In this document: piece after piece, positions 1 through 56,939 of the stretch
Position numbering within the stretch: position 1 is the first letter of the stretch
Layout: the number at the start of each line of letters is the position of its first letter
Source: Prochlorococcus sp. AG-676-P15-1
Lineage (GTDB): Bacteria > Cyanobacteriota > Cyanobacteriia > PCC-6307 > Cyanobiaceae
Assembly (NCBI GenBank): GCA_003210825.1
Contig: QCUF01000004.1
Coordinates: forward strand, 1-56,939
Direction of reading: 5' to 3'
DNA length: 56,939 bases
Notes under the pieces: model-generated
The model's input: only the letters and a program-made list of their open reading frames with translations
Databases searched by the model: none
Told to the model about the DNA's origin: nothing
Made by a program: the position numbers and the translations under genes

Positions 1-1
1 T

Positions 2-988
2 GCACAAATAGGTGATCCAACAGGAAAAAATAAAACAAGAATTCAATTATCCGAAGAAGAGGTTAAGGAAAATTCAAAAACATATTTGAATCAACTTGGG
101 ATGGGTAAATCATCTGATAAATCTATTTTAGATTTTGATTCAGAAGATAGGATTGAAATTAGATATAACAGTGAGTGGTTAAAAAATCTAAATCTTAATT
201 CAATTATTGAATTAATGGGAAGCGCTACTGTTAGCCAGATGCTCGCTAAGGAAGAATTTAATAAGAGATACAACTCTCAAACTCCAATTGCATTGCATGA
301 ATTTTTATATCCATTACTTCAAGGCTATGATTCAGTGGCAGTTAATTCAGATATTGAACTTGGTGGCACAGATCAGAAATTTAATATTGCAATAGGAAGA
401 GATTTGCAAAGACACTTTAAACAAGAACCACAATATGGAATATTGCTTCCAATTTTAACTGGATTGGATGGAATTAAAAAAATGAGTAAATCAGAATCTA
501 ATACTGTTGGCTTGAGCGAGGATTCACTATCAATGTATTCAAAACTAGAAAAAGTTCCAGATAATATTATTCCATCCTATTTTGAATTGCTTACAGAATT
601 AGATTTAACTCTCATTAAAGAAAATAATCCTCGAGATTTGCAAAGACGCATGGCCTTGGAAGTCACGTCCCTTTATCATGGAGAAGAAGAAGCATTAAGA
701 GCACAATCTAATTGTGAAAAACTTTTTTTAGGACTTAAAGAAAAAGTTGGAGATATTCCAATAATTTCTTTAAAAGAAATAGTGTTTCCTGTGAGATTTT
801 TTTATTTGTTAAGCTCATTAAACTTATTTAAATCTAGTAGCGAATCAAAAAGATCAATTAAAGGTGGGGGTGTAAAAATTGATAGTTATAAATTAGTAAA
901 TCCAGATCTTGTTTTTGATTCAAAAGAGGATTTATCAGGCAAAATATTGCAAATTGGCAAGAAAATAATTAAAAGGTTTGAGAACTAA
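2..988 (+). CDS. tyrS: Tyrosyl-tRNA synthetase (5' end outside window)
   Basis: Charges tRNA-Tyr with tyrosine in the cytoplasm. The frame is open from base 2, so the gene starts upstream of the window; the first ATG at 86 is internal. An [11 protein letters not shown] segment sits at bases 8-40. The class I signature KKMSKS lies near 477-495. A C-terminal S4-like RNA-binding segment (GGGVKID, about 863-883) ends the protein. About 328 residues are visible, so roughly the first 80 are missing compared with the usual ~410. The stop lies six bases before pyrF, suggesting cotranscription. Identification is firm. Confidence 0.96.
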
Positions 989-994
989 AATTAA

Positions 995-1714
995 ATGAAG
1001 AAATTTAATACAGAAGGAAAAATAATATTAGCTATTGATGGATTAGATATATTTCAAGCAAAAGTATTGCTAGATAGATGTCCCAATATTAAATGGGTAA
1101 AAGTTGGCTTAGAACTTTTTACGAGGGAGGGACCTAGTGTAATAAAATTTTTGAAAAATTTAAATAAAAAAATATTCTTAGATCTTAAATTTCACGATAT
1201 TCCTAATACTATGAGCGCTGCTTGTTATGAGGTGTCCAAACTAGGAGTTGATATTATTTCTGTTCATGCTTCAGCAGGTTCTAAAGCTCTTACTGCATCA
1301 AAAAAGGCATCTTTAGAAGGAGCAAAAATAGCTACTGTAAATGCTCCTTGTGTTATAGGGATAACTGTTTTAACTAGCTTATCTAGTGAAGAATTCCAAA
1401 CTGATCTTGATAGAAAAAACTCGATTCAGGAAAATGTTATCAGGCTTGCAAAATTGTCTTTCGATGCTGGATTAGATGGATGCGTTTGTTCTCCTTTGGA
1501 GGCAAAAATATTGAGATCAATGTATAAAAATAATTTCGAATTAATTACACCTGGTATTAGAACAAATATTCAAAAAAAAGATGATCAAAATAGAATAATG
1601 ACTCCTTATGAAGCAATGAGTAATGGAGCCTCTAAATTGGTTATTGGAAGAGCTATTACGAAAGCTAAAGATCCCAATAAGGCTTTTTTGGATATCTGCG
1701 AGTCTATTTCTTAA
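995..1714 (+). CDS. pyrF: Orotidine 5'-phosphate decarboxylase
   Basis: Last step of UMP synthesis: decarboxylates orotidine monophosphate. The 239-residue length fits the short bacterial PyrF type. The catalytic segment [10 protein letters not shown] lies at residues 63-72, with the Lys and Asp charge network intact. The C-terminal phosphate-binding stretch TPGIR and the IGRAI end motif are also present. It starts at ATG six bases after the tyrS stop. Its last 11 bases overlap the 3' end of the convergent plsY, leaving no room for a separate terminator. Confidence 0.97.
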
Positions 1715-2300
1715 TATCATTTATCTTTGATTCTTCTCCTTTAAATAATCTTCTAATATTTGTCCTATGCTTCCAAATAACTAATATTGATACAACTAAA
1801 CTAATCAAGAAGTAAGGATGATTAGTAGATCCAATATCCAAAAACATCAAAAATGGTAAAAAAATTGCAGCTGTGATACTCGATAAAGAGACAATCTTAG
1901 ATTTTGCAAGAATTATTAAAAAAATCCCCAGTGATGCAAATCCTACTTTCCAAGAAAGAGCAATAAACATTCCTAAACCTGTGGCTACTGCCTTACCACC
2001 TTTTCCTTTTAACCATATTGGCCATATATGTCCTGAAATAGCAGCAATCCCTGCTAAAACTTCAAATAAGTTTTGATTTGTGTAATATTGAGCAATTTTA
2101 ACAGCAATAAGACCTTTCCCTACATCAATAATAAAAACAAAAAAAGCAGGCCATTTCCCCACATTTCTTAAAACATTCGTTGCCCCGGTTGATCCAGATC
2201 CTGTAAGTCTTAAATCAATATTTTTTAGAAATTTACCAAATAAGAATCCTGTTGGCAGTGATCCTAAAAAATAACTTATAGAAATAATTACAATATGCAT
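1704..2300 (-). CDS. plsY: Glycerol-3-phosphate acyltransferase PlsY
   Basis: Integral membrane enzyme that transfers an acyl group from acyl-phosphate to glycerol-3-phosphate, the first committed step of phospholipid synthesis. The 198-residue protein has several hydrophobic helices. It carries the PlsY loop motifs [10 protein letters not shown] (about residues 34-43) and [18 protein letters not shown] (about 90-107). The ATG start is six bases after the stop of the upstream DUF3086 gene's neighbour region, so it is probably transcribed with 2306-3319. It overlaps pyrF tail to tail by 11 bases. Confidence 0.95.
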
Positions 2301-2305
2301 AAAGG

Positions 2306-3319
2306 TTAATTTAGTTCAAGATCATCATAAATTTCATCATTTGAGCCTGCGAAGGCAAGCCATAATGGAAATTGAAGAATTGGTATTTCTACAGATGTTT
2401 CTGCTGCATCCACAATAATAAATGGCAATTCTTCATTAGCCTCTAATCTATCAGCTCTCTCTATAACGCCTTCTGGTCTTTCAAAAAGAACAATGCCACT
2501 ATTTGGTCCAAAATCATCTCTTGTAAGACCTAAGGAATCTTGTAAAACTCTCCTCCACTCTCCTAATCTCTCTGGTTGAGAAGCCAATATTAGAGTTTGA
2601 AACTGGTCACCATACAATTCACCCAGAATAGCTATTAATCCAGCAGATAATAAAGCATTTTTTTGCCTTGAACCCCTGCTCTCTATGGATCCCCTTCCAC
2701 CCATATTAAAAAACCAATCATCCATGACTTCAATATCTGATGAATCAAGGCTTCGTCTTAATTTCCACGGTTCTGAATAAAAATCAGGCTGTTCTATGAA
2801 ATTTGAGAAACAACTTTTAATAAGTTGTTCATCTGGTTTAAATGTTTCAGATAAGGCAGGAACGGTAACCAATTCATTTTTGTTTGAAGCCTCTTTTTTT
2901 TCATCAAGAGGAGAAGGCTTTACAACTATTGGTTGTGAAACTAATTCTAGTTTTTCTACATTTTGTGAAAGGTTCTGTAAAGAGCCCGTTAAATATTCTT
3001 GGAATCCCTTTACTCTTTTAGCGATATTATCTGATTGACCCTTGAAATTTGATTCAATATCTTTATCTAATTCATTTTTTTTTGTTTCTAAATCTTTTAT
3101 CTCCTTAACTAAAGAGATTTTTTTTGAAATAAGCTCGCTAAAGATTTCATTTGAAATATCATCTACAGATTTACTAGGTTCTTTGCTTACCGAAGTTACC
3201 TTATTATTTTGAGATATTTTATTTTTGATAATTTCATTTCCTTTTGCTTTTGTAGGTGATTTATTGATTATTAATTCCTTCTCAGGATTATTATTGTTAG
3301 AAACTTTATTATTAGTCAT
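2306..3319 (-). CDS. DUF3086 family cyanobacterial protein
   Basis: Function unknown. The 337-residue protein has a low-complexity, Asn/Lys-rich N-terminus (residues 1-60). A charged coiled-coil-like stretch follows (about 60-125), with [18 protein letters not shown] as its clearest part. The conserved globular C-terminal domain (about 165-330) contains [19 protein letters not shown] and [20 protein letters not shown] recognise this domain as DUF3086, confined to cyanobacteria; the family name is from memory. There is no signal peptide or membrane segment. It lies between the DUF3119 gene and plsY on the same strand. Confidence 0.85.
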
Positions 3320-3352
3320 TTAATTAAATTCGTGGATAATCAAAATTTATTT

Positions 3353-3757
3353 TTAAGGGTTTTTAATTTCCAGAGATTCAACTTTCTTTATAAGTTCGTT
3401 TTTTAGTTGCTCTGGATTAAATATTATAGGTAATAAATGAGGGCTAGACTTTTCTCTAAAATAAAAAATACCCGGGATTATGGGGAAAAAGAATTTCCAA
3501 GAGATCCAATTTTTAAATGGAAAGGTTCTTATTTCTTTTCCAAGTTGCAAAACTACAAAATCTTCATTGGTGATTTTTAATCTTAAAGTAAATGATTGAA
3601 GAAGTAAAAAAAAGCTAAATGCTGCAAATACTATTGTGGGCCAATAACCAATATTTAGAAATAGGAGCATAAAACTTAAAACTATTAGGATTGTTGGTAA
3701 TTGAAAAGATGGAGATATGGTTACTGGCTCAGTTACCTTTGATTTACTATTAAACAT
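3353..3757 (-). CDS. DUF3119-like membrane protein
   Basis: Small conserved cyanobacterial membrane protein of unknown function, 134 residues from the chosen ATG. Two hydrophobic segments lie at about residues 20-60 (PTILIVLSFMLLFLNIGYW and the following helix). A soluble C-terminal part contains NWISWKFFFPIIPGIFYF. The frame extends upstream to a TTG at 3769 that would overlap the MlaE-like gene. I prefer the ATG at 3757, which clears that stop by four bases. It is tightly linked to the permease gene, so a shared membrane role is an inference. DUF3119 is from memory. Confidence 0.8.
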   Translation of the reverse strand: MFNSKSKVTEPVTISPSFQLPTILIVLSFMLLFLNIGYWPTIVFAAFSFFLLLQSFTLRLKITNEDFVVLQLGKEIRTFPFKNWISWKFFFPIIPGIFYFREKSSPHLLPIIFNPEQLKNELIKKVESLEIKNP

Positions 3758-3761
3758 AGAT

Positions 3762-4517
3762 TTATCCAAATAATATTTGTGTTAGGACTACATCCATTAA
3801 AGATACAGTAACAAGAGTCATTACCACGGCACCTGTTGTACTCGTTCCCACTTCTTTGGGACCTCCCTTAGTAGTAAGGCCATATCCACAGGCAATAATT
3901 GATATCAGTAATCCAAAAACTATGGATTTAATAATCATGGATGATAAGTCTGAACTAGTTAAGCTTACATTACCAGAACGAACAGAGGTCCAAAAAACAA
4001 TAGGTGGAACGTTATAAAAAATAGTGCTCCAGATTTGCCCACTCCATAAAGCAACTGATAAAAACAAAAGACATTGTATTGGTGACATAATTATCATCGA
4101 AAGTAATCTTGGAACTACTAAATATTGGATTGGTTCAGTTCTTAACATTGTTATTGCTTCTATCTGTTCAGTAACTTTCATAGTTCCAAGTTGAGCCGCA
4201 TATGCAGTAGCGACTTTGCCAGTCATTAAAGTAGCAGTTAGAAGAGGAGCCATTTCTCTTGCCATTCCTACAGCGAGTAAGCCCCCTATTTCACTTGAAA
4301 CCCCCATACTTGTTAGTTGAGAAGCTACCTGAATATTAAAAACTGTACCTGCCGCAATGCCTGTTATTAAAACAATTAGTAAACTTCCAGGACCTGATTC
4401 CATAAGCTGTTCAAAAAGATCGTTTTTTGAAACTTTACCTTTAAATATATAATTAATTGCTTGTCCTCCAATTATGAGGCTACTTACAAGTCTTTTAAAA
4501 AACTTTGGATAATACAT
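3762..4517 (-). CDS. mlaE: MlaE/Ycf63-type lipid ABC transporter permease
   Basis: Inner-membrane permease subunit of an MCE-type ABC transporter for lipid movement between membranes. In plants the related TGD1 imports lipid into plastids. The 251-residue length and five to six hydrophobic helices fit the family. The segment TAYAAQLGTMKVTEQIEAI (about residues 103-121) matches the conserved coupling region, and a GTSTTGAVV stretch lies near the C-terminus. Partner ATPase and MCE-protein genes are not in this window. The DUF3119 gene follows immediately. Confidence 0.9.
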   Translation of the reverse strand: MYYPKFFKRLVSSLIIGGQAINYIFKGKVSKNDLFEQLMESGPGSLLIVLITGIAAGTVFNIQVASQLTSMGVSSEIGGLLAVGMAREMAPLLTATLMTGKVATAYAAQLGTMKVTEQIEAITMLRTEPIQYLVVPRLLSMIIMSPIQCLLFLSVALWSGQIWSTIFYNVPPIVFWTSVRSGNVSLTSSDLSSMIIKSIVFGLLISIIACGYGLTTKGGPKEVGTSTTGAVVMTLVTVSLMDVVLTQILFG

Positions 4518-4526
4518 GTTTTTATA

Positions 4527-5924
4527 TTAGTTGGTTAACAATTTTTGATCCCACTTTCGCATTATAAATAGTCCAATTATTACTAATAAAGAGGGTATAA
4601 AACCTATACACAATCTAATGGTTAATTGAGCTAAAGATGATTGTTCAATAATATTTAAACTGGAATTGTCCACAAAACATGATTGATAACCAGATATATA
4701 TAATAATAAACCTAATACTTGAACACTTAGTCCGATGCCAATTTTCTGAATAAGAACCATCCAAGCAGTATAAAGTCCTGCTGGTTTCTCTGGATCTTCA
4801 TCTATTGCATCAGGAAGTAGTGACCAAGGTATCAAGTACGCTGTTGAAGCTCCTATTCCAATTAAACAGATTATAAAAATTAAAATTATAAATAAAATAA
4901 GGTTATTAAAATTAATGAAAAAGCCATCTTCTAGAGATGAAACTTTCGATAAAGAAGGTAAAAATAATGCTGCTGTACATGAAACGATCCAAATAATTGC
5001 ACCATAGTTTAAAGCTGAAATTCTGTTCAACTTATTTGAAACTCTGGCCCATATTTGCAATCCTACAAGTGCACTTATTTGGAAGGGTATTGGCACCCAG
5101 TTAGCAATTTCTGAAGGCACATTGAGAACATCCTCTACATAAATTAACGCGACTGTTTGCATTAACTGCAAGGCACACCAAAGTAAAATATAAAGAGAAA
5201 TTACTTTGAGAAATTTTTTGTTATTAAATATTCGTTTAAATTGAAGTTTAATTGGTTCAGCTTTCCCAGATGGTCGCCTAGCTTTTTTTGCATATGGGGC
5301 TAGTCCCCAGCAAGATATTAAGGTTGTTATTACTGCTATAAAACCGCTAATTTTGCCCATTAAAAAATATTCGTTATTAGCTAATCCTTCTGAATTTAAA
5401 ACCACTCCAGCTATTATTAAACCAGTTAAACCAGCTATTATTGAGCCTGTAAATCTCGCGGCATTTAATCTCGTTCTAATAGAAGTTTTTTCTGAGATTT
5501 CTGTAGATAGAGCAGCGAAAGGAAGATTAATACTCGTATAAGCAGTCATAACTATTATTGAGATCAACGTATAATAAATAGTTTTGTTTATTACAGGTCC
5601 TGAGGGGATAGACCAAATTGCCGCCAAAGAAAGCCCAAGAGGCACTGCAGCAAATAGCATCCAAGGGATTCTCGGCCCCCATCTTGACTTTGTCCTGTCA
5701 CTTAACCAACCTATCAATGGATCGTTTATTGCATCCCATATTTTTATCAACATTAGTAGTGAACCTGCAATTAAAACTGGTAAACCTGCTGAACAGATAA
5801 AGAATCTAAAAAGGAAGAATCCAAATTGTGTGGCGGCTAAGCCTGTTCCTGCATCTCCAAGACCATAAGAGAGCATTAATCTTGTTCTTGATCTGGTTAT
5901 ATTTTTTGAGTGTGAATTTTCCAA
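4527..5924 (-). CDS. GPH-family (MelB-like) MFS sugar:cation symporter
   Basis: Secondary transporter of the glycoside-pentoside-hexuronide:cation family within the major facilitator superfamily. It has 465 residues and about twelve hydrophobic helices. The opening YGLGDAGTGLAATQFGFF resembles family N-termini. The loop WDAINDPLIGWLSDRTKSRW (about residues 67-86) is the family hallmark. The start is TTG at 5924; an internal ATG at 5876 would cut into the conserved first helix. The substrate cannot be read from sequence. The nearby debranching-enzyme gene makes a sugar plausible, but that is inference. Confidence 0.85.
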   Translation of the reverse strand: MENSHSKNITRSRTRLMLSYGLGDAGTGLAATQFGFFLFRFFICSAGLPVLIAGSLLMLIKIWDAINDPLIGWLSDRTKSRWGPRIPWMLFAAVPLGLSLAAIWSIPSGPVINKTIYYTLISIIVMTAYTSINLPFAALSTEISEKTSIRTRLNAARFTGSIIAGLTGLIIAGVVLNSEGLANNEYFLMGKISGFIAVITTLISCWGLAPYAKKARRPSGKAEPIKLQFKRIFNNKKFLKVISLYILLWCALQLMQTVALIYVEDVLNVPSEIANWVPIPFQISALVGLQIWARVSNKLNRISALNYGAIIWIVSCTAALFLPSLSKVSSLEDGFFINFNNLILFIILIFIICLIGIGASTAYLIPWSLLPDAIDEDPEKPAGLYTAWMVLIQKIGIGLSVQVLGLLLYISGYQSCFVDNSSLNIIEQSSLAQLTIRLCIGFIPSLLVIIGLFIMRKWDQKLLTN

Positions 5925-5985
5925 TCTTTTTACTTAGTTGATTGTTTGATAATGTATTATTGCAAAGGTAATTCTATTACTTATT

Positions 5986-6056
5986 GCGGGCGTGGTTTAG
6001 TGGTAAAACCTCAGCCTTCCAAGCTGAAGATGCGGGTTCGATTCCCGCCGCCCGCT
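5986..6056 (+). tRNA. tRNA-Gly (anticodon TCC)
   Basis: The acceptor stem GCGGGCG pairs with CGCCCGC. The anticodon loop is CTTCCAA, giving anticodon TCC. A standard T-loop TTCGATTC follows. The 3' CCA is not encoded; the discriminator is T at 6056. It sits between the divergent sugar transporter and the 3' end of the debranching-enzyme gene, whose stop codon lies within two bases of the tRNA end. Confidence 0.97.
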
Positions 6057-6057
6057 T

Positions 6058-8091
6058 TTAAATTATATTATTTTTCGTTCCAAATACTTCTTCTGAAATA
6101 ATTAACACCGAACTTCTATTATCTACTTTAATAAAAGTATCGGAAATGGGGAAAGGTTTAATTGTCCCAGACTGGTTTGTATCAATAACTTTGAACCATT
6201 TACTTTTAGATTTTGGAAGGTAAAAATCAATACTTTTTGAATATGCATTTAAGCCAGCCCAAATTAAAGGATTTCTCCCCCCTTTATTGATGCTTAATGC
6301 AACTGTATGTGACCAACTACTCCAATCTGGGCTTTCTAACTTAGCACCATGCCAATGGTAATTTACTAAATTGTCAATTTCCTTTTTATTTGTTGAAGAA
6401 ATAGGATTAAAAAAATTAATAAATTTTTTTCTTATTTTTATTAAATACTTTAGATAATTTAATAGTTCTAAATCTTGTTGATTTTCATCCCAATTCATCC
6501 ACCCCAAAGAATTATTTTGGCACCAAGAATTATTATTACCGCCTTGAGATCTTCCAATTTCATCACCCATTAGCAACATAGGAACTCCTTTTGAAATGAA
6601 TAAGCTAAAAAGTAAATTTTTTTGTTGCCGCTTTCTTAATTTTTTAATTAATAAGTCTGATGTAGGTCCTTCCACTCCATGATTCCATGAATTATTGTGG
6701 TTATCTCCATCTCTATTTTGTTCTTTATTTGCGAAATTATGTTTTTTGTTAAAAGTAACTAAATCTTTTAATGTAAATCCATCGTGAGAAGTTATAAAAT
6801 TTATAGACTTTGGTAAAAAATTATTTTCTTTGTAATGTGATGGACTACCTTTGATTTTATCACTCATGTTCCAAGCAGTATCTTTATCTCCTTTCCAAAA
6901 TCTTCTTAAGTCATCTCTGAAATGTCCATTCCATGTAAATGTTTTCTTAGATGGGAAATCGTTTAATTTATATAATCCTCCACAATCCCAGGGTTCACTA
7001 ATAAATTTGATATCTGCGAATTCAGGATCACATTCAATATCATCAAAAATTGGTGGATTCTCAAGAGGTATGAGATCTTCACCTCTAGATAAGGCAATAC
7101 CTAAATCAAATCTAAAACCATCAACACCTAATTCATTTACCCAGCATTTTAATGACTCTATTATTAATTTTCTAACTAGTCCTCTGTTTGCTGCAATTGT
7201 ATTTCCACATCCAGAGACATCCTGATAATTTTTATCTTTATCGATGAAATAGTAAAGATTTTCATCTATCCCTTTCCAAGATATAGCTGGCCCTTGAAAA
7301 TCACCTTCAGAAGTATGGTTATAAACCACATCTAAAATAACTTCAATATCTGCTTTATGGCATTCTTCAACAAACTTTCTAAATTCTTCTCTATTTTCTT
7401 TGGCGGAATTATTCGAAAGATATTGAAAATGTGGAGTAAACCAGTTAATAGGACTATATCCCCAGAAATTTTCTAATCCATCAGGAGCATCATTTGGATC
7501 AAAACAAAATACCGGAAGTAATTCAATACTTGTGATACCAAGTTCTTTTAGATATGGAATTCGCTTTAAAAATTTTTTAAAGCAACTTTCTTCCTCATTA
7601 GAAGATTGAGTAAATGCTTTGATATGCAGCTCATAAATAATAGTTTCTTTCCATGAATGTTTAGGTCTAGGGAAATCTTTAAAATTAAAAAATTTTCTAT
7701 CGCAAACAACACTTTTTAGACAACAATCCATGTTATTTATATTGTTGAGTGTATTTTTTCTTTTGTATTTACTCCATCCAGTAATTCCTCTTGAACAAGG
7801 ATCAATTAGAACTGTTTTAGAATAGTTTTTATTTAGCGCATTATCATTCTGTTTTACTCTAAAAGCATAGATTGAACCCTCTTTGAGATTATTTATTTCA
7901 GCATGCCAATAAGAACCTGTCTTATAACTATGATCTAATTTGAAGATAGTTTTAGGAGCAACTGAATCTTCGTTCTCGAATAATAAAATTTCTACATATT
8001 CTGCATTTGTAGCTATTAGAGAGAAATTGACACCTTCTGAAGTTATTGAACTACCAAGAGGCAGCGGTTTTCCCATCTTTATATCATTCAC
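6058..8091 (-). CDS. glgX: GlgX-type glycogen debranching enzyme (isoamylase family)
   Basis: Hydrolyses alpha-1,6 branches of glycogen or limit dextrins. It has 677 residues. An N-terminal CBM48-like domain (about residues 1-110) is followed by a GH13 catalytic barrel. GH13 regions visible are LDVVYNHTSEGD (region I), DGFRFDLG with the nucleophile Asp (II), SEPWD with the acid Glu (III) and FITSHDG (IV). The frame starts at GTG 8091, with an alternative ATG at 8076. In cyanobacteria this enzyme supports night-time glycogen use. It ends against tRNA-Gly. Confidence 0.93.
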   Translation of the reverse strand: MNDIKMGKPLPLGSSITSEGVNFSLIATNAEYVEILLFENEDSVAPKTIFKLDHSYKTGSYWHAEINNLKEGSIYAFRVKQNDNALNKNYSKTVLIDPCSRGITGWSKYKRKNTLNNINNMDCCLKSVVCDRKFFNFKDFPRPKHSWKETIIYELHIKAFTQSSNEEESCFKKFLKRIPYLKELGITSIELLPVFCFDPNDAPDGLENFWGYSPINWFTPHFQYLSNNSAKENREEFRKFVEECHKADIEVILDVVYNHTSEGDFQGPAISWKGIDENLYYFIDKDKNYQDVSGCGNTIAANRGLVRKLIIESLKCWVNELGVDGFRFDLGIALSRGEDLIPLENPPIFDDIECDPEFADIKFISEPWDCGGLYKLNDFPSKKTFTWNGHFRDDLRRFWKGDKDTAWNMSDKIKGSPSHYKENNFLPKSINFITSHDGFTLKDLVTFNKKHNFANKEQNRDGDNHNNSWNHGVEGPTSDLLIKKLRKRQQKNLLFSLFISKGVPMLLMGDEIGRSQGGNNNSWCQNNSLGWMNWDENQQDLELLNYLKYLIKIRKKFINFFNPISSTNKKEIDNLVNYHWHGAKLESPDWSSWSHTVALSINKGGRNPLIWAGLNAYSKSIDFYLPKSKSKWFKVIDTNQSGTIKPFPISDTFIKVDNRSSVLIISEEVFGTKNNII

Positions 8092-8723
8092 TGTTTCTTT
8101 ATTTCGTTAATTTTTTTAATAAATGAACTACTTTAATTAAATAATTCACTTTGAGAATCATAAGTGCAAAATTAAAAAAAAGAATCAAATTTGATGTTTC
8201 ACTCATTAATAATTTTTATAATAAAAAATTTAAAATTACTAATTGAATGACCTTTTCTTGGTTTTATGTTTATTCACAAAAAAGTTCGAATCCTCGGTTC
8301 AAACGCAAGAGACTACTGAATTTTTTGCTTTTAAAATGTAAAGAATATTCTTCTCATGTGCTGAGAAGGAAATATATCTGAAATTTAATAAAAAATAATA
8401 AATATTTGAAATTCTTAAATTAATTACTTTCAAATATAAATTTTTTCATAATCAAAAAACAAACTTTTTTTAAAGAAAACTAGTTATTGCAGGAGTTTTG
8501 CCCCTTTATTTTAGCTAAAGTAACTTTAAGTGCTTATAAAGATTTAAGATCTAACAATATTGTTGAATAGCTAAAAATGTCATTAAATTTTGTATAAAGC
8601 TTTGCGCCGCCGGCATTTTTGGTTGCCGTATTGGTATTTGCTCCATATGATATGCAAGTTCGAGGTAATTAGACTAGATTTTAAAAATCTTGTCTTTCAA
8701 ATCTCTGCTATACAAACAATTCA
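8092..8723. other. Intergenic gap without a supported gene
   Basis: About 630 bases, unusually long for this genome and mostly very AT-rich. Structures seen: a 7-bp hairpin CTTCTCA-TGTGC-TGAGAAG near 8349-8368 with no T-run after it; a T-loop-like GTTCGAATCC near 8284; and a short GC-rich island near 8604-8627 (GCGCCGCCGGC, then a CGGCA/TGCCG hairpin). A 31-codon minus-strand ORF (8551-8646) covers that island but has no visible family or ribosome-binding site. Promoters for the divergent glgX and HU genes must lie here. Confidence 0.5.
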
Positions 8724-8999
8724 ATGAACAAAGCTGATTTAGTAAATCTTGTAGCTGCTCGCACTGAGCTCACAAAAACAGATGTATCTTTAGTTGTTGA
8801 TGCAGCTATTGAAACGATTGTTGATTCAGTAGTGGAAGGCAAAAAAGTCTCCATACTAGGATTTGGTTCTTTTGAGCCAAGGGATCGTTCTGCTAGACAG
8901 GGTTTAAACCCTAAAACAGGCGAAAAAATTGCAATTCCCGCAAAAAGAGTTCCTACATTTTCAGCAGGAAAACTCTTTAAGGATAGAGTTCAAGGCTAA
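8724..8999 (+). CDS. hup: HU family DNA-binding protein
   Basis: Small nucleoid protein that bends and compacts DNA as a dimer. The 91-residue length and the sequence fit HU: MNKADLVNLVAARTELTK opens it. GFGSFEPRDRSARQGLNPKT and IPAKRVPTFSAGK match the beta-arm and C-terminal helix signatures. A strong terminator follows about 30 bases after the stop, so it is probably monocistronic. The long upstream gap probably carries its promoter. Confidence 0.96.
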   Translation: MNKADLVNLVAARTELTKTDVSLVVDAAIETIVDSVVEGKKVSILGFGSFEPRDRSARQGLNPKTGEKIAIPAKRVPTFSAGKLFKDRVQG

Positions 9000-9030
9000 T
9001 ACTTTAATAGCTTATTGTGTCCTTAATTTA

Positions 9031-9059
9031 GGTGCTCTTTTTGAGCACCTTTTTTTTTT
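9031..9059 (+). terminator. Rho-independent terminator after HU gene
   Basis: The perfect inverted repeat GGTGCTC / GAGCACC closes a short T-rich loop. A run of nine or more T follows directly. It lies about 31 bases downstream of the HU stop codon. Confidence 0.93.
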
Positions 9060-9141
9060 AAGAAAAAGGATTGATTATTTTAATATCATTTTTAATATGA
9101 TTTTTGAGGGGGATTTTTATTAAGTGAATATTTTTAGTTAC

Positions 9142-9453
9142 ATGAAATTCATAAGTTTCTCAATACCTTTGTTTGTTTTATTCTCAAATCCTATTGTTGC
9201 TGATCAATTACTAACTAAATCGGAAATTTTAAGAAAAGCAAATGAATGCTTTAATGATTTGCAATATAAAGTATGTAGTAACTTATTTTTGGAAATTGAG
9301 AAATTGCAGTTAGTCGAGTCTGAGCAAAATAGATATAAATGTCAGGCAAGTATTCTTGGTTTACAGACAGAACTTATTGAAGCTTATTACTTTAAAAAGT
9401 TAAAGAAAACCAAAAATGGAATAATGCTTCCGTATGTGATTAAAAATTGTTAA
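9142..9453 (+). CDS. Small exported protein, unknown function
   Basis: Not recognised. From the chosen ATG the protein has 103 residues. It starts with a typical signal peptide (MKFISFSIPLFVLFSNPIVA, then DQL). A mature part of about 80 residues follows with three or four Cys, which may form disulfides in the periplasm or thylakoid lumen. The frame also allows a GTG start at 9124, which would put six residues before the signal peptide. Two further small same-strand genes follow with short gaps. No domain could be assigned. Confidence 0.65.
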   Translation: MKFISFSIPLFVLFSNPIVADQLLTKSEILRKANECFNDLQYKVCSNLFLEIEKLQLVESEQNRYKCQASILGLQTELIEAYYFKKLKKTKNGIMLPYVIKNC

Positions 9454-9507
9454 ATATTGAAGAAATTTTCAAATCTAGAATATTATTGATTTGTTATTTA
9501 GGTTGAA

Positions 9508-9753
9508 ATGGTAAAAGGTTTTTCTGAAAGTGAAGTTAAAAAAGATAAACTTATTAAGGAATTTAAGAAAGAGAAAAAAGGTTTAGCTGGTTTTCTTAAA
9601 GGAAAAAAAATTACTTATACCTTACCAGGGAAAAAACAGATAAATATATTTGGTTCAGTTGTATTAGTGTTAAATATAATTCTAGTACTTTTAGTTATCT
9701 TGTATCTTAATAATCAAGTATTTCATGATTTCATCTTTAATGTCGGGAGATAG
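9508..9753 (+). CDS. Small single-helix membrane protein, unknown function
   Basis: Not recognised. The 81-residue protein has a strongly basic, Lys-rich N-terminal half (about residues 1-48, KEFKKEKKGLAGFLKGKK). One transmembrane helix follows (about 50-70, VVLVLNIILVLLVILYL) and then a short tail. The charge pattern predicts a cytoplasmic N-terminus. It lies 54 bases after the exported-protein gene and about 60 before the next small gene. Confidence 0.65.
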   Translation: MVKGFSESEVKKDKLIKEFKKEKKGLAGFLKGKKITYTLPGKKQINIFGSVVLVLNIILVLLVILYLNNQVFHDFIFNVGR

Positions 9754-9812
9754 CTCAATTTTTTATCGAAAGATTTTTGGAAGTGATATATTTAAATTTT
9801 GAGAGGATATTT

Positions 9813-10070
9813 ATGAAGATAGTTAGCTTATTGCTTCAAGTAGTTCTATCGATAATACTCGTGGGATTTTCAATATACTTTTTAACTGGTTATGATTCTG
9901 CTTTCGAGGCAGATCAGTCATGTCATTCTTATCTTTCTAATTTATCTAACCAATCTGGGAGTTTAGGCTGTGATCATGATACTGAAACTCATCAATGGAT
10001 ACTCTATGAAGCTCAGGATAATTCAGAACCAGCAAAAATTATCAAGAAATATAGGTATAAGTTTTTATAG
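9813..10070 (+). CDS. Small membrane-anchored protein, unknown function
   Basis: Not recognised. It has 85 residues from ATG 9813, chosen because GAGAGGAT lies just upstream as a good ribosome-binding site. An upstream start at 9777 in the same frame lacks this. An N-terminal hydrophobic segment (about residues 4-24) acts as a signal anchor. A polar part follows with two Cys (CHSYLSNLSNQSGSLGC) that could form a disulfide outside the membrane. Its last six bases overlap the convergent gene at 10065. Confidence 0.65.
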   Translation: MKIVSLLLQVVLSIILVGFSIYFLTGYDSAFEADQSCHSYLSNLSNQSGSLGCDHDTETHQWILYEAQDNSEPAKIIKKYRYKFL

Positions 10071-10277
10071 CTTAATTTTTTTATAAAAGAATTTGGCGCT
10101 CAAAATTGATATGATCGCTGTAATTGTAAAAGTAAGATATTGATATATGCTCCCCTCTTGATAGATACCATTTTTATAAAGAGGAAAATCTATAAAAGAA
10201 CCAAATGTTCCCCAAATTATTACCCAAGCTGAAATGTATAGGATAATTTTTACTGGATTAGATTTTTTTCCTTCCAT
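10065..10277 (-). CDS. Small two-helix membrane protein, unknown function
   Basis: Not recognised. It has 70 residues from ATG 10277; a TTG at 10283 overlaps the stop of the Hli-like gene by four bases and is the alternative start. Two hydrophobic helices are visible (about residues 11-28 and 45-63), separated by a polar loop. It is directly downstream of the Hli-like gene on the same strand. Cotranscription is likely, and a thylakoid location is a plausible inference. Confidence 0.7.
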   Translation of the reverse strand: MEGKKSNPVKIILYISAWVIIWGTFGSFIDFPLYKNGIYQEGSIYQYLTFTITAIISILSAKFFYKKIKL

Positions 10278-10279
10278 TT

Positions 10280-10546
10280 TCAATTTATACCAAAGATTGA
10301 GGAAGTAACAGGTCTTCCTTTGAAAACTAATTCAGTTAATAAAAGCATTATAAAACCGATCATGGCTGCTCTGCCATTAACAAGTTCAGCACTACTATTA
10401 AATCCAAAAACATTTTTTACTTCATCACCTTGATTGTCGACCCACTTTGAATATTCACTATCAGTAGATGTATTATTTAAATTTTCATTTAAATTTTTAA
10501 TAGGACTATTATCCGGATTATCTATAGGGGGATTTTCTTCTTTCAT
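10280..10546 (-). CDS. hli: High-light-inducible (Hli/CAB-like) protein
   Basis: Thylakoid one-helix protein of the chlorophyll a/b-binding-like superfamily, used in photoprotection and chlorophyll handling. The 88-residue protein has a polar N-terminus of about 50 residues. The helix motif AELVNGRAAMIGFIMLLLTE (about residues 53-72) carries the conserved E-x-x-N-G-R chlorophyll-ligand pattern. The long N-terminus makes it one of the larger Hli forms rather than the ~40-residue phage-like type. It is probably cotranscribed with the small membrane protein downstream. Confidence 0.88.
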   Translation of the reverse strand: MKEENPPIDNPDNSPIKNLNENLNNTSTDSEYSKWVDNQGDEVKNVFGFNSSAELVNGRAAMIGFIMLLLTELVFKGRPVTSSIFGIN

Positions 10547-10603
10547 GAAAAATGTCTTTTTAATAATAATAGTGACTTAAAACAAATTTCATTGGATGCG
10601 AAT

Positions 10604-12621
<2,018 letters not shown>

Positions 12622-12710
12622 TTAATATTTTAGACATTAAACGTGTAAATAAACCATATAATTGCTCATTTAAAAATTAATATTTAAATATTAATCTTAG
12701 AAAATTAAAG

Positions 12711-13316
12711 CTAGCTTGCCTCACTTGGATGTGAAATTACTCTGTCAATTAGCCCGTAGTTTTTGGCTTCTTCAGCACTTAGAAAATAATCTCTATCAGT
12801 ATCTTTCTCTATTTTTTCAAATGATTGTCCTGTCATATCAGACATAGAGTGGTTCAACATATCTTTAATTCTTAGTATTTCTCTGGCTTCTATTTCAATA
12901 TCACTAGCTTGACGTTGTGAAGTCCCCCCCAGTGGTTGATGAATCATAATTCGACTATGAGGTAAAGCAACCCTTTTACCTTTAGTGCCAGCTCCTAATA
13001 AAAATGCTCCCATTGAGGCTGCAAGACCTACGCAAATAGTGACTACATCACTTTTAACGTATTTGATAGTGTCATATATTGCTAAACCAGCAGTAACTGA
13101 TCCACCAGGACTATTTATGTAAAGATAAATAGGTTTTGTATTATCATCAGAATCGAGGTAGAGCATTTGAGCAACTAAGCTGTTGGCAATTCCATCATTT
13201 ACTTCTTGTCCAAGAAATAAAATCCTCTCAACCCCCAATCTTGTGTAAATGTCTACCCATCTTTCGTATTGACTTCCTGGAAGTCTATAAGGCACGCTTG
13301 GAGTTCCTATTGGCAT
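12711..13316 (-). CDS. clpP: ATP-dependent Clp protease proteolytic subunit
   Basis: Serine peptidase subunit that degrades proteins fed in by Clp ATPases. The 201-residue protein has the catalytic Ser at about residue 101 ([11 protein letters not shown]). The His is at about 126 (MIHQPLGG) and an Asp lies near 172 (EKDTDRD). It lies 32 bases downstream of clpR on the same strand. In cyanobacteria such adjacent clpP and clpR genes encode subunits of a mixed ClpP/ClpR ring. Which ClpP paralogue this is (1, 2 or 3) is not certain from sequence alone. Confidence 0.96.
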
Positions 13317-13348
13317 AATTTAAAAAAGTAGTTAGTTAAAAGTAAGGA

Positions 13349-14011
13349 TTAAATATTATTTGGCAAATCTTTTTGGCTTGTGAGTATTCTATCAATTACT
13401 CCATAATCTAAAGCTTCTTGAGGATTAAGGTAACTCATCCTATCAGAATCTTTGGAGAGCTCTTCAATACTTTTACCAGTGTTGCGTGATAGAATCTCGA
13501 GCATTGATTTTTTGTTTTTTAACACCTCTTCTGCCCTTATTTGGATATCAGTTGCTTGCCCTCTAGCACCACTAATTGGTTGATGAAGGACAATAGAAGC
13601 ATGGGGAAGAGCTGCTCTATGCCCTTTCGTTCCTGAGGATAAGATAACTGCCGCTGTCCCCATTGCTTGTCCTATACAAATTGTGTGAATAGGAGGTTTA
13701 ATGTAATTAATGGTATCGCAAATAGCAAAAGCTTCTGTTTCAAAACCCACCGCATCTCCTGTATACCAACTAGTGCCTGTTGAATTGATATAAAAATAAA
13801 TAGGTTTATCTGGATCATCAAATTCCAGATAAAGTAGTTGAGCTATGATGAGCTCGGTAACATCCATTCCTAATTGTCTCTTAGCGTCATCGTCTGAAAA
13901 TAACGGTAATCCTAGGTATACAATTCTCTCCTTTAGCAGGAGTGAAGGTAAATCTGGTGGCGGAGTCCTCATAGCGGTATTTTCGCCGTAATAAGGAGCA
14001 GATACAGTCAT
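13349..14011 (-). CDS. clpR: ClpR, Clp protease subunit lacking the catalytic serine
   Basis: Catalytically inactive ClpP paralogue that builds mixed rings with ClpP. It has 220 residues. At the active-site position the sequence reads GQAMGTAAVIL, where ClpP has [11 protein letters not shown], so Gly (about residue 118) replaces the serine. The His (VLHQP, about 143) is still present. An insertion-like STGTSWYTGDAVGFETEAF stretch precedes this region, as in known ClpR. It is upstream of clpP in the same operon. Confidence 0.93.
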   Translation of the reverse strand: MTVSAPYYGENTAMRTPPPDLPSLLLKERIVYLGLPLFSDDDAKRQLGMDVTELIIAQLLYLEFDDPDKPIYFYINSTGTSWYTGDAVGFETEAFAICDTINYIKPPIHTICIGQAMGTAAVILSSGTKGHRAALPHASIVLHQPISGARGQATDIQIRAEEVLKNKKSMLEILSRNTGKSIEELSKDSDRMSYLNPQEALDYGVIDRILTSQKDLPNNI

Positions 14012-14051
14012 ATGTTCTACAAAATAGTTACTGGCATAATTCTAGCTAGAT

Positions 14052-15161
14052 TTAACCCTGTGTCGCTGGAGATTTAAAAGATTTGTTTGACTCAGGATTA
14101 TTTATCAATTTCCCAAAGACCATTCTTCCAGTAGGAGTTTGCAACGCACCAGTAATAACTATGTCTAATCTTTCTCCAACAAATTTTTTTGCATCATCAA
14201 TTACGACCATTGTCCCATCGTCTAAATATCCAATTCCTTGCAATTTTTCTTTACCCTCTCTAACTATTTTTATATTAAGTGATTCTCCAGGTTGTACTTC
14301 TGGCCTTAAAGCTATGACTAAATCACTCAAATTCATAACTTTTAATTCTTTTACTTCTGCAATTTGAGAGAGATTATAGTCTGCGGTAATTAACGTACCT
14401 GCCATATCTTCAGTAATTCTTAGTAGTTTTTCATCTACCCCATTACCTTCATACTTAGTTGGATTTATTACAAGTCTCCTCCCATATAGTTCTCTCAATT
14501 CTTTCAATAATTTAAGACCTCTTCTTCCTTTACCTCTTTTTTCATTACTACTAGAGTCAGCTAAAGTTTGTAGCTCATCAATTACACTTTGGGCCACAAT
14601 TAATTGACCCTCAAGCAAACCACAGCTTAATAAACCATTTATCCTTCCATCAATAATTACACTAGTATCAAGAATTTTTGGGCTTGCTGCTGGAATTATT
14701 CCTTCGTTTACTAAATATGCGTCAGTATTAGTAGGGTTAAATAGTCTTAACAATGTCCTTCCATGAGTATCAGCTAATTTATAACCAAGTGCCCCAAAGA
14801 AAAAATTACTAAGAATGGCTGCTAAAGGTTTTGCAAAAAATACTTCTCTAGGAAATGGAATCAACAATATTGGTGCAAGTAGTAGGTTTGCAACAAGCAA
14901 TCCTAAAATCAACCCTACCGCTCTACTTATTAGTAAATCCGTAGGCATTGTACGTATTTGATCAAGGAATGTTTTTCTAAGCTGTAAAAATACAAAACCT
15001 GCTGCTAATCCAATAAAAAATCCTATTATCGCTAGCACAACTCTAAAACCCTCTACATTTGAGACCTGTTTAAGGATGTCTATTGGTAGAAGATCAACTC
15101 CAAGCCATCCTGATGCCGCTCCAGACAATACAAATAAAATTAGTACTAAGATATCCGTCAT
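14052..15161 (-). CDS. PIN-TRAM domain membrane protein (YacL-like)
   Basis: Putative membrane-tethered ribonuclease. It has 369 residues. Four N-terminal hydrophobic segments (about residues 3-130) come first. A PIN domain begins at KILDTSVIIDGRI with its metal-binding Asp near residue 165. A C-terminal TRAM-like RNA-binding module follows (about 288-350). This layout matches the conserved YacL family of Gram-positives and cyanobacteria. Targets are unknown. It lies 40 bases upstream of clpR on the same strand. Confidence 0.88.
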   Translation of the reverse strand: MTDILVLILFVLSGAASGWLGVDLLPIDILKQVSNVEGFRVVLAIIGFFIGLAAGFVFLQLRKTFLDQIRTMPTDLLISRAVGLILGLLVANLLLAPILLIPFPREVFFAKPLAAILSNFFFGALGYKLADTHGRTLLRLFNPTNTDAYLVNEGIIPAASPKILDTSVIIDGRINGLLSCGLLEGQLIVAQSVIDELQTLADSSSNEKRGKGRRGLKLLKELRELYGRRLVINPTKYEGNGVDEKLLRITEDMAGTLITADYNLSQIAEVKELKVMNLSDLVIALRPEVQPGESLNIKIVREGKEKLQGIGYLDDGTMVVIDDAKKFVGERLDIVITGALQTPTGRMVFGKLINNPESNKSFKSPATQG

Positions 15162-15259
15162 ACATACAATCTACTAGGATTTATTAATTGAGTAAATAAA
15201 GATTTTATTTTTTAAGCTCCTATGTTGTTTTTTTTAAAGCTTAATATTTTGTTTGTTTT

Positions 15260-16483
15260 ATGAATAATTTTCCAAGAAGTGCTTACGTACACATACCTTT
15301 TTGCCATAGAAGATGTTTCTATTGTGATTTTGCAGTGATACCTTTAGGCAATAAAATTGAAAGTTTAGATGGAAATGGTAGTAAAACGATAAAAGAATAT
15401 TTGACCTATTTAAATAAAGAAATATTATCAATCAAACATAAATCCCCTCTTTCAACAATATATATTGGTGGAGGCACTCCTTCAATTTTAAATCCCTTGC
15501 AGATAAAAGATTTAATAAACCTTTTTAAGGACAATTACAGGATTGATTATGGTGCTGAAATTACAATGGAGGTTGACCCAGCCAGTTTTAATGAAGATGA
15601 TCTATATGGCTTTATAAAGGCTGGAATAAATAGATTTAGCCTCGGAGTTCAAAGTTTTAATAATCAGGTTCTAGAACAGGCAGGAAGAAGACATTGCAAT
15701 AAAGATGTAGAGAAATCTTGTTTTTGGTTAAAGAGAGCATATGATCATGGGTTTATAAAAAGTTGGAGTTTGGATTTGATTCAAAATTTACCAACAAGTG
15801 GTTTTAAAAAATGGCAAGAAGACTTAAGACAATCGTTAAATTTCCAACCTCCACACATATCAATTTATGATTTAAGCATTGAGAACGGAACTGTTTTTAA
15901 AAAATTAGTTGATTTAGGTAAAATATCATTACCAAATGATGATGAAGCTTTTAAAAATAGCGAGTTAACAAGTTTTATTTTAAAAGCGTCAGGTTATTCA
16001 AGATATGAAATTTCTAATTATTCTATCCCTGGTCATCAATCAAGACATAATAGAGTTTATTGGAAGGGTCTAGGATGGTGGAGTTTTGGTCAAGGGTCGA
16101 CTAGTTCTCCTTGGGGAGATAATTTTACAAGGCCAAGAATTAGTAAAGATTACAAAAAATGGGTAACTAAGCAATGCGAAATCAAACTAGAGCATTCACT
16201 TGTTAACCAAGAAAATATTTATAAAGAATTGGATGAGAAAATAATGTTAGGAATGAGACTTAAAGAGGGCATCAATATCTATGAGTTATTAAATGAACAA
16301 AATTGGGATATTAAAAAGTCCAAAATAGCTTTAAAAAAGTTACAAGAAGAATGGAAAACGTTCCTAGAAAGTGGACTTTTGATTAAAAGGGGAAATAGAT
16401 TTTTTTTGAGTGATCCAAAAGGGATGGAATTAAGCAATCAAATTCTTGTTTCAATGTTTAAATGGTGGGAAAAAATCAATTAA
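15260..16483 (+). CDS. hemW: HemW-like radical SAM protein
   Basis: Related to oxygen-independent coproporphyrinogen oxidase but more likely a haem chaperone of the HemW type. It has 407 residues. The iron-sulfur motif HIPFCHRRCFYC near the N-terminus supplies Cys15, Cys19 and Cys22. The GGGTPS SAM-binding segment and the later HNRVYWKGLGWWSFGQG stretch are typical of HemW. The eight-base 3' overlap with panB leaves no space for a terminator. Confidence 0.93.
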   Translation: MNNFPRSAYVHIPFCHRRCFYCDFAVIPLGNKIESLDGNGSKTIKEYLTYLNKEILSIKHKSPLSTIYIGGGTPSILNPLQIKDLINLFKDNYRIDYGAEITMEVDPASFNEDDLYGFIKAGINRFSLGVQSFNNQVLEQAGRRHCNKDVEKSCFWLKRAYDHGFIKSWSLDLIQNLPTSGFKKWQEDLRQSLNFQPPHISIYDLSIENGTVFKKLVDLGKISLPNDDEAFKNSELTSFILKASGYSRYEISNYSIPGHQSRHNRVYWKGLGWWSFGQGSTSSPWGDNFTRPRISKDYKKWVTKQCEIKLEHSLVNQENIYKELDEKIMLGMRLKEGINIYELLNEQNWDIKKSKIALKKLQEEWKTFLESGLLIKRGNRFFLSDPKGMELSNQILVSMFKWWEKIN

Positions 16484-17249
16484 GCCTTTCAGATGCTACC
16501 CATTCTTTTAGTTTTTCCCTAAAAAATTTTTTACCATCAATAATTGGTCTACAAAATGGAGGTTGCTTGTCATTTAGTCCTAATAAATCAGCAGTAACTC
16601 TTATTTGTCCATCACAAAAGTTTCCTGCACCTATACCTATTGTTGGGATTTTCAATTCGGGTTGAATTTCCTTAGCAAGTAATTCTGGAATATGTTCTAA
16701 AACTATAGAAAAACATCCTAATTTTTCTAGTGATAAAGCATCTCTTTTGATTTTTTCGTAACTTTCTGAATTATTCCCTTGTTGTTTAAAGCCTAGATTC
16801 AAATAGCTCTGTGGAGTAAGCCCTAAATGTCCCATGACAGGAATCCCCATCCTTATTAGTCTTGAAATAACATTTTGTACCTCTGGATCAGCACCCTCAA
16901 CTTTTACTGCTTTTGCATAAGTGTTTTTAATTATTTTCCCAGCATATTCCACTGCCTTGTTTTCTCCGCATTGATAAGTAAGAAAAGGCATATCACACAC
17001 TAATAAGGGCTGTTCTTCAATTTCCTTGCTGAATCCTCTAGAGACTGCATTTGTGTGATAAATCATATTCTCTAACGTAACAGGCAAGGTCGATTTGTAT
17101 CCTAAACAGACCATTGCTAAAGAGTCCCCTACTAGAACAATATCTGCTCCTGATTGCTCAGCTAGAGAACCTGAAATAGAATCCCATGCAGTTAATGCAA
17201 TAATCTTTTGAGGAGTTTTTTTATATTTAACTAGTTCTGATGGCAACAT
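16476..17249 (-). CDS. panB: 3-methyl-2-oxobutanoate hydroxymethyltransferase
   Basis: First step of pantothenate (coenzyme A precursor) synthesis; adds a hydroxymethyl group to ketoisovalerate. I chose ATG 17249 (257 residues; MLPSELVKYKKTPQKIIALT). The open frame continues to 17324, but that extension overlaps the SRP RNA gene on the other strand and is not PanB-like. LVGDSLAMVCLG and the VKVEGAD segment are family motifs, and EHIPELLA and TIGIGAG lie further on. It overlaps hemW tail to tail. Confidence 0.95.
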   Translation of the reverse strand: MLPSELVKYKKTPQKIIALTAWDSISGSLAEQSGADIVLVGDSLAMVCLGYKSTLPVTLENMIYHTNAVSRGFSKEIEEQPLLVCDMPFLTYQCGENKAVEYAGKIIKNTYAKAVKVEGADPEVQNVISRLIRMGIPVMGHLGLTPQSYLNLGFKQQGNNSESYEKIKRDALSLEKLGCFSIVLEHIPELLAKEIQPELKIPTIGIGAGNFCDGQIRVTADLLGLNDKQPPFCRPIIDGKKFFREKLKEWVASERLN

Positions 17250-17294
17250 AGAAGCAATGTATCTTTTTTTGTCAAAAATTGCTAGTATAATTTT

Positions 17295-17388
17295 GACTCG
17301 GCCTTTCGCGGTTTTAACGCCCAAACCTGGTCAGGATCGGAAGGTAGCAGCCACAAGGGATGCTTGAGGCAGGCGAGATAACCGAGTC
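17295..17388 (+). ncRNA. ffs: Bacterial small SRP RNA (4.5S type)
   Basis: RNA core of the signal recognition particle; it binds Ffh, encoded at 43954-45378 in this same window. The conserved tip CCTGGTCAGGATCGGAAGG, followed by AGCAGCCACAAGGGATG, is unmistakable. The ends GACTCGG and CCGAGTC pair, giving a closed hairpin of about 94 bases. It lies on the plus strand between the minus-strand genes ftsZ and panB. Confidence 0.95.
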
Positions 17389-17403
17389 ACTTAATTTTAG
17401 CGA

Positions 17404-18520
17404 TTATTCGATATCTTTTTTATTCTGCCTTAGTCTTAAAAATTCCGGAATATTGGTACCTGTCTCTTTATTATCAGAAATATTATAGAGGGGCTGATTA
17501 GACAATCTATTTTTAATCCGTTGTTGCTTAAGTGGTTGATTGGTTTCAAAACCTGTCGCAATAACAGTAACTTGTATTTCCCCTTCCATTGATTCATCTA
17601 TAACTGCACCTACTATTATATTTGCTTCCGGATCTACAACATCATAAATAATTTCGGAAGCTGATGTCATATCTTCCAATGTCATATCTTTCCCTCCAGT
17701 AATATTTATCACACAACCTTTGGCTCCATCAATTCTCGCAGCCTCTAGTAAGGGGCTATTCATTGCAGCTTGAGCCGCCTCTAATGCTCTAGATCTACCT
17801 GAACCAATACCTATGCCAAGGAGAGCAGTGCCAGCCTCAGTCATTACGGACCTAACATCAGCAAAATCCACGTTGACTAATCCAGGACATGTAATTATGT
17901 CACTTATACCTTTAACTCCCATTCTTAAAACATCATCAGCATTTCTAAAGGCTTCTTGAAGTGGAGCTCCTGCAATTACGTCTTTTAAACGATCATTTGG
18001 AATCACAATAAGCGTATCAACGTTTTCTGCTAATCTAGCGATCCCTTCTTCTGCTTGACGCATTCTCCTTTTACCCTCAAAAGAAAATGGCTTGGTTACA
18101 ATTCCAACGGTTAAAGCACCACTTTGCTTGGCAACCTCTGCAACTACTGGAGCGGCTCCTGTCCCAGTTCCTCCCCCCATACCTGCAGCAATAAAAACCA
18201 AGTCAGACCCCTCTAATGTTTGTTGCAGTTCATCTTTAGACTCTTCAGCAGCTTTTTGACCAATACTTGGATTTCCTCCTGCTCCAAGACCTCTTGTTAA
18301 GTTTTGACCTAGTTGAACTCTACGATCTGCAGAAGATTGTAATAAAGCTTGCGCATCAGTATTTAAAACTCTGAATGCAACACCTTCGAGATCGCTATCA
18401 ATCATCCTGTTAACAGCATTACTTCCACCCCCCCCCTACACCAATTACTTCAATTTTGGCATTTTGACTTGGAAGAATGCCTTTTGATTGATCTAAGTTT
18501 GGATTGTTTCCGAAGCTCAT
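17404..18520 (-). CDS. ftsZ: Cell division GTPase FtsZ (apparent one-base frameshift)
   Basis: Tubulin-like GTPase that forms the division ring. An uninterrupted frame exists only from 18405 downward. The true N-terminus is upstream from ATG 18520 in another frame ([20 protein letters not shown]-like start, then [11 protein letters not shown]). The two halves join at a run of nine G (minus strand) at 18428-18436. Eight G would give [13 protein letters not shown] and a continuous product of about 371 residues. The tubulin signature [16 protein letters not shown] and the C-terminal peptide IPEFLRLRQ are intact. A sequencing error, a real mutation or slippage are all possible. The hairpin-bearing 177-base leader separates it from ftsQ. 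Confidence 0.93.
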
Positions 18521-18697
18521 CTCTAAATAAAATCAAATATTAGTATTGGATGCATTATGAACTCACTAAGCTGATATGTAGGATTTTCTTGAAGAAAGTC
18601 CTCAAATATTAACTTGTCAAAAATTAGAGTGATTAACCAAAACCCTTTCAAACACTGTACTAATCCAAAAAACTTTTATGAAATTTGTTTCCAATTA

Positions 18698-19423
18698 TTA
18701 GGGTTTGAACACTTTAATTTTTGGATTGTTAGGGTCAGTTATGTCTATAGTATCTATTTTTTCTAAGATGTTATTTTCATTTATTTGTTTTTTTATATCA
18801 GTAATTACTTGTAATTGACTATCTATTATTTTTGGATTAAATCCTAACAATATTGTTTTCAAACTTTTTTCCTCTAAAGTCAAAAAACCACTTGGCGAGA
18901 AAGTTACTTTTATAAATTCAACATCGTTATATTTTTGGTAATTCAAAATTTTTGATAATGTTTCTCTAATGTTTTCTTTCCATCCAAAAATTTTACTAGG
19001 TAAACTTTTTAAATTACCACGATCTGAATATTTTTCATTTATAAAAAAACCATCTTCATCAACATAACCATTTATTTTTTTTCCTTTAAAAATCCCCTCG
19101 CCGTAAGCTATTGGAGTTCTTGTCTTAATTATAATTTTTAAACCAAAAGGGAAAATTTGTCTAAAAACTGCTACATTCTTTAGGGATAAATTTCTTTTTA
19201 ATTCATTTTCTGTGTATTTGGTTTTGATAAATATCAATGGGGTTGGAAAATTTAGAGATGAGTTAGCAACTATATCGTTAATAGAAAATAATTCGCTACC
19301 AACAATAGAAATGTCTTGGTAACTAACTTTTTTTAAAATTTTGGAAGTTGCATAGCTTGTAAAAAATAAAAAGGTAATTAACAAAAAAAACCTTCTTTTT
19401 GCTACTTTTTGCTTATTCTTCAC
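18698..19423 (-). CDS. ftsQ: FtsQ-like cell division protein (POTRA)
   Basis: Single-pass division protein linking early and late divisome parts. It has 241 residues: a short basic N-terminus, one transmembrane helix (about residues 11-27), then a POTRA-like region (about 33-100) with VSYQDISIVGSELFSINDI. A low-similarity periplasmic domain follows, as usual in FtsQ. Position supports the call: it lies between ddl and ftsZ on the same strand, a classic division-cluster order. Its start overlaps the preceding gene by four bases. Confidence 0.88.
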   Translation of the reverse strand: MKNKQKVAKRRFFLLITFLFFTSYATSKILKKVSYQDISIVGSELFSINDIVANSSLNFPTPLIFIKTKYTENELKRNLSLKNVAVFRQIFPFGLKIIIKTRTPIAYGEGIFKGKKINGYVDEDGFFINEKYSDRGNLKSLPSKIFGWKENIRETLSKILNYQKYNDVEFIKVTFSPSGFLTLEEKSLKTILLGFNPKIIDSQLQVITDIKKQINENNILEKIDTIDITDPNNPKIKVFKP

Positions 19424-19830
19424 AAATCACATCTTGCTTTTTCCATCAGTTGATCCATCCACTCTCTAGCTCTCTCTGCATCGGAAAATGGAACATCCAT
19501 CTCTTTCCCACCACCAACAAGTCTGAGCCTACACTTACCTTGAGATTCATTGGTCAAAGGAGCTTCGCCTGAGGTAAGGGCCATTAACTCTACTAGTTCA
19601 AGTTTCTTTATTGTAAAACTATCTTTCTCTTCAAATATTCCAGCTTCAAATGCACTCCATCTTAATTCACCATCTTTTAAAAAGGCTGCACCAGAACTAT
19701 CTAACTTGCAAATTTCAGAACCACTAGCCCAATTCCTAAAAAGATTTTGCCTTCTTCTTTCTAGCCATCCAAGAGCTGTTAATAGAACGAAGATTAAAAG
19801 TAATGGTAACCAAAGTAGTCCATGCAACAT
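19420..19830 (-). CDS. Small membrane-anchored cyanobacterial protein
   Basis: Not recognised by function. The 136-residue protein has an N-terminal hydrophobic segment (about residues 4-19, GLLWLPLLLIFVLLTALGW). A basic stretch follows and then a soluble domain that ends in DAERAREWMDQLMEKARCDL. It is wedged between ddl and ftsQ, overlapping the ftsQ start by four bases. Coupled translation and a link to envelope growth are therefore plausible inferences. Confidence 0.75.
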   Translation of the reverse strand: MLHGLLWLPLLLIFVLLTALGWLERRRQNLFRNWASGSEICKLDSSGAAFLKDGELRWSAFEAGIFEEKDSFTIKKLELVELMALTSGEAPLTNESQGKCRLRLVGGGKEMDVPFSDAERAREWMDQLMEKARCDL

Positions 19831-19841
19831 TTGAACTTAAA

Positions 19842-20909
19842 CTATAAATCTGATGATATATCAATTAGTTTAGCCACAAGTTGATCAATATTTAAACCTG
19901 AAGCATTCCAAATCATGGGAAACATACTTTTACTAGTAAAACCAGGAATTGTATTTATTTCATTCAAGAAAATTTTATTTGAAATCTTTTCTAAAAAGAA
20001 ATCAACCCTTGCGAACCCGTAAATATTTAATGCTCTACAACTCCGAATAGAAATATCTTTAATTTGTTCAGAGATTTGAGAATCAATTTTTGCTGGAATA
20101 ATTATTTGATTATCCATAGAATATTTTGAATCATAATCGTACCAATCTGTTGAATAGGAAACTTCACCAATTTCAGATGTGGAAAGTTTTAAATTGCCGA
20201 TTATACCGCATTCAAGTTCTCGAACATCCAAACCTTCCTCGATAATAATTCTTGAGTCTATTTCCCAAGCCTTTTCTAAAGCTTTAATTATTTCTAATTT
20301 GGTTTTGGCCTTAGAGATACCAAGTGAAGAACCTGAATTAGCAGGTTTAACAAAAACTGGTAACTTTAATTTTTCAATAATCTCAAAAGATAAAATATTT
20401 TTAACATTATCATCACTTAGATCATGATTTTGGATAGCTAAATAGTTTACTTGTGGAATTGCTAGATGTGAAAATATTTTTTTCATTAATATTTTATCCA
20501 TTCCAAGAGCGGAACCTAAAATTCCTCCTCCCACTAATGGTTTTTGGGTAAATTTTAATAATCCATGAATTGCGCCATCTTCTCCATTTAAACCATGCAA
20601 AAGGGGGAACCATATATCAACACCTTGAAATCCGATGTTGTTTAAAAAGTTTATTTCTTCTTTAGGTAATACTTGATAGTTTTCGGACGTCACATTTCTA
20701 TGATTTTCTTTTAATAATTTAAGAGATTGATCGTTATCAAGCCAAACGCCATGTTTATTTATATAGAAGGCTTTCACCCTAAATCTATCTATATTTGTTT
20801 TAGAAATTAAGGCTTTAAAAACAGCCTTAGCGGAAGCTATTGAAACATAATGCTCGTTAGAAACTCCTCCAAAAATTATTCCAATACATTTTCTTTCTTT
20901 TTCAAACAT
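19842..20909 (-). CDS. ddl: D-alanine--D-alanine ligase
   Basis: Makes D-Ala-D-Ala for peptidoglycan precursors; ATP-grasp enzyme of the cytoplasm. I chose ATG 20909 (355 residues); an in-frame TTG at 20915 is the alternative. IIFGGVSNEHYVSIASA near the N-terminus, HGLNGEDGAIHG, KPANSGSSLGISKA and LNEINTIPGFTSKSMFP are Ddl signatures, including the magnesium-binding Asn and Glu. It follows miaB closely and precedes the small membrane gene and ftsQ. Confidence 0.96.
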   Translation of the reverse strand: MFEKERKCIGIIFGGVSNEHYVSIASAKAVFKALISKTNIDRFRVKAFYINKHGVWLDNDQSLKLLKENHRNVTSENYQVLPKEEINFLNNIGFQGVDIWFPLLHGLNGEDGAIHGLLKFTQKPLVGGGILGSALGMDKILMKKIFSHLAIPQVNYLAIQNHDLSDDNVKNILSFEIIEKLKLPVFVKPANSGSSLGISKAKTKLEIIKALEKAWEIDSRIIIEEGLDVRELECGIIGNLKLSTSEIGEVSYSTDWYDYDSKYSMDNQIIIPAKIDSQISEQIKDISIRSCRALNIYGFARVDFFLEKISNKIFLNEINTIPGFTSKSMFPMIWNASGLNIDQLVAKLIDISSDL

Positions 20910-20918
20910 TTGCAAAAT

Positions 20919-22313
20919 TTACTTACAAATTTGACCGCTTAAAGAAAAAGATCTCGCTTCAGTTATTTTGACATTTATTTCATCACCAAATGAATAGTTA
21001 AATCCTATATCTTTTGGTATTTCTACAAAAGTAAGTCTGTTTGTTCTGGTTCTACCCATTATTTGTGAGTTATTTTTTGGATTCAAGCCTTCAATTAAAA
21101 CACTTTCAATATTATTTAAATATCTTTGATTTCTTTTTCTAGAGGTTGTTTCAACTAGTTCATTAATCTCTTTTAATCTTTCTTTTTTAACTTCTTCAGG
21201 TATTTGATTATCCCATATCGCTGCTGGGGTATTTGGTCTTGGAGAATAGGCAGCGGTCATTACTTGATCAAAACCAATATCAGATATTAATTTTAATGTT
21301 TCACGATATTGGTTTTCTGTTTCTCCAGGGAAAGCAACTATTGCATCAGCAGTAATTGATGCATTTGGCATTAATAGTCTTATATTTTCAATTATTCTTT
21401 TATATTTTTCGATTGTGTAACCTCTAGCCATCAATCTCAGGATTTCATCATTACCGCTTTGGAAAGGAATATGAAAATGTTCACAAACTTTGTCTAATTC
21501 ATAACAGGCTTTTATAAGTCTTTTTGAAAAATATTTAGGATGACTAGTAGAAAATCTTATTCTTCTAATTCCATCTATATCATGAATAAAATGAAGAAGA
21601 TCAGTAAGGGTATTTTCTTTTCTCCCTTCTTTTGTTGTTCCAGGAAGATCTCGACCATAGGCATCAATATTTTGCCCTAAAAGAGTTACCTCTTTAAAAT
21701 TATTAAGAGCTAATGTTTGTATTTCACTTTTAATTGCATCTGGATATCTTGACTGTTCTTTACCTCTAACAGAGGGGACAACACAATAAGAGCATCTTTC
21801 GTTGCAACCATAAATAATATTCACCCACCCACAAATAGAGCTATCTCTTCTCGCATTTGTAATATCTTCAGAAATGTAAGTTTCTTCAGTGGCAACGACT
21901 TGATTACCTGAATCAACCCTCTCTAATAGATTTTCAAGATTATTTACATGTTGTGGTCCCATAATTAGATCAATTTCGGGCACTCTTCTTAAAAGAGATT
22001 CACCCTCTTGTTGTGCAAGGCAACCTGCTACAACTAATTTTAATTTTGGAGTACAATGCTTTCTTTTGACTTGCTTTCCCAAAAAACTGTAAACCTTTTG
22101 CTGAGCACTATCTCTTATTGTGCATGTGTTATATAAAACTAAATCCGCTTTTAATTCATCAATAGCCCTGGAATATCCCATTTTTTCAAGAGTACCAGCC
22201 ATCCTTTCGGTATCTGCCTTATTCATTTGGCAACCAAAAGTTGTTATCCAATAACTACCAATAGAGGAAGTTTTGTAAGAATTTTTTTCTTCTTTTATTG
22301 GTTTGGTTAGCAC
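20919..22313 (-). CDS. miaB: tRNA-2-methylthio-N6-dimethylallyladenosine synthase
   Basis: Radical SAM methylthiotransferase acting on A37 of tRNAs. I chose GTG 22313 (464 residues; [12 protein letters not shown], then [14 protein letters not shown]). The open frame reaches 22445, but that extension runs through tRNA-His and cannot be coding. The N-terminal Cys cluster begins in TFGCQMN. The radical SAM motif is CNERCSYC within [23 protein letters not shown]-like C-terminus follows. It probably heads the miaB-ddl-ftsQ-ftsZ run. Confidence 0.95.
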
Positions 22314-22386
22314 TTTGCTAAAAGTAATTAAAGATGTTGTTAATTCAAAATTATAATTTAAATAATTTTGGAGAAATATTTTTGAG

Positions 22387-22460
22387 GGCGAGCGAGGGGA
22401 TTCGAACCCCCGAATAGCGGCGCCACAAGCCACTGCCTTAACCACTTGGCGACGCCCGCC
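22387..22460 (-). tRNA. tRNA-His (anticodon GTG)
   Basis: On the minus strand the acceptor stem GCGGGCG pairs with CGCTCGC. A preceding encoded G (position -1, base 22460) is opposite the discriminator C (22387), a feature special to tRNA-His. The anticodon loop is CTTGTGG. CCA is not encoded. It lies just upstream of miaB. Confidence 0.96.
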
Positions 22461-22594
22461 TCACATTTATAAATTTAACAACTTACGTGTAAAATTTCAT
22501 GCATATTTGCATCTTTAAAAAGATTTTGAAGTATTTTCCTATTTTTATACAGTTTTTATTAATGTTTTAAAATAAAATAAAAACAAACAAAATC

Positions 22595-23827
22595 TTGAGT
22601 AATTCCGGAAAAATAGAGGTTCTCATACCCAGAAGCCTTTGCGAAATAGAAAATGCTGATTCCCTCAATGTTGATGATGAAGATTTTGCTTCTGTTTTTG
22701 TTGCCTGGGAAAAAGGAATTGTTTCTGAACTAAAGCCGATAAAAATACAAAATAAAAAACCAAAAAAAATTCTATTTCCAAGATTTGTTGAAACTCATTC
22801 ACATTTTGATAAGTCTTTTACTTTTAGAGAGTTTCCTAATTTTAAATCAAACTATCAAGAAGCATTATCAGTAAATTTAGAAGAGCATAAAATTAGAACT
22901 ACGAAAAAAGTTTTGGAGAGAGCTGAAAAATCACTAAATCTTGCTATTAAAAATGGATATAGAGCTATTAGAAGTCATATTGATACCTACGAAAGTCAGG
23001 ATAATAATATTTGGAATGAGCTTTTTAATCTACAGAAAAAATATTCTTCTAAGTTGAAATTGCAGTATGTAGCCTTAGCTTCATTAGAGTTCTGGGATAC
23101 TTCTCATGGAAAGGAATTGGCAAAAAAGTTTTCTAGGGGAAACGGCATTTTAGGTGGAGTTCTTGTTCCTCCTTTTAATAAAGCAAAAATAAGATATTTG
23201 GTCTCTAAAACTCTCTTACTTGCAGATAAATATAAATTAGAAATTGATCTACACATAGACGAATCAAATATTGAACCTGGAGCTGGCATAAAAATTCTAT
23301 TGGAGACTATTGATAGATTAGATATCAAAGTACCAATAACATGTAGTCATTTGAGCAGTATATTATCTCTAAATGATAATGAAATACTTAAACTGGGAAG
23401 AAAGATTGCCGAGAAAAATATAAAAGTGATTGCACTTCCTCTTACAAATTTCTGGTTGCTTAATCGTAAAGATAAAAGTACCTCACTCCATAGACCCGTT
23501 GCACCAATTAAGCAACTACAAAAATCATTAGTCGATGTTTCTATAGGGAGTGATAATGTTCAGGATCCTTGGTATCCATTTGGTAATTATGATCCCTTTT
23601 ACTTAATATCTCTTGCAATGCCTATGCTTCAATTAAGTCCTTGGGATAGATTGACATTATCTTCCCTCTTTTTATCTCCCAGTAGATTATTAAAGTTAAA
23701 TTGGGATGGCTTAGTTAAAAAAGGCTGCCCTGCTGATTTTGTGATTTTAGATGCTGAAAAGTGGGCAGATATTTTCTCAACTAATTTAAAAAGAGAAGTC
23801 CTTATAAACGGCGCATTGTATAGCTAA
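22595..23827 (+). CDS. Cytosine-deaminase-like amidohydrolase
   Basis: Metal-dependent hydrolase of the amidohydrolase superfamily, closest in pattern to cytosine deaminase and its relatives. It has 410 residues. The metal-binding ETHSHFDKSFT motif is near residue 66. HIDTYES, HIDES and a late GSDNVQDPWYPFG segment with the catalytic Asp fit the CodA-like subgroup. The start is TTG 22595, since there is no ATG before the metal-binding motif. The natural substrate is unknown. It is followed 38 bases later by an FAD oxidase on the same strand. Confidence 0.82.
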   Translation: MSNSGKIEVLIPRSLCEIENADSLNVDDEDFASVFVAWEKGIVSELKPIKIQNKKPKKILFPRFVETHSHFDKSFTFREFPNFKSNYQEALSVNLEEHKIRTTKKVLERAEKSLNLAIKNGYRAIRSHIDTYESQDNNIWNELFNLQKKYSSKLKLQYVALASLEFWDTSHGKELAKKFSRGNGILGGVLVPPFNKAKIRYLVSKTLLLADKYKLEIDLHIDESNIEPGAGIKILLETIDRLDIKVPITCSHLSSILSLNDNEILKLGRKIAEKNIKVIALPLTNFWLLNRKDKSTSLHRPVAPIKQLQKSLVDVSIGSDNVQDPWYPFGNYDPFYLISLAMPMLQLSPWDRLTLSSLFLSPSRLLKLNWDGLVKKGCPADFVILDAEKWADIFSTNLKREVLINGALYS

Positions 23828-23865
23828 TCAATTATTTTATATTTAGACTAAAAAATTAATTATTA

Positions 23866-25221
23866 ATGTCATTAAGAAATTCAAAATTAATAGAACAATT
23901 AAAAAAAATTGATAATTTAGAAATTATTGAAAGGACTTCTGATGTAAAAAGGCTTTCAAAAGACTTTTATAATTATTCTCCAATACTCGAAAAAAGACTA
24001 GATGGTTGTATCGCTGACTTGGCGGTAAGACCTATTGATCAAAATGCAGTAAAGAAAGTAGCAGAAATTTGTTGGGAATTTTCTATACCACTTACCTTAA
24101 GAGGTTCTGGTACAGGTAATTACGGACAAGCTGTCCCTCTGTTTAAAGGCATTGTTATGCAAATGAATTGTTTAAATAAAATAGAAGAATTTTATCCAGA
24201 GACAGGCTTCGTAAAGGTACAATCTGGATGCTTAATGGGAGATCTAAATAAAGAACTAGAAAAATATGGAAGAGAATTAAGGTTGCTTCCCAGTACATGG
24301 AAAACTGCAACTATAGGAGGTTTTGTTGCAGGGGGCTCAGGAGGTATCGGATCAATTAGATGGGGATTTTTAAGAGATCCTGGGAATCTTCTAGGTCTTG
24401 AAGCGGTAACAATAAATAAAGAGCCTAAATTACTAAGATTTGATGCTCAAGAATCAGAACCTTTAAATCATGCGTATGGAACTAATGGCATTATTACTTC
24501 ATTATTAATCTCTACTGATATAAAACGTAAGTGGTACTCAATAATAATTGACTGTAAAGAGTTAAATAAGACGATCAAAATATTAAAAACATGTACCATT
24601 GCAGCAATCGACTTGAAGCTTGGCGCAATTCTTGAAAAGGAAATCGTAGATCAAATGCCTAACTGGTTTAAAGGTAAATCTAAGAGTCACAAGATTTTGC
24701 TTCAATCAACGCTTGGGGGGGTAAAAACTATTGAATTAATTTGCAAAAAATATGAAGCTAATTTTTTTCTTCTTGGAGAAGAAGATAAATTAACAAATGG
24801 AATCTCTGAAGTAGTGTGGAATCATACAACCCTTCATATGAGAGCAAAGGATAAAAATTGGACATATTTACAGATGCTTTTACCTCTAGATAAGGAATTC
24901 GAATTAATTAATTCTTTGAGAGAAAAATGGGGTAAGAATATTCTTTGGCATATTGAAGCAGTTTCTCAACAAGGAGTCCCTAGATTAGCTGCGTTGCCCG
25001 TAGTAAAATGGCATAGTTCAGATCAAATAAACCAAATAATTGATAATTGTAAGCAACTTGGAGCAATTATTTTTAATCCACATGTATTAACTGTTGAGGG
25101 AGGTGGATTAGGAGTTATTGATTCTGATCAAGTAAAAGCAAAATTAAAATTTGATCCAAAAGGTTTATTAAATCCTGGTAAATTGCAAGGGTGGGAAGTA
25201 AAAGACGAGTTTAATATTTAA
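23866..25221 (+). CDS. GlcD-like FAD-linked oxidase
   Basis: Flavoprotein of the PCMH/FAD-binding type-4 family, similar to glycolate oxidase subunit GlcD. It has 451 residues. The N-terminal FAD domain includes LTLRGSGTGNYGQAVPLFKG (about residues 78-97) and GGFVAGGSGGIGSIRWGF. The C-terminal FAD-linked oxidase end has FDPKGLLNPGKLQGW. The partner subunits GlcE and GlcF are absent, so the substrate is open. It overlaps folC tail to tail by four bases. Confidence 0.85.
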   Translation: MSLRNSKLIEQLKKIDNLEIIERTSDVKRLSKDFYNYSPILEKRLDGCIADLAVRPIDQNAVKKVAEICWEFSIPLTLRGSGTGNYGQAVPLFKGIVMQMNCLNKIEEFYPETGFVKVQSGCLMGDLNKELEKYGRELRLLPSTWKTATIGGFVAGGSGGIGSIRWGFLRDPGNLLGLEAVTINKEPKLLRFDAQESEPLNHAYGTNGIITSLLISTDIKRKWYSIIIDCKELNKTIKILKTCTIAAIDLKLGAILEKEIVDQMPNWFKGKSKSHKILLQSTLGGVKTIELICKKYEANFFLLGEEDKLTNGISEVVWNHTTLHMRAKDKNWTYLQMLLPLDKEFELINSLREKWGKNILWHIEAVSQQGVPRLAALPVVKWHSSDQINQIIDNCKQLGAIIFNPHVLTVEGGGLGVIDSDQVKAKLKFDPKGLLNPGKLQGWEVKDEFNI

Positions 25222-26450
25222 GACTTTTGATTATTTGCAAATTTAATAAACTCAGCAACTAAAAATATTGAGCCTGTAAGCACAGGATTACATTTTGGCC
25301 ATTTTTTAAGATCCAAAAGATAGTTAAAAGCAAGATCTACCTTTTCAAACTCATTAATATTTAAATGATTTAGATCATTAATCTTAGAAAGATCATTTAA
25401 TGTCCAACTTTCTTGATTAGGAACTGGGACTAAAAGTATATGATCATTTTCTTTAATAAGAACTTTTATCATTGAGACAATATCTTTTTGTATTTGCACT
25501 CCTAAAATCCAATAAACTCCTTCCAGATTATTAATCCAAGTTTCCCTTTCCTCTGAAAGGGCTTTTGCCGCAGAGTAATTATGAGCAGAATCAACAAGAA
25601 TTTTTTTATTAAAACATTTAATTATTTCTAACCTCCCCCTCCATTTTGCATTCTTAAGTCCTTCCTTAATGGAGGATTCTTTAACCTTAAAGCCAAAATT
25701 AATTAGTTCTTCAACTACTCCAATAGCAACTGCTGCGTTTTGTTTTTGAAAATTTCCTTTTAAACCAATTTCATAATCATTAGGTAGTGATTCTTTCCAT
25801 ATGATTTTTGCACCTACTTGTTGGATTCTTGCTTTAATTATTTCCTCAACTTTAGCTTCTTGACGACAAGAAATAACAAATGCATTTTTTTCAATTACAG
25901 CTACTTTTTCTTTTGCAATTTTTTCAATTGAGTCTCCAAGATATTCTTTATGGTCCAAACCTATTTTCCCAATAGCAACTATTGGTCTAAAAGGATGGGC
26001 TGTAGTGGCGTCTAATCTTCCACCTAAACCAGCTTCAAGAATTAATAAATCTACTTTCTTAAAATCAAAAAAATTAAGTGCACAACAAATAATTTGTTCA
26101 AAAGGAGATAATTTATGGGTTGAAAGATTATTTTTTATTTTCTTAAATAGTCTTTCAAATTCTTCCTTACTAATTTTTTCTTTATTTACTCTAATCCTTT
26201 CACAGATATCTAAAAGGTGAGGAGAAGTAGTAACCCCAATATTCTTTTTATCTGTATAAAGAATGTTTTCTATAAAAGCGGTAATCGAACCTTTACCATT
26301 TGTTCCTACAATTTGAATAGCAGGTATATTTTTGCATGGGTCATCTAAATCTTTTAAAGCATTTTTTATTCTTGATAATCCTAATTTAATATTTTCCCTT
26401 TCTAATTTGGGCGAGAGCAAATTAAAATTCTCAATGTTTACATTTATCAA
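25218..26450 (-). CDS. folC: Folylpolyglutamate/dihydrofolate synthase
   Basis: Adds glutamate to dihydropteroate and to reduced folates; Mur-ligase-like ATP enzyme. It has 410 residues. The P-loop VGTNGKGSITAFIENIL lies at about residues 48-64. TTSPHLLDICERIRVN and LEAGLGGRLDATTA are family signatures. The Mur-like C-terminal domain contains DSAHNYSAAKAL. It is 12 bases downstream of argD on the same strand. Confidence 0.95.
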   Translation of the reverse strand: MINVNIENFNLLSPKLERENIKLGLSRIKNALKDLDDPCKNIPAIQIVGTNGKGSITAFIENILYTDKKNIGVTTSPHLLDICERIRVNKEKISKEEFERLFKKIKNNLSTHKLSPFEQIICCALNFFDFKKVDLLILEAGLGGRLDATTAHPFRPIVAIGKIGLDHKEYLGDSIEKIAKEKVAVIEKNAFVISCRQEAKVEEIIKARIQQVGAKIIWKESLPNDYEIGLKGNFQKQNAAVAIGVVEELINFGFKVKESSIKEGLKNAKWRGRLEIIKCFNKKILVDSAHNYSAAKALSEERETWINNLEGVYWILGVQIQKDIVSMIKVLIKENDHILLVPVPNQESWTLNDLSKINDLNHLNINEFEKVDLAFNYLLDLKKWPKCNPVLTGSIFLVAEFIKFANNQKS

Positions 26451-26462
26451 AATTAATAGAAT

Positions 26463-27638
26463 TTACATCTCTTCAAAAATTAAATCTAACTTCTTTAAAA
26501 GTATATTGATCTCATTTCTCGAAATTATCAATGGTGGTACAAAACGAACCACGTTTCCTCCAGCCGGTACTAAAAGTAAACCTTTATCAAAAGCTTTTAA
26601 TGTGATTGTTTTTGCATCTGTGTAGGAATTATTTATAACAAGACCTTGTATTAATCCAAGTCCTCTTACACCACTAATAATCTTTGGGAATTTAGCTGAA
26701 ATTTTAGTAAAACCATCATTTAATTGATTTCCTCTTTCAAAAACGTTTTTAAGAATATTACGTCTTTTAATTTCCTCTAAAACTGTTATGGCAGCTCTAC
26801 AAGCAAAGGGATTTCCACCAAAAGTACTTGCGTGATCACCAGGGGAAAAAATGTTCGCTTTTTTTTGTACCAATAAAGCACCTATCGCATGTCCTCCTCC
26901 TAATCCTTTAGCTAATGTGAATCCATCAGGTTCGATTCCTAGATTCTCATATCCCCACATTTTTCCTGTTCTTCCAACTCCACTCTGAACTTCATCAAGA
27001 ATTAAAAGAGAATTATTTTGATTACAAATTTCTCTTAATTCTTTAAAAAATACTTTTTCACCAGGTATTACACCTCCTTCTCCTTGAATTGGTTCAACTA
27101 AAACCCCGGAGACTTTTTGGTCATTTTTTTTAAATTCTTCAAATAATATTTTTACTGAATCAATATCGTTATATTTGAAAAACTTAAAACCTTTAACCAG
27201 GGGTTCAAAACCTTTTTGATACTTAGGCTGACCAGTAGCACTTAAAGTTGCGATAGTTCTGCCATGAAAGCTAGATTCAGCCGCAAGAATAAAAGATTCT
27301 TTACCTTTGTGTACTGTATTACCATACTTTTTGATTAATTTAATAGCTGACTCATTTGCCTCGGCACCACTATTACAGAAAAAAACACTTTCAGCACAAC
27401 TTTGTTTAGTTAAATATTTGCTTAATTCTTCCTGCTCTTCAATCTTATAAAGATTTGATATATGCTGAACTTTTTTTAATTGTGCAGATAACTTTTTTCT
27501 TAAGATTCTGTTGCTATGCCCTAAACTACATGTTGCTATACCTGCCACAGCATCAAGATATTTTTTCCCTCTTTCATCCCATAGCCAACATCCATTACCT
27601 TTCTTAAAAGATATATTAAATCTTGTATAAGTATTCAT
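26463..27638 (-). CDS. argD: Acetylornithine aminotransferase
   Basis: PLP-dependent aminotransferase of arginine synthesis. I chose ATG 27638 (391 residues; MNTYTRFNISFKKGNGCWLW). The open frame runs to 27737 but the extension lies inside tRNA-Leu. FFCNSGAEANESAIKLIKKY, LILDEVQSGVGRTG and the PLP lysine segment TLAKGLGGGHAIG are all present, with STFGGNPFACRAA after. folC follows directly. Succinylornithine or GABA aminotransferase activity cannot be excluded, but context favours ArgD. Confidence 0.94.
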   Translation of the reverse strand: MNTYTRFNISFKKGNGCWLWDERGKKYLDAVAGIATCSLGHSNRILRKKLSAQLKKVQHISNLYKIEEQEELSKYLTKQSCAESVFFCNSGAEANESAIKLIKKYGNTVHKGKESFILAAESSFHGRTIATLSATGQPKYQKGFEPLVKGFKFFKYNDIDSVKILFEEFKKNDQKVSGVLVEPIQGEGGVIPGEKVFFKELREICNQNNSLLILDEVQSGVGRTGKMWGYENLGIEPDGFTLAKGLGGGHAIGALLVQKKANIFSPGDHASTFGGNPFACRAAITVLEEIKRRNILKNVFERGNQLNDGFTKISAKFPKIISGVRGLGLIQGLVINNSYTDAKTITLKAFDKGLLLVPAGGNVVRFVPPLIISRNEINILLKKLDLIFEEM

Positions 27639-27643
27639 TAAAG

Positions 27644-27725
27644 TGGGAGCGGTCGGACTTGAACCGACATACCCGAAGGTGCCGCATTTTGAGTGCGGTG
27701 CGTCTACCAATTCCACCACGCTCCC
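27644..27725 (-). tRNA. tRNA-Leu (anticodon CAA)
   Basis: On the minus strand the acceptor stem GGGAGCG pairs with CGCTCCC. The anticodon loop is CTCAAAA, giving anticodon CAA. A long variable arm (CACCTTCGGGTATG region) marks it as a class II tRNA. It is about 82 bases long with CCA not encoded. It lies six bases upstream of the argD start. Confidence 0.96.
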
Positions 27726-28003
27726 AAGGCTCTTCACAAATAATTAACTTATTTAACTATAACAATATTTCATGTATTGACTACATTTTCTGTTTTATAA
27801 AAATGAGACATAGAAAAAAATAATAATACTAGATAGAAGTCTTAAATTGAACACATTAAGCTAGGAATTGAGCTGTAATACAATTTACGCTACATATTTG
27901 ACACATAACTGTCTCAATAAAGGACTTGTAAGGCTAAAAATAAGAATTAGGCTTCACGGATAGTTATATTGTGTTATATTTCTTAGTAATACTATCAAAA
28001 ATC

Positions 28004-28123
28004 ATGTCAGGTATCAAAGCTAAAGATAAAACTCAGAAATTATCATACAAATTAGCGCCTTATTTATTCATTGCTGTGGCTATTTTCACCGCTTTCGGCT
28101 CTAACGGTGGTACATGGGTATGA
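28004..28123 (+). CDS. 39-residue putative membrane protein
   Basis: Short ORF absent from standard long-ORF calls. It starts MSGIKAKDKTQKLSYK, a basic N-terminus. One hydrophobic helix follows (LAPYLFIAVAIFTAF), and the end is GSNGGTWV. The positive N-terminus, single helix and short polar tail resemble small subunits of thylakoid complexes, but I cannot match it to a known one. Its stop overlaps the start of the next ORF as ATGA, suggesting coupled translation. It lies in an otherwise unoccupied gap of about 500 bases. Confidence 0.6.
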   Translation: MSGIKAKDKTQKLSYKLAPYLFIAVAIFTAFGSNGGTWV

Positions 28124-28224
28124 ATGATCAAAAAATTAGTGGATTAAATAAATATTGGTCTGTTCGTTTTTTGATATTATCCTTCATTTTTATTGGCTTC
28201 GTTTCACTTATCAACGTAGCTTAA
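28120..28224 (+). CDS. 34-residue putative membrane protein
   Basis: Short ORF beginning at the ATG that overlaps the previous stop by four bases. A polar start (MNDQKISGLNKYWSVR) precedes one hydrophobic helix (FLILSFIFIGFVSLI). It ends 14 bases before the convergent murA stop. Not recognised. The pairing with the preceding ORF and the one-helix design are the only support for it being a gene. Confidence 0.5.
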   Translation: MNDQKISGLNKYWSVRFLILSFIFIGFVSLINVA

Positions 28225-28238
28225 ATTTTTAAATAAAA

Positions 28239-29606
28239 TCAAGCTGCTTTCATTGCAGATTTCATTTCTTCGTTTATGTCAGAACTTTTATAATTTGATT
28301 CACAAATATTTTTTGTTGTTCGTCTTTTAACATTGGTGCCTAATTGAGATAGTTTTAATTCAAAATTTTCGTAACCCCTATCTAAATGTTCAAGTCCATA
28401 AATACGACTAACATTCTTAGTTGTTAAAGCAGCAATTATCAGAGCAGCTGAAGATCTCAGGTCTAACCCAACTAATGTCATTCCTTTTAATTTCTTAACT
28501 CCATTTATTTGAGCTGTATTATCTTTTAATGTTATAGAACTCCCCATTTGATTTAAAAGATCAACATGATTCATCCTTTTTTCAAAGATTGTTTCAGTGA
28601 TCTTAGATTTCCCTTTAGCTATAGTCATTAGAGCCATAAATGGAGCCTGTAAGTCGGTAGGGAATCCTGGAAATGGAGCGGTTTTTATATCTACCGCTTT
28701 AATCTCATTACCTTTTATTGAAATCGAATTTCCTTTTATTGTTATTTTACTGCCACTTTCCTCTAGCTTATTTAATACTGCTTCTAAATGATTTGGAATT
28801 ATTGGAGAAACTGTGATTGAAGATGAAGTTGCAGCAGCAGCTATTAAAAAAGTTCCTGCTTCTATTCTGTCTGGGATTACTTTATGAGTGCAGCCATGAA
28901 GTTTTTGTACTCCATCAATAATTATTTTTTCTTTACCAGAGTCATAAATTTTTGCTCCCATTTTATTTAACATCTGACATAAGTCTTGAATTTCAGGCTC
29001 CCTTGCCGCATTTTCTATTACAGTTCTTCCTTCTGCTAAGGATGCTGCCATTATTAACGTTTCAGTAGCCCCAACACTTGGACAATTTAATCTGATATTT
29101 GCACCCAATAGTTTACTTTTCTTAACTAGTTTTGCTTTTACGACATCTTTGTCAATAATAATTTCTGCACCTAGTGCCCTTAGCCCATTTATATGTTCGT
29201 TGATAGGTCTTTCCCCAATATTGCACCCACCAGGTAAAGGTATTGAAGCTTCCCCAAATCTTGTTAATAATGCTCCAATACAAAAGAAACTGGCTCTTAA
29301 TCCATTTACAAGTTCATATGGGAGTTCTTGTATGGATATATTCTTTGAATCAATGATTAATTGATGATCTTTACTACGTAATTTAACTCCTAAATTCTTA
29401 AGTATATTTCCCATTTTATCAATATCAGTCAGAAAAGGAACATTATCTAATATGGTCTTTTCTTCAGTTAGTAATGATGCCGCAAGTAATACTAATGCGG
29501 AATTCTTTGCACCACTTATTTTAACCTTCCCTCTTAAGGTATTTTGGCCAATAATCTTTAAATGTTGGGATTTAAGATATGACTTATTGTTGCTTTCGCA
29601 AACCAT
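28239..29606 (-). CDS. murA: UDP-N-acetylglucosamine 1-carboxyvinyltransferase
   Basis: First committed step of peptidoglycan synthesis; transfers enolpyruvate to UDP-GlcNAc. It has 455 residues. GKVKISGAKNSALVLLAASL near the N-terminus is the MurA/EPSP-synthase-like opening. IPLPGGCNIGERPINEHING contains the active-site Cys that fosfomycin attacks in this family. A C-terminal tail of about 30 residues, Lys and Ser rich, runs beyond the usual end. It converges with the two small ORFs. Confidence 0.97.
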   Translation of the reverse strand: MVCESNNKSYLKSQHLKIIGQNTLRGKVKISGAKNSALVLLAASLLTEEKTILDNVPFLTDIDKMGNILKNLGVKLRSKDHQLIIDSKNISIQELPYELVNGLRASFFCIGALLTRFGEASIPLPGGCNIGERPINEHINGLRALGAEIIIDKDVVKAKLVKKSKLLGANIRLNCPSVGATETLIMAASLAEGRTVIENAAREPEIQDLCQMLNKMGAKIYDSGKEKIIIDGVQKLHGCTHKVIPDRIEAGTFLIAAAATSSSITVSPIIPNHLEAVLNKLEESGSKITIKGNSISIKGNEIKAVDIKTAPFPGFPTDLQAPFMALMTIAKGKSKITETIFEKRMNHVDLLNQMGSSITLKDNTAQINGVKKLKGMTLVGLDLRSSAALIIAALTTKNVSRIYGLEHLDRGYENFELKLSQLGTNVKRRTTKNICESNYKSSDINEEMKSAMKAA

Positions 29607-29804
29607 TAAGAATTTTTTTATTGGTTTAATAATGACAAAATAAATATAGTAAGTCCACCCTCTGTAACGCGATGAATATTAATAAATACTAAAGGGTGTA
29701 AATTTAAATGGCTAAGAATTAAGATTAAAAAAAATAATTGTTCAAAATATTAAAGTAACTAAAATGTATTTAATATCAAAATTATTTAAATCACTATAGA
29801 AAAT

Positions 29805-30650
29805 ATTTTTCCAAAAATAACTAGTAAAAGTAATGCTTTAGTTAAAAAATTTAGATCGTTTAAAAAAGGATCTAATACAAAAGATAAAGATTATTTTTGC
29901 ATTGAAGGCACTCATTTGATCGAAGAAATGCTGAAGTCTGGCAATTATCCTTCTAAAATTTTAACTACTGAAAAATGGCTTGATAAAAACGAGAATCTTT
30001 ATCAAAAGATTGATCAATCATTAATAATTGTCGTTTCAGAAGAGGTTTTAGCTTCAGCAGTATCTACAAAAAATCCTGATGGAGTAGCTGCTTTGGTGGA
30101 GATTTCATCAATACTAAATTTTGACTTTAATAATATTGAAGATGACTTTATTCTTGTCCTTGATAGGATTCAAGATCCTGGTAATATGGGGAACCTTTTT
30201 AGAACAGCTTTAGCTGCTGGTGTTAATAAGATATTATTAGCGGGAGGGGCGTACCCCTTAGGCCAAAAGGTATTAAGAGCATCTAGTGGATCTGTTTTTC
30301 ATCTCCCATTTAAAAGATTTGATGGAGGTGAAGAAGAAATAATTAATTCTTTATTGTCATCATTAGATCAATTCTCAAAGAACGGGCTTCAAATAATTTC
30401 TACAAGTAGCCATAATAAAAATTCTAATAAATCTCAAAAACCGTATTGGGAAATTGATTGGTCTAAACCAACTGCACTTATATTGGGCAATGAAGGTAAT
30501 GGTATTCATAAAAGAATACAAGAAGCTTTTAATGAAACAATTACTATTCCGCATAGTGAGCTTGTAGAATCATTGAATGTGGCTTGTGTTGCAGTTCCAT
30601 TATTACTTGAACGAAAAAGAGTCGCATATACTTCTACTTCAAGAATATAA
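29805..30650 (+). CDS. SpoU/TrmH-type RNA methyltransferase (start codon unclear)
   Basis: SAM-dependent 2'-O-methyltransferase of the SPOUT class, acting on rRNA or tRNA. Motifs seen: DRIQDPGNMGNLFRTALAAG, ALILGNEGNGI and SLNVACVAVPLLLE. The first ATG/GTG/TTG in frame is TTG 29916. The conserved N-terminal substrate-binding segment (ITSKSNALVKKFRS and DYFCIEGTHLIEEM) starts well upstream of it. The frame is open back to 29790, where a stop precedes ATC, ATA and ATT codons only. I set the start at ATT 29805 as a tentative choice. lpdA follows two bases after the stop. Confidence 0.85.
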   Translation: MFPKITSKSNALVKKFRSFKKGSNTKDKDYFCIEGTHLIEEMLKSGNYPSKILTTEKWLDKNENLYQKIDQSLIIVVSEEVLASAVSTKNPDGVAALVEISSILNFDFNNIEDDFILVLDRIQDPGNMGNLFRTALAAGVNKILLAGGAYPLGQKVLRASSGSVFHLPFKRFDGGEEEIINSLLSSLDQFSKNGLQIISTSSHNKNSNKSQKPYWEIDWSKPTALILGNEGNGIHKRIQEAFNETITIPHSELVESLNVACVAVPLLLERKRVAYTSTSRI

Positions 30651-30652
30651 AA

Positions 30653-32092
30653 GTGACTGATCCAAATTTTGACTTTGATTTAATAGTAATTGGTGCAGGA
30701 TATGGAGGATTTGATGCCGCCAAACATGCTGCAGAAAAAGGTCTTAAGGTTGCCATCATAGAGTCTGGAGATATGGGTGGTACTTGCGTTAATAAAGGAT
30801 GCGTGCCTTCCAAAGCTCTTTTGGCAGCGAGTGGAAAAGTTAGAGAAATAGCCAATTATGAACATTTAGCAAAGTTTGGTATTCATGCTTCCCCTGTTAG
30901 ATTCGAAAGATCAAAAATCGCAGATCATGCCAATAATTTAGTATCAAATGTTAGAGAAAATTTAACAAAAACCCTCAAAAGAAGTGGAGTTGAAATTATT
31001 TTAGGATTTGGCAGACTTGAAGGTAATCAAAAAGTAGGAGTAAGAGATAACAATGGAATTGATAGGATCTTTACCTGTAAAAATACAGTTCTAGCGACAG
31101 GTTCTTCTCCCTTTGTACCTCCTGGAATAACCTTAGATAATAGAACAGTTTTCACAAGTGATGAAGCAGTAAAACTTGAGTGGCTCCCGAGATGGATAGC
31201 CATTATTGGAAGTGGATATATAGGTTTAGAATTCGCTGATGTATATACCGCTCTAGGCTGCGAAGTTACGATGATTGAGGCTTTGGAAAATATAATGCCA
31301 ACCTTTGATCCGGATATTACAAAAATAGCTAAGAAAAATCTTATTCAATCAAGAGATATTGATACAAAATCTAATGTATTTGCGACTAAGATCACCCCTG
31401 GATGCCCTGTAAAGATAGAACTAACAGATGCAAAATCAAAGGAAATTGTAGAAAACTTAGAAGTTGATGGCGTTCTTGTAGCTACGGGGAGGAGTCCTAA
31501 TAGTAAAAATCTCAATCTTGATTCAGTTGGTATAGAAACTATAAAAGGTTATATTCCTATTGATGATCAAATGAGAGTTTTAAATGGTGAAAAAATAATA
31601 CCTAATGTTTGGGCCGTTGGCGATGTTACTGGCAAACTTATGCTTGCCCATACAGCAGCAGCTCAAGGAACAATTGCCGTTGAAAATATATGTGGTGAGA
31701 ATATTGAAATTAACTATATGAGTATTCCAGCTGCAACATTCACTCATCCTGAGATAAGTTCAGTAGGCTTATCCGAAAATGATGCTAAAGAAGTAGCTAC
31801 TAAAGAGGGTTTTACTTTAGGAGTTGTGAAGAGCTATTTTAAAGCTAATTCCAAGGCATTAGCAGAATTAGAAAGCGATGGAATTCTTAAGTTACTTTTC
31901 AATAAAGACAGTGGAAAAGTATTAGGTGCCCATATCTTTGGGATGCATGCAGCTGATTTGATTCAAGAAATTGCAAATGCAATCTCTAGAAAACAAGATG
32001 TAATGCAACTATCTACTGAAGTACATACTCACCCTACTCTTAGTGAAGTAGTTGAGGTTGCTTATAAACAGGCAGCTTCTCAAGTTAAATAA
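30653..32092 (+). CDS. lpdA: Dihydrolipoamide dehydrogenase (E3)
   Basis: Flavoprotein that reoxidises lipoamide in pyruvate dehydrogenase and the glycine cleavage system. It has 479 residues. An FAD-binding VIGAGYGGFDAAKHAAEKG segment and the redox disulfide GGTCVNKGCVPSKALL (about residues 42-57) come first. The NAD motif IIGSGYIGLEFADVY follows. The C-terminal HTHPTLSEVVEVA supplies the catalytic His. The start is GTG 30653. The E1-alpha subunit of the complex is encoded at 40609-41646. Confidence 0.96.
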   Translation: MTDPNFDFDLIVIGAGYGGFDAAKHAAEKGLKVAIIESGDMGGTCVNKGCVPSKALLAASGKVREIANYEHLAKFGIHASPVRFERSKIADHANNLVSNVRENLTKTLKRSGVEIILGFGRLEGNQKVGVRDNNGIDRIFTCKNTVLATGSSPFVPPGITLDNRTVFTSDEAVKLEWLPRWIAIIGSGYIGLEFADVYTALGCEVTMIEALENIMPTFDPDITKIAKKNLIQSRDIDTKSNVFATKITPGCPVKIELTDAKSKEIVENLEVDGVLVATGRSPNSKNLNLDSVGIETIKGYIPIDDQMRVLNGEKIIPNVWAVGDVTGKLMLAHTAAAQGTIAVENICGENIEINYMSIPAATFTHPEISSVGLSENDAKEVATKEGFTLGVVKSYFKANSKALAELESDGILKLLFNKDSGKVLGAHIFGMHAADLIQEIANAISRKQDVMQLSTEVHTHPTLSEVVEVAYKQAASQVK

Positions 32093-32104
32093 ATTGATTT
32101 GTTT

Positions 32105-32992
32105 ATGGAAATACGACGTAGGCCACCAAATCCAACAGTCAGGGTAGAAAATTTAGAATATGCTGTTCCTCATAGAGAGGCAAAAGCAAAAAATATTCTT
32201 GAGGAAATTGTTTGGCACAAAGATACTGAAATCAAAAATTTTAAGAAAATAATCTCCCTTGAAGATCTAATAAAAAAACTTGATAAACTTTCTCCTCCAA
32301 AAGATTTTTTTCAAAGCATATTACATTCCAAAATTAAACCGGGAGTGATTGCTGAGATTAAAAAAGCTAGCCCTAGTAAAGGTGTTATTAGAGAAGATTT
32401 TAAACCAAAAGAAATTGCTTCTTGTTATGAAAGGTCAGGTGCCTCATGTATCTCGGTATTGACTGATAAAAGGTTTTTTCAAGGAAGTTATGAAATACTT
32501 CAAGATGTCAGAAGAGCAACTAATCTGCCTTTGCTCTGCAAAGATTTCATTATTTCTGCTTATCAAGTATATAAAGCGAGAGTATCTGGTGCTGATGCAA
32601 TATTATTAATTGCTGCAATCTTAAGCGATGATGATTTAGTTTATTTGAAGAAAATTGCAGATAATTTAAAGATGAGTGTTTTAGTTGAAGTGCATGATGG
32701 TCAAGAACTTGAAAGAATATTGAGTTTGAAATCATTTAATTTAATAGGAATAAATAATAGAAACTTGAAGACTTTTAAAACTGATCTAAAAACATCAATA
32801 GGAATAATGAGTAAATATTCGGATATATTTTCAAAACATAATATTGTTCCTATTAGTGAATCTGGAATAAATAACTCTGATGATTTAAAAACTCTCAATT
32901 TGATTGGAATTAAAGGGGTTTTAATTGGCGAAAGGTTTATGAGGGAAAGTGATATTGAGAACTCTTTTAAGAAATTATTTAACTCAATTTAA
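32105..32992 (+). CDS. trpC: Indole-3-glycerol phosphate synthase
   Basis: Tryptophan synthesis; closes the indole ring from carboxyphenylaminodeoxyribulose phosphate. I chose ATG 32105 (295 residues, [19 protein letters not shown]); a TTG at 32099 is in frame. An N-terminal extension of about 25 residues precedes the TIM barrel, as in other cyanobacteria. [34 protein letters not shown] and SESGI carry catalytic and phosphate-binding residues. It follows lpdA by 12 bases. Confidence 0.96.
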
Positions 32993-33051
32993 TTAAAGCT
33001 GGATATTTATGCTATAAATCTGAGTATTGTTAAGTTGTATTTTATATATAA

Positions 33052-33720
33052 ATGCAGGTTGTAATATTAACTGGAATTCTTGCTGGATTTATTCATGTTG
33101 TAAGTGGCGCTGATCATCTTATTGCAATGGCCCCATCATCGATTACGAGCCCAAAAATTGCGGCGAGAAATAGTATCTCATGGGGCTTGGGGCACTCTTC
33201 AGGAGTAATCTTTTTAGCCTTTCTAGCAATTTTCATAAAAGATATTACCCCTTTAAGTAAATTTTCCAACTTCGCTGAATTTTTAGTTGGAATTTCTCTT
33301 CTTATTGTTGGATTCTTTGCGATAAGAAATTCTTTACATCTAAACCTTCACTCTCACTCTCATCAACATAATGGTGTAGCTCATCATCATTTGCATTTTC
33401 ATAGTGAAGACCAAAAAAAACATAATAAGCATTCTCATGCATTGACAGGACTGGGATTACTTCATGGTTTGGCAGGTGGCTCTCATTTTCTAGCAGTTCT
33501 TCCAGCATTAGCTTTACCTCTTCCTAATGCATTTGCTTATTTAATTTCATATTTGAGTGGTTCTTTAGCAAGTATGGTTTTGTTTACTTGCCTAATATCT
33601 GTAACAACTTTAAATGCAGGTCAAAAATTTATTAGAAGGTTAATAGCTTTTGCTGGTGGATTATCATTTTCTATGGGCTTGTTTTGGGTCCAAAAAAGTA
33701 CTTCTCTATTTTTGACCTAG
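33052..33720 (+). CDS. His-rich putative nickel transporter beside NiSOD
   Basis: Membrane protein of 222 residues, HupE/UreJ/NicO-like in pattern, with about six hydrophobic helices. HVVSGADHLIAMAP (about residues 15-28) resembles the His-Asp motif of nickel/cobalt permeases. A cytosolic or periplasmic loop at about 97-130 is very His-rich (HLNLHSHSHQHNGVAHHH). GLGLLHGLAGGSHF repeats the style of the first motif. It is convergent with sodX, overlapping by four bases, and next to sodN. Nickel supply to NiSOD is a strong contextual inference; the name sodT has been used for such genes, from memory. Confidence 0.82.
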   Translation: MQVVILTGILAGFIHVVSGADHLIAMAPSSITSPKIAARNSISWGLGHSSGVIFLAFLAIFIKDITPLSKFSNFAEFLVGISLLIVGFFAIRNSLHLNLHSHSHQHNGVAHHHLHFHSEDQKKHNKHSHALTGLGLLHGLAGGSHFLAVLPALALPLPNAFAYLISYLSGSLASMVLFTCLISVTTLNAGQKFIRRLIAFAGGLSFSMGLFWVQKSTSLFLT

Positions 33721-34061
33721 ATTATTTTTTTAATTTTTGAAGTAACTATTCCAATTACTTTTTCATTATTAATTAATCCAAATTTATTGCTATCGTCACT
33801 GAATTCAATATTATCCCCCAAAACTTCGATACTATTTTTAATGATATTTTTTACTCTTTTAATTAACCTGATATTTTTAAGAGGATGATAGATAATTACT
33901 ATTTGACCAACTTTCAAAAGTGATTTGTTTTTTATATATTTTTTAAAAAAAACCATGTCACCTTCTTTTAAAGTAGGCAACATGGATTGACCTTTAACGG
34001 TTGCTATTTTTCTTAGACCAAAAAAAAATGCAATTAAATCGTAAAAAATTTTAAAAATAAT
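33717..34061 (-). CDS. sodX: Nickel-type SOD maturation protease (S26 family; start unclear)
   Basis: Signal-peptidase-like protease thought to remove the SodN leader so that its N-terminal His can bind nickel. The ATG at 33983 would start MLPTLKEGD, but the catalytic Ser is the codon just before it (QSMLPTLKEGD). A coherent upstream segment FFFGLRKIATVKGQ also lies outside an ATG start. The frame is open to a stop at 34077-34079 with no ATG/GTG/TTG. ATT 34061 is my tentative start. A Lys in RLIKRVKN is the likely general base. It follows sodN closely. Confidence 0.85.
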   Translation of the reverse strand: MIFKIFYDLIAFFFGLRKIATVKGQSMLPTLKEGDMVFFKKYIKNKSLLKVGQIVIIYHPLKNIRLIKRVKNIIKNSIEVLGDNIEFSDDSNKFGLINNEKVIGIVTSKIKKII

Positions 34062-34065
34062 TGAA

Positions 34066-34539
34066 CTAGCTAGCTTTTACAAAAGCATCACTTCTACCTT
34101 TTGATTCCCAGAAGATGTTATGTATCTTTTCTACATAACTCATTAATTCTTCGGCTTGAGCAAGATCAATATTTACTTTACAAGCACTACATAATTTTGC
34201 TGCTTTCCAGATTGTTTCATGTAAATCTGGATAAGTTTCTAAGTGAACAGGTTTAAAATAATCTGTCCATAAGATTAGAATTTCTTTCTTAGTTTCTTTA
34301 GCCTGCTCTTCTTTAACTGCTACAAATCTGGAAAACGTATTACTGTAAGCAGCCCAATCTGCTGAGTCTGTGCTTGAAGGAGGAGTAAGCGCAATTAGCT
34401 TCTTCGTCATTGCTAATACTGCTTCAGCTGCGACTCTTGTAGAAGCGGGGTCGTAAACACCACATGGTCCGTCACAGTGAGCATGGACTTCCAATTTGGA
34501 ACTTTTATTTAAAAGAGAATTGATTAATTTAGTTAACAT
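34066..34539 (-). CDS. sodN: Nickel superoxide dismutase
   Basis: Detoxifies superoxide with a nickel centre, replacing iron-type enzymes in iron-poor ocean water. It has 157 residues. The nickel-hook motif HCDGPCGVYDP follows a leader of about 20 residues ending in EVHA. Cleavage before this His exposes the axial ligand, and the two Cys are the nickel ligands. The rest is helical, as in the hexamer family. sodX lies directly downstream and the likely nickel permease just beyond it. Confidence 0.97.
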   Translation of the reverse strand: MLTKLINSLLNKSSKLEVHAHCDGPCGVYDPASTRVAAEAVLAMTKKLIALTPPSSTDSADWAAYSNTFSRFVAVKEEQAKETKKEILILWTDYFKPVHLETYPDLHETIWKAAKLCSACKVNIDLAQAEELMSYVEKIHNIFWESKGRSDAFVKAS

Positions 34540-34613
34540 TCGTTTTTTTATATTTGAATATATCTTACTTCTAGATTAACTAAATTGAAAAGTTTTAGAT
34601 GTTATTTCTTACT

Positions 34614-35186
34614 TTAATTGACTTTTAATAATTCAACTTCAAAAATTAAAGTTGCATTTGCAGGAATTACATTTCCTGCTCCTCTTGATCCGTATCCTAA
34701 CTCAGGAGGAATTGTTAATTTTCTTTTTCCACCAACTTTCATTCCTGCTACTCCTTCATCCCAACCCTTGATTACTCTTCCTGCACCTAATGGGAAACTA
34801 AATGGCCCTCTGCCAATACTGGTATCAAATTGGGTTCCGTCTTCTAATTTTCCGGTGTAGTTTACAGAAACTGTTTGCCCAGAATTTGCTTCATCTCCCT
34901 CTCCTTTAACTATTTCTACAATAATTAAACCACTATCAGTAGTTCTAGAATTGCTTTCTTCTTGTGTTTCTTCTGCCATAGCGAAAAGTATTGGGTTTGG
35001 ATCTGATGGATCTAATTCAAATATATTGGTATTTGAAACATTAGATGATTTTGCAATAGGTGTTTTATTTACGAATTCAGTTTTTGATTCAGCTGCATTA
35101 ACAACTTGAGGGGAGTTAAATTGACTAAACAGAGTTAATGAAAGGCAAAATACAAAAATCGTAAAACTAATTAAAACTTCTTTCAC
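34614..35186 (-). CDS. FKBP-type peptidyl-prolyl isomerase
   Basis: Protein-folding enzyme. It has 190 residues. An N-terminal hydrophobic segment (about residues 4-22) makes it exported or membrane-anchored. A low-complexity linker follows, then one FKBP domain (about 85-190). Its motifs are [40 protein letters not shown] and [20 protein letters not shown]. The start is GTG 35186. In cyanobacteria such proteins act in the periplasm or thylakoid lumen. It is not obviously part of an operon. Confidence 0.93.
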
Positions 35187-35274
35187 TTAATTTTAAAAGT
35201 TACTATTTCAATTCTACAGAAGAAGGTACAATAATATATCTTTTTAAAAGAATTAATTTAGAAATTTTATATTA

Positions 35275-36765
35275 TTGATTAACACTCAAAATAAAAAGTT
35301 TAATAAGTATTTTTATCCATGCCTTGGAGGCATTTTTGGAGGAATTGCTACATCTACGCATTTTTGGCTGCTTTTTATGCCATTATCCATATTTATTTTA
35401 TGGAGTAGAAGTGATAAAAAATTAGCAAACTTTCTTTGGGGGTTTTTCTTTATTTTAGTAAGTCATTCTTGGCTTTATGAACTTCACCCATTGACCTGGT
35501 TGGGTTTTTCATGGATATCAAGTTTAATTATTTCTATTTCAATCTTGTTTGGTTGCTCTTTAATAGGAGGAATATTGGTTTATTTATGGGGTCTTTTAGT
35601 TAAAAAAACTCTCCCAAAAAAAGAAATTTCTAATATGAACCCTTTAAGATTAATTATAAAAGTTTTATTGTTATCTTTTTCCTGGGGTATAGGTGAATTC
35701 ATTCTTTCCCAAACGCCTTTTTTTTGGATAGGTTTAGGGGAAGGAATAGTTCCAGGAGATTTGTATCTTGCGGGATTAGCAAGATGGATTGGTGCAAGTG
35801 GTTTATGTGTAGTCCAATTAGTTATAGGTTTTTGGATATACCTAATTTATGAGAAATGGAAAAGAAAATATCATTTAAAAAAAACATTCTTATTTGGGCT
35901 TTTGATTCTTGTCCTTTTACATTTTCTTGGAGGTTTTACGAACCCAATTGAAAGAAATAATGACTATCCAGTAGCTCTATGGCAAACTAATATGCCCACA
36001 AGAGAAAAAACGAATTTTAAAAATCAATTTATAAATGATAAGTTGATTTCTGCTCAAAAAATTGCTCTATCAAATAATGCAAAACTCCTAATTACACCCG
36101 AGGGGACTTTGAATAATAATTTCAATTTAAATTTCAAAAGTAAAATAAGGATGTTGGCAGGAGGTTTTAGAAACTCTGAAAATGGCCTAAGAAGTTCTTT
36201 GCTTGGATATCAAATTGGGGATAAAACTTATTCATCTTTTATTGATAAACATAGACTGGTACCCTTGGGGGAGAAAATTCCAGGATTCTTAAATATATTT
36301 TCAAGAGGACTTTCGGCAGTAGGAGGTATTCAGCCAGGATCAGATTCAAGGTTTTTTAAATGGGAATTTACTCAGCCACTCGCAATAGCAATTTGTTATG
36401 AAATTACTGATGGATTTAAAATAAGAAATGCTGTAAACAGCGGGGCAGAACTAATAATTTCAGCAGCTAACTTAGATCCTTATCCAAGGAAGCTTCATGA
36501 TCAATTTCTATCTTTGGCCAGAGTAAGAAGTATAGAAAATAAAAAAGATAATATAATTATTGCAAATACTGGTCCTTCAGGATTAATAAGTGAAGAAGGA
36601 AAAATAATTAAACTCTTTGATCCTAATACTGAGCAAAATGATGTTGTAAATCCTAATTTTTCTATTGAAAAAACTTTCTACACAACGTATGGGGAACGCC
36701 CTTTGTTCTTATTATTTTTGTTTTTAAATGGATTAAATTTATATTTTGGAAAATTCACAAATTAA
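35275..36765 (+). CDS. lnt: Apolipoprotein N-acyltransferase
   Basis: Inner-membrane enzyme that N-acylates the lipoprotein Cys. It has 496 residues. Several N-terminal helices (about residues 10-220) are followed by a periplasmic nitrilase-like domain. The catalytic Glu is in [10 protein letters not shown], the Lys in [15 protein letters not shown] and the Cys in [13 protein letters not shown]. The start is TTG 35275. The 3' end overlaps mnmA by 27 bases, the largest tail-to-tail overlap in the window. Confidence 0.94.
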
Positions 36766-37911
36766 TCCTCCTCCTAATAAAATATCACCTTTATAAAAAA
36801 CTGCTGCTTGCCCAGGAGTGATAGAGCTTTGGTTATCTTCGAAAACTAATTTAAACTTTTTAGTTATGTTGTCTTCATTTTTTACAGGAATTAAAATTCC
36901 TTTTACGGGTTCACTCCGATATCTTATTTGTGCTTCTACTTCTATTTCTTTTAAAGGTTCTTCAATTGAAACCCAGTTTACTTCTTTTATTATGGCTTCT
37001 CTTTTAAAAAGATCATTTTTATTTGCGACATAAACTATATTTTTTTGTTTATCTAAACTTTCTACATATAAAGGCTCTGGCCAAGCAATACCCAAACCTT
37101 TTCTTTGCCCAATTGTGAAATGTTGAATACCATTATGAGTGCCAAGAATTTCTCCATTAATATGCTTAATTTCACCCTCTTTAGGTTCAATATGATTATC
37201 AATAAATTTTTGCATAGATCCATAATGTTCAACTAAACACAGATCTTGACTCTCTGGTTTTTTTGCAGTTCTAAGTCCTAATCTTAAGGCCTCTTTTCTT
37301 GTCTCTTCTTTTTTAAGATTTCCGAGCGGAAGTATTAATCTGCTTAATACCTCTTGGGAAAGACTGTAAAGAAAATAACTCTGATCTTTATTTCTATCAG
37401 CCCCCCTTAGGAGTAAGAAATCCTTGAATTGGAAATTTTCAGAGTTTTTGATGTTCTCGCAAGAAACTTTTTGAACTCTTGCGTAGTGACCAGTAGCAAT
37501 ATAAGTAAACTCTTTTTGTTTAGTAACAAAATTGAGCATTTCTTCAAATTTTACATTTTTATTACACATCGAGCATGGAAGTGGAGTGAAACCGGATTCA
37601 TATCCCTCAGTAGTCTTTTTAACTACTTCCCTTTCAAAAATTACTCTTGAATCCAATATATTATGATTAATTCCTAAATCTTCACATAGACCTGCAGCGT
37701 CAACTAATCCTTCGGAACAACAAGAGCCCTCTCCTTTCATTAACCAAAGAGTTAGGCCTTCAACTTTCCAACCATCTTCTATAAGAAGGGCTGCAGATAG
37801 TGAACTATCTACTCCACCTGAAAGACCAACAATTATTTTTTTTTGTTTTTTAGATTTATTATTTATAGAAGAACAGTTCTCTAATTTTTTATCCTTTAAA
37901 GTCTTTAACAT
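36739..37911 (-). CDS. mnmA: tRNA 2-thiouridylase MnmA
   Basis: Thiolates U34 of tRNA-Lys, -Glu and -Gln. It has 390 residues. The PP-loop [20 protein letters not shown] lies near residues 28-47. The catalytic Cys pair is in [11 protein letters not shown] and [27 protein letters not shown] and the C-terminal [19 protein letters not shown] are family markers. An extended Lys/Asn-rich N-terminus (about residues 1-24) precedes the PP-loop. Confidence 0.96.
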
Positions 37912-37956
37912 GGAAATTTAAAATTTTGAACAGTTTTTAATTGCTTTGAACTAATT

Positions 37957-39525
37957 ATGAAAGAAATTGGATGGCCAACAATTGACTCTAAACATCTGGT
38001 TGTTTATTCAAAGCAAATGTTGGATTTAGAGAATGAAATTTTTTCTCAAGGAATGCCTCAAGAGGCGTTGATGGAAAAGGTTGGAATTCAACTATCTAAA
38101 TGGCTTTTGAAAAGAAAATCTCTTTTAAATAAAGGAGTAATAGTTTTTTTAGGTCCTGGCCATAATGGTGGGGATGGGGCAGTAATCGCAAAAGAGCTTT
38201 TTCTAAAGGGATACCTAGTTAAATTATGGTGCCCATTTCCTTTAAAAAAAACATTAACGATTAATTATGTAAATTATCTTACATCTCTTGGAGTAGAAAT
38301 ATTAGGAGAACCTCCAAATCCTGAAGGAAAAGACTTATGGATTGATGCTATTTTCGGGAATAATCAAAATAGAAAAGTTGATGAGGAATTAATTGAATTA
38401 TTTAATAAAAAATTTAAAAAAGGGTCTGGTAAGGTTGTAAGCATAGATGTTCCAACGGGTTTATGTCCTGATTCTGGGAAACCCTTCTCAAAAAATGCTG
38501 TAAAAGCAAACTACAATTTAGTTATTGGACTAAATAAGATTGGATTATTACAAGACGCCGCATTACCTTATATTGGCGAATTACATCACATAGATATAGG
38601 TATATCGAGAAGTCAATTATGTAAATTAGAAAGTAAGATTTTAAAAATTACTTATCAAGATTTAAAAACAATTAATCTTCCTTTATTACCAAAAAATTCT
38701 TCTAAATATAAAAGAGGTAGAACATTATTAATTGCGGGAAGTGAAAGATATCCTGGGGCAGCACATCTAGTAATAAAAGGTGCTATTTCAAGTGGAGCGG
38801 GTTTTGTAGCAGCAATTCTCCCTGATTTAGTTTCAAAATTAATTTGGCAAGTTGAACCAGAAGCAGTAGTTGTAGGAAAACTTAGTAGCGATCCAAATGG
38901 AAATTCAATTTTATTCGATGCCTTAAAGAATATTGATTTTTCTAATTATGATTCAATAGTTATTGGCCCAGGAATTGGCTTGAATGAGGATGATTGGGAA
39001 AAATCAACACAGTACTTATTAGACTTTAAAGGTTTATTGATTCTTGATGCGGATGCACTTAATAGAATTTCTAAATCAAATTTGGGACCTAAATTTTTCT
39101 TAGAAAGAAAGTATGAGACTTGGATTACTCCTCATGATAATGAATTCATGAGGTTATTTCCTGAGATTGAGTGTACTAATAAAGTTGAACTAGCTATAAA
39201 TGCTGCTAAAGAATTTGATATAAATATTTTATTAAAAGGAGCAAATAGCGTCATTGCCAATAATGAAAATGCATGGCAACTTTTTGGAACTGATTCTGAG
39301 ACTGCAAGAGCAGGTTTAGGAGATCTTTTGTCTGGATTTATTGGTGGATGTTCAGCAATAGATCTGTCTTATTTTGGAGATAACATAAAGACTGAATCTT
39401 TAGCAAAATACGTTTCTTTACACTCTTTTGCTGCATCAAAGTGTAAAAAAGGATCAAATGCTTCTTCAATAGGGGACCGGTTATCAAAGTTAATGAGAAA
39501 AACAAAAACGAGGCTAATGTCATGA
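37957..39525 (+). CDS. nnr: Bifunctional NAD(P)HX epimerase/dehydratase
   Basis: Metabolite-repair enzyme that restores hydrated NADH and NADPH. It has 522 residues. The N-terminal YjeF_N epimerase domain (about residues 10-220) has GPGHNGGDGAVIAKELF. The C-terminal ribokinase-like dehydratase (about 235-510) has GSERYPGAAHLVIKGAISSG, LLILDADALNRI and AGLGDLLSGFIGG. The fusion is common in bacteria. It is divergent from mnmA, with a 45-base gap. Confidence 0.94.
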   Translation: MKEIGWPTIDSKHLVVYSKQMLDLENEIFSQGMPQEALMEKVGIQLSKWLLKRKSLLNKGVIVFLGPGHNGGDGAVIAKELFLKGYLVKLWCPFPLKKTLTINYVNYLTSLGVEILGEPPNPEGKDLWIDAIFGNNQNRKVDEELIELFNKKFKKGSGKVVSIDVPTGLCPDSGKPFSKNAVKANYNLVIGLNKIGLLQDAALPYIGELHHIDIGISRSQLCKLESKILKITYQDLKTINLPLLPKNSSKYKRGRTLLIAGSERYPGAAHLVIKGAISSGAGFVAAILPDLVSKLIWQVEPEAVVVGKLSSDPNGNSILFDALKNIDFSNYDSIVIGPGIGLNEDDWEKSTQYLLDFKGLLILDADALNRISKSNLGPKFFLERKYETWITPHDNEFMRLFPEIECTNKVELAINAAKEFDINILLKGANSVIANNENAWQLFGTDSETARAGLGDLLSGFIGGCSAIDLSYFGDNIKTESLAKYVSLHSFAASKCKKGSNASSIGDRLSKLMRKTKTRLMS

Positions 39526-39579
39526 AAGAAACAATTATAAGGAGTTTTTTATAGTTTTAAACACATAACTATACAATTT

Positions 39580-39603
39580 ATACCTGAAATCTGAAGCAGG
39601 TAT
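39580..39603 (+). promoter_or_regulatory. Inverted repeat upstream of sigma factor gene
   Basis: A perfect 7-base inverted repeat, ATACCTG / CAGGTAT, has a 10-base spacer about 63 bases before the sigma factor ATG. No T-run follows on either strand, so it is unlikely to be a terminator. It could be an operator or a leader hairpin; the function is unknown. Confidence 0.4.
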
Positions 39604-39665
39604 TAAGTAATCGCGCTTTTTCACAAAAGTGTAGGAAAGTTTTAATACCTCAATCTAGGTAAAAA

Positions 39666-40607
39666 ATGGCTGCATCAGCAACAACATCAACTGAACCCCA
39701 AAAAAGAAGAGGTAATGACCCTATAAGTTGGTATCTTTCAAATATAGGTCGCGTCCCTTTATTAACACCCGCTGAAGAAATTGAATTGGGCAACCAAGTT
39801 CAAAAAATGATGGTTCTTACTGAAGACGGTCAACTAAATGAAAAAACAAAAGAATTTACTCCTCAAGACAAAAGAACTATAAAAATTGGAAGAAGAGCAA
39901 AAGAGAGAATGATGAAAGCTAATTTAAGGTTAGTAGTTAGTGTTGCAAAAAAATATCAAGGTAAAGGACTAGAACTTTTAGATCTTGTTCAAGAGGGTTC
40001 TTTAGGTCTAGAGAGAGCAGTCGAAAAGTTTGACCCTACAAGAGGGTATAAGTTTTCTACTTATGCCTTTTGGTGGATTCGTCAAAGTATGACCAGAGCT
40101 ATTGCCTGCCAATCCAGAACTATTCGTTTACCAGTTCATTTAAGTGAGAGACTTGCCACTATTAGAAAAATAAGTAGGGAATTAGCTCATAAACTTGGAG
40201 CAATGCCAAGTAGAATTGAAATTGCAGAAGCAATGGAAATAGATGTAGAGGAACTAGATTCTGTTTTGAGGCAGGCTCTATCTACAAGTAGTTTGGACGC
40301 ACCTGTAAATGGAGATGATGGGAGAAGTTTCTTAGGTGATCTTATCGCAGACAGTAATAATGAAGAGCCCCTAGATAAAGTTGAGCAAAAAATGCATCAA
40401 GAGCAGTTAGGAAAGTGGTTAAGTCACTTAAGCGAACAAGAACAACATGTTCTGAAGTTAAGATTCGGGTTAGATGGAAATGAGAGACACACCTTAGCAG
40501 AAATAGGAAGGTTATTAGAAGTCTCGAGAGAAAGAGTAAGACAAGTGGAACTTAAGGCTCTTAGAAAACTAAGAAATTTAACTAGAAAATTACCTAGTGG
40601 GATTTAA
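39666..40607 (+). CDS. Group 2 RNA polymerase sigma factor (RpoD-like)
   Basis: Alternative sigma-70 factor of the non-essential, cyanobacterial type II class. It has 313 residues. Region 1.1 is absent; the region 1.2 start DPISWYLSNIGRVPLLTPAE is clear. Region 2 includes LRLVVSVAKKYQGKGLELLD and YKFSTYAFWWIRQSMTRAIA. Region 4 ends in LAEIGRLLEVSRERVRQVEL. Its target promoters cannot be read from sequence. It lies one base from the convergent pdhA stop. Confidence 0.93.
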   Translation: MAASATTSTEPQKRRGNDPISWYLSNIGRVPLLTPAEEIELGNQVQKMMVLTEDGQLNEKTKEFTPQDKRTIKIGRRAKERMMKANLRLVVSVAKKYQGKGLELLDLVQEGSLGLERAVEKFDPTRGYKFSTYAFWWIRQSMTRAIACQSRTIRLPVHLSERLATIRKISRELAHKLGAMPSRIEIAEAMEIDVEELDSVLRQALSTSSLDAPVNGDDGRSFLGDLIADSNNEEPLDKVEQKMHQEQLGKWLSHLSEQEQHVLKLRFGLDGNERHTLAEIGRLLEVSRERVRQVELKALRKLRNLTRKLPSGI

Positions 40608-40608
40608 T

Positions 40609-41646
40609 TTAATCTTCAGCCCAAATATATTTAGTTAATTCGTTAGAAGGTGGTTCTGGAGCATCTAAAGCATTTTTAACAGATTCAGAGATTTCTAAAT
40701 CTATTTTTTTCTCTATATTTTTTAATTCCTCCTCTTGAGCAAAATTTCCATCTATCATCTGATTAGCTAATTTCTTAATAGGGTCCCTTTTCGCCCAGAA
40801 TTCCTTCTCTTCCTCAGCTCTTAATTCATCTGGATCGGCTAAAGAATGACCTCTGAATCTGTAAGTTAAACATTCCAGTAATGTTGGACCCTCTCCAGCT
40901 CTTGCTCTTTCAACAGCTCTTTGAGCGGCTCCCCTCACAGCTAATACATCCATACCATCAACTTCTTCACCATGCATCCCGAAAGCTGATGCTTTTCTCC
41001 ATATTTCTGGGTTGCTTGTAGCTCTGTCATGAGCCATTCCAATAGCCCATTTATTATTTTCAACTACAAAAATTATTGGTAACTTCCATAATTGAGCCAT
41101 ATTCAAACATTCAAAGAATTGTCCATTATTACAAGTCCCATCTCCAAAGAAAGCAGCTGTTACAGAGTCACTTTGATTGTCACCTGCAACTTCTTTTTTG
41201 TATTTACTTGAAAAGGCTGATCCCAAAGCAACTGGAATACCTTCTCCAATAAAAGCATATCCTCCTAATAGATGATGCTCTTTTGAGAACAAATGCATAG
41301 AACCACCTCTGCCTTTACTGCATCCTGTTGCTTTACCAAATAATTCACTCATCACTTCAAAAGATGGAACACCTGCACTAAGCGCATGAACATGATCGCG
41401 ATAGGTACTACAAAACCAGTCATGCTTCCTTTTCATTGCACCTATCACACCAGTACTGATTGCTTCTTGGCCGTTATAAAGGTGTACGAAACCAAACATC
41501 TTACCTCTGTAGTACATTTCAGCACATTTATCTTCAAATCTTCTACCAAGCGTCATGTCTTCATAGAGAAATAATCCGGTTTCACGATCTAACTTCGCTT
41601 TTTTTAAGTCCTGAAGATTTGAAATTCTCTCTACGTGTGTTTCCAA
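40609..41646 (-). CDS. pdhA: Pyruvate dehydrogenase E1 component, alpha subunit
   Basis: Thiamine-diphosphate subunit that decarboxylates pyruvate to feed acetyl-CoA synthesis. It has 345 residues. [20 protein letters not shown] contains the cofactor-binding GDG-NN motif. [27 protein letters not shown] and GRGGSMHLF are E1-alpha segments. The start is TTG 41646, with TAAGG upstream; the TAA also closes the frame. The beta subunit and E2 are not in the window; E3 is at 30653-32092. Confidence 0.95.
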
Positions 41647-41795
41647 GAAAATACCTTAATGAAGTTTTGGTTTGTTAACATTCTAAGCCTCAATGGACGA
41701 TTTTCATGTTTTTTTTTAATAACTCTCCAAGACATTATGAAAAAAAATTATAAATTGATAAAATTCATCTAAAGGATTTTCAATAGGATATTTGT

Positions 41796-43904
41796 TTGGA
41801 ACTTCCATTAGATCACTTTCGTTTAATAGGCGTAAGCCCCTCAGCAACATCTGAGGAAATATTAAGGGCTTTCCAATTACGCTTGGATAAAACTCCTGAT
41901 GAAGGATTCACGTACGAGGTTTTAACTCAAAGGTCAGAATTGCTTCGCCTTACTGCAGATTTGCTTACAGATCCAGATAGTAGAAGAGATTACGAAAATT
42001 TATTGTTAAATGGAGCATCAGGTTTAGATTTATCTTCAAATAGAGAGGTTGCAGGATTAATTCTCCTTTGGGAATCGGGCTCTGCTAAAGAGGCCTTTAA
42101 AATAACAAGAAAAGCATTGCAACCCCCTCAAACCCCTGCATTGGGTAGCAGTAGAGAAGCTGATCTTACCTTGTTAGCGGCTTTGACATCTAGAGATGCA
42201 GCGATACAAGAACAAGATCAAAGATCTTACTCAAATGCTGCAGATTTTTTACAAGAAGGCATACAGCTTCTTCAAAGAATGGGCAAACTAGGGGATTTAC
42301 GGAAAACTCTAGAGGAGGACTTAGTGTCGCTTCTGCCGTATCGAATTCTTGATTTGTTAAGTAGAGATTTAAATGAATATGAGTCGCATAAAAAAGGTTT
42401 AAGTATGCTGGAAAATTTAATAATCAAAAGAGGCGGATTAGAAGGTAAAAATAAATCTGAATATAATGATTATCTAAATCAGCAAGAATTTGAATCTTTC
42501 TTTCAACAAATAAAGCCATTCTTAACTGTTCAGGATCAGATAGATTTATTTTTAGAATTACAAAAAAGGGGTTCAAGTGAAGCGGGATTTTTAGCTTTTT
42601 TATCTTTAACAGCAATTGGTTTTGCAAGAAGAAAACCTGCAAAATTATTCGAAGCTCGAAAAATATTAAAAAAACTAAATTTATCAGGACTTGACTCAAT
42701 GCCATTAATAGGTTGCCTTGATTTGCTTTTAGCAGATGTTGAGCAATCCTCAGCGAGGTTTTTAAGTAGTTCCGATGAGAAGTTAAGAGATTGGTTAAAT
42801 AATTATCCTGGAGAAAAATTAGAAGCAATATGTATTTTTTGTAAAAATTGGTTAGAAAATGATGTTTTGGTTGGTTATAGGGATATTGATTTAAAAGAAA
42901 TCGATTTAGACTCTTGGTTTGAGGATAGAGAAATCCAAGAATTTATTGAGCAAATAGAAAAGAAGTCAAATAGAACTGTATTTAAGTCTGGGCCTCAAAA
43001 TAAACCAAATTTTAAAGCACAAGAATCTCTAAAAGATTTAAGTACGGAACCTGATTTCAATTCGGACAATGTTGAAGAAGGACGATTACCTTTGCCTGGT
43101 GGAGTAAAAGAAGATGATCAAGAAGTTATTGAAGAAAATATTTATACAGATGAGATTATTAAAAATAAATCAATAGAGTTTTATAAGTACGCAATGGAAA
43201 AGATTGCCGAATTAAAATTTGTATTTGGAGAAGCGTTAGAGAACTATAGAATATCTAATAAATCTCCCTACCTAACATATCTTTATGCCTTTTTAATTTT
43301 ATTTGCTTTTGGCATAGGTGTTGGACTTGTAAGAAATAATCTCAAAAAACCTGCACAGGAAAAAGAAATAATTGATAGCTCATTATCTATAAATGAAAAT
43401 AAGAATGTCTTTAATGAAGTTTTAAACCAAGACGATAAAAAAAAAGTTCTCGATAAATCAAAAATTATTCTACCAGCAAATACAGAAAAAATTTCTTTTT
43501 CAGGAGGAGAAATAAAAACTGCTTCTCCCTCCCTAGAACAAATTGAATATTTAATTAATACATGGCTTGTAAATAAAAGTAAATTTCTAGCAGGAACAAG
43601 TGAAATTAATTTATCAAAGATAGTTCAAAATGATTTGATTAATAGATTAACAAAGGAAAGACAACTTGATATTCAAAAAGGCATCTACAAAAATATAAAT
43701 ACTAATATTGAAAATATTGTACTTTTAACTCAAACTGCATCCAGAATATCAGTATCAGTTGACTTGAAATATACAGAAAAAATTTTAAAAACAGATGGAG
43801 AATTGATAAATGAAACAACTTTTACTCCTTTTTTAAAAGTTAAATATATTTTAGGTTTCTCAAATAATTCTTGGAAATTAGTTGACTACATAAGTGGTGT
43901 TTAG
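41796..43904 (+). CDS. ftn2: Ftn2/ZipN (ARC6-like) cell division protein
   Basis: Cyanobacterial membrane protein that anchors FtsZ filaments and is related to plant ARC6. It has 702 residues. A J-like N-terminal domain (LDHFRLIGVSPSATSEEILR, about residues 4-70) comes first, then a long helical region. One transmembrane helix lies at about residues 491-510. A C-terminal periplasmic IMS-like domain follows (about 575-700). The start is TTG 41796, with AATAGGA upstream. Its partner FtsZ is at 17404-18520. Confidence 0.9.
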   Translation: MELPLDHFRLIGVSPSATSEEILRAFQLRLDKTPDEGFTYEVLTQRSELLRLTADLLTDPDSRRDYENLLLNGASGLDLSSNREVAGLILLWESGSAKEAFKITRKALQPPQTPALGSSREADLTLLAALTSRDAAIQEQDQRSYSNAADFLQEGIQLLQRMGKLGDLRKTLEEDLVSLLPYRILDLLSRDLNEYESHKKGLSMLENLIIKRGGLEGKNKSEYNDYLNQQEFESFFQQIKPFLTVQDQIDLFLELQKRGSSEAGFLAFLSLTAIGFARRKPAKLFEARKILKKLNLSGLDSMPLIGCLDLLLADVEQSSARFLSSSDEKLRDWLNNYPGEKLEAICIFCKNWLENDVLVGYRDIDLKEIDLDSWFEDREIQEFIEQIEKKSNRTVFKSGPQNKPNFKAQESLKDLSTEPDFNSDNVEEGRLPLPGGVKEDDQEVIEENIYTDEIIKNKSIEFYKYAMEKIAELKFVFGEALENYRISNKSPYLTYLYAFLILFAFGIGVGLVRNNLKKPAQEKEIIDSSLSINENKNVFNEVLNQDDKKKVLDKSKIILPANTEKISFSGGEIKTASPSLEQIEYLINTWLVNKSKFLAGTSEINLSKIVQNDLINRLTKERQLDIQKGIYKNINTNIENIVLLTQTASRISVSVDLKYTEKILKTDGELINETTFTPFLKVKYILGFSNNSWKLVDYISGV

Positions 43905-43953
43905 GATTAGCTATTACTATCATCTATAATATTTAAATAAATAACCATAAAAA

Positions 43954-45378
43954 ATGTTTGATGAACTCTCTTCACGCTTTGAAGACGCTGTTAAGGGTTT
44001 AAGAGGTGAAGCCAAAATTAGCGAAAATAATATTGATGATGCTTTAAAGCAAGTCAAAAAAGCATTATTAGATGCTGATGTTAGTTTATCGGTGGTCAAA
44101 GAATTTGTTTCAGAGGTAAAAGATAAAGCTATTGGAGAAGAAGTCGTAAGAGGTGTTAATCCAGGACAGAAATTTATAGAAGTTGTCAACAAAGAATTAA
44201 TAAATATTATGGGAAATGAAAATTCCCCATTAAACGAAAAAGAGACCCCACCTACTGTTATTTTGATGGCAGGTTTACAAGGTGCAGGAAAAACAACAGC
44301 AACAGGTAAGTTAGGCCTTTATTTGAAGGAAAAAGAAAAAAAGGTTTTATTAGTGGCAGCTGATATTTATAGACCTGCAGCTGTTCAACAACTTAAGACA
44401 ATTGGTAATCAGTATGATTTAGAAGTTTTCTCAGCGAAAGAAAAAGATAGTAAGCCTGAAGAAATAGCAAAAGATGCTTTGATTTACGCTAACGCAAATA
44501 ATATAGATACCTTAATTGTTGATACCGCAGGAAGATTGCAAATAGATGAATCAATGATGAGTGAAATGGTTCGAATTAAAGAAGTGACAAAGCCTAATGA
44601 AGTTTTGCTGGTTGTTGATTCTATGATTGGACAAGAAGCAGCTGACTTGACGAAGTCATTTCATGAAAAAGTGGGGATATCGGGGGCAATATTAACTAAG
44701 TTAGATGGCGATTCAAGAGGAGGAGCTGCACTTTCAATAAGAAAAATAAGTGGAAAACCAATAAAATTCATAGGAACTGGTGAAAAGATAGAAGCATTGC
44801 AGCCATTTCATCCTGAGAGAATGGCAAGCAGAATTCTGGGCATGGGAGACGTATTAACACTTGTTGAAAAGGCACAAAAAGAAGTTGAGCTTGCTGATGC
44901 GGAAGTAATGCAAAAGAAACTTCAAGAGGCAACTTTTGACTTTAATGATTTTGTTAAGCAAATGAGATTAATGAAGAGAATGGGATCACTTGGAGGCTTA
45001 ATTAAATTAATACCAGGGATGAATAAAATTGATGATGGAATGATAAAAAATGGGGAAGAACAATTAAAAAAAATTGAATCAATGATCTCTTCTATGACTT
45101 TAGAAGAAAAGCAAAAGCCAGAAGTCCTTGCGGCTCAACCATCAAGAAGACAAAGAATTGCACAAGGCAGTGGATATCAAGCAAAAGATGTTGATAAAGT
45201 ACTCGCTGATTTTCAAAGAATGAGAGGTTTTATGAAACAAATGTCAAATGGTGGAATGCCAGGAATGGGTGGAATGCCAGGAATGGGTGGAATGCCAGGA
45301 ATGGGTGGAGGAAATGGTAATAAATCATTTAAAAAACAAAAATCAAATAAAAAGAAAAAAGGTTTTGGGGATTTATAG
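43954..45378 (+). CDS. ffh: Signal recognition particle protein Ffh
   Basis: SRP54 GTPase that, with the 4.5S-type RNA, targets nascent membrane proteins. It has 474 residues in N, G and M domains. The G motifs are MAGLQGAGKTTATGKLGLYL, DIYRPAAVQQLK, DTAGR and TKLDGDSRGGAALS. The M domain includes a Met-rich stretch. The C-terminal tail has three exact 18-base repeats (GMPGMG units) and a Lys-rich end. rpsP follows after 54 bases. Confidence 0.97.
   Translation: MFDELSSRFEDAVKGLRGEAKISENNIDDALKQVKKALLDADVSLSVVKEFVSEVKDKAIGEEVVRGVNPGQKFIEVVNKELINIMGNENSPLNEKETPPTVILMAGLQGAGKTTATGKLGLYLKEKEKKVLLVAADIYRPAAVQQLKTIGNQYDLEVFSAKEKDSKPEEIAKDALIYANANNIDTLIVDTAGRLQIDESMMSEMVRIKEVTKPNEVLLVVDSMIGQEAADLTKSFHEKVGISGAILTKLDGDSRGGAALSIRKISGKPIKFIGTGEKIEALQPFHPERMASRILGMGDVLTLVEKAQKEVELADAEVMQKKLQEATFDFNDFVKQMRLMKRMGSLGGLIKLIPGMNKIDDGMIKNGEEQLKKIESMISSMTLEEKQKPEVLAAQPSRRQRIAQGSGYQAKDVDKVLADFQRMRGFMKQMSNGGMPGMGGMPGMGGMPGMGGGNGNKSFKKQKSNKKKKGFGDL
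45250..45303 (+). repeat. Three exact 18-base tandem repeats in ffh
   Basis: The unit GGTGGAATGCCAGGAATG occurs three times head to tail without any difference and encodes Gly-Gly-Met-Pro-Gly-Met. It lies within the Met/Gly-rich M-domain tail of Ffh. Copy number could vary by slippage among strains. Confidence 0.93.
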
Positions 45379-45432
45379 TTTATGAATAGCTACCTTCAAA
45401 TGATATTATTAAGAAATCTGTATTAATTTAAA

Positions 45433-45777
45433 ATGATTAAATTGCGCCTCAAGCGCTTTGGAAAGAAAAAAGAAGCAAGTTTCAGGATCGTTGCATGCAA
45501 TAGTACTTCCAGAAGGGATGGAAGACCTCTTCAAGAATTAGGTTTTTACAATCCAAGAACTAAAGAAACTAGGCTTGACACAGAAGCATTAAGAATCAGG
45601 CTTACTCAGGGAGCACAACCTACCGATGTTGTAAGAACTTTATTAGAAAAAGGTGGATTACTAGAAAAGAAAGTTAGACCTTCCATAGCTATTGGTAAGG
45701 CCAAGTTAGAAAAAGAAAAGATTGCAAAAGCCAAGAGTAAAGAAGCTGAAAGTGATAGTAAAGAAGCTGAAAGCTAA
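45433..45777 (+). CDS. rpsP: 30S ribosomal protein S16
   Basis: Small-subunit protein needed for 30S assembly. It has 114 residues. The conserved core [20 protein letters not shown] and [20 protein letters not shown] is clear. A C-terminal extension of about 30 residues beyond the usual ~80 is rich in Lys, Ala and Glu. It contains a short direct repeat (SKEAES twice), disordered-looking. It lies between ffh and the PhoH-like gene; cyanobacterial ffh-rpsP linkage resembles the rpsP-trmD area of other bacteria. Confidence 0.96.
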
Positions 45778-45811
45778 AAAATTGTTAAATTTAATTTTAC
45801 ATATCAATTAA

Positions 45812-46768
45812 ATGAAAGAAGTTTCCAAAACTGGTCACTTCAAAATAGATTTGCCAAACTCGGATGCTGCCACTGCTTTATCTGGTCCTGGGAATTCTTT
45901 TTTAAAAAAATTTGAATCTCTTACAGGTGTCTCCCTAACTATTAGAGGTTTACAACTCGAATTGAATGGAGTAATTCCTAAACTTGAAAGGGCATCTGCA
46001 TTGGTAGAGCTAACAAGACCAATTTGGGAACAAGGATTAGAAGTACCAGAAGTGGATCTTAAGGCTGCTCTAAGTTCCTTAAATATGGGAGAATCTTCTT
46101 CTCATGCTGAGCTTGGAAAAAAGATTCTAGCTCGTTCAAAAGAAGGGAGATATTTAAGGCCTAGAACGATAAGACAAAAAGAATATGTTGAATCTATTGA
46201 GAACTTTGATTTGACTTTCGCTATTGGTCCAGCAGGTACGGGTAAAACATTTTTAGCAACTGTTTGTGCTGCCAGATTATTAAATGAGAAAAAAATCGAA
46301 AAAATTGTTTTAACAAGACCAGCAGTAGAAGCTGGTGAAAATTTAGGATTTCTGCCTGGAGATTTGCAGCAAAAAGTTGATCCGTACTTACGACCTTTGT
46401 TTGATTCTCTACATAGTATTTTTGGATACGATAAAACAAATTCATTAATTGATAAAGGCATTATTGAAGTCGCACCACTAGCATTTATGAGAGGAAGAAC
46501 ATTAGATAATTCTTTGGTTATTTTAGATGAAGCTCAAAATACTACCTCTTCTCAAATGAGAATGTTTTTAACTAGATTAGGTGAAAGATCAAAGATGGTT
46601 GTGAATGGAGATATTACTCAAATTGATTTAAAAAATGATCAGTTAAGTGGTTTAGTTGAAGCATCGGAAATATTTTCTAATACTGAAGGAATAAAGTTTT
46701 GTTCTTTAACTGTTGATGATGTAGTTAGACATCCTTTAGTGCAGAAAATTATTGAAGCTTATAAATAA
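45812..46768 (+). CDS. phoH: PhoH-like ATPase
   Basis: Predicted ATPase, often linked to RNA metabolism and ribosome maturation. It has 318 residues. The Walker A segment FAIGPAGTGKTFLATVCAAR (about residues 136-155) and the Walker B-like NSLVILDEAQNTTSSQMRMF are clear. The N-terminal region (about 15-90) has a KH-like look. NGDITQIDLKN is a family marker. It follows rpsP by 34 bases. Confidence 0.94.
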   Translation: MKEVSKTGHFKIDLPNSDAATALSGPGNSFLKKFESLTGVSLTIRGLQLELNGVIPKLERASALVELTRPIWEQGLEVPEVDLKAALSSLNMGESSSHAELGKKILARSKEGRYLRPRTIRQKEYVESIENFDLTFAIGPAGTGKTFLATVCAARLLNEKKIEKIVLTRPAVEAGENLGFLPGDLQQKVDPYLRPLFDSLHSIFGYDKTNSLIDKGIIEVAPLAFMRGRTLDNSLVILDEAQNTTSSQMRMFLTRLGERSKMVVNGDITQIDLKNDQLSGLVEASEIFSNTEGIKFCSLTVDDVVRHPLVQKIIEAYK

Positions 46769-46841
46769 AATATTACTCGGGTGAACCGTACACTGAAATA
46801 TAATAAATTTGGTAGAATGAGATTAATTTAAAGGTATAAAA

Positions 46842-47579
46842 ATGCCAGCAAGTAGTAATTTTAATCAAGCTATTCGCGATGCTCAAACTAGTTCAATCGT
46901 CGGACCAAATGTAGTACAGAAAGCTCTTCCTTATGTAGGAGGAGGAATGGTTTTGACTTCTTTAGGCGTATTGGCAGGTGTTTCACTAATAGCAACAAAC
47001 CCCTCATTATTTCAGCCTCTATCAATTGTTGCTTTAATCGCTGAATTGGTTTTATTTTTTGTTGCAACAAGTGCCGCTAACAATGCGAACAATTCAAAAG
47101 CTCTTCCCTTGTTAACTGGATTTAGTTTATTAACTGGATTTACGTTAAGTGGAATAGTAGCTTTGGCAATCGGAACAATTGGTATTGGATCTGTTGGAAC
47201 AGCTGCACTAGCAACAGGTATTACTTTTGTAATAGCTTCTTATACAGGTCAAAGGATGAGCGATAGTGTTGGACAAGCTCTAAGCGGAGTTGTTGGACTT
47301 GGATTAATTGGTTTATTGATAGCAATGTTTGTTCAATTAATCGGGGGATTCTTTGCTCCAGGAGTTTTTGGAGGTTCAGGTCTTGAACTGATGATCGCGG
47401 GATTCGGAACTGTTTTATTTGTTGCGATGTCTTTCTTGGATTTTTACACAATGCCAAGAAGATATAATGATGATCAATACCTCGCTGGAGCATTGGGTAT
47501 GTATTTAACCTATATAAATTTATTTGTATTTATTTTAAGATTGATGATTGCACTTCAAGGCGGTGGAAGAAGAAATTAA
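46842..47579 (+). CDS. Bax inhibitor-1/YccA family membrane protein
   Basis: Multi-pass membrane protein of the BI-1 (UPF0005) family, with roles proposed in calcium or ion leak; the bacterial function is unsettled. It has 245 residues and about seven hydrophobic helices. The second half includes GTAALATGITFVIASYTGQR and a late SFLDFYTMPRRYND segment with family-like acidic residues. A TAGAAT promoter-like box occurs about 30 bases before the start. A clear terminator follows. Confidence 0.85.
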   Translation: MPASSNFNQAIRDAQTSSIVGPNVVQKALPYVGGGMVLTSLGVLAGVSLIATNPSLFQPLSIVALIAELVLFFVATSAANNANNSKALPLLTGFSLLTGFTLSGIVALAIGTIGIGSVGTAALATGITFVIASYTGQRMSDSVGQALSGVVGLGLIGLLIAMFVQLIGGFFAPGVFGGSGLELMIAGFGTVLFVAMSFLDFYTMPRRYNDDQYLAGALGMYLTYINLFVFILRLMIALQGGGRRN

Positions 47580-47608
47580 AAAATAATTTTAACTTAATTT
47601 ATATATCT

Positions 47609-47635
47609 AAAGCGTAGATCTATCTACGCTTTTTT
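47609..47635 (+). terminator. Rho-independent terminator after BI-1 gene
   Basis: The stem AAGCGTAGAT / ATCTACGCTT is followed by a T-run and closes almost without a loop. It begins about 30 bases after the BI-1 family stop. It lies at the 3' end of the convergent hypothetical gene, whose stop sits at its edge, so it may act for both. Confidence 0.88.
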
Positions 47636-48161
47636 ATTGTGCAATATCAAGAATTTGATGCTTTATAAATTGCTTTTGCTTTTCATTATATTTTTTTGAA
47701 TTATCGAAGCTATTTCCAAGATTATCTAAATCATTCATTATTTGATTAATATTTTTAGTAACAGACTTAGTTTCTAAAACTCGCAAAATGTTTTTACATC
47801 TCTCTGATATATTTTCCGAATTGGATTTATATTCAAGATTATTGTCACTTTCATGAACAATTATTTGGGCAGAGCTCATAATTAGATTTTTAATTACTAT
47901 TTCAACTACATCATCTCCAGCTTCTTGAAGTTTGAAAACAAATGAGAACGGAAGCTTATCTAATAAATAACAATTTTGATCTGACAATGCATACGCAAAA
48001 AAACCTCTTAAACCGTTTTTTGTTTTAATTAGCTCTGCGACTCTATCCGCCAAAACTTCCTCACTTAAAAGATCTTCTCCCCATTCATTACACCATTGAG
48101 CAGATATATTTATTGCCTGAGTAAAAGAAGTTTCTTTTAAGTTTATAGCTTTTTTTATCAT
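47634..48161 (-). CDS. Conserved hypothetical protein
   Basis: Not recognised by function. The 175-residue protein is soluble, mostly helical-looking and acidic. Phrases include ISAQWCNEWGEDLLSEEVLA, GLRGFFAYALSDQNCYLLD and AGDDVVEIVIKNLIMSSAQ. It has no signal peptide or membrane helix. Base composition and codon use match the neighbours. The start (ATG 48161) is divergent from era with a 39-base gap, so a shared promoter region is likely. Confidence 0.75.
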   Translation of the reverse strand: MIKKAINLKETSFTQAINISAQWCNEWGEDLLSEEVLADRVAELIKTKNGLRGFFAYALSDQNCYLLDKLPFSFVFKLQEAGDDVVEIVIKNLIMSSAQIIVHESDNNLEYKSNSENISERCKNILRVLETKSVTKNINQIMNDLDNLGNSFDNSKKYNEKQKQFIKHQILDIAQ

Positions 48162-48200
48162 TTTTGATCAGAATTTTATTATGGATATTTTAAAAGACTT

Positions 48201-49112
48201 TTGACTAATTATAAATCTGGTTTCGTAACTTTACTAGGAAGGCCAAATGTAGGGAAATCTACTTTAATAAATAAGTTAATTGGAGAGAAAATAACAATTA
48301 CGTCTCCTGTTGCTCAGACTACTAGAAATAAATTAAAAGGAATACTTACTACAAAATTTGGGCAAATAATTTTTGTAGATACGCCTGGAGTTCATAAACC
48401 TCATCATCTTCTAGGCGAAATACTTGTGAAAAATGCTAAATCAGCAATAAATGGAGTAGATATGGTTGTTTTAGTTCTCGATTCAAGTGTTGAACCTGGG
48501 AGAGGTGATGAATTCATAAAAGATTTTTTAGTTGCAAATAAAACTGAATTTATTGTTGCATTGAATAAATGGGATTTAGTTAATAAGGAATTCAAAAGTT
48601 TAAGATTAGATCAATATAGAAAAGTTTTTGGAACTAGTAAAAGTTTTCAAATGGTAAGCGCCTCTGAAGGAGATGGGTGCTCTGAATTGATTGATATAAT
48701 TTTAAATTTCCTCCCAATAGGACCAATGCTTTACGAGGAAGATACAATATGCGATCAACCCCTAGATAATTTATTAGCGGATTTAGTAAGAGAGCAAGTA
48801 TTAATCAATACAAGGGAAGAAGTCCCCCATAGTGTTGCAGTAAAAATAGAAAAAATTAAGGAAATTAAAAGAGATAAGTGTAAAAACTTTACGGCTATTT
48901 TGGCTACAATTATTGTTGAGAGAACAAGTCAAAAGGGAATTCTTATTGGTAAAAAAGGTTCGATGTTAAAGACTATCGGTCAGACTGCAAGATTAAATAT
49001 GAAAAAGTTAATAAATGGTCCAATTCACTTGGAGTTGTTTGTAAAAGTTGTTCCAAATTGGAGAAAAAAAGAATCAAAATTAATGGAGCTAGGTTATGAG
49101 GTGGATTATTAA
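48201..49112 (+). CDS. era: GTPase Era
   Basis: Ribosome-assembly GTPase that binds the 3' end of 16S rRNA. It has 303 residues. G1 is GRPNVGKSTLINKLIGEKIT, G3 is FVDTPGVHKP and G4 is ALNKWD. The KH domain at the C-terminus includes GILIGKKGSMLKTIGQTARL. The start is TTG 48201, since no earlier ATG is in frame. trmD begins directly after the stop (TAA then ATG). Confidence 0.96.
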   Translation: MTNYKSGFVTLLGRPNVGKSTLINKLIGEKITITSPVAQTTRNKLKGILTTKFGQIIFVDTPGVHKPHHLLGEILVKNAKSAINGVDMVVLVLDSSVEPGRGDEFIKDFLVANKTEFIVALNKWDLVNKEFKSLRLDQYRKVFGTSKSFQMVSASEGDGCSELIDIILNFLPIGPMLYEEDTICDQPLDNLLADLVREQVLINTREEVPHSVAVKIEKIKEIKRDKCKNFTAILATIIVERTSQKGILIGKKGSMLKTIGQTARLNMKKLINGPIHLELFVKVVPNWRKKESKLMELGYEVDY

Positions 49113-49805
49113 ATGACTCGTTTCAATTTTGACGTAATTACTTTGTTTCCCAAAGCTTTTGAATTAATCAATAATTTAGGGGTCATAACAAGAGCTTTAG
49201 AGAAAAATCTGATTAATGTCAACTTGCACGATTTAAGAGAATACGGAGAAGGTAATTATAGGCAAGTAGATGATAAGCCTTACGGGGGAGGTTCAGGGAT
49301 GGTTTTAAAACCAGAACCGATCTACAAGGCTCATGATTCAATAAATAAATTACCGAATAGTAAAACTCTTTTAATGACTCCACAAGGTAAAGTCTTGAAG
49401 CAGCAGGATCTTTTAAGATGGTCTTCTTTAGATCAATTGATAATTATCTGTGGGCAATACGAAGGTTTTGATGAAAGAGTTAGATGTTTAGCTGATGAAG
49501 AGGTTTCTATAGGTGACTATGTACTCTCAGGAGGTGAAATTCCCGCGATATCAATTATTAATGGTTTGACAAGATTATTGCCAGGAACCCTTGGAGCGCC
49601 AGGATCTTTAATAGATGAAAGTCATAATTCTTCATTATTAGAATATCCTCATTACACTAGACCTCGCGTTTTTAAGAATATGAAAGTACCTGATGTTCTT
49701 ATTAGCGGAAATCATAAAGAAATAAAACTTTGGAGGGAAGAACAAAAGTTAAAAAGAACTTTTAATAGAAGGAAGGATCTCATGAAACGCCCACCCCCTA
49801 ACTAA
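49113..49805 (+). CDS. trmD: tRNA (guanine-N1)-methyltransferase
   Basis: Methylates G37 of tRNAs to prevent frameshifting; SPOUT-class knot enzyme. It has 230 residues. [39 protein letters not shown] and [14 protein letters not shown] are diagnostic of TrmD. The start ATG abuts the era stop codon, so the two are cotranslated or cotranscribed. It ends with a basic tail (KRPPPN). Confidence 0.97.
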
Positions 49806-50126
49806 TCGAGTTCTAATTAAAAAAAATTTTTTTAATTATTTTTAATTATTTTATTTTTGATATTGAAGGTGGGGAAAGAAAAATTTTATAAAATATAAAT
49901 TGGGAAGTTATCAACAAACCTAAATTCATAACTGTGGATCATAATTTTAGAGAGCAAAATAAAATTAAAATTTCTCAAATATTAATTAAAAATGGATATA
50001 AAATTATTTTTAAACAATATAGTTGGCTTATTAAATGAGATATTTGGGCTGTTTTAGATTTGTAACAGCAGTTTTTGAATATATGTACAAGAGAAAATTT
50101 GAAAGTTAATTATTTCCTAAACTTAC
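49806..50126. other. Intergenic gap, AT-rich, possibly a gene remnant
   Basis: About 320 bases between the 3' ends of trmD and the beta-propeller gene. It holds poly-A/T stretches and one short plus-strand frame (GTG 49934 to 50038, 34 codons; KISQILIKNGYKIIFKQ). That frame looks protein-like but is too short to call. I see no RNA gene or clear terminator. Confidence 0.4.
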
Positions 50127-51548
50127 TCAGTTAAAATTTAAAACTCCAATAGAGGGTGTGTCTTCAAGAAGCATATATAGATAATTATTTTTTAATTTTA
50201 AATCTCTTATCCTTTCTCCAACCTCTAGTCTTTTGAGATTTTTCATAAGCCCCTCATCTGTTAATGTGAAAAAATAAAGTGATTTATCTTTTAATGAGCT
50301 GACGGCATAGTTACCCTTATTGATTTTAACAATTTCTGAAATACCAATAGATGGAACAAACGATTTAAGTGGCTCAAGAAAACCATATTTAGAATGAGAT
50401 TTGTGAAGAGGATATTTTTCATATTTCTTTTTATTTTTTTCAATCCTGCCTCCATAATGTTCTCCGGCAGATGCTATTGGCCATCCAAAATTATAAACTT
50501 CACTTCTTTTTTTATTAATTCCTGTCAATATATTAATCTCATCCCCTCCTTTTGGTCCGTGTTCAGTTGACAATAAGAAATTATTTTCTTTATCTAGATA
50601 TAAACCTTGTGGATTTCTATGCCCCATGGAAATAATTTTGTATTCTCCATTTTTTAAATTAATTTTAATTAATTTTCCATTAACGCTATTTATATCTTGA
50701 GCGAGATATCTACTTCTATAGTCTCCTGTTGAAAATATGATATTACTATCATCAAAAGGTACCAATCTGCCTCCAGCTTGGACTGCTTGGAATTCTCCAT
50801 CTACGTTTTTTTCCTCGTGAATACATTCTTTTGAAGAAAATAATTTTTTGAAATTTAAATTTTCATAATTTAATTTGCCCGAAAGTACACTTGTGTTCCA
50901 ACAATTGCTACTTATCTCTTCTGAATAAGAAATATATATATTGTCTTTGAAAATCAATAAATCTTTAATAGAGAATTTTTGAGATATTTTAAATTGTTTC
51001 AAATTTATAAATTCATCAATATTATTTTTTATTTGTTTAAAGTTAACTTCGTTTGAAGGGAAATCTTCACTAAATGCTAATAAGCCTTTAGAAGAAACAA
51101 TAATCAAGTCATCTGCATTAAAATCAATGTAACCAGTGCCAGGAAAGTCTTGGTATATTCCACTATAGAAACCTGAAGTTAATTTATATTTTTCTAGGTT
51201 GACATTATTTAATATCGTTAGATTTGGTTCTAATAATTTAATTGTACTTTTAACTGTTTCAATATCTGTACCACTATTTTTTTTATATACTTCTAGCTCA
51301 GCTAAAAGAGGTGATAATGATTTTATGGTCTTATATAACTTTGAATTTGACTCTGAAAGATTATCAATTAATCTGTATGGAAAAATGTATTTTTTGATAA
51401 ATGCTTTTTGATCAGGACTTGGACCCAAAAAAACATATAATTTTAAATATGTTTTATTTACGAAATCTTTATTTGAAAAAAAATAACTAGATAAGCCGAT
51501 GATAATGCCTATTAATAATGATATGTTAACTTTTTTGGAATTATTCAT
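50127..51548 (-). CDS. PQQ-type glucose/sorbosone dehydrogenase-like protein
   Basis: Predicted exported beta-propeller of the soluble glucose/sorbosone dehydrogenase family. I chose ATG 51548 (473 residues), which gives a signal-anchor (about residues 9-27); the open frame extends to 51614. Propeller signatures include VQAGGRLVPFDDSNIIFSTG, SMGHRNPQGLYLD, LLSTEHGPKGGDEIN and VYNFGWPIASAGEHYGG. Whether it binds PQQ or is catalytically active cannot be decided. It is divergent from ispF. Confidence 0.8.
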   Translation of the reverse strand: MNNSKKVNISLLIGIIIGLSSYFFSNKDFVNKTYLKLYVFLGPSPDQKAFIKKYIFPYRLIDNLSESNSKLYKTIKSLSPLLAELEVYKKNSGTDIETVKSTIKLLEPNLTILNNVNLEKYKLTSGFYSGIYQDFPGTGYIDFNADDLIIVSSKGLLAFSEDFPSNEVNFKQIKNNIDEFINLKQFKISQKFSIKDLLIFKDNIYISYSEEISSNCWNTSVLSGKLNYENLNFKKLFSSKECIHEEKNVDGEFQAVQAGGRLVPFDDSNIIFSTGDYRSRYLAQDINSVNGKLIKINLKNGEYKIISMGHRNPQGLYLDKENNFLLSTEHGPKGGDEINILTGINKKRSEVYNFGWPIASAGEHYGGRIEKNKKKYEKYPLHKSHSKYGFLEPLKSFVPSIGISEIVKINKGNYAVSSLKDKSLYFFTLTDEGLMKNLKRLEVGERIRDLKLKNNYLYMLLEDTPSIGVLNFN

Positions 51549-51701
51549 AATTCGATAATAGCAAATCAAAAATTTAAACAATGGTTCTCTTTTTGTTAGA
51601 ATGAAATCAAACAAAAGTAAAAATTATCAACAAATATCAAGCAAAATATCCATTAATTAAAATGCATTTATTTTTTAATATGGTGCAAAAACCTTTTTGA
51701 T

Positions 51702-52205
51702 ATGAATAAAAAACCTCCAAAATTCAGAATAGGTAATGGTTATGACATTCATCGATTATTAGAGGGTAGGAATTTAATAATTGGAGGGATAAAATTACAT
51801 CATCCTGATAATTTAGGTCTTGATGGACATAGTGATGCAGATGTTCTTATTCACTCAATAATGGATGCATTATTAGGAGCCCTCTCACTTGGAGATATTG
51901 GAAAATATTTTCCTCCTTCTGATCAAAAATGGAAAAATGCAGATAGTTTATTATTGTTAGCTAAAGTTATTGAATTAATAAGAAAGCAAGGATGGGAAGT
52001 AAATAATATTGATAGTGTTATCGTGGCAGAAAGGCCAAAGATCAAACCTTATGTTGAACTAATGAAAAAAAATATTTCTGATACTTTGCAAATAGATGAT
52101 TGTTTTATAGGAATTAAAGCAACCACAAATGAAAAGTTAGGGCCTGAGGGTAGAGAAGAAGGTATAAGTTGTCACTCAGTTGTATTACTTGAGAAAAAAG
52201 AATGA
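51702..52205 (+). CDS. ispF: 2-C-methyl-D-erythritol 2,4-cyclodiphosphate synthase
   Basis: Step of the MEP isoprenoid pathway that feeds carotenoids, chlorophyll phytol and quinones. It has 167 residues. The metal-binding segments [39 protein letters not shown] and LGDIGKYFP are all typical, and a C-terminal [16 protein letters not shown] is present. Its stop overlaps the next start as ATGA, so it heads a coupled trio with the small exported protein and larB. Confidence 0.97.
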
Positions 52206-52648
52206 AAATAAACTTTATAATTAAAGACAAAATAAAAACACTTTCTTTTTTGTTTATTTGTCTATTCGTTTTTCTTCTTCAAATCAATTCTTCAATCCTT
52301 AACGCTATACCCATGGATAATGATCAAAGTGGACTCGTCACAGAAGAATTGAGACTTAAAATTCCTTCTAAGTTTAAAAAAATATGGCTTCAGGCTGAAA
52401 AAGAAGTTTGGGAGCCTTGGTTATCTATTCAAGATGGTTTTTTGGGTAGACAAATATTTTGGGATAAAGAAAAAGAAGAAGCTTTAATATTGGTAAATTG
52501 GGAAAATAAAAAACTATGGAAAAGTATATCAATGAACGAAGTAAATGAGGTGCAAGAAAAATTTGAAGAAAACGTTAAAACATCTTTGAATACAAACGTT
52601 AACCCCTTTGAATTAATTTATGAAGGAGAGTTAGTAAAACAAGGATGA
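52202..52648 (+). CDS. Small exported protein (TIGR03792-like)
   Basis: Function unknown. It has 148 residues: a basic N-terminus and an export helix (about residues 13-34, [13 protein letters not shown]), then a soluble domain. [20 protein letters not shown] and [16 protein letters not shown] resemble cyanobacterial family TIGR03792, an antibiotic-synthesis-monooxygenase-like fold, from memory. It overlaps ispF and larB by four bases at each end (ATGA), which implies translational coupling. Confidence 0.7.
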
Positions 52649-53301
52649 ATTTAGATATTAGGTTTGACTTCCAGAGAAGAGAAAGAATTGGACTTATTGA
52701 AGCGATTTGGGGTGCAGATAAAAGTATAGATCAATTAAAGAGAGTGTCTAAAGAAGTCTTAGAAAAAAAAGAAGTAGTTTTTATTACTCGCATTGATAAA
52801 GAAAAAGCTAGGCCTTTATTAGATATGTATGAAGATGCAATATTCTATGAAGAAGCAAATTGTCTCAGAATTGGGGAGAGTCTTAAAAAAATCTCTACTG
52901 AAAAAAAAGTTGCAATAATCTCAGGAGGTTCTAGTGATTTAGCTGTAACACTTGAAGCTAAATTCTCCCTTGAAATCTACGGAGTGAGCTGTCAATCTTT
53001 TATAGATGTAGGAGTAGCAGGTCTTCATCGTTTATTAAACCAGATAGATGAAATTAATAAATTTGATGTTCTTATAGTTTGTGCGGGAATGGAAGGAGCA
53101 CTAGCAACTGTCATTGGAGGCTTATTACCTCAACCTATAATAGCAGTGCCGGTTTCAGTAGGTTATGGAGTTAGTAAAAATGGAGAAACTGCTTTAAATA
53201 GTATGTTATCGAGTTGCGCACCTGGGATTTCGGTTATGAATATAGATAATGGTTATGGAGCGGCAATGGCTGCGCTAAGAATTATAAAAAGGATTACCTA
53301 A
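52645..53301 (+). CDS. larB: LarB-like nickel-pincer cofactor protein
   Basis: Carboxylase/hydrolase related to PurE. In lactobacilli it starts synthesis of the nickel-pincer nucleotide of lactate racemase. It has 218 residues. An N-terminal helical part has IRFDFQRRERIGLIEAIWGA. A PurE-like domain has AIISGGSSDLAVTLEA, VDVGVAGLHRL and VCAGMEGALATVIGGLLPQP. LarC, LarE and a racemase are not in the window, so its role here is open. Confidence 0.9.
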   Translation: MNLDIRFDFQRRERIGLIEAIWGADKSIDQLKRVSKEVLEKKEVVFITRIDKEKARPLLDMYEDAIFYEEANCLRIGESLKKISTEKKVAIISGGSSDLAVTLEAKFSLEIYGVSCQSFIDVGVAGLHRLLNQIDEINKFDVLIVCAGMEGALATVIGGLLPQPIIAVPVSVGYGVSKNGETALNSMLSSCAPGISVMNIDNGYGAAMAALRIIKRIT

Positions 53302-53308
53302 AGGTATA

Positions 53309-53440
53309 TTATTTTTTTTCTATTTCCAATAAATTCTCTATCCATAAGTTTAGTTGTTTAGAAAGAATTCCTTCTTCACGCATTCTTATAGCCTTAACAA
53401 CAACACTCGTATTTATCCACTCTGGATATCTTTTGGTCAT
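53309..53440 (-). CDS. 43-residue ORF, unknown function
   Basis: Short minus-strand ORF from ATG 53440, starting MTKRYPEWINTSVVVKAIRM. It is basic in its first half and ends in LNLWIENLLEIEKK. The composition is protein-like and helical. It fills part of an otherwise empty gap after larB. Not recognised; comparison with related genomes would decide. Confidence 0.5.
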   Translation of the reverse strand: MTKRYPEWINTSVVVKAIRMREEGILSKQLNLWIENLLEIEKK

Positions 53441-53506
53441 TTATTTAACTTACATTAATTATAATTTGATATAAATTTCTCTAAAAACAAGCTCTAAGTA
53501 ACAAAA

Positions 53507-53674
53507 TTAATTTATTATGTTCGATTTGGTACCTAATCTTGATAATTCTGAGGAAGTATCATCACCTTCCACATTTTTTAATCTTTCTATTAATTCGCAT
53601 AAATCTTTTTGGGCTAATTCACCATTTGGTTCCCATTTCAAAGATCTTGAATTTTGATTTAGGTTTTCTTTCAT
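53507..53674 (-). CDS. 55-residue ORF, unknown function
   Basis: Short minus-strand ORF from ATG 53674, starting MKENLNQNSRSLKWEPNGEL. An acidic helical middle follows (AQKDLCELIERLKNVEGDD), and the end is Ser/Leu-rich. It has no membrane helix or signal peptide. Reading-frame composition looks coding. Not recognised. With the previous ORF it fills the 485-base gap between larB and thiS. Confidence 0.55.
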   Translation of the reverse strand: MKENLNQNSRSLKWEPNGELAQKDLCELIERLKNVEGDDTSSELSRLGTKSNIIN

Positions 53675-53786
53675 TTCTAAACTGAAGTAATAAGAATATA
53701 AAATGAAAAAATTAAAAATTGGGTTATTGTTTCAAGCTTAAAGTTAAAAAAGTATGAAGATTTCCGAATTTCTACTATTTAGTAAA

Positions 53787-53996
53787 TTATCCGCCTCCAA
53801 CAATAGATACGATTTCTAGCCGGTCTCCTTCTTTAATTATTTCACTATCCCATTTTTTTGAGTTGATAATTAGCTCATTTACTTCAACCACCACAGTATT
53901 TTGCTTATATCCTAGGAATTCTAAAGTGCTTGAAAGTAAAGCCTTTTCATTACCTAATTCTATTTTTTTTTCTTGACCGTTTACTCTAATCTTCAT
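53787..53996 (-). CDS. thiS: Thiamine sulfur-carrier protein ThiS
   Basis: Ubiquitin-like sulfur carrier that supplies sulfur for the thiazole ring of thiamine. It has 69 residues, beginning MKIRVNGQEKKIELGNEKAL. The essential C-terminal Gly-Gly occurs in IVSIVGGG, which carries one extra Gly. The 5' end overlaps the 3' end of thiE by 11 bases, suggesting coupling within a thiamine operon. Confidence 0.93.
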   Translation of the reverse strand: MKIRVNGQEKKIELGNEKALLSSTLEFLGYKQNTVVVEVNELIINSKKWDSEIIKEGDRLEIVSIVGGG

Positions 53997-55041
53997 GGGA
54001 TAATTCTTTTATAATAATGATAGCTTCCTCTTTTGGATCTTCTGAATTTAGCAGCCCAGAAACTATTGCAACCTTACTAATCCCATGATTTTTTAAAGAA
54101 GAGATATTTAATTTATTAATTCCTCCTATGGCAAAACAAGGTATATTTATATCTTTTGTTAAGGCCTTAATTTTCTCTACACCGAGAGGTTCTTTATTCT
54201 TCTTTGTTAAGGTTGGAAAAACTGGCCCGACTCCAATGTAATCGCATTCATCTTTTACAGCCTTATTGATATCAGTTAAATTGTTGGCTGAAACGCCAAT
54301 AATTTTTGAGGCACCAAGTAATTTTCTTACTGTTTTTATATCGAGGTCGTCTTGACCAAGATGAACACCATCTGCATTTGATGCAAGTGCTATATCTAAT
54401 CTGTCATTAACGATGAATAAAGAATTATATTTCTTACATAAGTTGTTTATTTCAATTGCCTCTTTGAGATGATCTTTATCATTACCTTCTTTAAATCTAT
54501 GCTGAATTATTTTTACCCCTCCTAACAATATTTTTTCAATTATTTCTAATAAGTTTTCTCTTTGGTCTGTTATCGAATATAAATTGTTTTTACTAATTAT
54601 TAATTGGGCTCTCTTACGAGTATTGAAATTTAAAAGTTCAATTTCTAAAGTGTAAATTTCATATCTAATTTCGGAAGCTATTTTAGAAAGTTTATAATTA
54701 TGAAACCTTGAAAATTCCTCAATAACTCTTAGAGCTTCTTGAACCCTTGCAGAATTAGAACTTATTATTTTAGAGGAGCTATTCCTGTTGATTTGTTCAA
54801 CATGAGATAATCCTTTGCATTGATCTTCAATATGGTTTCTTGATAATTTATAAATTTCCAAATGATTCTTACCTAATATTTGTCTGAAGTTTTTTATTTT
54901 TATAACATAATCTTCATTACCTAAAGCAAATCTGGCCCAGTCTTCTAAAACCCTCAGACCTTCTCTTGCTCTATCCAGATTAGCATCAATAATTTGAGAT
55001 ATTCGTAAATCTTCAGGTTGAATTATGTTTGGATTTTTCAT
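53986..55041 (-). CDS. thiE: Thiamine phosphate synthase, extended cyanobacterial form
   Basis: Joins the pyrimidine and thiazole parts of thiamine. It has 351 residues, longer than the usual ~210. An N-terminal helical domain (about residues 1-140; DLRISQIIDANLDRAREGLR) precedes the ThiE barrel. Barrel motifs are GGVKIIQHRFKEGN, FIVNDRLDIALASNADGVHL, GQDDLD, YIGVGPVFPTLTKK and PCFAIGGIN. The fused N-terminal domain is typical of cyanobacteria. It sits between ribF and thiS on one strand. Confidence 0.94.
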   Translation of the reverse strand: MKNPNIIQPEDLRISQIIDANLDRAREGLRVLEDWARFALGNEDYVIKIKNFRQILGKNHLEIYKLSRNHIEDQCKGLSHVEQINRNSSSKIISSNSARVQEALRVIEEFSRFHNYKLSKIASEIRYEIYTLEIELLNFNTRKRAQLIISKNNLYSITDQRENLLEIIEKILLGGVKIIQHRFKEGNDKDHLKEAIEINNLCKKYNSLFIVNDRLDIALASNADGVHLGQDDLDIKTVRKLLGASKIIGVSANNLTDINKAVKDECDYIGVGPVFPTLTKKNKEPLGVEKIKALTKDINIPCFAIGGINKLNISSLKNHGISKVAIVSGLLNSEDPKEEAIIIIKELSHED

Positions 55042-55049
55042 ATATAAAT

Positions 55050-55973
55050 TTATTTATTATGCTTACTAAGTATTTTTAATGCATTTTTTCTGTCTTTTGA
55101 AATTTGATTGGAGAGTTGATCAATATTTTGAAACTTGATTTGAGATCTAATCTTCTCAATAGGTTCTACTGATAAATTTAGCCCATATAGGTTGATATCT
55201 TTATTAATTAAATGAACTTCAACAGCAGAGGGCAAGAGAGGATCAATAGTTGGTTGAGAACCGAGATTCATAACAGAGGCAATTTTATTGGAAGAATTGT
55301 TTATGGTAGACCAGGCTGCATAGACTCCTTCGCCAGGTAAAAATTTTCTTCCATCTATTTCAAGATTTGCTGTAGGAAATCCTAGGCTCTTTCCAATACC
55401 TTTTCCTTCAACTACTTTTCCTTTAAAACTGTATGGCCTATTAAGTATTTTAAAAGCATTCTTTAAATCACTTTTATGTAATAAATCTCTTACTCTGCTG
55501 CTGCTTATTCTTCCTTCATTATCCTCTAAAATTGAAATGATTTTTAGTTTTATATCCAAATCTTTAGTGGCAAGTTTAATTGTATTAATATCTCCACTTC
55601 TTTTAAAGCCAAATCTAAAATTAGCCCCTACTGAAATACTTTTTGCTTGTAATTGATTGATCAAAATATTTTTAATAAAGTTCTCAGCACTTAATTTAGA
55701 AAGTTGCTTGTTAAAGGGAATTAGAACTAATTGTTCTATGCCAAGATCTTCAAGGATAGGGAGCTTTTCCTCTGGTAGATCAAGTCTAAGACGAGTTTCC
55801 TTGTATAATACTTCTCTTGGATGTGGCCAAAAACTTGCGATTGTGGGTGTGTAATTATTTTCTTTTACAACACTTTCTATTAATTTTCTATGACCCGCGT
55901 GTAAACCATCAAAACTACCAATAGCTATTGAGGTAGGCTGCTTAACTTCAGATGGTGATATTAAAGAGATCAC
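55050..55973 (-). CDS. ribF: Bifunctional riboflavin kinase/FAD synthetase
   Basis: Converts riboflavin to FMN and FAD. It has 307 residues. The N-terminal nucleotidyltransferase domain has AIGSFDGLHAGHRKLIES and NGANFRFGFKRSGD-like VGANFRFGFKRSGD; an ISSSRVRDLL segment closes it. The riboflavin kinase domain (about 180-300) has GKGIGKSLGFPTANLEIDGR. The start is GTG 55973. thiE follows after eight bases. Confidence 0.95.
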   Translation of the reverse strand: MISLISPSEVKQPTSIAIGSFDGLHAGHRKLIESVVKENNYTPTIASFWPHPREVLYKETRLRLDLPEEKLPILEDLGIEQLVLIPFNKQLSKLSAENFIKNILINQLQAKSISVGANFRFGFKRSGDINTIKLATKDLDIKLKIISILEDNEGRISSSRVRDLLHKSDLKNAFKILNRPYSFKGKVVEGKGIGKSLGFPTANLEIDGRKFLPGEGVYAAWSTINNSSNKIASVMNLGSQPTIDPLLPSAVEVHLINKDINLYGLNLSVEPIEKIRSQIKFQNIDQLSNQISKDRKNALKILSKHNK

Positions 55974-56040
55974 AAGATAACGTGCAATTTTATGATTTTG
56001 ATGGCAGATTTGAATAGATCATAGTTATTCAATCAAATGA

Positions 56041-56574
56041 ATGTCTGACAAAATTGATTTTCAGTCGCTTTCATTTGGAATGCGGCGCATTGGCTGGATA
56101 CGCTTTTGGATTCAATCCATTTTAGGTGTTGTAGTAACAGCTGTTTTGTTTTTTTCAAATGTTGTAAATAAAAGCGAAGGACAGCTGAGTTTGACTCCGG
56201 GTCTATCACTTACAACAATTTCTTTGATTTTACTACTTTTTAGTTTGTGGCAAGGTTGGTTAATAGTCCGAACTGGCAGAGCAATTGCAAGTAATGCTAG
56301 ACCCTCTAGAGGGCAAACAAGCAAATTAATAAAAAGAGGCTTAATAAATGATTTGTTAGGGATTTTGTTTGGCTTAATTGGATATCAAGCACTTATGGGT
56401 GCACTTTTTATACAGGCTTCCTCTCAAACAACTGGCCAACTTATTACTGCGTCATCTGATATACCTATTACTGGTCTTGAGATTTTATCAGTACTAAGTA
56501 ATACACAAGTTATCGCCGCTCATTTCTTTGGACTTTGCTTCTCTTTATGGTTGCTAAGAAGCATTTATAAATGA
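56041..56574 (+). CDS. DUF3611 family membrane protein
   Basis: Conserved membrane protein of cyanobacteria and plastids, function unknown. It has 177 residues. Four hydrophobic segments are visible, starting [20 protein letters not shown] (about residues 13-32). The family name is from memory, based on the [11 protein letters not shown] opening. The last 21 bases overlap the convergent surE. Confidence 0.82.
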
Positions 56575-56939
56575 AGTATTGATTTTTGGCAACACATCTA
56601 AACTTCCTCTCCAAAATAAGTCTGGTTCTACTGGTGTAAGAGAAATTTTATTTTCTTGTATTTGAGAGACATCACTAGGCCAATTCTTAGGGCCATCACC
56701 TTTTGATTTAAGATCTAAAACAGCCTCACCTGCCAACCAATAATAATCATCGCCTCTTGGATCTTCCCTTTTAGAAAATTGGTTTTTATATTTTCGGATT
56801 GATAATCTTGTCCAGGATAATTCCTTAATTTTATTTCTTTCACACGGAGGTATGTTCAAGTTCAAAAGAAGAGACTTTGGCCAACGACCCTTTATTGCTT
56901 GTTCAGCAATATTCATTGAGATTTCACTAGCAAATTCAA
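56554..56939 (-). CDS. surE: 5'-nucleotidase SurE (5' part outside window)
   Basis: Metal-dependent nucleoside monophosphatase/phosphatase. Only the C-terminal part is visible (about 128 residues); the frame runs off the right edge, and the ATG at 56916 is internal. [20 protein letters not shown], then [13 protein letters not shown] and [20 protein letters not shown] match the SurE C-terminal region. The catalytic N-terminal residues lie outside the window. Confidence 0.88.

Follow-up and report, generated by a model that had tools for sequence, protein, structure and literature searches.

A light-stress-type promoter precedes an overlapping pair of putative single-helix microprotein genes in high-light Prochlorococcus

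In this work we describe two overlapping small open reading frames, ORF A and ORF B, from a 56,939-nucleotide stretch of the genome of Prochlorococcus sp. AG-676-P15-1 (contig QCUF01000004.1), referred to here as the window. Judged by their sequence conservation, both are protein-coding genes, and they stand behind a promoter of the type found in front of hli genes. Hlips, the light-stress proteins encoded by hli genes in Prochlorococcus, are carried by its phages as well. We consider the chances somewhat better than even that A and B form a two-gene operon of high-light Prochlorococcus whose single-helix microproteins act together with Hlips in light stress.

Results

Table 1. Positions of the features described in the text (window coordinates unless a locus or genome is named).
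Feature	Position	Strand	Remarks
argD-type class III aminotransferase	26463..27644	-	PF00202, E 2.7e-111; neighbour beyond the tRNA
tRNA-Leu (CAA)	27643..27725	-	landmark on the argD side
Tandem 11-bp box, CA-N4-TG-N3-CA-N4-TG	27893..27911	+	candidate regulator site; same distance in hli promoters
Probable -35, CTTCAC	27952..27957	+	conserved GCTTCA(C/T); 17 bp before TATATT
Extended -10, TGTTATATT	27972..27980	+	79 bp after box start; 23 bases, then ATG
ORF A	28004..28123	+	39 aa, one helix, PYLF motif, G-T-W tail
ORF B	28120..28224	+	34 aa (relatives 36), one helix, GLNKxWSxRFL...SLxNxA
murA	28239..29606	-	PF00275, E 1.2e-101; synteny; convergent, other side of the insertion
MTNFKSTINSIPPSMHGILEFAFFVAVGVAAGNMGWV-type ORFs	L313, L314: just upstream of 1992; L353: upstream of 1492
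Exact box places in L263, L260, L262	G014 1064366; G000 C1:103293; G021 1066841

Two conserved reading frames

The proteins of ORF A (MSGIKAKDKTQKLSYKLAPYLFIAVAIFTAFGSNGGTWV) and ORF B (MNDQKISGLNKYWSVRFLILSFIFIGFVSLINVA) are read from frames that have the bases ATGA at 28120-28123 in common, as the end of A and the start of B, and that contain no in-frame stop codon. These are the 39 and 34 codons that the initial annotation, made from the window sequence, had reported as overlapping. Each protein has a single hydrophobic span, with best 17-residue Kyte-Doolittle means of 1.86 for A and 2.56 for B, and AlphaFold predicts one helix for each, at residues 4-33 of A (mean pLDDT 73.0) and 3-33 of B (mean pLDDT 82.6), which bears out the one hydrophobic helix proposed earlier. 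The basic N-terminus ascribed to A was found as a net positive charge on the N-side of the span, in B as well as in A, and the GSNGGTWV tail of A contains the conserved G-T-W. A K-x-x-P-Y-x-F motif precedes the helix of A, as K-L-A-P-Y-L-F, and is absent from B. In the window ORF B stops early, at 28219-28224, and is two residues shorter than all 29 aligned relatives, the C-terminal ends of which are YV, KV or YI.

ORF A was found in 121 of the 151 genomes of the window's genus, each time with E <= 2.5e-6, and in 48 of the 51 genus genomes of good quality. ORF B was reported in 124 of the 151 (120 solid matches and four weak ones, in G034, G039, G124 and G139) and adjoined ORF A in 12 of 12 genomes whose coordinates were compared by eye. 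The lowest identity to the window is 52% for A and, for B over a full-length match, 42%, with no internal stops in either case. Of 162 named loci found, 80 were kept (79 titled Prochlorococcus and one Synechococcaceae); nine of these had no start by the simple parser and one had no ORF B, near a contig end, and the remainder with the window gave 71 parsed pairs. The four-base overlap is exact in 70 of them. Locus L011 was excluded from set A1 (contig edge), and the ORF B of L235 from the dN/dS calculation (out-of-frame end).

Median pairwise dN/dS, a check proposed with the initial annotation, is 0.12 for ORF A (1469 pairs) and 0.17 for ORF B (1542 pairs), and pooled pN/pS is 0.21 (72 sequences) and 0.27 (70 sequences), respectively, which points to selection on both frames. 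Third positions change most, with differences per codon position of 0.16/0.06/0.36 in A and 0.20/0.08/0.34 in B. Among the invariant columns, read from 29- and 30-row alignments and with few exceptions in the wider set, are those of the G-T-W tail in A and, in B, those of GLN, WS, RFL, SL, N and A. A frame not conserved in relatives and stop codons within the frames had been named as grounds against the two ORFs, and neither was encountered. On these comparisons, ORF A and ORF B are protein-coding genes under purifying selection, and because the stop-start overlap is so strictly kept, their translation is probably coupled.

An insertion beside murA in a single genus

The order of argD, tRNA-Leu and murA is also kept in other genera, where murA and the tRNA stand 16-39 bp apart at 16 of the 19 loci resolved. 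Where the pair is present, the gap is 502-2001 bp, with a median of 530 (75 loci; 13 of the 112 loci surveyed were unresolved, and values of -155 and -104 are artefacts of stop finding). Because the gap is short in other genera and long where the pair is present, the pair is best described, from these sequences, as an insertion between tRNA-Leu and murA. The gap had been noted earlier as unusually large and filled by the pair; the pair is indeed there, accompanied in the gap by a conserved promoter and, further upstream, a box. In an Rfam search of 27600-28300, only the tRNA scored above its gathering score.

A profile of ORF B, run on 201 genomes of the family, found 10 genus members at E < 1e-17 and, outside the genus, only weak, partial matches (best 8e-4). 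The ORF A profile, run on 150 genomes of the order, matched 42 genus members strongly; outside the genus it matched a short ORF in each of six genomes of genus g56 (E 4e-4 to 7e-4) and three further sequences more weakly than these. By these searches the pair is seen only in one high-light Prochlorococcus-type genus.

Among the 30 genus genomes without ORF A, 15 were checked, and 11 of these were also without murA at the threshold used. The site is intact and without the pair in G103 and G080, with gaps of 89 and 68 bp, it is cut at a contig end in G048, and in G060 the one murA is distant, with neither argD nor the tRNA beside it. In a tree of argD and murA, G080 is the first branch in the genus and G103, which belongs inside a branch otherwise carrying the pair, stands beside the branch with MIT 9201. 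The tree is consistent with a single gain and one or more losses of the pair, the losses in G103 and G080 resting on one genome each; the sequences sampled in place of their kin were general genus members, with ORF A in 13 of 14. In G103 the murA/tRNA-Leu site (L236, about 2860-2948) lacks the promoter box along with the pair.

Comparison with known subunits

Searches of Pfam, NCBIfam, PHROGs and the PDB by sequence and profile gave no accepted match for either ORF (PHROGs with four sequences, NCBIfam for ORF B with the window sequence only), in agreement with the initial annotation, which could match neither to a known subunit. The weak values were E 0.92 for ORF A against PsaJ, its best PDB profile match, 0.047 for A against a designed barrel, and 0.036 for ORF B against DUF7940, in five of 30 members. 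ORF A was rejected as PsaJ, a psaJ gene being present elsewhere, above the Pfam cut-off, in 16 of 16 genomes. The design had also been likened to that of low-mass subunits of photosystems, cytochrome b6f or NDH-1; this likeness was not upheld, there being no significant family or PDB match and, in place of the broad cyanobacterial distribution of such subunits, strong matches in one genus only.

SliP4/HliR1 of Synechocystis, in the available parts of its descriptions (PMC12850537, PMC5126843), is a strongly light-induced protein of 37 aa with one transmembrane region, which acts at the level of NDH-1 and the photosystem, is said to bridge NDH-1 and PSI for cyclic electron flow, and is reported only from Synechocystis, much as the pair keeps to one genus. 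It differs from the pair in being a single gene upstream of sodB, controlled by RpaB, and its termini, read there from primers (MSNLIAVAF..., ...KTSLNLPE), are by eye unlike those of A and B. The match to SliP4/HliR1 in size, single helix, one-genus range and light control, together with the weak PsaJ-like stretch of ORF A, would suit lineage-specific accessory subunits of PSI, NDH-1 or cytochrome b6f, for example an NDH-1/PSI bridge. We hold this to be unlikely, though still to be reckoned with, since no subunit family or PDB chain is significant and the association with hli genes speaks in the first place for an Hlip function.

A promoter shared with hli genes

Upstream of the pair, the alignment (39 of 72 loci displayed) has GCTTCA(C/T), then TAATATTgTGTTATATT, then 10-24 bases and the ATG. 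The tandem box is present in 61 of 72 genus loci and in one of 1440 mononucleotide shuffles, a count that does not translate into a probability since the loci are related. Its distance to TGTTATATT is 78-80 bp in 60 of 60 loci with both elements, and exactly 79 in 49; the window promoter (27893-27980) has no mismatch to box plus TGTTATATT at 79 bp. An inverted-repeat reading, GATACA-N4-TGTATC, was discarded, as few of the aligned loci conform to it, against 61 of 72 for the tandem reading.

A joint pattern, box-N60-TGTTATATT, in which the 60-base gap is fixed and two mismatches at most are allowed, occurs 25 times in 10 genomes: at 17 places before hli genes, called by motif, at five before A/B, and at three before neither, each of these three with two mismatches. 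At up to one mismatch, 18 of 18 places precede hli (13) or A/B (5). The five A/B places account for all five included genomes that have the pair, and the backward control gave two places in the same 10 genomes. The pattern was drawn after A/B and two MED4 hli promoters had been seen, and those places are thus not independent. Three genomes outside the genus contained no copy of it. MED4 (taken to be G014) contains the box, with central GATA, in exact form three times. Two of these boxes precede the two copies of an hli cluster, again with TGTTATATT at 79 bp; at the remaining one (1064366) there is no -10 at that distance. The -35 is TTTACA in most hli promoters versus CTTCA(C/T) in the A/B promoters.

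The box alone matches the window twice with one mismatch (2.58 expected), not rarer than chance, and in four genomes it has 14, 21, 20 and 25 places against 7, 10, 8 and 5 in the backward control; a general promoter scan of 27720-28300 gave five sites (3.4 expected), which is no evidence alone, and no terminator. The A/B promoter has, as far as its sequence can tell, the same parts and spacing as hli promoters, and the tandem box is likely to be a regulator site. With its tandem 11-bp layout, it would be an apt target for a response regulator of the OmpR type.

Two further observations concern the box. It occurs in exact form about 0.7 kb from an ORF that is PsbY-like by eye, with no -10 at 79 bp, in the three loci listed last in Table 1. 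The hli cluster copies L259 and L267 (G014, 773.8 and 1345.7 kb) are identical in promoter sequence from the box onward and differ on its other side; the identity indicates that the duplication included the control region.

Light response of the MED4 locus

In MED4 the pair lies on the minus strand at 1252494-1252711, and by the gene order of the window murA precedes it and the tRNA and argD come after. The available text of Steglich et al. 2008 (PMC2518516) reports a gene, PMED4_14671, opposite the 3'UTR of PMED4_14661 (PMM1300), which goes up 14-fold as light increases and PMM1300 stays basal; the two transcripts are listed as overlapping. In the part of PMC2242806 at hand, PMM1301 and PMM1472 are listed at step B2 of the arginase pathway; we take this step to be an ornithine-type aminotransferase, and argD would belong there. 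Between the positions printed for PMM1135 (1086 kb) and PMED4_15791 (1336 kb) in the published material available, interpolation puts PMM1300 near 1.24-1.25 Mb. Since gene order, numbering and interpolated position agree, we infer that PMED4_14671 is ORF A, ORF B or both and, from the printed response, that rising light would induce the pair. PMED4_14671 would thus be the same locus. In the available text of PMC2518516 it figures as an overlapping transcript only, with neither a function nor a family assigned and nothing said of a second ORF, a promoter or a phage link. The same text states that hli11 and hli12, less than 2 kb from Yfr20 (1336.4 kb), respond to high-light stress, and the MED4 joint-pattern place at 1334500 precedes hli genes near Yfr20. 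The tie to photosynthesis suspected from the outset is thereby supported by the hli-type promoter and, granted the MED4 identity, by the printed light induction.

The overlap of transcripts in print (PMC2518516, available text) and the convergence with murA, 14 bp separating the stops of ORF B and murA, could also mean that the transcript acts mainly as an RNA antisense to the murA 3' end, the peptides being minor. Selection at the codon level on both frames, the exactness of nearly all the overlaps and the basal level reported there for PMM1300 as the opposite transcript rises make this the least credible of the explanations weighed here, and a very improbable one.

The pair is not Yfr6, an RNA with a 33-aa ORF, which is found at 627.7-628.0 kb in MED4, the pair being at 1252.5 kb. 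For tiny ORFs of MED4 at Yfr6/Yfr14 and Yfr8/Yfr9, the available text of PMC2518516 raises a toxin-antitoxin function for those two loci; with this parallel, tiny hydrophobic ORFs convergent with a neighbour might be read as a small toxic or membrane-stress peptide system. The named Yfr loci lie elsewhere in MED4, however, and the pair is kept at one site in the genus, with both frames constrained and with two different co-translated proteins behind an hli-type promoter, so that we regard such a system as highly unlikely.

Microproteins behind hli genes in MED4 and cyanophages

At 1350395 in MED4, the joint pattern is followed by a 51-aa Hli and then directly by a 36-aa ORF, MDFISKRRGYVPFKVVPYIFFISVILSITTSTEMFV, which resembles ORF A around K-x-x-P-Y-x-F. 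A tblastn search with it in 50,697 phage records gave eight matches at E <= 10, all in cyanophages and all within 1 kb of hli or psbA; as the best E was 0.1, it is their place and not their score that convinces. No annotated feature stands at the matches in P-TIM68, P-RSM1, metaG-MbCM1 and P-HM2. Two further searches, with 11 records each, all cyanophages, yielded P-RSM6, S-SSM4 and S-SSM6b, and in these three and P-HM2 the microprotein ATG starts on the last base of the hli-like stop. A seven-row profile of this PYxF family matched 51 viral contigs, 50 of which have an hli-like ORF (by a loose motif) in the upstream flank; in 38 of the 51 this ORF ends at the PYxF ATG, with a one-base overlap or abutting.

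Several features of the phage loci may be recorded here. One-helix ORFs of 25-36 aa are present in L315 (1986-2075), L316 (1195-1281), L317 (1201-1296) and the viral loci L319-L369, and the phage PYxF ORFs are unannotated in most of the cyanophage records compared. In six viral loci of the MKPVPLKVVPY and MIPIKYVPW types, the preceding ORF is a one-helix micro-ORF with HGILEFAFFVAVG, at a distance of 0 in four loci and 12 in two. In some phages the PYxF ORF shares one base with a second micro-ORF, of the MTNFKSTINSIPPSMHGILEFAFFVAVGVAAGNMGWV type; this tandem is arranged like A/B and lies beside psbA in P-RSM1 and metaG-MbCM1. A conserved 26-aa ORF, MKLVPYIFMAVAIFSEVSTIATTP(I/V)I (length counted from the nearest ATG), is found in g56, at L118 3777-3857 (G205) and in five relatives (L119-L123); around the L118 copy, an oxidase-like ORF (PTOX-like by eye) lies at a distance of about 1.1 kb and an opposite-strand hli gene at 0.7 kb.

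Relationship of ORF A to the phage microproteins

The ORF A profile aligned with the enlarged PYxF family at 92% in hhalign (two profiles only, about 25 columns) and ORF B at 0.4%. On 5208 ORFs, the family profile placed the hli-linked MED4 member first, the ORF A of G040 at ranks 2-3 (one gene, two loci; E 0.003), the six g56 ORFs at ranks 4-8 and 10, and the ORFs A of G106 and G021 at ranks 9 (E 0.011) and 11 (E 0.3). In this set it did not pick up, on their own, the ORF A of MED4 (rank 57, E 20) or of the window (rank 71-72, E 32). Over 53 distinct ORF A sequences the median score is 8.5 bits (range 1.0 to 17.6), which 3 of 5300 shuffled sequences reach (best 11.6). In the reverse search, the ORF A profile matched the g56 ORFs (E 6e-6 to 1.4e-5) but gave the hli-linked MED4 ORF no better than E 0.052, with an unrelated ORF scoring ahead of it (E 0.012). 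The ORF A profile had no match in phage records, and neither the A nor the B profile had one in viral contigs; the phage relatives were thus reached only through the relative found at the hli locus. It appears, then, that ORF A is probably a diverged relative of these PY(I/L)F microproteins; ORF B is taken as unrelated to them, with no relative detected. No hli gene directly precedes ORF A, which is the first gene after its own hli-type promoter.

Discussion

To our knowledge, it is not settled how Hlips reach and leave their targets. The best reading of the present data is that A and B may be one-helix thylakoid helpers of Hlips or of photosystem assembly, the target being surmised. Its grounds differ in kind: coding and promoter come from sequence, the light response from print and the presumed identity of the MED4 gene, and the last step from analogy. 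Rising light would switch on the hli promoter group, A/B included, with the box as the likely regulator site. ORF A and ORF B would be made together, each inserting one helix in the thylakoid membrane with a positive N-side, and as helper helices they might pair with Hlips or hand over Hlips or their pigments; alternatively, they might bind intermediates of photosystem assembly or repair. ORF B would replace the Hlip as the co-translated mate of ORF A. In this way they could tune the assembly of Hlips or photosystem complexes in light stress, by analogy with Psb34 (PMC9458560) and SliP4 (PMC12850537, PMC5126843), each as described in the portions available.

Hlips themselves share with the pair the promoter layout and the character of small light-stress membrane proteins, and the MED4 and phage relatives of ORF A begin at hli stop codons. 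They differ in the NGRxAM motif, which is absent by eye from A and B, neither of which has a Pfam Hlip match. Psb34 of Synechocystis is, according to the available text of PMC9458560, associated with PSII and tunes Hlip binding to CP47-containing intermediates; it could serve as a model for the role of A and B, whose N-termini are without the Hlip motif, unlike its own, which resembles HliA/B. A bolder proposal, which we put forward tentatively and with less than even confidence, is that an unnamed family of one-helix proteins of about 25-40 residues is a dedicated Hlip partner, translated directly from hli genes in cyanophages and MED4 and, in high-light Prochlorococcus, represented by the free-standing ORF A, with ORF B as its co-translated mate, under the hli promoter.

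The literature consulted, mainly open-access, held no description of A and B as proteins, of the shared hli promoter or of hli-coupled PYxF micro-ORFs, which falls short of proving their absence from print, and the available parts of PMC2897979 and PMC5607370 contain nothing on the A/B locus. What is new here, at the level of sequence comparison, is the hli-type promoter shared by the pair. If the proposals above are true, Hlip handling would gain a concrete candidate, a co-regulated and co-translated family of one-helix partners common to host and phage. Phages would then carry two-part Hlip modules, and not just hli genes, that annotation has missed; the annotations compared here leave out very small phage genes next to hli and psbA. 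The fixed-spacing promoter, in turn, offers a testable definition of the hli regulon in a very abundant marine phototroph.
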